Positions 1-28,565 of a DNA stretch of 28,565 bases are shown here, piece by piece (within the stretch, counting starts at the first letter, position 1; the number at the start of each line of letters is the position of its first letter). The notes under the pieces are model-generated. The model saw nothing but the letters and a program-made list of their open reading frames with translations. It was not told the DNA's origin and ran no database searches. Both the position numbers and the translations under genes were made by a program. This DNA comes from an uncultured Eubacterium sp. (GTDB lineage Bacteria > Bacillota_A > Clostridia > Lachnospirales > Lachnospiraceae), in assembly GCA_948468465.1 (NCBI GenBank), contig CAOKJJ010000051.1, positions 1-28,565 of the forward strand, read 5' to 3'.

Positions 1-226
1 GGCCTGGCTTGCGGCGACGTTGGAAGAATGTTTAGAAGCTCTTGGCATTCTGCTCAGTAAATCAGGGGCGCAGCCCAGCGTCGCTTTTAGCCACTGGCTG
101 TAGGCCAGGGGCGGATTACGCGACGCGACCGGACGGGGTCACAGCGTCCATGCAGAATGCTTAGAGATTCTTAACATTCTGGAGTAGGAGCCGCAAGCCA
201 GGCCATTTCCCTCCACCCGGCGTCCG
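1..226. repeat. Structured dispersed repeat, copy A (cut by window start)
   Basis: Bases 1-15 (GGCCTGGCTTGCGGC) are the exact reverse complement of 190-204. The interior holds two related imperfect palindromes of the form AGAATG...CATTCTG, at 25-53 and 154-182. The right part is homologous to the element at 27152-27270: 27 bases at 167-193 are identical to 27210-27236, and 205-226 closely matches 27248-27270. Copy A is longer because about 120 bases of other sequence lie between its two inner palindromes. No open frame here looks like a protein. It is an intergenic hairpin-forming repeat; whether it acts as RNA, DNA or a non-autonomous mobile element cannot be told from sequence alone. Confidence 0.75.
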
Positions 227-285
227 GGAGGCCAATACATTCCCCTCTCTCACAATACAGTATGTGTCTGTTGTTGTCAATAGCG

Positions 286-305
286 AAAACAAATAAAAAC
301 AAATA
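286..305 (+). repeat. Tandem 10-bp repeat AAAACAAATA x2 upstream of P1
   Basis: Two exact contiguous copies of AAAACAAATA lie about 60 bp upstream of the P1 -35 box. The AT-rich composition could be an UP-like or curved segment, or a regulator half-site array. The role is not known. Confidence 0.4.
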
Positions 306-322
306 TGAAGGCGGAGGAAATA

Positions 323-368
323 TGTTGTATCGTGTGAAATTTCGGAGAAAAAATGTGGATTTGTGTTG
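323..368 (-). promoter_or_regulatory. Two operator-like 15-mers at promoter P1
   Basis: Read on the minus strand, 354-368 is CAACACAAATCCACA, a 14/15 match to the 15-mer CAACACAAATCAACA found at promoter P2. Bases 323-337 read TCACACGATACAACA, a more diverged copy that closely matches the diverged copy in P2 at 4261-4275. The two sites start 31 bp apart, about three helical turns. The proximal one overlaps the -35 box, so a bound protein would probably block transcription. The DeoR-family regulator at 12583 is the natural candidate; that link is inference. Confidence 0.6.
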
Positions 369-394
369 CTTTTAGGGATGAAATAGGGTATAAT
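366..394 (+). promoter_or_regulatory. Promoter P1, sigma-A type, for the dehydratase operon
   Basis: TTGCTT at 366-371, a 17-base spacer and a perfect TATAAT at 389-394 lie 45 bases upstream of the dehydratase ATG. An AAAGGAG ribosome binding site follows at about 422-428. This would drive 439-4173. Confidence 0.75.
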
Positions 395-438
395 ACAAAT
401 ATTCCTGTTGATGTACATAAGAAAGGAGAAAATAGAAA

Positions 439-2970
439 ATGGGATTATATACCTATGACAGTACGCCGATACCCAAGACGGACCGGATTCCCAAGCTGGT
501 AGAGCATCTGTATGCGAAAATGCCGGAAATCGAATCGGCGCGGGCGGTTCTGATTACAGAATCTTATCGCCAGACGGAGCAGGAGCCGATGGTAATCCGC
601 AGAGCGAAGGCATTTCAGCACATCCTGGAGCACATTCCGATTGTGATTCGTGACCTGGAGTTGATTGTCGGAAGCACTACGATTGCGCCGAGAGGATGCC
701 AGACCTATCCGGAGTTTTCCTATGAATGGCTGGAAGAAGAGTTCGATACGGTGGCTACGCGTGCGGCGGATCCGTTTTACATATCGGAGCAGACCAAAAA
801 AGAGCTGAAAGAAGCAAATGCTTATTGGAAGGGCAAGACGACGAGTGAGCTTGCGACTGCTTATATGGAGCCGGAGACGTTGGCTGCGATGGAGCATAAT
901 ATGTTTACCCCGGGCAATTATTTTTATAATGGGGTCGGCCATGTGACTGTTAAATATGAAGAAGTGCTTGCGATTGGATTTTCGGGCATCCGGCGCAAAG
1001 CGGAGGAAGAGCTTGATACGATCAATCTGGCTGACGGCAATTATCAGAAAAAATCCAGGTTTTTGCAGGCCGTGATGATCAGCTGTGACGCGGCGATTGC
1101 TTATGCAAGGCGTTATGCGAAGCTGGCGCTGGAAGAAGCGCAGGCATGTCAGGATCCAGTGAGGAAAAAAGAACTGCTGATCATTGCCCAAAACTGCGCG
1201 AATGTGCCGGAAAACGGTGCGTCCGGATTTTATGAGGCATGCCAGTCGTTTTGGTTTGTGCAGCAGCTGCTTCAGATCGAATCAAGCGGACATTCCATAT
1301 CGCCGGGGCGGTTTGACCAGTATATGTATCCTTATTATAAGGAAGATTTGGACAGCGGCAGGATTACCCGTGCGTTTGCGCAGGAGCTGATGGATTGTAT
1401 CTGGGTAAAATTAAACGACTTAAATAAATGCAGAGACGCCGCTTCAGCGGAAGGGTTTGCGGGTTACAGCCTGTTCCAGAACCTGATCGCGGGCGGACAG
1501 AATGCGGAAGGCGTGGATGTGACGAATGATCTGTCGTTTATGTGCATACAGGCGTCCATGCATGTATTCTTGCCGCAGCCGTCTTTCTCTGTGCGTGTAT
1601 GGAATGGCACGCCGCATGAGTTTTTGATCCGGGCGGCGGAGCTGACACGGACAGGCATTGGCCTGCCGGCTTATTATAATGATGAAGTGATCATTCCTTC
1701 ATTGATCAGCAGGGGACTGTCCTTGCAGGATGCGAGAGAGTACAACATTATCGGATGTGTGGAGCCGCAGAAAGCAGGCAAGACTGAAGGATGGCATGAC
1801 GCGGCGTTTTTCAATATGTGCCGTCCGCTGGAGCTTGTATTTACCAATGGAATGGATGCGGGTGTCCAGGTGGGGCTTAAGACTGGCGAAGTTGAACAGA
1901 TGGAAAGCTTTGAGCAGTTTTATGATGCATATAAAGCGCAGATGGATTATGCGATTCAGCTGTTGGTAAACGCGGACAATGCGATTGATATGGCCCATGC
2001 TGAGCGGTGTCCGCTTCCGTTTTTGTCCAGTATGGTAGATGACTGCATGAAGCGGGGGAAGACTGTGCAGGAAGGCGGGGCTGTTTATAACTTTACCGGC
2101 CCGCAGGGATTTGGCGTGGCAAATATGGCGGATTCCCTGTATGCGGTGAAGAAGCTTGTTTATGAAGAAAAGAAGCTGACGATGAAAGAATTAAAGCGGG
2201 CGCTTATGACCAATTATGGAAAGGGCCTGACGAGGGAAGATATCGCGGCATTTGCGGCTAACGCGGCGAAGAATATGCAGGAGGCCGGAGAAAATGTAGG
2301 AGAGCGTGAGATCGCGGCGATTTTACAGGCCATAACGACGGCGGCGCAGGCTCCGCAGGTGGTAGAGAGCGGGGAGCGTATTTTAAAACTCATTGAAGAA
2401 GTGCCGAAGTTTGGAAACGATATTGAACAGGTCGACGCGTTTGCGAGAGATGTGGCTTATACGTACACAAAACCGCTGCAGAATTATAAAAATCCGCGCG
2501 GCGGCATGTTCCAGGCGGGGCTGTATCCGGTATCCGCGAATGTGCCGCTTGGTGCGCAGACCGGAGCGACACCGGACGGACGTCTGGCGCATACGCCGGT
2601 TGCGGATGGTGTTTCCCCATCGGCAGGCAAGGATGTCAATGGCCCGACGGCAGCGGCCAATTCCGTGGCAAGGCTGGATCACTATATTGCCAGCAATGGG
2701 ACGCTCTTTAATCAGAAGTTCCATCCGTCAGCGCTCAGCGGGACACAGGGACTGGAGAATTTTACGGGATTGATACGTGCTTACTTTGATCAGAAAGGCA
2801 GCCATATGCAGTTTAACGTAGTCAGCAGGGAAACGCTGCTGGACGCGCAGCAGCATCCGGAGCAGTATAAGCATCTTGTGGTACGTGTTGCAGGGTACAG
2901 CGCGTTGTTTACGACATTGTCCCGGTCTTTGCAGGATGATATTATAAGACGGACGCAGCAGGGATTTTAA
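439..2970 (+). CDS. Glycyl radical 1,2-propanediol dehydratase (B12-independent)
   Basis: This 843-residue glycyl radical enzyme belongs to the pyruvate formate-lyase superfamily, diol/glycerol dehydratase branch. The thiyl cysteine is C440 in NIIGCVEPQ, with E442 as the expected acid/base. The GWHDAAFFNM stretch that follows is typical of the glycerol/propanediol dehydratase branch. The C-terminal glycyl radical loop is RVAGYSALF with G819. The enzyme removes water from (S)-1,2-propanediol to give propionaldehyde. Glycerol as substrate is not excluded by motifs, but fucI, fucU and the aldolase in the same locus favour propanediol. It is first in its operon under P1, immediately before its activase. 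The N-terminus starts directly with the catalytic-domain sequence and shows no obvious amphipathic encapsulation peptide, unlike several neighbours. Confidence 0.93.
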   Translation: MGLYTYDSTPIPKTDRIPKLVEHLYAKMPEIESARAVLITESYRQTEQEPMVIRRAKAFQHILEHIPIVIRDLELIVGSTTIAPRGCQTYPEFSYEWLEEEFDTVATRAADPFYISEQTKKELKEANAYWKGKTTSELATAYMEPETLAAMEHNMFTPGNYFYNGVGHVTVKYEEVLAIGFSGIRRKAEEELDTINLADGNYQKKSRFLQAVMISCDAAIAYARRYAKLALEEAQACQDPVRKKELLIIAQNCANVPENGASGFYEACQSFWFVQQLLQIESSGHSISPGRFDQYMYPYYKEDLDSGRITRAFAQELMDCIWVKLNDLNKCRDAASAEGFAGYSLFQNLIAGGQNAEGVDVTNDLSFMCIQASMHVFLPQPSFSVRVWNGTPHEFLIRAAELTRTGIGLPAYYNDEVIIPSLISRGLSLQDAREYNIIGCVEPQKAGKTEGWHDAAFFNMCRPLELVFTNGMDAGVQVGLKTGEVEQMESFEQFYDAYKAQMDYAIQLLVNADNAIDMAHAERCPLPFLSSMVDDCMKRGKTVQEGGAVYNFTGPQGFGVANMADSLYAVKKLVYEEKKLTMKELKRALMTNYGKGLTREDIAAFAANAAKNMQEAGENVGEREIAAILQAITTAAQAPQVVESGERILKLIEEVPKFGNDIEQVDAFARDVAYTYTKPLQNYKNPRGGMFQAGLYPVSANVPLGAQTGATPDGRLAHTPVADGVSPSAGKDVNGPTAAANSVARLDHYIASNGTLFNQKFHPSALSGTQGLENFTGLIRAYFDQKGSHMQFNVVSRETLLDAQQHPEQYKHLVVRVAGYSALFTTLSRSLQDDIIRRTQQGF

Positions 2971-2971
2971 T

Positions 2972-3805
2972 ATGTCTGCTTCACGGGAAGGAAAGATGGG
3001 TATGGAAGACTATCAAAAGACGAAAGGACGTATTTTTGATATCCAAAGGTATTCGATTCATGACGGATACGGGATACGGACGATCGTATTTTTAAAAGGC
3101 TGTGTGCTGCGGTGCCGTTGGTGCTGCAATCCCGAATCCCAGGAATACGCGGTGCAGACCATGCTTGTCCAGGGAGAGCCAAAGGTAATCGGACGGGATG
3201 TGACCGCAGAGGAAGTGCTAAAGACTGTGGAAAAAGACCGGGCCTATTACCGCAGAACCGGAGGAGGCCTGACGCTTTCCGGCGGAGAGAGCCTTTGCCA
3301 GCCGGAATTTGCCGCGGCGCTTTTGCGGGGAGCAAAGGAAGCTGGCATTTCCACGGCGCTGGAGAGCATGGCGTGCGCGAAATGGGAAGTGATTGAGAGT
3401 ATACTGCCATGGTTAGATCAGTATCTTTTGGATATCAAACATATGAACGGCGCCAAGCACCAGGAGTTTACAGGCAAAAGCAATGAGCTGATGCTGGAAA
3501 ACGCGGTGAAAATCGCAAATGCGCAGAAAAAATATCATACGGAGTTAAGCATTCGTGTACCGGTGATTCCGGGATTTAACGACACGGTACAGGAAATCCG
3601 TGACATCGCCGCGTTTACCGGACAGCTTCAAAATGTCAGACGGCTGCACTTACTGCCATACCACAGGCTTGGACAGGATAAATACGCGGGACTTGGCAGA
3701 GAATATCTGATGGGAGAGGTACAGCCGCCTTCGGATGAAAAGATGCAGGAGCTTTTGCGGACAGCCATACAGGCATCCGGTGTCGAATGCCAGATCGGAG
3801 GATAA
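2972..3805 (+). CDS. Glycyl radical enzyme activase (radical SAM)
   Basis: This radical SAM protein of up to 277 residues would install the glycyl radical on the dehydratase, using S-adenosylmethionine and a [4Fe-4S] cluster. The cluster motif is C44-X3-C48-X2-C51 (GCVLRCRWC) followed by CNPES, a signature of glycyl radical activases. The SAM-binding GGGLTLSGGES and the later ALESMA and LLDIKHM motifs are present. After CNPES it goes almost straight to the second part of the fold, so the ferredoxin-like insert with two extra [4Fe-4S] clusters, common in dehydratase activases, is missing. The start is uncertain: ATG 2972 follows the dehydratase stop by one base, but ATG 3002 has a better-placed AGGAAAG. 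The stop overlaps the next start as TAATG. Confidence 0.93.
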   Translation: MSASREGKMGMEDYQKTKGRIFDIQRYSIHDGYGIRTIVFLKGCVLRCRWCCNPESQEYAVQTMLVQGEPKVIGRDVTAEEVLKTVEKDRAYYRRTGGGLTLSGGESLCQPEFAAALLRGAKEAGISTALESMACAKWEVIESILPWLDQYLLDIKHMNGAKHQEFTGKSNELMLENAVKIANAQKKYHTELSIRVPVIPGFNDTVQEIRDIAAFTGQLQNVRRLHLLPYHRLGQDKYAGLGREYLMGEVQPPSDEKMQELLRTAIQASGVECQIGG

Positions 3806-4173
3806 TGGTGCAGCACGAGATCAACAGCATACCGGAAAGGATCGTACAGGAACTTGTACCTGGAAAAGAGGTTTCTATCGCGCATGTCATCGCAGGGCCA
3901 GATGACAGTCTGTATGAAAAGCTGGGGTTAAAGGCGGCGGACGGCAGCAGGTCGGCGATCGGACTGCTGACAGTAAGTCCGCCGGAGACGGCGATTATTG
4001 CGGCGGATGTGGCAGTCAAGGCAGCGGGAGTTACACTTGGATTTTTAGACCGTGTGCATGGCACGCTGGTGATAACGGGCACTGTGTCTGAAACAGAAGC
4101 GGCAGTCCGGGCGGTATTAAATTATGTGCAGGAAAAGATGGGCTTTTCCGTATGTGAAATTACAAGGACTTAG
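3805..4173 (+). CDS. BMC shell protein, permuted BMC-H (EutS/PduU type)
   Basis: This 122-residue protein matches EutS/PduU, the circularly permuted BMC-H subfamily. It shows an N-terminal PERIVQELVPGKEVSIAHVIA segment, the AIGLLTVSPPETAIIAADVAVKAA helix region and the C-terminal GFSVCEITRT ending. In this family hexamers carry a small beta-barrel over the pore. ATG 3805 was chosen because it aligns with the family N-terminus, has GGAGG just upstream and overlaps the activase stop. A longer frame from 3787 adds only MPDRRI. Its separation from the other shell genes, and its co-transcription with the dehydratase, is notable. Confidence 0.9.
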   Translation: MVQHEINSIPERIVQELVPGKEVSIAHVIAGPDDSLYEKLGLKAADGSRSAIGLLTVSPPETAIIAADVAVKAAGVTLGFLDRVHGTLVITGTVSETEAAVRAVLNYVQEKMGFSVCEITRT

Positions 4174-4227
4174 CGAAGAAAATAAAATCAAATATAAGTC
4201 AAAAATAAAATGAAAAAACAACAAAAA

Positions 4228-4315
4228 CAACACAAATCAAATAGAAAAAACATTGACGAATGTTGAATCGTGTGGTAATATGTAGAAAGAACAATGAAAA
4301 CAACACAAATCAACA
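4228..4315 (+). promoter_or_regulatory. Three operator-like 15-mers around promoter P2
   Basis: CAACACAAATCAACA lies at 4301-4315, just downstream of P2. CAACACAAATCAAAT lies at 4228-4242, upstream of the -35 box. The two sit in a longer exact direct repeat of 17 bases (4224-4240 and 4297-4313). A third, inverted and diverged copy (minus strand CCACACGATTCAACA) lies at 4261-4275 inside the promoter spacer. The same motif occurs at P1. This layout suggests cooperative repression or looping by one regulator, probably the DeoR-family protein at 12583 (inferred). The rest of 4174-4342 is AT-rich with no gene. Confidence 0.65.
4253..4281 (+). promoter_or_regulatory. Promoter P2, sigma-A type, for the main BMC operon
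   Basis: TTGACG at 4253-4258, a 17-base spacer and TAATAT at 4276-4281 form a strong sigma-A promoter. A ribosome binding site AAGGAGG at about 4329-4335 precedes the aldolase ATG at 4343. No terminator was seen between here and 13347. Confidence 0.75.
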
Positions 4316-4342
4316 CTAATTCAATCCAAGGAGGATCTGAAC

Positions 4343-5149
4343 ATGCAAAACGAATACGAAATAAAAAAAGAAATGTGCGAAATCGGCAAGCGGGTTTATA
4401 ACCGCGGCATGGTAGCTGCTAATGACGGTAATTTTTCCGTGAAACTGAATGAAAATGAGTTTTTATGCACGCCGACAGGTGTCAGCAAAGGATTTATGAC
4501 ACCGGAGTATATCTGCAAGGTAGATGCGCTGGGAAATGTGATTCAGGCAAATAAAGGCTTCCGTCCGTCTTCTGAGATTAAGATGCATATGCGGGTATAC
4601 AAAGAAAGACCGGATGTTAATTCCGTTGTTCATGCACATCCTTTGTATGCGACAACGTTTGCGATTGCAGGCATTCCGCTCACACAGCCGATCATGCCGG
4701 AAGCGGTCATTGCTCTTGGATGTGTTCCGATCGCAAAATACGGCACGCCGTCTACGATGGAAATTCCTGACGCTGTATCAGAGCATTTACAGTATTTTGA
4801 CGCGGTACTGCTTGAAAATCACGGAGCGCTTACGTATTCGGATTCGCTGCTGAGCGCTTATCATAAAATGGAATCCGTGGAATTCTACGCACGCCTGCTC
4901 TGGCAGACCATGCAGATCGGCGGTCCGCAGGAATTAAATAAAGAACAGGTAGAAAAACTGTATGAAGTCCGCAGACAGATGGGAATGACCGGAAAGCATC
5001 CTGCGAATTTATGTCCGAATGCAAAGGCAGGAAAGCCAAGCTGCCACAGCTGCGGCGGAAATTGTGGTTCATCAGCGCCACAGGCAGGTGCGGATAAAGA
5101 TCTGATAGCTTCTATTACAGAAAAAGTAATGGCACAGCTTGGAATGTAG
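4343..5149 (+). CDS. fucA: L-fuculose-1-phosphate aldolase with BMC-targeting C-terminal tail
   Basis: This class II, zinc-dependent aldolase/epimerase-fold enzyme of 268 residues splits L-fuculose-1-phosphate into DHAP and L-lactaldehyde. Family motifs are ANDGNFSVKL, the phosphate-binding TGVSKGF, SSEIKMH (catalytic Glu), VVHAHP (two zinc His) and LLENHGAL (third His). The catalytic domain ends near residue 215. A tail of about 50 residues follows, with four cysteines (C224, C234, C237, C241; CX9CX2CX3C) and a final amphipathic helix DLIASITEKVMAQLGM that resembles an encapsulation peptide. This points to an aldolase inside the compartment, so toxic lactaldehyde would be made there. Rhamnulose-1-phosphate as an extra substrate is possible; the linked FucI and FucU argue for fucose. 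Confidence 0.9.
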   Translation: MQNEYEIKKEMCEIGKRVYNRGMVAANDGNFSVKLNENEFLCTPTGVSKGFMTPEYICKVDALGNVIQANKGFRPSSEIKMHMRVYKERPDVNSVVHAHPLYATTFAIAGIPLTQPIMPEAVIALGCVPIAKYGTPSTMEIPDAVSEHLQYFDAVLLENHGALTYSDSLLSAYHKMESVEFYARLLWQTMQIGGPQELNKEQVEKLYEVRRQMGMTGKHPANLCPNAKAGKPSCHSCGGNCGSSAPQAGADKDLIASITEKVMAQLGM

Positions 5150-5156
5150 GCAGGCA

Positions 5157-5660
5157 GTGAGAGAACAGGAGATTATCAATGCGGTAACCTCGGTTATGGA
5201 GCAGCTAAAGACGCAGGAGACTCCTCCTGCGCGCAGATCGGGCAGGATGACGCTTGCGTTGGCAGAGGCTCTGATTGCCAGGGTCAAAGAAAAAGCGGCG
5301 CAGATGGGCGTGCGTGCGGTTGTTGCGGTATCAGACGCATCCGCGCGCCCGGTAGCGGTGCATTGTATGGATGATGCTTACATAGCCAGTTTTGACATTG
5401 CATTGAATAAAACGTATACCTCCGCGAGCCTTAAAATGTCTACAAGTAAGCTGGGCGAGCTAAGCCAGCCTGGGCAGCCGCTGTACGGCGTCCAGTTTAC
5501 GAATGGGGGAAGGATTGTCATTTTTGGCGGCGGAGAAGTTTTGGAATTAGGGGGAGAAGTCGTAGGGGCGCTTGGGGTAAGCGGCGGCACGGCACAGGAA
5601 GATACCGCGCTTGCGGCCTACGGCAGATCAATTTTTGAGGAGGTAGCAGCGTGTCTGTAA
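5157..5660 (+). CDS. PduO C-terminal/GlcG/HbpS-like protein with putative encapsulation peptide
   Basis: This protein of about 167 residues carries the DUF336 domain found in HbpS, GlcG and the C-terminus of PduO. Motifs include TLALAEALIARVKEKAAQMG, VVAVSDASARPVAVHCMDDAYIAS, KTYTSASLKMST and the glycine-rich GGGEVLELGGEVVGALGVSGG. HbpS binds heme, but the role of the domain in BMCs is not settled. The N-terminus REQEIINAVTSVMEQLK is an amphipathic helix followed by a Thr/Pro linker, the usual form of an encapsulation peptide. GTG 5157, just after the aldolase stop, is taken as start; TTG 5139 would overlap the aldolase. There is no cobalamin adenosyltransferase domain, consistent with a B12-independent pathway. 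Confidence 0.82.
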   Translation: MREQEIINAVTSVMEQLKTQETPPARRSGRMTLALAEALIARVKEKAAQMGVRAVVAVSDASARPVAVHCMDDAYIASFDIALNKTYTSASLKMSTSKLGELSQPGQPLYGVQFTNGGRIVIFGGGEVLELGGEVVGALGVSGGTAQEDTALAAYGRSIFEEVAACL

Positions 5661-7039
5661 ATGAACAGATGGTACAAGACATTGTACAGCAGGTGTTGGC
5701 GAATATGCGGATTTCTTCGGATACATCCGGCAGCCGCGGCGTATTTTCAGATATGAATGAGGCTGTGGCAGCTGCGAAAAAAGCACAGGCTGTCATCGGT
5801 AAAATGCCTATGGACCACAGGGAAAAGATTATTTCTTCCATTCGGGCAAAAATCAAAGAAAACGCGGAGATTCTTGCGCGCATGGGCGTAAAGGAAACCG
5901 GCATGGGAAATGTCGGACATAAAATATTAAAGCATCAGCTTGTAGCGGAAAAGACGCCAGGAACGGAAGACATTACGACAAAGGCATGGTCTGGCGACAG
6001 AGGTCTTACATTAATCGAAATGGGGCCGTTTGGGGTAATCGGAGCCATTACGCCTTGTACAAATCCGAGTGAGACGATTTTATGCAATACGATCGGCATG
6101 GTGGCGGGCGGAAATACGGTTGTATTTAATCCGCATCCTGCGGCTATTAAGACTTCCATATTTGCGGTAAACTTAGTAAATGAAGCTTCTGTAGAAGCAG
6201 GGGGTCCGGACAATATCGCATGTACGGTAGAGCATCCGACGCTGGATACGAGCGCCGTAATGATGAAGCATAAGGATATCCCGTTAATAGCGGCAACCGG
6301 AGGCCCAGGCGTTGTAACAGCCGTGCTTTCTTCAGGAAAGAGGGGCATTGGGGCAGGAGCGGGAAATCCGCCGGCGCTGGTAGATGAGACAGCGGATGTC
6401 GCAAAGGCTGCGGAAGATATCGTAAACGGATGTACGTTTGACAACAACCTGCCTTGCATTGCGGAAAAAGAGATCGTCGTAGTAGATAAGGTTGCGGATG
6501 AACTGATGCATCATATGATCGCTGAGCAGGGATGCTATCTGGCATCGAAAGAGGAGCAGGATGCACTCATATCCGTTGTGTTAAAAGGCGGCCAGCTCAA
6601 CCGCAGCTGTGTCGGCAGAGACGCAAGGACGCTGCTTCAGATGATCGGCGTGGACGCGCCTGACAACATCCGGTGCATTACGTTTGAAGGGCCGAAGGAG
6701 CATCCGTTGATTACAGAAGAGCTGATGATGCCGATACTTGGCGTTGTAAGGGCGGACAGCTTTGAAGACGCGGTCGAAAAAGCGGTATGGTTAGAGCATG
6801 GCAACCGCCATTCGGCACATATCCATTCGAAAAACGTAGACCATATCACAACGTATGCAAAGGCAATTGACACAGCGATTCTTGTGAAAAACGGGCCGTC
6901 TTATTCCGCGATCGGCTTCGGCGGAGAAGGGTACTGCACGTTTACGATTGCCAGCCGTACCGGAGAAGGACTGACCAGCGCTTCTGCGTTTACAAAAAGA
7001 AGACGCTGCGTAATGTGCGACAGCCTGTGTATTCGATAA
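5651..7039 (+). CDS. pduP: CoA-acylating propionaldehyde dehydrogenase (PduP/EutE family)
   Basis: This 462-residue enzyme of the aldehyde dehydrogenase superfamily oxidises propionaldehyde with NAD+ and CoA to propionyl-CoA. The catalytic cysteine is C269 in NNLPCIAEKE. Other family blocks are GPFGVIGAITPCTNPSET, AATGGPGVV, GAGAGNPPALVDETAD and the C-terminal GFGGEGYCTFTIASRTGEGLTSA. The N-terminus VNEQMVQDIVQQVLANMRIS followed by a polar linker is a clear encapsulation-peptide candidate. The start is GTG 5651, with GAGGAGG about 7 bases upstream and a 10-base overlap with the preceding gene, so translation is probably coupled. The enzyme should act in the compartment lumen and exchange NADH with the alcohol dehydrogenase encoded next. 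Confidence 0.93.
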   Translation: MSVNEQMVQDIVQQVLANMRISSDTSGSRGVFSDMNEAVAAAKKAQAVIGKMPMDHREKIISSIRAKIKENAEILARMGVKETGMGNVGHKILKHQLVAEKTPGTEDITTKAWSGDRGLTLIEMGPFGVIGAITPCTNPSETILCNTIGMVAGGNTVVFNPHPAAIKTSIFAVNLVNEASVEAGGPDNIACTVEHPTLDTSAVMMKHKDIPLIAATGGPGVVTAVLSSGKRGIGAGAGNPPALVDETADVAKAAEDIVNGCTFDNNLPCIAEKEIVVVDKVADELMHHMIAEQGCYLASKEEQDALISVVLKGGQLNRSCVGRDARTLLQMIGVDAPDNIRCITFEGPKEHPLITEELMMPILGVVRADSFEDAVEKAVWLEHGNRHSAHIHSKNVDHITTYAKAIDTAILVKNGPSYSAIGFGGEGYCTFTIASRTGEGLTSASAFTKRRRCVMCDSLCIR

Positions 7040-7059
7040 AAGAAAGCGAGGAAATAAAA

Positions 7060-8268
7060 ATGGACATGGAACTTAATTCTGCAAATGTGCAGGCCGTAGT
7101 CAGACAGGTGCTGGAAAGCATGATGGGCCAGGTGCCGGCAGGCGGCCAGACATCGGCACAGAGCATTCCTAAGACAGCGCATGTTGCAATGCTTACGTCG
7201 CTGGAGCATTTTGAAGTGAAAGAATATCCGATGCCGGAGGTTGGAGACGGCGACATTCTTGTAAAGGTAGAAGGCTGCGGCGTGTGCGGCACGGATGCCC
7301 ACGAATTTAAAAAAGATCCATTCGGGCTCATTCCAGTCGCGCTTGGTCATGAAGGAACCGGCGAGATTGTAAAAATGGGAAAGAATGTAAAACAGGACAG
7401 CGCGGGAAAACCGTTAAAGCTCGGTGATAAAGTCGTAACCTGCATGATCTTTAAAGATAATCCGGAAATTACGATGTTTGACTTAAATAAGCAGAACGTA
7501 GGCGGCGCGGATGTATATGGACTGCTGGAAGATGACGACATTCATCTGAACGGATGGTTTTCAGATTACATATTAATCCGGGAAGGTTCTACCGTATTTA
7601 ATGTCAGTGACCTGGATTTGAAATCCCGTATTTTAATTGAGCCGTGCGCGGTACTGGTGCATGCGGTGGAACGGGCAAAGACAACCGGCATTCTGCGTTT
7701 TAACAGCAGAGTCGTTGTGCAGGGCTGCGGGCCGATTGGCTTAATCTGCATTTCCGTGCTGCGTACGATGGGAATCGAGCATATTGTGGCAGTGGATGGA
7801 AATGAGCAGCGTCTGAATTTTGCAAAGCGCATGGGCGCGGGGCAGACCGTAAACTTTATGGAACACAAAGGAATCGAAGCGCTTGCAAAGGCCGTAGAGG
7901 ATGCGTTTGGCGGCTACGCGGCAGATTTCGCGTTCCAGTGTACAGGTTCTCCGGCGGCGCATTCCAATATTTACAAATTTATCCGCAACGGCGGCGGTTT
8001 GTGTGAGCTTGGATTCTTCATCAACGGCGGAGACGCGACGATTAATCCGCATTTTGACCTTTGTTCCAAAGAGATCACGCTTGTAGGCTCCTGGGTGTAT
8101 ACGCTCAGAGATTATGCTACGACATTTGATTTCTTAAAGCGCGCGAAGGCAATCGGCCTTCCAATGGATGAGCTGGTGACACACGAATTCCCGTTGGAAC
8201 AGATCAACGAAGCGCTTGTAACCAATTTAAAGCAGGAAGGCTTAAAGATTGCGATTGTGAATCGGTAA
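7060..8268 (+). CDS. Zinc-type MDR alcohol dehydrogenase, BMC-associated
   Basis: This medium-chain zinc dehydrogenase has 402 residues from ATG 7060, which has GAGGAA upstream; a longer frame starts at 7015 inside the previous gene. Catalytic zinc ligands are C76 (GVCGTD) and H97-E98 (GHEGTGE). The Rossmann motif is QGCGPIGL. The four-cysteine structural zinc lobe is not visible; that region reads IFKDNPEITMFDLNKQN. The N-terminal NSANVQAVVRQVLESMMGQ plus a Gly/Gln/Ser linker looks like an encapsulation peptide. It could reduce propionaldehyde to 1-propanol, regenerating NAD+ in the lumen, or reduce L-lactaldehyde to 1,2-propanediol. No iron-type FucO is encoded in the window, so it may do both. 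Substrate cannot be settled by sequence. Confidence 0.88.
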   Translation: MDMELNSANVQAVVRQVLESMMGQVPAGGQTSAQSIPKTAHVAMLTSLEHFEVKEYPMPEVGDGDILVKVEGCGVCGTDAHEFKKDPFGLIPVALGHEGTGEIVKMGKNVKQDSAGKPLKLGDKVVTCMIFKDNPEITMFDLNKQNVGGADVYGLLEDDDIHLNGWFSDYILIREGSTVFNVSDLDLKSRILIEPCAVLVHAVERAKTTGILRFNSRVVVQGCGPIGLICISVLRTMGIEHIVAVDGNEQRLNFAKRMGAGQTVNFMEHKGIEALAKAVEDAFGGYAADFAFQCTGSPAAHSNIYKFIRNGGGLCELGFFINGGDATINPHFDLCSKEITLVGSWVYTLRDYATTFDFLKRAKAIGLPMDELVTHEFPLEQINEALVTNLKQEGLKIAIVNR

Positions 8269-8279
8269 AGGAGTAAACG

Positions 8280-8624
8280 ATGGGTGAAGCAGCAGGAATG
8301 TTGGAAGTATTCGGACTGGCAACCGCTTTTGCGGCGGCAGATGCCGGGTGCAAAGCAGGAAATGTCCGTCTGGAAACGTTCGATAAAAATAAACCGGCAA
8401 ATGCAGACGCACTTCCTGTGCCGCTGATCGTTATGATCAAGTTCCGTGGCAGCGTATCGGATGTGAAGGCTGCGCTGGAAGCTGCCAGAGCCAGGGCACA
8501 GGAGCTTGCCGGCGTAGTGGCGGAGTATGAGATCGCAGGGCCGACGCAGGATACGGAAAAGCTGTTAAAGCTAAGCGGCATGGATAAAGGAGAGCCTAAT
8601 AAAAAATATATTAAAGAAGTCTAG
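8280..8624 (+). CDS. BMC-H shell protein with altered pore loop
   Basis: This 114-residue single BMC domain begins GMLEVFGLATAFAAADAGCKAGNV, and FRGSVSDVKAALEAARARAQE is recognisable as the second half. Where canonical BMC-H proteins have the pore loop [14 protein letters not shown], this one has a longer stretch, DKNKPANADALPVPLIVMIKFRG, so the pore must differ in shape and chemistry. It also has a tail of about 20 residues after the domain (GMDKGEPNKKYIKEV). It is first of four consecutive BMC-H genes, each with its own AGGAG site. A role as a specialised metabolite pore or minor shell tile is inference. Confidence 0.88.
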   Translation: MGEAAGMLEVFGLATAFAAADAGCKAGNVRLETFDKNKPANADALPVPLIVMIKFRGSVSDVKAALEAARARAQELAGVVAEYEIAGPTQDTEKLLKLSGMDKGEPNKKYIKEV

Positions 8625-8636
8625 GAGGAAAATAAA

Positions 8637-8912
8637 ATGGCACAGCAGGCATTAGGAATGATAGAGACAAGAGGACTTACAGCAGCAATCGAAGCAGGAG
8701 ACGCGATGACCAAGGCAGCGGAAGTAACGCTCGTAGGTACGGAAAAAATCGGTTCCGGTCTTGTAACCGTTATGGTTCGCGGCGATGTGGGAGCTGTTAA
8801 GGCAGCTGTTGAGACAGGCGCGGACGCGGCAGGACGCCTGGGCGAGCTCGTTGCGGCACATGTAATTCCAAGACCGCATGATGATGTAGAAAAGATTCTG
8901 CCAAAGATTTAA
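8637..8912 (+). CDS. Canonical BMC-H shell protein (PduA/PduJ/EutM type)
   Basis: This 91-residue protein is a standard hexamer-forming BMC-H. It has [24 protein letters not shown], the pore loop [16 protein letters not shown] and the C-terminal [14 protein letters not shown]. This class normally forms the bulk of the shell facets. The protein is almost identical in the core to the BMC-H domain of the gene at 9241. The ribosome binding site is TAGGAGGAAAATAAA, directly before ATG. Confidence 0.95.
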
Positions 8913-8924
8913 AGGAGCGCTTTT

Positions 8925-9212
8925 ATGGGAAAGGCATATGGATTTTTTGAAATTCCAAGTGTGACGGCGGCAGTAGTGGCGCTTGACATTATGTGCAAGA
9001 CAGCGGAAGTAGAGATGGTTACCTGGGAAAAAAAGCTGGGCGGCAGACTTGTGACAATCATCATCCGCGGTGATGTATCGGCGGTAAAGCAGGCGATGGA
9101 AGCTGCAAAAGAGGGCGGGATCAAACAGCCTGTTGCGCAGGTCGTGATTCCAAACCCGCATGAAGAGATCTTAAAACTTGTTTGGCAGAGCGCAAACAGG
9201 GTAATCAGTTAG
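8925..9212 (+). CDS. BMC-H shell protein, divergent pore (KKLGGR)
   Basis: This 95-residue BMC-H starts [26 protein letters not shown] and ends [15 protein letters not shown]. The pore loop reads [17 protein letters not shown] instead of KIGSG, so it carries extra basic residues next to the hexamer pore. This suggests a pore for anionic or differently sized metabolites, or a contact surface for cofactors; that is inference. It has a short C-terminal extension (SANRVIS). AGGAGCGC precedes the ATG. Confidence 0.93.
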
Positions 9213-9240
9213 CGAACAGCCAGAAAAGGAGGCGGAGCAG

Positions 9241-9705
9241 ATGGCACAAGAAAACCAGATGCCGGACCAGGACACAGGTACAGAACAAAATACCCCGCAG
9301 GCAGGCAAAAAAACTGCGGGCCCGTCTAAAAAGGCATCCAGAAAAAAAACAGCGGCGGACAGCAAGCCGGCCGCTGAAAAGACAGAACCAGCACTGGAGC
9401 AGCAGACGAAGAAGGAGGAAAAAAGAATGGCACAGGAAGCATTGGGAATGATAGAAACAAGAGGGCTTACCGCGGCGATTGAAGCGGCAGATACGATGTT
9501 AAAGGCTGCAAACGTAGCGCTTGTAGGTACGGAAAAAATCGGTTCCGGCCTTGTAACCGTTATGGTACGCGGCGATGTAGGAGCTGTAAAATCTGCGGTA
9601 GAATCCGGCTCGGAAGCGGCAGGACGCCTGGGCGAACTCGTTGCGTCTCATGTAATTCCAAGACCTCATACGGATGTGGAAAAGATTCTTCCGGCAATTT
9701 TGTAA
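9241..9705 (+). CDS. BMC-H shell protein with charged N-terminal extension and nested start
   Basis: The full frame encodes 154 residues. The first 62 are low-complexity and rich in Lys, Pro, Ala, Glu and Gln, with a strongly basic middle ([20 protein letters not shown]). Residues 63-154 are a complete canonical BMC-H ([13 protein letters not shown]..., pore [14 protein letters not shown]). Both the long-form ATG 9241 (AGGAGG at 9227-9232) and the in-frame ATG 9427 (AAGGAGG at 9412-9418, 8-base spacing) have strong ribosome binding sites. Two products are therefore likely: an extended shell protein and a normal 92-residue shell protein. The extension may bind nucleic acid, cargo or another shell face. 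Confidence 0.88.
9412..9429 (+). promoter_or_regulatory. Internal ribosome binding site and start codon within the extended BMC-H gene
   Basis: AAGGAGG at 9412-9418 is followed after 8 bases by ATG 9427, in frame with the long form. It encodes the KKEEKR junction residues and at the same time is one of the strongest Shine-Dalgarno matches in the window. The protein from this start aligns end to end with the 91-residue BMC-H at 8637. Confidence 0.7.
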
Positions 9706-9723
9706 TCGCGCGGGGAAAAGCTT

Positions 9724-10371
9724 ATGGAACAAAATGAAGTAACATTAATTACAAAAATGGTATTAGAAGTACTGCAGCAAAAGAACGCCTCAGCCGGCAG
9801 CGGATTTCTCGTTCCGGCGGGCGTTTCCGCCAGACACGTCCATCTGACGCAGGAACATGTGGAAGTTCTGTTTGGAGAAGGCTATCATCTGACAAAGAAA
9901 AAAGAACTGATGGGCGGACAGTTTGCATCCAACGAGCTTGTTACGATCGTAGGACTAAAGCTGCGCGCAATTGAAAATGTGCGCGTGCTTGGCCCGGTCA
10001 GAAGCAAATCACAGGTGGAGATTTCCGCTACGGATGCGCTTCGGCTTGGCGTAAAGGCACCGGTTCGTGAATCCGGCCATACAGAAGGCTCCGCGGCGGT
10101 CGCAGTTGTAGGGCCAAAAGGAGCCATTTATTTAGACGAGGGCTGCATTGTCGCAAAGCGCCATATCCATATGGCGCCGAGAGACGCCGCGGCGGCCGGC
10201 GTGCGGGATGGCGACGTGGTATCCGTAAAGGCAGAAAATGAACGCGGAACCGTATTTGATCATGTGCAGATTCGTGTGGACGAGCATTTTACACTGGAGA
10301 TGCATATAGATACAGATGAAGCGAACGCGGCCGGCATTAAAACCGGGGACTGTGTACGGATCATCCGATAA
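9724..10371 (+). CDS. pduL: Phosphate propanoyltransferase PduL
   Basis: This 215-residue PduL-type phosphotransacylase converts propionyl-CoA and phosphate to propionyl-phosphate and CoA, recycling CoA in the lumen. Two PduL repeats are visible with their zinc-binding histidine motifs SARHVHLT and AKRHIHMAP, plus KKELMGGQFASNE and the C-terminal HIDTDEANAAGI block. The N-terminus EVTLITKMVLEVLQQKNAS followed by a short Ser/Gly linker fits an encapsulation peptide, as is known for PduL. The propionate kinase that would use the product is not in the window. Confidence 0.95.
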   Translation: MEQNEVTLITKMVLEVLQQKNASAGSGFLVPAGVSARHVHLTQEHVEVLFGEGYHLTKKKELMGGQFASNELVTIVGLKLRAIENVRVLGPVRSKSQVEISATDALRLGVKAPVRESGHTEGSAAVAVVGPKGAIYLDEGCIVAKRHIHMAPRDAAAAGVRDGDVVSVKAENERGTVFDHVQIRVDEHFTLEMHIDTDEANAAGIKTGDCVRIIR

Positions 10372-10381
10372 GGAGGCAGCT

Positions 10382-10648
10382 ATGCTGATTGGGAAAGTAA
10401 CAGGAAGTGTCGTTTCCACCCGCAAAAGTGAAAATCTGGTCGGCAGCAAATTTATGATTATCGACGTGTTAGAGCATATGGGCAGCGGGCAGAGACAGCT
10501 CGTTGCCGTCGATAAGATCGGAGCAGGCATCGGGGAATATGTGCTCGTGGCGCAGGGAAGCGCGGCCAGAATTGGAAACGGGCTGGAAAACGCCCCGGTA
10601 GACGCGGCGGTTGTAGGAATTATTGATGATGGAACTATGCTGGAATAA
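10382..10648 (+). CDS. BMC-V pentameric vertex protein (EutN/PduN/CcmL family)
   Basis: This 88-residue protein, starting MLIGKVTGSVVSTRKSENLVGSKFMII and containing LVAVDKIGAGIGEYVLVAQGSAAR and VDAAVVGIIDD, is a typical BMC-V. Pentamers of this family cap the shell vertices. ATG 10382 was chosen because AAGGAGG lies just upstream and it matches the family start; the open frame extends further back into pduL. It is the only BMC-V in the window. Confidence 0.95.
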   Translation: MLIGKVTGSVVSTRKSENLVGSKFMIIDVLEHMGSGQRQLVAVDKIGAGIGEYVLVAQGSAARIGNGLENAPVDAAVVGIIDDGTMLE

Positions 10649-10666
10649 CAACCAGAGGTTAAAATT

Positions 10667-12022
10667 ATGATGGAAATCGAACAATTAAGCAAAATTATGC
10701 AGGAAAACGGGATCGTGGGAGCAGGCGGTGCGGGATTTCCGTCTTACGCGAAGCTGAACGCCAAGACAGAGACGCTTATTTTAAATTGCGCGGAATGCGA
10801 GCCGCTGCTGAAACTGCACCGTCAGCTGCTGGAAAAATACGCGGCAGAGATTGCGGATACATTTCATATGATCGGACAGAGCGTCGGCGCAAAAGAAATG
10901 ATCATCGGCATTAAAAAATCCTACACAAAGACAATTGACGCATTAAACGCCGTACTGGGCGAATATCCGGATATGCGCCTTGGATTGCTGGATGAAGTGT
11001 ATCCGGCAGGAGACGAAGTCGTATTGATCTATGAGGTGACAAAAAAGGTTGTAAAGCCGGGAGGACTGCCGATTGACTGCGGCGTCGCGGTCTTTAATGT
11101 AGAGACGGTTTATAATGTATATCGGGCAGTTCAAAAAGATGTCCCGGTGGTAGACAAGCTGGTATCTGTTGTCGGAGAAGTAGAGCATCCGGTTACCGTA
11201 AGGGTCCCGATCGGAACTTCTATCGAAGAGACGGTTCGGCTGGCAGGACAGATCACGCATGAGGATACGGTATATTTTATCGGCGGGCCTATGATGGGAT
11301 TCATCGGAAGCGGCGCCCAGCCAGTGACAAAGACAACAAACGCGGTGCTGGTGCTTCCGCAGGATCATTTGATTGTTCAAAAGAAGCGGCGGAAATCTTC
11401 GATTGATTTAAAACGGGCCGCAGCCTGCTGCTGCCAGTGCACGATGTGTACGGACTTGTGTCCGAGAAACCGTCTTGGGCATCCGATCACGCCGCATTTA
11501 TTTATGCGGGCGGCAACGTGCAAGGATGTGCAGGAGCCGAACATTTTTATCAATACGATGTTTTGTTCTTCCTGCGGCCTGTGCGAAATGTATTCCTGCA
11601 TGCAGGGCTTGTCTCCAAGGTCGCTCATTGCGGATTATAAGGCAGGACTGCGTGCAAATGGAATCAAGCCGCCGAAAGCGGAGCCAGCGCCGGTAGGGGA
11701 AGAACGCGAATACCGCAAAGTGCCGATGGCGCGTCTGATGGCACGCCTGGATCTTGTAAAATATAACAAAAATGCACCGTTGACAGACGAAGTCGCGTCT
11801 GCGGAAAAAGTAAAGATTATGTTAAGCCAGCATATCGGTGCGCCGGCAGCCGCTGCCGTACAGGTGGGAGAAAGCGTCCAGAGAGGACAGATGATCGCCC
11901 GTCCGGCAAAAGGGCTGAGCGTTGCGATTCACGCTTCTATAAATGGCGTGGTAAGCGCGGTGACAGATAAGTATATTGTAATCGAAAACAGCAAGCAGAA
12001 AGGATGTGCAGAAAATGAGTAA
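10667..12022 (+). CDS. pduS: PduS/RnfC-like flavin and iron-sulfur electron transfer protein
   Basis: This 451-residue protein resembles PduS and the RnfC subunit. The N-terminal GIVGAGGAGFPSYAKL and NCAECEPLL motifs belong to the NADH/FMN-binding part. Two [4Fe-4S] motifs follow: CCQCTMCTDLCPRN near residue 255 and FCSSCGLCEMYSC near residue 300. The C-terminal part (PAAAAVQVGESVQRGQMIARPAKGLSVAIHASINGVV) is a barrel-sandwich type domain. PduS oxidises NADH and can interact with the [4Fe-4S] shell protein PduT, which is encoded directly downstream here. In a system without B12 there is no cobalamin to reduce, so electrons may instead serve redox balance or radical enzyme activation; that is inference. 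Confidence 0.92.
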   Translation: MMEIEQLSKIMQENGIVGAGGAGFPSYAKLNAKTETLILNCAECEPLLKLHRQLLEKYAAEIADTFHMIGQSVGAKEMIIGIKKSYTKTIDALNAVLGEYPDMRLGLLDEVYPAGDEVVLIYEVTKKVVKPGGLPIDCGVAVFNVETVYNVYRAVQKDVPVVDKLVSVVGEVEHPVTVRVPIGTSIEETVRLAGQITHEDTVYFIGGPMMGFIGSGAQPVTKTTNAVLVLPQDHLIVQKKRRKSSIDLKRAAACCCQCTMCTDLCPRNRLGHPITPHLFMRAATCKDVQEPNIFINTMFCSSCGLCEMYSCMQGLSPRSLIADYKAGLRANGIKPPKAEPAPVGEEREYRKVPMARLMARLDLVKYNKNAPLTDEVASAEKVKIMLSQHIGAPAAAAVQVGESVQRGQMIARPAKGLSVAIHASINGVVSAVTDKYIVIENSKQKGCAENE

Positions 12023-12563
12023 AGCAATCGGAATGGCGGAGTATAAGACTGTTTCGGCAGGCGTAACGGCAGCCGACGCTATGGTAAAGGCAGCGGATGT
12101 AACGATCATTGAAGCACAGACTGTATGCCCGGGAAAATATATTATATTGGTATCCGGCCATTTAAGCGCGGTAAACGCGGCTGTGGAGACGGCAAAGACG
12201 CAGCACGGCGCGCAGCTGATCGGCAGCTTTGTGCTGGGCAATCCGCACGAATCCATTTTTCCGGCTATTTACGGAGCAACCGCGGTTGAAGATATTACAG
12301 CGCTTGGCATTATGGAGACGTATGACGCGGCTTCTATTATCGTGGCGGCGGATGCGGCGGCCAAGACCGCGATTGTCGATCTGATTGAGCTTCGTGTGGC
12401 AAGGGGAATGTGCGGAAAGTCGTATCTGATGCTTACCGGTGAGGTGGCGGCCGTAGAAGCTGCGATTGAAAAGGCAAAATCTGCGGCGGCAGAAGAAGGG
12501 ATGTATTTGGATTCCTCCGTAATTGCGCATCCGGATGCCCAGATTCGAAACGTAATCTTATAA
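12015..12563 (+). CDS. pduT: BMC-T tandem-domain shell protein, PduT-like, with pore cysteine
   Basis: This 182-residue protein has two BMC domains in tandem (AIGMAEYKTVSAGVTAADAMVKAADV and ALGIMETYDAASIIVAADAAAKTA). It matches PduT closely, including QTVCPGKYIILVSG with cysteine at position 38, the residue that holds a [4Fe-4S] cluster at the trimer pore in PduT. It would therefore be a trimer able to pass electrons through the shell. ATG 12015 overlaps the pduS-like stop by 8 bases, so the two are probably co-translated; a GTG at 12006 is less likely. Confidence 0.93.
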   Translation: MSKAIGMAEYKTVSAGVTAADAMVKAADVTIIEAQTVCPGKYIILVSGHLSAVNAAVETAKTQHGAQLIGSFVLGNPHESIFPAIYGATAVEDITALGIMETYDAASIIVAADAAAKTAIVDLIELRVARGMCGKSYLMLTGEVAAVEAAIEKAKSAAAEEGMYLDSSVIAHPDAQIRNVIL

Positions 12564-12582
12564 TTGACAAGGAGGAAACGTG

Positions 12583-13347
12583 ATGCTCGCAATTGAAAGG
12601 CGCAAAGAAATACTGGAAAAGCTGCAGGCAGAACATCGTGTCGTCGTCAGCGAGTTAAGTCAAAGTTATGGTGTGTCAGAAGAAACGATCAGGAGAGATC
12701 TGGAAAAGCTGGAAAATGAAGGTTATGCGATTAAAAGTTATGGCGGAGCGGTCATCAATGAAAACGCTAACATGGATTTTTCGTTTAATGTCAGAAAAAA
12801 CCGAAACATTGTAGGAAAACAGCAGATTGCAAAGCTGATCAGCCAGATGGTGCATGACGGCGACAGCCTGATGCTGGACGCGAGTTCTACAGCGGTATAT
12901 ATAGCACGGGCTTTGAAAGAGAAAAAGAACCTGATCGTAATCACCAATTCCATCGAAATTATTATGGAGCTTTTGGATATGACAGACTGGAACGTTATTT
13001 CCACCGGAGGGGCATCACGGGTGAGTTCTTGTGCATTGGTAGGTCCGCAGACCGATAAGATGTTAAGATCGTATCATGTGGACAAAGCTTTTATTTCATG
13101 CAAGGGGTTTGATTTGCATGCGGGTTTTACAGACTCGGATGAACTGCATGCGAATAATAAGAAAACAATGCTGGAATCAGCAAAAGAAAAAATATTGTGT
13201 GTTGATTCCAGCAAATTTGGGGAAACGGCATTTGTTTCGATCGGGACGCTGTCAGATGTGAGTACGGTCGTAACCGATAAAAAACCGGAGGATAAGTGGC
13301 TGCAGGCATTTCAGGCAGCCGGGGTGGAGTGCTTTTATCCGGAATGA
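12583..13347 (+). CDS. DeoR-family transcriptional regulator of the fucose/BMC operons
   Basis: This 254-residue DeoR/GlpR-type repressor has an N-terminal winged helix (ERRKEILEKLQAEHRVVVSELSQSYGVSEETIRRDLEKLE, residues 5-45), KSYGGAVI, and a C-terminal sugar-phosphate sensor domain with DGDSLMLDASSTAVYIARAL, NLIVITNS, and DSSKFG near the end. The effector is probably a pathway phosphosugar such as fuculose-1-phosphate or DHAP. It is the last gene of the BMC operon with no terminator before it. It is the best candidate for binding the CAACACAAATC-type sites at P1 and P2. GGAGG at 12571-12575 supports ATG 12583 over GTG 12580. Confidence 0.92.
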   Translation: MLAIERRKEILEKLQAEHRVVVSELSQSYGVSEETIRRDLEKLENEGYAIKSYGGAVINENANMDFSFNVRKNRNIVGKQQIAKLISQMVHDGDSLMLDASSTAVYIARALKEKKNLIVITNSIEIIMELLDMTDWNVISTGGASRVSSCALVGPQTDKMLRSYHVDKAFISCKGFDLHAGFTDSDELHANNKKTMLESAKEKILCVDSSKFGETAFVSIGTLSDVSTVVTDKKPEDKWLQAFQAAGVECFYPE

Positions 13348-13404
13348 CGAAGTGCCCCAAAATTTGACAAATATGGTTTCTGTGATTTGCCAAGAGGTGT
13401 TTTT

Positions 13405-15015
13405 ATGTATAGGGTATTATTGGTGGATGATGAGATTCTGGTCAGGGAAGCAGTCAGTGCGAAAATCCGTTGGAAGGATTTGGGGTTTGAACTGGCGGGG
13501 TTATGTGAAAACGGGCAGCAGGCAGTAGAGTTTATGAAAAACAGCCCGGTAGATGTGGTATTGACGGATATTTACATGCCGTACATGGATGGTCTGGGAC
13601 TGAGCAAATATATATATGAGAATTGTCCGCAGACGCAGATTATTATATTCAGTGGCTATGGAGAATTTGAATATGCAAAGCAGGCGCTTTCGTACCATGT
13701 GTCTGAATATATTTTAAAACCAGTGACAGCAAAAGAACTGTCCAAAGTATTGGTGTCCGTCCGGGAGAAACTGGACCATGCACGCAGACAGGAACAAAAA
13801 TTAGATCAGCTTAACGAGGTATACCATAAATATACGAAAAATGAATCGCTGATTATATCCAAAGCGCTTTCCAGACTCGTAAGCGGTACGCAGGGGATGA
13901 AAAAAAGCTTAAAGGAGCTGGACGAGCTGGGCGTGCAGATACGTGGAAACGCGTTTCGGGTTGTGGCCGCGGAACTGGATGTATATTCAGGATATTGTGA
14001 AATGGAAAAGGAACTGAAAAAAGGAAGCGCATTGATGTCGTTTGTTGTTGAGAACATCAGCGATGAGATTTTAAGGCGCATGGACTGCGGCATTGCTTAC
14101 CGGGATTCGGATAACCGGATCTGCCTGCTGATCTGGAAACATGCAAAGCAGGAGCATGCAGGCCAGATTCGGGAAATATGCAAAGAAATACAGGAGAATG
14201 TATATAAGGCGGCACGCTTAAGTGTATCTATGGGTATCGGACATTGCGTAACAGCGTTGGATGAGCTGCCTTATTCTTATGCATCGGCGTCGGAAATGCT
14301 GCAGTACCGTTATGCAAAAGGAACCGGCGTCATTTTGGACAGCAGTGACAGGCAGTGCGAAGCAAATCCGATGACCTTGAAAAAAGAACTGAAGGCTGCC
14401 GCGGAAGCAGTTAAAAACATGGATCAAAATAATTTTGAAAAAATACTGGATACCATAGAATCCTGGATCAGTTCCAATTATGTAAGCCGGAATGCGGCCG
14501 TGGCATATTTTCAGCAGATTTTGCAGACAATATATACAAACGTGTATCAGGCCGATGAGAATTTTGCGGCGCCGGAAGCGGTTATGGCAGCCGCTGCGGA
14601 TGCATACAGCGCAGAGGCCGCGATGGAAGCGGTACGAGAGTATGCGGCAAAAGGATTTCTGGCGCTTAAAAAAATCGGACAATCGAGCAGCAAGCGTCAG
14701 GCGGATAAAGCAATGGACTATATTTATGAAAACTATAGCGATCAGAATCTTGGCTTAAACCAGATCTGTGAATATTTAAATATAAGTACAAGCCATTTTT
14801 CCAGTATATTTAAAGAAGCGACCGGACAGACGTTTATTGAAGCGCTGATGAATGTCCGCATCCAAAACGCGGAACGGCTGCTGCGCCAGACAAAACTGAA
14901 AAATTATGAGATCGCGGAAAAAGTAGGATTCAGCGATCCTCATTATTTCAGCATCGTGTTTAAAAAAATGACAGGAAAGACCCCGAAGGAATATGCAAGG
15001 GAGAATGCAGAATGA
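13405..15015 (+). CDS. AraC-type response regulator (YesN family)
   Basis: This 536-residue protein has an N-terminal receiver domain (VLLVDDE at 4-10; phospho-acceptor D55 in VLTDIYMPYMDG; the conserved K in ILKPVT), a long central region and a C-terminal AraC/XylS double helix-turn-helix of about 100 residues (QICEYLNISTSHFSSIFKEATGQ, EIAEKVGFSDPHYFSIVFKKMTGKTPKEYA). ATG 13405 with AAGAGGTG upstream is the likely start; a TTG at 13387 would add six residues. It follows the DeoR gene by 57 bases. Its stop overlaps the kinase start. The likely target is the transporter promoter near 17900. Confidence 0.93.
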   Translation: MYRVLLVDDEILVREAVSAKIRWKDLGFELAGLCENGQQAVEFMKNSPVDVVLTDIYMPYMDGLGLSKYIYENCPQTQIIIFSGYGEFEYAKQALSYHVSEYILKPVTAKELSKVLVSVREKLDHARRQEQKLDQLNEVYHKYTKNESLIISKALSRLVSGTQGMKKSLKELDELGVQIRGNAFRVVAAELDVYSGYCEMEKELKKGSALMSFVVENISDEILRRMDCGIAYRDSDNRICLLIWKHAKQEHAGQIREICKEIQENVYKAARLSVSMGIGHCVTALDELPYSYASASEMLQYRYAKGTGVILDSSDRQCEANPMTLKKELKAAAEAVKNMDQNNFEKILDTIESWISSNYVSRNAAVAYFQQILQTIYTNVYQADENFAAPEAVMAAAADAYSAEAAMEAVREYAAKGFLALKKIGQSSSKRQADKAMDYIYENYSDQNLGLNQICEYLNISTSHFSSIFKEATGQTFIEALMNVRIQNAERLLRQTKLKNYEIAEKVGFSDPHYFSIVFKKMTGKTPKEYARENAE

Positions 15016-16820
15016 AACAGCGAGGAAAGACGGTATCCTTGTTTGGTAAATTTAAAAAAATCCAGAGTGCGATGATGGCATCTTTTTCGGTACTTGTGAT
15101 TCTGGCCGGACTGACCTTTTTATTAATTGCGGTAAATTTTACAGATAAAGCGATTTACGAAAATTCCATTCATTATACGACGCAGATCATTGAACAGGTA
15201 AACCGCGATATTGACGCGTATATTGATTATATGGAGAATATTTCATCTGTAATCGCAACAAGCAGCGATGTATCTTTGTATTTGTTTGATGATAATCAGA
15301 CCGCAAAGCAGTATGCACAGGAAAAAGAGCGTATTTTGACGCAGTTTCATACGATTATGGAAAGCCGCAGCGACATTTATAATATCGCGATCGTAGCCGA
15401 TAATGGAAAATATATTGTAAACAGCGGAAAAGAAAAGCTGACCGAGTACATTGACATCAAAAGCCTGGACTGGTATCAGGAGACAATGCGTGCGTCAGGC
15501 GGGATCGCGGTCTCTTCTTCCCATGTGCAGAATGCGATTCAAAGCAGTTATCAGTGGGTCATTACGCTGAGCCGCGCGCTTGTAAATAACCGGACCGGAG
15601 AAAAAGAAGGACTTTTTTTCGTGGATTTGAATTACAGTGCCATCAGCGATCTGTGCAACAGCAATCAGATCGGAAACAAAGGCTATGTATTTTTAATAGA
15701 TGCAGACGGAAACGTCGTATATCATCCAAAGCAGCAGTTACTCTACGGGGGTCTTAGGACCGAAAAGATAGATGAAGTGATGAACTGCGAATCGAATTAT
15801 TTTTTTACTGAAGAAGATGCCGAGCGCAGGCTGTATACAATGTCGCGGTCTGAAAAAACCGGATGGACGGCTGTAGGCGTGGCATACAGCTCCGAACTTT
15901 TAAAAAATACAAAGCAGGCGCAGCTGATGCATCTTTTGGTGGCGGCAGGCCTGCTGCTGGGTGTACTCATACTCTCGAACCGGCTTTCCCAGGAACTGAC
16001 AAAACCGATCCGCCAGCTGCGGGATGGAATGAGTACGATAGAAGAAGGAAATTTTGAAACGCGTGTGGATATTGCGGTGGAAAATGAGATTGGCAGCCTG
16101 GCAAGGTCTTTTAATATGATGACAGACCGCATACATGCTTTGATTGAACAAAACTTCTATGAACAGGAGCAAAAACGCAAAAGTGAGCTGCGGGCACTGC
16201 AGGCGCAGATCAATCCGCATTTTTTATATAATACGCTGGATTCGATTATCTGGATGGCAGAGGATGAAAAAAATGAAGAAGTCGTAGTGATGACAGCTGC
16301 GCTTGCAAGACTGCTGCGTCAAAGCATCAGCAACGAACAGGAACAGGTAACGATCGAACAGGAGATAGATTATGTCAGAAGCTATCTGACCATTCAAAAA
16401 ATGCGTTATAAAGATAAGCTGGAATATGAGATTGAAGTGGCGCCGGAAATAATGCCTGTGCAGATCGTCAAATTTACGCTTCAGCCATTAGTGGAAAATG
16501 CGATTTATCATGGAATTAAATATAAAGAAACAAAAGGCACAATCTGCATCCGTGGTTTTGCCAGAGACAAACAAGCGCAGATTGCTGTGGAAGACGACGG
16601 TGCGGGCATGGATGAGCACCAGATTCACCGGATTCTGGAAGATACCGCGAATGAAAACGCAAGGACAAGCGGCGTTGGCGTTGCGAATGTACAAAAACGG
16701 CTGCAGCTGTATTACGGAGAAGAATACGGCATTTCCTATACAAGCGAAGTCGGAAAGGGGACAACAGCGCTTGTAACCATTCCAATGACTGAAGGGGGCA
16801 ATGAAAGTGTGGAAAGCTAA
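15012..16820 (+). CDS. Sensor histidine kinase (YesM/LytS-like, HisKA_7TM-free)
   Basis: This 602-residue membrane kinase has TM1 near residues 18-42, an extracytoplasmic sensor of about 250 residues with Cache-like features (SSDVSLYLFD, GYVFLIDADGNVVYHP), TM2 near 300-320, a HAMP linker (LTKPIRQLRDGMSTIEEGNF...) and the His_kinase block with H403 in ALQAQINPHFLYNTLDSI. The HATPase has the N box PLVENAIYHGIKY and G boxes DDGAGMDE and GVGVANVQKRL. It overlaps the regulator upstream (ATGA) and the sugar-binding protein downstream by 20 bases, so the three are a translation-coupled set. Its signal is probably a bound sugar delivered by the downstream protein. Confidence 0.93.
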   Translation: MKQRGKTVSLFGKFKKIQSAMMASFSVLVILAGLTFLLIAVNFTDKAIYENSIHYTTQIIEQVNRDIDAYIDYMENISSVIATSSDVSLYLFDDNQTAKQYAQEKERILTQFHTIMESRSDIYNIAIVADNGKYIVNSGKEKLTEYIDIKSLDWYQETMRASGGIAVSSSHVQNAIQSSYQWVITLSRALVNNRTGEKEGLFFVDLNYSAISDLCNSNQIGNKGYVFLIDADGNVVYHPKQQLLYGGLRTEKIDEVMNCESNYFFTEEDAERRLYTMSRSEKTGWTAVGVAYSSELLKNTKQAQLMHLLVAAGLLLGVLILSNRLSQELTKPIRQLRDGMSTIEEGNFETRVDIAVENEIGSLARSFNMMTDRIHALIEQNFYEQEQKRKSELRALQAQINPHFLYNTLDSIIWMAEDEKNEEVVVMTAALARLLRQSISNEQEQVTIEQEIDYVRSYLTIQKMRYKDKLEYEIEVAPEIMPVQIVKFTLQPLVENAIYHGIKYKETKGTICIRGFARDKQAQIAVEDDGAGMDEHQIHRILEDTANENARTSGVGVANVQKRLQLYYGEEYGISYTSEVGKGTTALVTIPMTEGGNESVES

Positions 16821-17796
16821 AAAAAAATATACACTTATTCTGGCAGCAATTGGGCTGGCAGTTTTTGCGTTTTTTATACTGTTGCTGAAAACAGGAGAGA
16901 AACAGAAAGAACCGTGGAAGCTGATTTTTATACCGAAATCCATTGATACGACGATTGGATTTTGGGACTCCCTTATTGGCGGCGCCCAGCTGGGGGCGAA
17001 AGAATACGGTGCTTCGTTGGAAGTGATAGGAGAAACAACCGAAGAGGATATTGAGGGCCAGATTCAAAATATCCGTGCCTGCATCCAAAAAAAACCGGAT
17101 GCTCTGCTCGTTGCCCCGTGCGATTATATCCGTACAGCGGATGCGCTGGAAGAAGCGGCAGCGGCGGGGATTAAAGTGATTCTGCTGGATTCTGTCGTTG
17201 AACGCGACATTGCCGACTGCATCGTAGCGACCGACAATTATGAGGCCGGCCGCAAGCTGGGCGGATATGCAAGATTGCTGTTAGATAAAGATGAGAATCC
17301 TAAAATCGGAGTCGTTGCCCATGTGAAGGGAACTTCGACGGCGATGGAGCGGGAAAGAGGCATCCGTGACGGCCTTGGAAGCGATGCGCATGCGATTCAA
17401 AACGTTGTATATTGTGATTCTTCTTATGACAAAGCCTACGCGCTGACTGTCAGTCTGATGACGCGGCATCCTGACATGGATCTTTTGATTGGAACAAACG
17501 AGTACGCGGCAGTCGGCGCTGCGCGGGCGATCAAAGATATGAAGCTGGACGGAAAGGTGAAGCTCATCGGCTTTGACAGCTTAATCGAAGAGATACAGCT
17601 GTTGGAAGCAGGCGTATTTCAGGGGATCATTATTCAAAAACCGTTCCATATCGGCTATCTAGGCGTGGAACAGGCAGTGCGTCTGCTGGAAGGCAGTCCG
17701 GTGGAAAAAAATCTGTCTGTTGGTTCCAGACTGATTACGAAAGATAATATGTATGAAGAAGAAAATCAAAGATTGCTGTATCCGTTTACGGGATAA
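16801..17796 (+). CDS. Membrane-anchored sugar-binding protein, probable co-sensor of the kinase
   Basis: This 331-residue periplasmic-binding protein is of the LacI/RbsB type (Peripla_BP_4). The N-terminal KKKYTLILAAIGLAVFAFFILLL is one hydrophobic helix with no lipobox cysteine and no clear signal peptidase site, so it probably stays anchored. The binding fold shows FWDSLIGGAQLGAKEYGASLEVI, PDALLVAPCDY, IKVILLDSVV and KLIGFDSL. It is encoded with a YesM-type kinase and YesN-type regulator rather than with permeases. By analogy with XylFII-LytS-type three-component systems it would present sugar to the kinase, not feed a transporter. The ligand is unknown; fucose is the best guess from context. 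Confidence 0.87.
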   Translation: MKVWKAKKKYTLILAAIGLAVFAFFILLLKTGEKQKEPWKLIFIPKSIDTTIGFWDSLIGGAQLGAKEYGASLEVIGETTEEDIEGQIQNIRACIQKKPDALLVAPCDYIRTADALEEAAAAGIKVILLDSVVERDIADCIVATDNYEAGRKLGGYARLLLDKDENPKIGVVAHVKGTSTAMERERGIRDGLGSDAHAIQNVVYCDSSYDKAYALTVSLMTRHPDMDLLIGTNEYAAVGAARAIKDMKLDGKVKLIGFDSLIEEIQLLEAGVFQGIIIQKPFHIGYLGVEQAVRLLEGSPVEKNLSVGSRLITKDNMYEEENQRLLYPFTG

Positions 17797-17834
17797 TAAT
17801 AAAAATGCTGGTGTTTGCCGGCATTTTTATTATT
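17795..17834 (+). terminator. Rho-independent terminator after the sensor operon
   Basis: A long stem pairs AATAATAAAAATGCTGG with CCGGCATTTTTATTATT around the loop TGTTT. A T-run forms the 3' arm, and the A-run on the 5' side could make it work in both directions. Confidence 0.85.
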
Positions 17835-17872
17835 TATTCTATATAAAATACCCGCTGGATTTATTTTACCTT

Positions 17873-17901
17873 TTTTAGTAAAATATTCGATTTTACTAAA
17901 A
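17873..17901. promoter_or_regulatory. Perfect inverted repeat overlapping the transporter -35 box
   Basis: TTTTAGTAAAAT (17873-17884) and ATTTTACTAAAA (17890-17901) are exact 12-base inverted arms around the spacer ATTCG. The right arm contains the -35 hexamer. It is a candidate binding site for the adjacent two-component regulator or a repressor. Confidence 0.65.
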
Positions 17902-17919
17902 CGCCTTGTTCTGTATACT
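17892..17919 (+). promoter_or_regulatory. Promoter of the ABC transporter operon
   Basis: TTTACT at 17892-17897 and TATACT at 17914-17919 are separated by 16 bases, which gives a plausible sigma-A promoter; TTTTAC at 17891 with a 17-base spacer is the alternative. It sits between two inverted repeats. Confidence 0.6.
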
Positions 17920-17939
17920 GTTTACAACAGCTGTAAACA
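17919..17939. promoter_or_regulatory. Perfect inverted repeat at the transporter transcription start
   Basis: TGTTTACA (17919-17926) and TGTAAACA (17932-17939) are exact 8-base arms around ACAGC. The position just after the -10 box suits a repressor or roadblock operator. It does not resemble the CAACACAAATC motif of P1 and P2. Confidence 0.6.
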
Positions 17940-17953
17940 AGAAATACAAAGAA

Positions 17954-18955
17954 ATGGGGGAAAGGAAATTGGATAAGATTAAAAACAACGCGCTGGTTAA
18001 GAAGGTTGGGTTTAACAGACTGGTATTGTTTTGCGTACTGCTTTTGATGTATATTACCTTTGCAATATTAAGTCCGACATTCCTCAACTATAACCGTATC
18101 CTGAGTGCTTTGAACTATGCCTATTTTCTGGGGTTTTTAGCTTTGGGTGTTACGTTTGTTATCGCTACTGGGGGAATTGATTTTTCCATTGGGCCGGTGA
18201 TGTTCTGTTCTGCCCTGATTGCAGGATATCTGCTTACGAAGTCAGGAGTGCCGCTTATCTTGGCGCTTTTGATCTCTATTTTGACAGGGGCGGCATTCGG
18301 ATGCCTGAACGGATATCTGGTGGCATATTGGAATCTGCCGTCGTTTATTACTTCCATGGCGAGCATGATGTTAGCAAAAGGAATCGGATCTGTTTTTACA
18401 AAAACACAGTCGGTCAGCTGGCCGCAGGCATCTCAGGAGAACGGAAGCTTTCGTATGCTCGTAAAAATTACGACTTCGGATGGCACACAGATTCCTGCCG
18501 GGCTGATTGTACTCATTGTGATATCCATTATTTGTGCGGTCGTATTGAATAAGACAAAAATCGGAAGATACATTCTTTGTCTTGGCAGCAATAAAGAAGC
18601 CGTTCGGTTATCCGGTGTAAATGTAAAAAAATGGGAAATGCTGGCATACATTATCTGCGGCATGCTGGCGGGCATGGCAGCAATCGCTTATGTAGGTGCA
18701 TATTCCACCGTACAGCCGGGTATGGGCGATACATTTAATAATGAAGCGATCGCGGGATGCGTAATGGGCGGTACGTCTATGACGGGCGGTACGGCATCGA
18801 TCGGCGGTACGTTTATCGGGGTTATGATTATCTCTCTGCTCCAGGAAGGAATTCTTGCTATGGGCTTCCAAAAAGACTGGCAGTATGTCATTACCGGTCT
18901 GATTGTAATTGCAGCGGTATACGCAGATGTGCGCAGCCGCAGGAGATCAAATTAG
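17954..18955 (+). CDS. Sugar ABC transporter permease 1 (RbsC/AraH family)
   Basis: This permease of about 333 residues has multiple hydrophobic segments and the BPD_transp_2 family pattern: ITFAILSPTFLNYNRILSAL, LGVTFVIATGGIDFSIGPVM, GCLNGYLVAYWNLPSFITSMASMMLAKGI and the cytoplasmic GSNKEAVRLSGVNVKKWEM loop, which contacts the ATPase. ATG 17954 is used here, but TTG 17969 has a better-placed GGGGG and may be the true start. An earlier frame opening at 17906 lies inside the promoter region and is rejected. It pairs with the permease at 20512. Confidence 0.92.
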   Translation: MGERKLDKIKNNALVKKVGFNRLVLFCVLLLMYITFAILSPTFLNYNRILSALNYAYFLGFLALGVTFVIATGGIDFSIGPVMFCSALIAGYLLTKSGVPLILALLISILTGAAFGCLNGYLVAYWNLPSFITSMASMMLAKGIGSVFTKTQSVSWPQASQENGSFRMLVKITTSDGTQIPAGLIVLIVISIICAVVLNKTKIGRYILCLGSNKEAVRLSGVNVKKWEMLAYIICGMLAGMAAIAYVGAYSTVQPGMGDTFNNEAIAGCVMGGTSMTGGTASIGGTFIGVMIISLLQEGILAMGFQKDWQYVITGLIVIAAVYADVRSRRRSN

Positions 18956-19004
18956 CAGAAGGTCAAATGAAAAGACAGTGATTTCAGGATAGGAAGGTGA
19001 GAGT

Positions 19005-20498
19005 GTGGGAGATATAATTTTAAAAATGAATGGAATTGATAAATCTTTCCCTGGCGTGCATGCGCTGGACCACGTCAATCTGGAGGTCAGAAAAGGCGAG
19101 GTGCTTGCGTTAATGGGAGAGAACGGGGCCGGAAAGTCTACATTGATGAAGGTGCTGACGGGCATCTATAAAAAAGATGAAGGCTCGATTGTATATGAAG
19201 GAAAAGAAGTGGAATTCACGAATCCGAAAGATGCCCAGGAGGCAGGGATCGTCATTGTGCATCAGGAATTAAATATGATGAATCATCTGACTGTTGCGCA
19301 GAATATTTTTATCGGACGTGAAGCAATGTCCGGCAAGCTGATTAACGATAAAAAGATGAACGAAGAGGCTGAAAAGCTGTTTCAAAAGCTGAATATAAAG
19401 ATTGACCCTACGGAAAAGATGGGGAACCTTACCGTAGGTAAACAGCAGATGTGTGAGATTGCAAAAGCGATTTCCCATGATGCCAAAGTCATCGTATTTG
19501 ACGAGCCGTCAGCTGCCCTGACAGAGGCTGAGATCGAAGAGTTGTTTAAAATTATTCGTGATCTCAGGGACAAGCAGCTTGGCATTGTGTATATTTCGCA
19601 CCGCATGGATGAGATTAAGGTCATTACAGACCGTGTAACGGTTATGCGTGACGGCGGCTATGTAGGAACGCTCATTACAAAAGAATCCACAAAAGATGAT
19701 ATTATCAATATGATGGTTGGACGTGTCATATACGAGGATCCAAAGACAGAGAGCAATGTGCCGAAAGACGCTCCGGTAGTGTTAAAGGTAGAACATCTGA
19801 ATGCCGGCAAGATGGTGCGGGACGTAAGCTTTGAGTTACATAAAGGTGAAATACTCGGATTTTCGGGATTGATGGGCGCGGGACGTACCGAGACAGCCAG
19901 AGCATTGTTTGGAGCGGATCCGATGGATAGCGGCGATATTTATGTCAATGGGCAGAAGGTAACGATTAAAAGCCCAATGGATGCTGTGAAATGCGGCATC
20001 GGCTATTTGTCAGAGGACAGGAAAAGATTTGGTATCGTAGTGCAGAAATCGGTAGCTGAGAATTCTACGATGGTGGATCTGGACAATTATGTCAGCGGTA
20101 TCTTTATTAATAAAAAGAAAGAAAATGAAGTAGCATTAAAATATGTAAAGTCATTAAAGACAAAGACGCCATCGGTAGACCAGCTTGTTGTCAATCTGTC
20201 TGGCGGCAATCAGCAGAAAGTCGTTATTGCAAAATGGCTGATTAGAAACTGCGATATCCTGATATTCGATGAGCCTACCAGAGGTATTGATGTAGGGGCG
20301 AAAAGTGAAATTTACCACCTGATGAACGAACTGGCTGCACAAGGAAAATCCATTATTATGATTTCTTCCGAAATGACAGAAATTCTCAGGATGAGCGACC
20401 GGATCGTAGTCATGTGTGAGGGAAGAAAGACCGGGGAACTTGACATTGCCGGCGCTACCCAGGAAAATATCATGCACGCCGCAACGCTGAGAGATTAG
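19005..20498 (+). CDS. Sugar ABC transporter ATPase, tandem (RbsA/MglA family)
   Basis: This 497-residue protein has two ABC domains. The first has the Walker A GENGAGKST (residues 39-47), signature region LTVGKQQMCEIAKA and Walker B VIVFDEPSAAL. The second has the degenerate Walker A FSGLMGAGRTE typical of this family, signature LSGGNQQKVVIAKWL and Walker B ILIFDEPTRGID. The start is GTG 19005 with AGGAAGGTGA just upstream. One such protein serves both halves of the translocator, so no second ATPase gene is needed. It lies between the two permease genes. Confidence 0.95.
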   Translation: MGDIILKMNGIDKSFPGVHALDHVNLEVRKGEVLALMGENGAGKSTLMKVLTGIYKKDEGSIVYEGKEVEFTNPKDAQEAGIVIVHQELNMMNHLTVAQNIFIGREAMSGKLINDKKMNEEAEKLFQKLNIKIDPTEKMGNLTVGKQQMCEIAKAISHDAKVIVFDEPSAALTEAEIEELFKIIRDLRDKQLGIVYISHRMDEIKVITDRVTVMRDGGYVGTLITKESTKDDIINMMVGRVIYEDPKTESNVPKDAPVVLKVEHLNAGKMVRDVSFELHKGEILGFSGLMGAGRTETARALFGADPMDSGDIYVNGQKVTIKSPMDAVKCGIGYLSEDRKRFGIVVQKSVAENSTMVDLDNYVSGIFINKKKENEVALKYVKSLKTKTPSVDQLVVNLSGGNQQKVVIAKWLIRNCDILIFDEPTRGIDVGAKSEIYHLMNELAAQGKSIIMISSEMTEILRMSDRIVVMCEGRKTGELDIAGATQENIMHAATLRD

Positions 20499-20511
20499 GA
20501 GGAGACAGGAA

Positions 20512-21516
20512 ATGGAAAATAACGCAAAAAAGGGGAATGCTTTTACGAATCACCCGCTTGTCAAGGCAATCGGTACGCAGAAGATTGTAGTTGTCATGGT
20601 TATTATACTGCTGGCTCTTTTGTTCAGCGTGATGAGTCCGGCATTCCGTCAATATTCAACGGTTATCAGTATTTTTGATTATTCCTATTACATCAGCTTT
20701 ATGGCGATTGGCGTAACGTTTCCTCTGATTACCGGAGGCGTGGATTTATCGATCGGTACCGGCATGGTATCGGCTGCGCTTGTAGGAGGATATTTTGTTA
20801 CATACAAAGGTGTTCCGGCGCCTGTTGGAATGCTGATTACCCTTTGTGTCGGACTGGTATTAGGATGCCTGAACGCGTTTTTAGCCGCAAAGCTGGAGCT
20901 GCCGCCGTTTATCGCAACATTGGGCAGTATGATGGTAGCCAGAGGACTTGGTTCCATTCTGACGGGCGGCATGGCAGTAGCATGGCCTCCGGCATCCGAT
21001 CCGTTAGGAAAATTCCGCAGCATTTTCAAGCTGAATGTGGGAGGGACAAACATCCCGATCGGATTTATTCTCGTAATTGTGTCAGTTGTACTGATGTCCA
21101 CCGTGTTAAACAAGACGAAGCCGGGCCGTTATATTATCGCGCTTGGAAGCAATAAAGAAGCGGCCAGATTATCCGGTATCAATGTTGTTAAATGGCAGTC
21201 GTTGGCTTATATCATATCCGGACTGTTTACCGGGCTTGCAGGTATCGCGTATGCGGCGACTTTCCAGACCATTGCGCCGGGAACCGGAGCAGGGCTGGAG
21301 CTGGATGCGATTGCAGGGGCGATTATCGGCGGTACGTCTATGAACGGCGGTTATGGAACGATTGCCGGCACGCTGCTTGGTGTATTTGTAATGTCACTGT
21401 TAAAAACGGGGCTGCCGTTTATCGGGCTGCAGCCGAACTGGCAGCAGATTGTAACAGGCATTGTATTGATCGTAGCGGTATTTATTGACGTAATAAAGAA
21501 CTCAAAGAGGGCATAG
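20512..21516 (+). CDS. Sugar ABC transporter permease 2 (RbsC/AraH family)
   Basis: This 334-residue permease is clearly homologous to the first: LFSVMSPAFRQYSTVISIF, IGVTFPLITGGVDLSIGTGM, LAAKLELPPFIATLGSMMVARGLG and GSNKEAARLSGINVVKWQS match segment by segment. The two probably form a heterodimer, unlike the single-permease ribose systems. A strong GGAGGAG site precedes the ATG, 13 bases after the ATPase stop. The following 117 bases hold a hairpin and then the binding-protein gene. Confidence 0.94.
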   Translation: MENNAKKGNAFTNHPLVKAIGTQKIVVVMVIILLALLFSVMSPAFRQYSTVISIFDYSYYISFMAIGVTFPLITGGVDLSIGTGMVSAALVGGYFVTYKGVPAPVGMLITLCVGLVLGCLNAFLAAKLELPPFIATLGSMMVARGLGSILTGGMAVAWPPASDPLGKFRSIFKLNVGGTNIPIGFILVIVSVVLMSTVLNKTKPGRYIIALGSNKEAARLSGINVVKWQSLAYIISGLFTGLAGIAYAATFQTIAPGTGAGLELDAIAGAIIGGTSMNGGYGTIAGTLLGVFVMSLLKTGLPFIGLQPNWQQIVTGIVLIVAVFIDVIKNSKRA

Positions 21517-21568
21517 TTTCAGGCAGATATCAATGATTAATATCGTCTGTGAAAGGACGGTTTTAATA

Positions 21569-21601
21569 GAGAAACTGCCAGCGTTATACAGGCAGTTTCT
21601 C
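21569..21601 (+). other. Intercistronic stem-loop between permease 2 and binding protein
   Basis: GAGAAACTGCC (21569-21579) pairs exactly with GGCAGTTTCTC (21591-21601) around an 11-base loop. No T-run follows, so it is not a standard terminator. Such a stem just before the binding-protein gene commonly protects mRNA ends and favours higher expression of the binding protein. Confidence 0.65.
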
Positions 21602-21633
21602 AAATATTATATTCAAATAGGGAGGAATAAAAC

Positions 21634-22806
21634 ATGAAGAAAAAATTATTGGGCGTATTGTTATCAGCAGCAATGGTTGGCACAATGCTTGCGGGATGCG
21701 GCAGCACTCCGGCAGAGTCAGACAAGACAGACTCAAATAATGAAGCCAGCTCAGACGACGGACAGACGGCGGATGCAGGCGATGATGCAAATGCGGATGG
21801 CGATTCCAAACCAGCAGGAGACCTGTCGATTGAAATCGTATCCAAAGGCTTCCAGCATCAGTACTGGCAGGCAGTATTAAAAGGAGCGAACCAAAAAGCC
21901 GATGAGCTTGGCGTAAAGATTAATTTTGTAGGCCCGAACTCTGAATCAGATATCGCGGACCAGGTACAGATGTTAACAAACGCGATTAACGCGGCTCCAA
22001 ATGCGATTGCGTTGGCAGCATTGGATACAGACGCATGTCTGGATGCAATTTCACAGGCACAGTCTTCCAATATTCCGATTGTTGGCTTTGACTCTGGTGT
22101 TCCTGGCGCTCCGGATGGAGCAATTGTTGCGAATGCGGCTACAAATAATTACAATGCAGGTGCGCTGGCAGCAGAAGAATCTTATAAAGCAGCTTTAAAA
22201 GAGAGAATCGCAAATGCTTCCGGCCCGGTACGTATTGGTATCATGGGACAGGATGCTACATCAGAATCCATTATCAGCCGCGGACTTGGTTTCGTAGATA
22301 AAATGATTGAACTGGCGGAAGCTGATGGCAAAACAGTTTCTGTAGAAGGAAATGACAAATATGTGACAGATTCTGCAGGCGAGACAAAAGACGGTGCAGA
22401 CGTTGTTATCGAAATCGTAGTTCCTGCTTCCGTTACAAATGAACTTTCAGCAGTTGACTGCCAGACATTGTTAAATAAACCGGACATTATCGCTATTTAT
22501 GGTTCCAATCAGCATTCTGGCGATGCAATGGTAACAGGTGATGAGAACCTGAATAAATTCGGAACAGGCGATGACCAGGTCATTGGTATTGCGTTTGATT
22601 CCGGCAAGGTTATTAAAGATGCTGTTAAGAGCGGAAAATTTATCGGTGCGATCACACAGGCTCCGGTAGCTATGGGCGAAGCGGTGGTTGAACTTTGCGT
22701 AAACGCTGCAAACGGCGAATCCGTATCTGACGTTGATACCGGATGCCAGTGGTTTACAGCGGAAAATATGGACAGTGAAGAAATCGCGCAGAACCTTTAT
22801 GACTAA
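21634..22806 (+). CDS. Sugar-binding lipoprotein of the ABC transporter
   Basis: This 390-residue substrate-binding protein of the RbsB/Peripla_BP_4 type has the lipoprotein signal MKKKLLGVLLSAAMVGTMLAGCG, with lipidation at the LAGC cysteine. A low-complexity, acidic, Ser/Asp-rich linker (residues 25-60) follows, then the binding fold (EIVSKGFQHQYWQAVLKGANQKADELG, NAIALAALDTDACLDAI, PIVGFDSGVPGAP). A canonical GGAGG site precedes the ATG. With two permeases and one ATPase it completes a sugar ABC importer. L-fucose is inferred as ligand from the catabolic genes on either side; no motif proves it. Confidence 0.93.
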   Translation: MKKKLLGVLLSAAMVGTMLAGCGSTPAESDKTDSNNEASSDDGQTADAGDDANADGDSKPAGDLSIEIVSKGFQHQYWQAVLKGANQKADELGVKINFVGPNSESDIADQVQMLTNAINAAPNAIALAALDTDACLDAISQAQSSNIPIVGFDSGVPGAPDGAIVANAATNNYNAGALAAEESYKAALKERIANASGPVRIGIMGQDATSESIISRGLGFVDKMIELAEADGKTVSVEGNDKYVTDSAGETKDGADVVIEIVVPASVTNELSAVDCQTLLNKPDIIAIYGSNQHSGDAMVTGDENLNKFGTGDDQVIGIAFDSGKVIKDAVKSGKFIGAITQAPVAMGEAVVELCVNAANGESVSDVDTGCQWFTAENMDSEEIAQNLYD

Positions 22807-22810
22807 ATTT

Positions 22811-22841
22811 AAAAGGAATCGGTTAATTCCGATTCCTTTTT
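22811..22841 (+). terminator. Rho-independent terminator after the binding-protein gene
   Basis: AAAAGGAATCGG pairs with CCGATTCCTTTT around TTAATT and is followed by T then an A-run. The next gene starts only about 20 bases later with no visible promoter, so this probably gives partial termination that lowers expression of the kinase, isomerase and mutarotase genes. Confidence 0.8.
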
Positions 22842-22862
22842 AAAAAAGCAAGGAGAATGTCT

Positions 22863-23303
22863 ATGCCTGTAGAGACGGGTCAAATGTTTGACAATAAAAA
22901 TAAAATGTTAAAGCGTCTGAAAAAACAGACATATGAAACAAATTTTGCACAGTTTCAAAAGGCGTATGCAAAGCAGTTTGAAGAAATGACAGCATACGCT
23001 GAACAAGCGGCGGATAAGCAGGCGGCGGCGATGGAAATTGGAACGTGGTTTACGGATGGCGCATTCAAAAAATACGGATCCGGCAAAAAAAAGATCCCAT
23101 CGTATGTACAGGCTGATTTGAATCTGTTTATGATTTACTATGTCTTTCCTGCGCTGTTAAAGACAGGGCATCCGGATGCGGAACAGATTGCTGATGGGAT
23201 CTGCAAGGCATGGGCAGAACGTTTTCGGGGAAATAACATAGGCTATACGGATTATGATACGCTGTATGCGTCGTTTCATGATAAAATATTGGGGATATTT
23301 TAA
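22863..23303 (+). CDS. Conserved small protein of unknown function
   Basis: This is a 146-residue soluble protein with no recognised catalytic motif. It begins with a charged segment (NKMLKRLKKQTYETNFAQFQKAYAKQFEEM), likely helical, and contains a hydrophobic patch YVQADLNLFMIYYVFPALLKTGHPDAEQIADGICKAW and an aromatic end GYTDYDTLYASFHDKILGIF. It is probably all-helical. ATG 22863 has AGGAG with 7-base spacing; ATG 22857 is too close to that site. It is placed between the transporter and the kinase in the same direction, so it is likely part of the sugar regulon. I recall similar-looking small proteins in clostridia without a known role, but cannot verify this. Confidence 0.8.
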   Translation: MPVETGQMFDNKNKMLKRLKKQTYETNFAQFQKAYAKQFEEMTAYAEQAADKQAAAMEIGTWFTDGAFKKYGSGKKKIPSYVQADLNLFMIYYVFPALLKTGHPDAEQIADGICKAWAERFRGNNIGYTDYDTLYASFHDKILGIF

Positions 23304-23334
23304 CGGTGCAGACTGCGTTTGAAGGAGGAGTATC

Positions 23335-24807
23335 ATGGGGAAAAAAGGACAGGTTCTTGCGTTTGATTTTGGAGGCGGCAGCGGCAGGGCGATTCTTGGA
23401 AAGCTGGAGGACGGAAAGATCCGTATGGAAGAGGTATACCGCTTTTCCAATGACCCGGTAACGATCAATGGGACGATGTACTGGGACACGCTGCGGCAGT
23501 TTTTTGAAATCAAGCAGGGTATGGTCCATGCAAAGCAAAGAGGAGGATTTGACAGCTTAGGAATTGATACGTGGGGCGTGGATTTCGGACTGCTGGATGA
23601 ACACGGAGCGCTTTTGGAAAGCGCAGTGCATTACCGGGACAATCGGACGGTGGGAATGCAGGAGGAAGTGTTCAAAGTCCTTTCTAAAAATAAGATTTAT
23701 GAGATCACAGGTAATCAGTTTGAGAATTTTAATACGATTTTTCAGCTGTATTCTCTCGTAAAGCAGCGGCCGTGGCTGTTGGAACGGGCGGATAAGCTGC
23801 TGCTGACACCAGATTTGTTCGGCTATTTTCTTACCGGAGAAAAACGGGCGGAGTATACGATTGCGTCTACCACGCAGCTGTTGGATGCGAAACAAAAAAT
23901 ATGGTCTGAACCTATTTTAAAAGCACTTGGCATCCCAAAAAATATACTACCTCAAATCGTGCCGAGCGGTACGTCAATCGGCTGTTTAACGGAGGAAATC
24001 TGTCTGGAACTGGGACTGGAGCCGGCGGATGTGATAGCGGTGGCAGGGCATGATACGCAGAGTGCGGTTGTAGCGGTACCGACACAGGAGAAAGATTTTA
24101 TATTTATCAGCTGCGGCACCTGGAGTCTGTTTGGAACAGAGCTGGAGGCTCCGATTATTGGGGAAAAATCGCTGGAATGCAATGTAAGCAATGAAGGCGG
24201 GTACGGAAATACAACAACCTTGTTAAAAAATATCATTGGGCTGTGGTTAGTGCAGGAGAGCCGCAGACAGTGGATACGGGAAGGCCGGGAATATTCATAC
24301 GGAGAACTGGAGCAGATGGCGCTGCAGGCACAGCCGTTTGTAAGCTTTATTGATCCGGATGCCCCGGAATTTGTTCCTGCCGGAAATATTCCGGAACGTA
24401 TTCGAAAATTCTGCCAAAGAACCGGACAGAAAGCGCCAGAAAGCGTCGGAGAAGTGATGCGCTGCATTAACCAGAGCCTTGCGCTGAAATACCGGTATGC
24501 ACTGGAGCAGATTGAGTCCTGCACAGGAAAGCATTACGACGTCATCCATATGATCGGAGGCGGCATTCAGAGCAAACTGCTCTGTCAGATGACTGCCGGA
24601 GCAAATGGACGCAAAGTAATTGCAGGACCGGTGGAAGCGACTGCGCTTGGCAACATTGTGATGCAGATGATAGCGTTAGGCATGATAGAGAATGTGGCAC
24701 AGGCCAGAAGCATGATTGCACAATCGGAAACAACATATGAGTATCTCCCGAAGGATGCAGGCGCGTGGGATGCGGCATATGAAATATTTCAAACCTATAT
24801 ACAATAA
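23335..24807 (+). CDS. FGGY-family sugar kinase, RhaB-like, probable L-fuculokinase
   Basis: This 490-residue FGGY kinase has an N-terminal [14 protein letters not shown] phosphate loop, [19 protein letters not shown], the catalytic aspartate region [22 protein letters not shown], and the C-terminal [17 protein letters not shown] adenosine site. The sequence style is closer to L-rhamnulokinase (RhaB) than to the E. coli FucK type. With fucI and fucU directly downstream and no rhamnose isomerase in the window, the best call is phosphorylation of L-fuculose to L-fuculose-1-phosphate, possibly with L-rhamnulose as a second substrate. GAAGGAGGAG precedes ATG 23335. Confidence 0.85.
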
Positions 24808-24838
24808 AAGAGATTCAAAAATAAGGAGGAATGCTGCT

Positions 24839-26641
24839 ATGGCAAAATCAAGACTGATCGGCGATTATCCGGTCATTGGAATCAGACCAACGATTGACGG
24901 AAGAAGAGGCGCGTTAAAGGTTCGCGAGTCTTTGGAAGAGCAGACGATGAATATGGCAAAATCTGCCGCAAAACTGTTGGAAGAAAATTTGAAATACACA
25001 AATGGTGAGCCGGTAAAGGTAGTGATTGCCGATACGACAATCGGACGTGTTGCAGAAGCTGCAGCCTGTGCGGACAAATTTAAAAAAGCAGGCGTAGACA
25101 TTACGCTGACCGTAACTCCTTGCTGGTGCTACGGCGCTGAGACGATGGACATGGATCCGATGACGATCAAAGCCGTATGGGGCTTTAACGGCACAGAGCG
25201 CCCGGGAGCGGTTTATCTGGCGTCTGTACTTGCCACACACGCACAAAAAGGCCTTCCGGCATTCGGCATTTATGGCCATGATGTATGCGAAGCGACCGAT
25301 ACAACGATTCCGGATGATGTAAAAGAAAAAATCTTAAGATTCGGACGTGCAGCGGTAGCGGCAGCCTCCATGCGCGGAAAATCATATTTACAGATCGGTT
25401 CTATCTGTATGGGAATCGGCGGTTCTATTATAGATCCGGCTTTTATCGAAGAATATTTGGGCATGCGTGTGGAGTCTGTGGACGAGGTGGAAATTATCCG
25501 CCGTATGACCGAAGGCATTTATGACCAGGCAGAGTATGAAAAAGCGCTCGCATGGACAAAAGAAAAATGCATCGAAGGCTTTGATAAAAATCCAAAGGAA
25601 CTGCAAAAGACAAGAGAACAAAAAGATTCCGACTGGGAATTTGTTGTTAAGATGATGTGCATTATCAAAGACCTGATGAATGGAAACGAAAATCTGCCGG
25701 ACGGATGTGAGGAAGAGAAAGTCGGCCATAACGCAATTGCCGCAGGATTCCAGGGACAGAGACAGTGGACAGACTTTTATCCAAACTGTGACTATCCGGA
25801 AGCATTGTTAAATACCTCATTTGACTGGAACGGAGCAAGAGAACCATATGTGCTGGCTACAGAAAATGACGTATTAAACGGCCTTGGCATGCTGTTTAAC
25901 AAGCTTTTGACCAATACGGCTCAGATTTTCGCGGACGTACGTACTTACTGGAGTCCGGAAGCAGTAAAAAAAGCTGCAGGCTATGAGCTGGAAGGCAAAG
26001 CAAAGGAAGCAGGCGGATTTATCCATCTGATTAACTCCGGCGCGGCTTGTCTGGATGCAAACGGACAGGCAAAAGCCGCAGACGGAACCAGCCTCATCAA
26101 GCCATGGTATGACGTAACGCAGGAAGATCAGGAAGCCATTTTAAAAGCAACGACATGGAACTACGCAGACCTGGGCTATTTCCGCGGCGGCGGTTATTCT
26201 TCCAGATTTGTCACAGAAGCAGAAATGCCGGTTACCATGATCCGTCTGAACTTAGTTAAAAATTTAGGCCCGATGTTACAGATCGCAGAAGGCTGGACGG
26301 TACATCTTCCGGATGAAGTAAACGACATTTTATGGAAACGTACGGACTATACATGGCCATGTACATGGTTTGCTCCAAGGACAACCGGAACAGGCGCATT
26401 CGCTACCGCATATGATGTAATGAACAACTGGGGCGCAAATCACGGCGCTATCAGCTACGGACATATCGGCGCAGATCTGATTACCTTCTGCTCCATGCTC
26501 CGTATCCCGGTTGCTATGCACAACGTACCGGAAGAAAAGATTTTCCGTCCGGCAGCATGGAACGCTTTCGGCATGGAAAAAGAAGGCGCAGATTTCCGCG
26601 CATGCCAGGCATACGGCCCTCTGTACAAAACGATCAAATAA
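24839..26641 (+). CDS. fucI: L-fucose isomerase
   Basis: This 600-residue enzyme is clearly FucI, interconverting L-fucose and L-fuculose with Mn2+. Diagnostic blocks are [99 protein letters not shown] (containing a metal-binding Asp), [12 protein letters not shown] and [17 protein letters not shown] with the active-site His. The true start is ATG 24839, with AGGAGG at 24824-24829; the open frame runs back into the kinase gene from 24716. D-arabinose isomerisation is a known side activity of the family. Confidence 0.97.
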
Positions 26642-26653
26642 AAGGAGGCAGCC

Positions 26654-27091
26654 ATGTTAAAAGGAATACCAAAAATACTGTCTCCGCAGCTTTTGAAAGT
26701 GCTGTGCGAGATGGGACATAGCGACCGCATTGTCATCGCTGACGGAAACTTCCCGGTAGAGTCCATGGGAAAAAACGCAGTAATCGTCCGCTGTGACGGC
26801 CACGGCGTACCAGAGCTTTTAGACGCGATTTTGCAGGTGTTCCCACTCGATACCTACGTGGAACATCCGGTAGCATTGATGGAAGTTATGCCGGGAGATC
26901 CGGTAGAAACGCCGATCTGGGACGAATACAAACAGATTATAACCAAATACGACGAACGCGGCGCAGGATGCGTCGGAAATATCGAAAGATTTGCTTTTTA
27001 TGAAGAAGCAAAGACCGCTTACGCGATCATCGCAACCGGCGAGGCAGCGGTATATGCGAATGTGATGCTGCAAAAAGGGGTTGTGCATTAA
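26654..27091 (+). CDS. fucU: L-fucose mutarotase
   Basis: This 145-residue member of the RbsD/FucU family interconverts alpha- and beta-L-fucopyranose, feeding the anomer used by FucI. Signatures are the start MLKGIPKILSPQLLKVLCEMGHSDRIVIADGNFP, with active-site His and Asp, the DGHGVPELLDAILQVFPLD block and the C-terminal FAFYEEAKTAYAIIATGEAAVYANVMLQKGVV. It lies 12 bases after fucI with AAAGGAGG upstream. It is the last gene before a terminator, so the sugar operon ends here. Confidence 0.96.
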   Translation: MLKGIPKILSPQLLKVLCEMGHSDRIVIADGNFPVESMGKNAVIVRCDGHGVPELLDAILQVFPLDTYVEHPVALMEVMPGDPVETPIWDEYKQIITKYDERGAGCVGNIERFAFYEEAKTAYAIIATGEAAVYANVMLQKGVVH

Positions 27092-27101
27092 TTTGTGCAG
27101 G

Positions 27102-27142
27102 ACAGACTTTGAATCTGAGGGGGATTCAGAGTCTGTTTTTTT
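27102..27142 (+). terminator. Rho-independent terminator after fucU
   Basis: ACAGACTTTGAATC pairs with GATTCAGAGTCTGT (one mismatch) around TGAGGGG and ends in seven T residues. It closes the fucose operon. Confidence 0.92.
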
Positions 27143-27151
27143 GTGGCTGTC

Positions 27152-27270
27152 CGGACGCTGGATGAGGGGCGGGGCCTGGATTTCGGCTCCTACTCCAGAA
27201 TGTCTAGAAATTCTTAACATTCTGGAGTAGGAGCCGAAATCCAGGCCATTTCCCCCTCACCCGGCGTCCG
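27152..27270. repeat. Structured dispersed repeat, copy B: near-perfect 119-bp hairpin
   Basis: Arms 27173-27203 and 27217-27247 are exact 31-base reverse complements around a 13-base loop (27204-27216). Outer imperfect pairing extends the stem from CGGACGC (27152-27158) to GCGTCCG (27264-27270). The right half is homologous to copy A at 167-226. No open frame is inside. Its long symmetric form suggests a palindromic mobile element or a conserved structured RNA or DNA repeat. From 27271 to the pseudogene at 27375 there is only AT-rich sequence without a gene. Confidence 0.85.
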
Positions 27271-27374
27271 CATAGCCAACAAAAAACGCAACACAATGTC
27301 AATTCTGTCGCACAGTATAGAAATCGTGCTACTTTGCGCAAGAAATTGTTTTTAAGTGTCTAAAATGCGTTTAT

Positions 27375-27890
27375 TTACTCTGCAAGGCGGTAATACGTAT
27401 TTCTGCTTCTTCCTTCTTTGACAATCTGCCCTTTTCCGATCATCTGTTTCAATAACCGTCCACAGGTTGTCTGGCTCATCCCCAGCGCCTTTTCCATGTC
27501 TTTTCTTGTGAAGGCACTTTGTTCTTTGGTCAAAGCAATGACTGCATCTTCCACCATGCTGTTTTCAGTCGGTGTAACATTCGGTTGTTGTACGTTCAGA
27601 TTTGGAAGGATGATCTTAAAAGCATTGTCAGAAGTTTCGATTTTAGGTTCCTTTCCGGTTCCTGCATAAGCCCCCATAATCTTTAACATTCCTGTTCCAT
27701 AGGCTTCAATCAGTTCCAGATGCACACACTGGTCAGACAGCAATAACCCTAAATTCGTATAAACACCGTCATGGGTCATAATGCCTAAGGTTTTCATTTG
27801 TGCATCTTTAAACAGGATATTTCTTTCGGAAAATTCCTTTTTCGCTGCCTCAAAGGTTAGAAAAGTGGTTAGAAATTTTTCTTGCCATAT
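27375..27890 (-). pseudogene. Remnant of an AlbA_2/HATPase_c_4-type transcriptional regulator
   Basis: The minus-strand frame is open from 27890. It reads QEKFLTTFLTFEAAKKEFSERNILFKDAQ before a possible internal ATG at 27797, continues KTLGIMTHDGVYTNLGLLLSDQC, then jumps directly to LELIEAYGTGMLKIMGAYAGTGK and a C-terminal winged-helix (FTRKDMEKALGMSQTTCGRLLKQM). In the family I recognise, these blocks are separated by about 100 or more residues holding the ATPase-like core, and a DNA-binding domain precedes them. This copy therefore has an internal in-frame deletion and no proper N-terminus. A truncated 140-residue product with a working winged helix could still be made from 27797. Confidence 0.72.
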
Positions 27891-27943
27891 TTAGAGTTAC
27901 AGGTTATGATATATGGAAAACCGGACAGAAAGAAGGTGGTTTT

Positions 27944-28480
27944 ATGGATTTGCCAGGAGCACAGGAAAGAATTTATACATGGGAAGATATTTATGCACTG
28001 CCGAATGGAGAGCGGGCGGAGCTGATGGACGGACGCATTTATTATATGTCGCCGCCGAGCTGGACACATCAAAGAATCAGTATGGAACTATCGAACCAAA
28101 TAGCTTCTTATATCAAAAAAAATCAAGGGGACTGTCAGGTGCTTGCCGCGCCTTTTGCGGTGTTCTTAAACGAGGATCCTATGAATTACCTGGAGCCGGA
28201 TATTTCTGTAATCTGTGATATTTCAAAGCTGGATGAAAAGGGATGCCATGGGGCGCCGGATTGGGTGATCGAGATTGTTTCACCAAGCAGCAGGCCGAGA
28301 GATTATATAAAAAAAATGATGCGGTACTGTACGGCAGGAGTGCGGGAATATTGGATTGTGGATCCGGATGACAAACAGGTTACCGTATATGAGTTTGAAA
28401 AAGAAGCGGTGATGCATTATCGTTTTGAACAGCAGATTCCGGTAGGAATTTATCAAGGCTTTTTTATCACCATATCATAA
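27944..28480 (+). CDS. Uma2-family (DUF820) putative PD-(D/E)XK nuclease
   Basis: This 178-residue protein starts YTWEDIYALPNGERAELMDGRIYYMSPPSWTHQ, the usual Uma2/DUF820 opening. The nuclease-like core has YLEPDISVICD and DWVIEIVSPSSRPRDYIKKMMRYCTAGVREYWIVDPD; D and E plus the later Lys fit the PD-(D/E)XK pattern. AGAAGGTGG precedes ATG 27944. The family is widely scattered in bacterial genomes, often in multiple copies, and its role is unknown. It is not linked in function to the fucose locus by any visible feature. The remaining 85 bases to the window end show no gene. Confidence 0.88.
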   Translation: MDLPGAQERIYTWEDIYALPNGERAELMDGRIYYMSPPSWTHQRISMELSNQIASYIKKNQGDCQVLAAPFAVFLNEDPMNYLEPDISVICDISKLDEKGCHGAPDWVIEIVSPSSRPRDYIKKMMRYCTAGVREYWIVDPDDKQVTVYEFEKEAVMHYRFEQQIPVGIYQGFFITIS

Positions 28481-28565
28481 ATTCATTCCGCAGCTAGGGT
28501 ATTGTATGGAAATAGCCTGGATGAACCAGAAAAGAAACACTTTTGACATTTTGTTGCGTTTTTTT

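Follow-up and report, generated by a model that had tools for sequence, protein, structure and literature searches.

A microcompartment locus of the GRM5 type in Clostridium phytofermentans, Cphy_1174-1187, combines a dehydratase, an aldolase, shell proteins, a PduS-like protein and a terminal DeoR gene; fucose and rhamnose induce it 15-87 fold (PMC3557285, PMC4207490). The word promoter is absent from PMC3557285, and no mention of an operator was found there. Firmicute loci described as 'PVM-like', with a class II aldolase, shell genes and usually a DeoR regulator, are suspected to be GRM5 fragments (PMC4207490). Operators of DeoR-family proteins are better described for rhamnose regulons, where the RhaR motifs consist of two imperfect direct repeats with a 10-11 bp period (PMC3870299). 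In E. coli, FucR and MtnR, both named as members of the DeoR family (PMC12632272), regulate deoxysugar-phosphate aldolase operons, and the sequence recognized by MtnR is stated as unknown (PMC11011485, PMC12632272).

The window considered here, 28,565 nucleotides of DNA from a gut bacterium, carries a locus with GRM5 content. A glycyl-radical 1,2-propanediol dehydratase (GRE; 439-2970, + strand) with PFL-like and Gly_radical domains, whose best solved relative is the diol dehydratase 5i2a (1348.8 bits), is followed by domain matches to a GRE-activating radical-SAM enzyme (2972-3805, +) and a BMC-domain shell protein (3787-4173, +; PF00936). A class II aldolase of the fuculose/rhamnulose-phosphate aldolase type (4343-5149, +; PF00596) comes next, and the last gene of the BMC run encodes a DeoR-family regulator (12580-13347, +; HTH_DeoR and DeoRC domains; the second codon, at 12583, is ATG). 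The nearest NCBIfam models of this regulator, AgaR, GlpR and SrlR, all score under cut-off. The locus also has shell genes, a DUF336 protein (PF03928, HbpS-like, which we take to be the former DUF336) and a PduS homolog, presumably the Complex1_51K/RnfC_N protein of the locus.

Putative operator boxes at two promoters

The dehydratase promoter, P1, has a -35 element TTGCTT (366-371, +) and, after a 17-bp spacer, a -10 element TATAAT (389-394, +). Its -35 is weak in the window and in the relatives L001 and L002, and reads TTGACT in several other relatives. P2, after which the aldolase gene comes first, has TTGACG (4253-4258, +), a 17-bp spacer and TAATAT (4276-4281, +), an extended -10 preceded by TGG. 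The initial annotation had placed a 15-mer, CAACACAAATCAACA, at five positions around these promoters, and a count of mismatches confirms each of them: zero at 4301-4315, one on the minus strand at 354-368, two at 4228-4242, three on the minus strand at 4261-4275 and five on the minus strand at 323-337. Its spacings (31 bp at P1, 40 bp at P2) are right, and the claimed overlap with the P1 -35 amounts to 3 bp of TTGCTT. The unit itself has to be redrawn. In CAACACAAATCAACA two TGTKG boxes follow one another as a direct repeat of 10-bp period, and in place of an inverted 15-mer the putative operator unit is an array of such boxes at that period.

At P1, site A (TGTTG-N5-TGTGA; 323-337, +; 12.8 bits) is an upstream box pair with one mismatch to TGTKG-N5-TGTKG, and site B (TGTGG-N5-TGTTG; 354-368, +; 19.7 bits) has exact boxes. 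The upstream boxes of P2 (4218-4242, -) comprise sites at 4218-4232 and 4228-4242 (15.1 and 15.5 bits). An exact pair, TGTTG-N5-TGTGG (4261-4275, +; 15.4 bits), fills the gap between -35 and -10, its TGTGG also providing the TGn of the extended -10; a second, TGTTG-N5-TGTTG (4301-4315, -; 20.5 bits), lies downstream. In register with the latter is a weak third box (4291-4305, -; 9.0 and 12.4 bits with two matrices), which brings back a spacing of about three helical turns and has an intact counterpart in L001 (site at -52). The copies that had been called diverged and inverted keep their coordinates, but not all of them their orientation: the two P1 sites point the same way and the P2 sites are inverted. 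The P2 spacer copy does diverge from the 15-mer, yet it is an element that recurs, similarly placed, in many relatives.

Conservation and specificity

Matches to the 15-mer with up to three mismatches number 4 over the whole window against 1.02 expected, and since 3 of 100 shuffles also reach 4, the 15-mer by itself stands out only moderately. Exact double boxes occur once at P1, twice at P2 and nowhere else in the window; when the two intergenic segments were dinucleotide-shuffled 20,000 times, not one shuffle had such a pair in both, a result that is not independent because the pattern was derived from these very sites. With the combined matrix, the sole site of at least 12 bits outside the two promoters is at 19677, inside an ORF (19005-20498), in keeping with the earlier observation that the transporter promoter lacks the motif.

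It is the comparative data that decide that the motif is real. They come from relatives, with 78 regions upstream of aldolase genes and 45 upstream of GRE genes. A search of this kind, which the initial annotation had proposed with the 15-mer, succeeds in both directions when made with matrices: training on aldolase promoters detects 41 of 45 dehydratase promoters where 6.1 are expected, and training on dehydratase promoters detects 69 of 78 aldolase promoters (8.7 expected). Site density in these regions is 10.3/kb and 4.4/kb, against 0.154/kb elsewhere. A de novo fit recovers the motif as well, with the limit that for GRE promoters the motif of best likelihood was T-rich and the box form ranked lower. 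A first fit with uncapped sites per region drifted to poly-T and was discarded, and 25-column models drifted for the GRE set and for both sets combined.

The site spacings follow the DNA helix. CCACA (TGTGG) repeats in aldolase regions have period 10 in 31 of 78 and never any other period from 5 to 24, while CAACA repeats in GRE regions have period 10 in 17 of 45, the next-best period reaching a count of 4. Distances between sites cluster at 10, 21-23, 31-33, 42-43 and 52-55 bp. The 21-23-bp spacings are present as multiples; CAACA repeats at period 10 outnumber those at period 21 by 17 to 2 in GRE regions and by 6 to 2 in aldolase regions.

Whole genomes show how far the pattern can serve as a probe. 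With two mismatches allowed, the bare 15-mer turns up 28 times in the genome of L001 (6.7 Mb) and its reversed control 14 times; the 15-mer was rejected as not specific, and single weak sites are therefore not counted as evidence. With at most one mismatch three places remain there, two being the BMC promoters and one (642729) not. Across 29 genomes a convergent double site is seen once, at the L001 aldolase promoter, and this pattern is too strict for the other 28. The direct double site occurs at four places in the 29 genomes, and as its reversed control gives three, its strength lies in all four being GRE promoters and not in their count.

That GRE and compartment promoters share one operator and one regulon is well supported by these comparisons, and exceptions exist. 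In twelve of the 79 regions upstream of aldolase genes the score stays below 12 bits. Among 45 relatives having both genes, the P2 operator is below 11 bits in six: five of them (L003, L006, L007, L043, L060) retain an operator at P1, and L073 has neither. Unlinked GRE genes in G002 and G011, close relatives of the GRE, have no operator upstream, which argues against a simple rule that a GRE always has it. The initial annotation had also separated dehydratase production from the compartment operon. The shared operator stands, whereas separate transcripts are not well supported: no terminator-like site was found between dehydratase and compartment genes, six relatives have a weak P2 operator or none, and for C. 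phytofermentans one long BMC transcript, with the regulator apart, was inferred (PMC3557285). Read-through from P1 into the aldolase operon may occur.

The same putative operator before a B12-dependent enzyme

In relatives, the same operator is put on a different, vitamin B12-dependent version of the enzyme. Upstream regions of pduC, whose product is non-homologous to GRE, served as an out-of-sample test, and within one clade the operator precedes the unlinked pduC gene at 11 of the 12 loci that were scanned (0.03 expected). The proposed two-operon regulon holds as to sharing and is too narrow for relatives, where it extends to promoters of pduC genes located elsewhere and to some deoR genes set apart from shell genes. 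We lean towards the view that the operator marks a function and not a gene: a single DeoR regulon would couple the fucose microcompartment to the 1,2-propanediol dehydratase that a given lineage possesses, be it glycyl-radical or B12-dependent, and encoded inside the locus or away from it. On this view some genomes have the B12-dependent enzyme under the DeoR operator and the glycyl-radical enzyme under a cobalamin riboswitch, so that the sugar would decide whether, and vitamin B12 which, enzyme fills the compartment.

The candidate regulator

The DeoR-family protein is the best candidate to read the operators, since it ends the operon, the RhaR motifs are alike in architecture and four of five deoR genes set apart from shell genes have a site. 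As common regulator of both promoters, proposed earlier, it remains the best-supported choice, with binding a matter of inference. Its gene follows that of BMC-T in 60 of 80 loci, many of the others being incomplete. The set-apart genes of G145, G179, G050 and its sister G185 have sites of 16.3-18.1 bits at most 170 bp upstream (searches of the genera around G050 and G145 yielded two genomes and one, respectively); the fifth, in L051, 1165 bp behind a shell gene, has none within 250 bp (4.1 bits). By contrast, no site of at least 14 bits lies within 150 bp upstream of any of 61 deoR genes (60 in relatives plus the window). A genome lacking a DeoR relative was sought as a negative control among 14, and all carry one with at least 46% identity; an HTH alignment gave no discrimination.

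We consider it highly probable that the operators belong to this regulator, acting as a repressor released by a sugar phosphate. Each operator would present TGTKG boxes at 10-bp period in two pairs commonly about 31-33 or 42-43 bp apart; three or four helical turns would let an oligomer hold the DNA from one side. When inducer is absent, the regulator would cover the P1 -35, sit within the P2 spacer and exclude RNA polymerase from both promoters, until freed by a phosphorylated fucose or rhamnose intermediate, probably fuculose-1-phosphate or rhamnulose-1-phosphate. Since deoR closes the gene run that would be under its control, negative feedback is expected. Binding, repression and the inducer are all inferred here.

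A less likely arrangement, though one to keep in mind, is that DeoR activates some targets, or represses the BMC promoters and activates pduCDE. The pduC boxes lie about 35-75 bp upstream of the -35, which is not a plain occlusion position, so that regulation there may be of either sign, and E. coli FucR is an activator of fucAO (PMC11011485). At P2, in contrast, the spacer, flanked by a -35 close to consensus and the extended -10, is filled by boxes, a placement that fits occlusion. Very improbable is binding by the YesN-like response regulator (13387-15015; domain matches to a receiver and an AraC-type HTH), activating both promoters via the kinase at 15012-16820. It is the sole other regulator gene recognized beside the operon, and AraC-type proteins use direct repeats too; however, in the stretches compared L001 and L002 alone have a gene of 83% identity (L032 and L035 give matches of 53% and 47%), dozens of loci retain the motif without it, the 10-bp repeat unit differs from the 21 bp of AraC-family rhamnose regulators (PMC3870299), and boxes within a 17-bp spacer would ill suit an AraC-type activator. 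Least probable of all are promoter or leader sequences conserved by descent: TGTGG beside the P2 -10 is partly the extended -10 and TGTTGAC includes the -35, but sites also occur downstream of the -10 on the opposite strand, precede unrelated pduC promoters and several set-apart deoR genes, and are mostly in helical register.

Comparison with known systems

The two tagged promoters serve a fucose-breakdown protein shell and the key enzyme inside it, and the protein that recognizes the tag is most likely a sugar-sensing switch from the same gene cluster. GRM5 microcompartments thereby gain a concrete operator and a likely regulator, of which no description was found in the literature searched. 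Three traits of local DeoR-family operators are found here: a 10-11-bp period, a DeoR gene in or beside the operon and, for four of five regulator genes set apart from the operon, a site upstream of the gene. The likeness to RhaR operators extends to a local deoxy-sugar regulon. RhaR motifs have been predicted, with group-specific sequences, for four other groups, among which Chloroflexales, Rhizobiales and Thermotogales are named (PMC3870299). RhaR targets are rhamnose genes (PMC3870299), whereas here the place of these is taken by a microcompartment operon and by two propanediol dehydratases that are unrelated to each other. FucR differs in being an activator with an unrelated CGG/CA motif (PMC11011485, PMC12632272). 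Mediterraneibacter-type genomes, whose GRE-less loci resemble the 'PVM-like' ones, have pduC elsewhere with the same operator. The motif can also help to locate signature enzymes that BMC loci appear to lack: where aldolase-type loci have no dehydratase it leads to an unlinked B12-dependent one, a possible explanation for the 'PVM-like' loci that PMC4207490 left unexplained.

Paired operator sites at the two microcompartment promoters

The window carries a GRM5-type microcompartment (BMC) locus. It encodes a glycyl-radical diol dehydratase (GRE, 439-2970), whose closest relative of known structure is diol dehydratase 5i2a, together with an activase, a BMC-domain protein, a class II aldolase (4343-5149) and an HbpS-like protein. 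Also encoded are aldehyde and alcohol dehydrogenases, shell proteins, PduL, an RnfC-like protein, a two-BMC-domain protein and a DeoR-family regulator (12580-13347). Beyond deoR lie genes for a YesN-like two-component pair, an ABC transporter, a kinase, fucose isomerase and FucU. The pair, a YesN-like response regulator and a dCache histidine kinase (13387-16820), separates the BMC operon from the sugar ABC transporter, and among the fetched stretches has high-identity counterparts only in L001 and L002. Two nested inverted repeats 5' of the GRE promoter, P1, within 1-204 (arms 1-15/190-204, 100%; 25-53/152-180, 86%), possibly form a small repeat element.

The site coordinates in the initial annotation, which placed a 15-bp operator-like motif at both BMC promoters, all proved correct on recheck. 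On the opposite strand the 15-mer reads TGTTG-ATTTG-TGTTG, in which TGTTG is directly repeated at a 10-bp period, and exactly three exact copies of TGTKG-N5-TGTKG occur in the 28,565-bp window, at 354, 4261 and 4301. At P1 (-35 TTGCTT, 366-371; 17-bp spacer; -10 TATAAT, 389-394) the site at 354-368 overlaps the -35 element by 3 bp. At the aldolase promoter, P2 (-35 TTGACG, 4253-4258; 17-bp spacer; -10 TAATAT, 4276-4281), the spacer is occupied by the site at 4261-4275, whose last G doubles as part of an extended -10. The description of each promoter as having one good and one diverged site holds by letters, but the P2 spacer copy recurs at the same place in many relatives. The core there typically reads TTGACtna-TGTGGgattgTGTGG-TAATAT, and a loose pattern for it is satisfied by 39 of 78 aldolase promoters.

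Conservation, specificity and spacing

A GTDB genome scan with an alignment of 25 aldolases as query returned at least 80 loci; the 80 listed supplied 78 aldolase and 45 GRE upstream regions, and loci that lacked a usable start, or had fewer than 60 bases before it, were left out. Counts of repeated 5-mers in these regions, made for all periods between 5 and 24, set the box family apart at period 10: 42 of 78 aldolase regions carry AACAA repeats (in 20 shuffles no top count exceeded 8), 17 of 45 GRE regions carry CAACA repeats (mean 0.05 in shuffles) and 31 of 78 aldolase regions carry CCACA repeats (TGTGG on the other strand), the last at no other period. De novo expectation maximisation from random seeds, with the window excluded, recovered this array at aldolase promoters, with the frame displaced (gTTGtTTTtTGTtGT); at GRE promoters the top run gave a T-rich motif around a single box, and the form with two boxes ranked lower. 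GRE and aldolase promoters predict each other. At 11 bits, the aldolase-trained matrix matches 41/45 GRE regions (6.1 expected) and the GRE-trained matrix 69/78 aldolase regions (8.7 expected), where the expectations come from the remaining intergenic DNA of these loci. Close kinship among many of the loci means that these counts are not independent; weighting leaves about 42 and 37 effective sequences.

In the 6.7-Mb genome of Eubacterium plexicaudatum ASF492 (L001), the closest relative, the sole exact match to the 15-mer is the aldolase promoter, and two of the three places with at most one mismatch are the BMC promoters. Across 29 genomes the convergent double site occurs at a single place, the L001 aldolase promoter, and the direct double site at four, all GRE promoters (L002, L008, L013 and L043). 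Over 203 kb of other intergenic DNA, two positions attain 17.9 bits and the score stays below 20 throughout.

Site-to-site distances at aldolase and GRE promoters cluster at 10, 21-23, 31-33, 42-43 and 52-55 bp, with a few off-cluster (e.g. 7, 28, 45); promoters of pduC, the B12-dependent dehydratase gene, contribute 19 and 29. For 181 distances, partly dependent because arrays overlap, the circular resultant peaks among eight periods tried at 11 bp (0.86; 0.83 at 10.5 bp). Site orientation is variable (direct at P1, inverted at P2), but phase is retained. The 40-bp spacing at P2 of the window is accounted for by a decayed third box at 4291 that is intact in L001.

The operator at B12-dependent dehydratase genes

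Many loci of the Mediterraneibacter type contain aldolase, shell and DeoR genes without GRE. Two of 13 genomes with such loci (G001-G013) have a close GRE elsewhere (83-84% identity), and B12-dependent PduC is encoded in all 13. It is also encoded by G029 and by G026, which has GRE in its locus, and by none of five GRE-type genomes. A matrix built without any pdu genes scores 17.9-20.8 bits at 134-225 bp before pduC in 11 of 12 fetched loci (of 15 genomes; 0.03 expected), which come from one clade and are not independent; the exception, L156 (2.6 bits), begins near a contig end. Medium-subunit, reactivase and adenosyltransferase genes follow pduC in L159, the only locus annotated further downstream, and no regulator gene was found near pduC among ten ORFs scanned in three such loci.

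Sampling 150 genomes from the same family gave pduC in 12. Setting G001 aside, upstream sequence is missing for one of these and another is an internal fragment; of the nine scored, five reach 17.3-18.7 bits and the others 13.9 (G134), 11.3, 9.3 and 4.2 (G128). In G134, G128 and G090, pduC is part of an aldolase-type BMC locus and follows the DeoR gene at about 0.3, 1.3 and 0.05 kb respectively; the fetched stretches contain no GRE, and the aldolase is preceded by sites scoring 16.7-21.7 bits. The aldolase-type fucose BMC loci L197, L198 and L199, with pduC 0.05-1.3 kb behind deoR and without GRE in the fetched stretch, can be read as a GRM5-like compartment with a B12-dependent dehydratase. 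G061 has a site before GRE, aldolase and pduC, the last on another contig. In G050 (L201, 2415-12110), pduC/pduG, GRE and activase form a run on a single strand, with one operator pair before it.

The unlinked GRE genes of G011 and G002, 84% and 83% identical to that of the window, have a cobalamin riboswitch 5' (L081, 1132-1327, 87 bits; L082, 4247-4441, 106 bits) and no DeoR operator. Both genomes encode PduC as well, an apparent B12 choice between isozymes. A literature search returned no paper on this pairing, its matches concerning B12 biosynthesis and a mycobacterial system.

Regulator and proposed mechanism

In 60 of the 80 loci listed, deoR follows the BMC-T gene, and many of the others are truncated; the DeoR relative in L067 is at 38% only. 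The response regulator has no comparable linkage to the BMC locus. Five deoR genes were seen set apart from shell genes (at least 1.2 kb away, or with no shell gene in the fetched stretch), and four of them (G145, G179, G050 and its sister G185) have a 16.3-18.1-bit site within 170 bp upstream, that of L051 having none; among the 61 that make up the main set (the window's own and those of 60 relatives), none has a 14-bit site within 150 bp upstream. According to Rodionova and others (PMC3870299), RhaR motifs of the DeoR family are direct repeats whose period is 10-11 bp, and for AraC-family rhamnose motifs the figure is 21 bp; the window operator, a direct repeat of period 10, is like the former. 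Linkage, the sites before set-apart deoR genes and this repeat period together make it very probable that the sites belong to DeoR. A DeoR relative of at least 46% identity occurs in all 14 genomes searched, leaving no DeoR-less genome among them for contrast.

Judging from promoter anatomy, DeoR-bound boxes would cover the P1 -35 element and the P2 spacer, so DeoR would repress by occlusion, and the position of deoR at the end of the run would provide feedback. By analogy with DeoR-family regulators, for which a section of PMC12632272 states a sugar phosphate as inducer, the inducer is probably a sugar phosphate. In C. phytofermentans, parts of PMC3557285 report BMC genes off on glucose and up 15-87 fold on fucose or rhamnose, with the regulator gene up only about twofold. 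The boxes at pduC lie well upstream of its promoter, so looping or activation is possible there.

The two-operon regulon of the initial annotation stands as to the common operator, with both promoters above 11 bits in 36/45 loci; separate transcription of the two operons is less well supported. No terminator-like site was found between 4173 and 4343, so P1 transcripts may continue, and P2 falls below 11 bits in 6/45 two-promoter loci, five of which keep the P1 operator (L003, L006, L007, L043, L060) and one neither (L073). P1 is just below 11 bits (9.6-10.9) in L011, L016 and L050. The window layout is one of several wirings of dehydratase and compartment to one regulator. A search of mostly open-access literature found no description of this operator or regulon.
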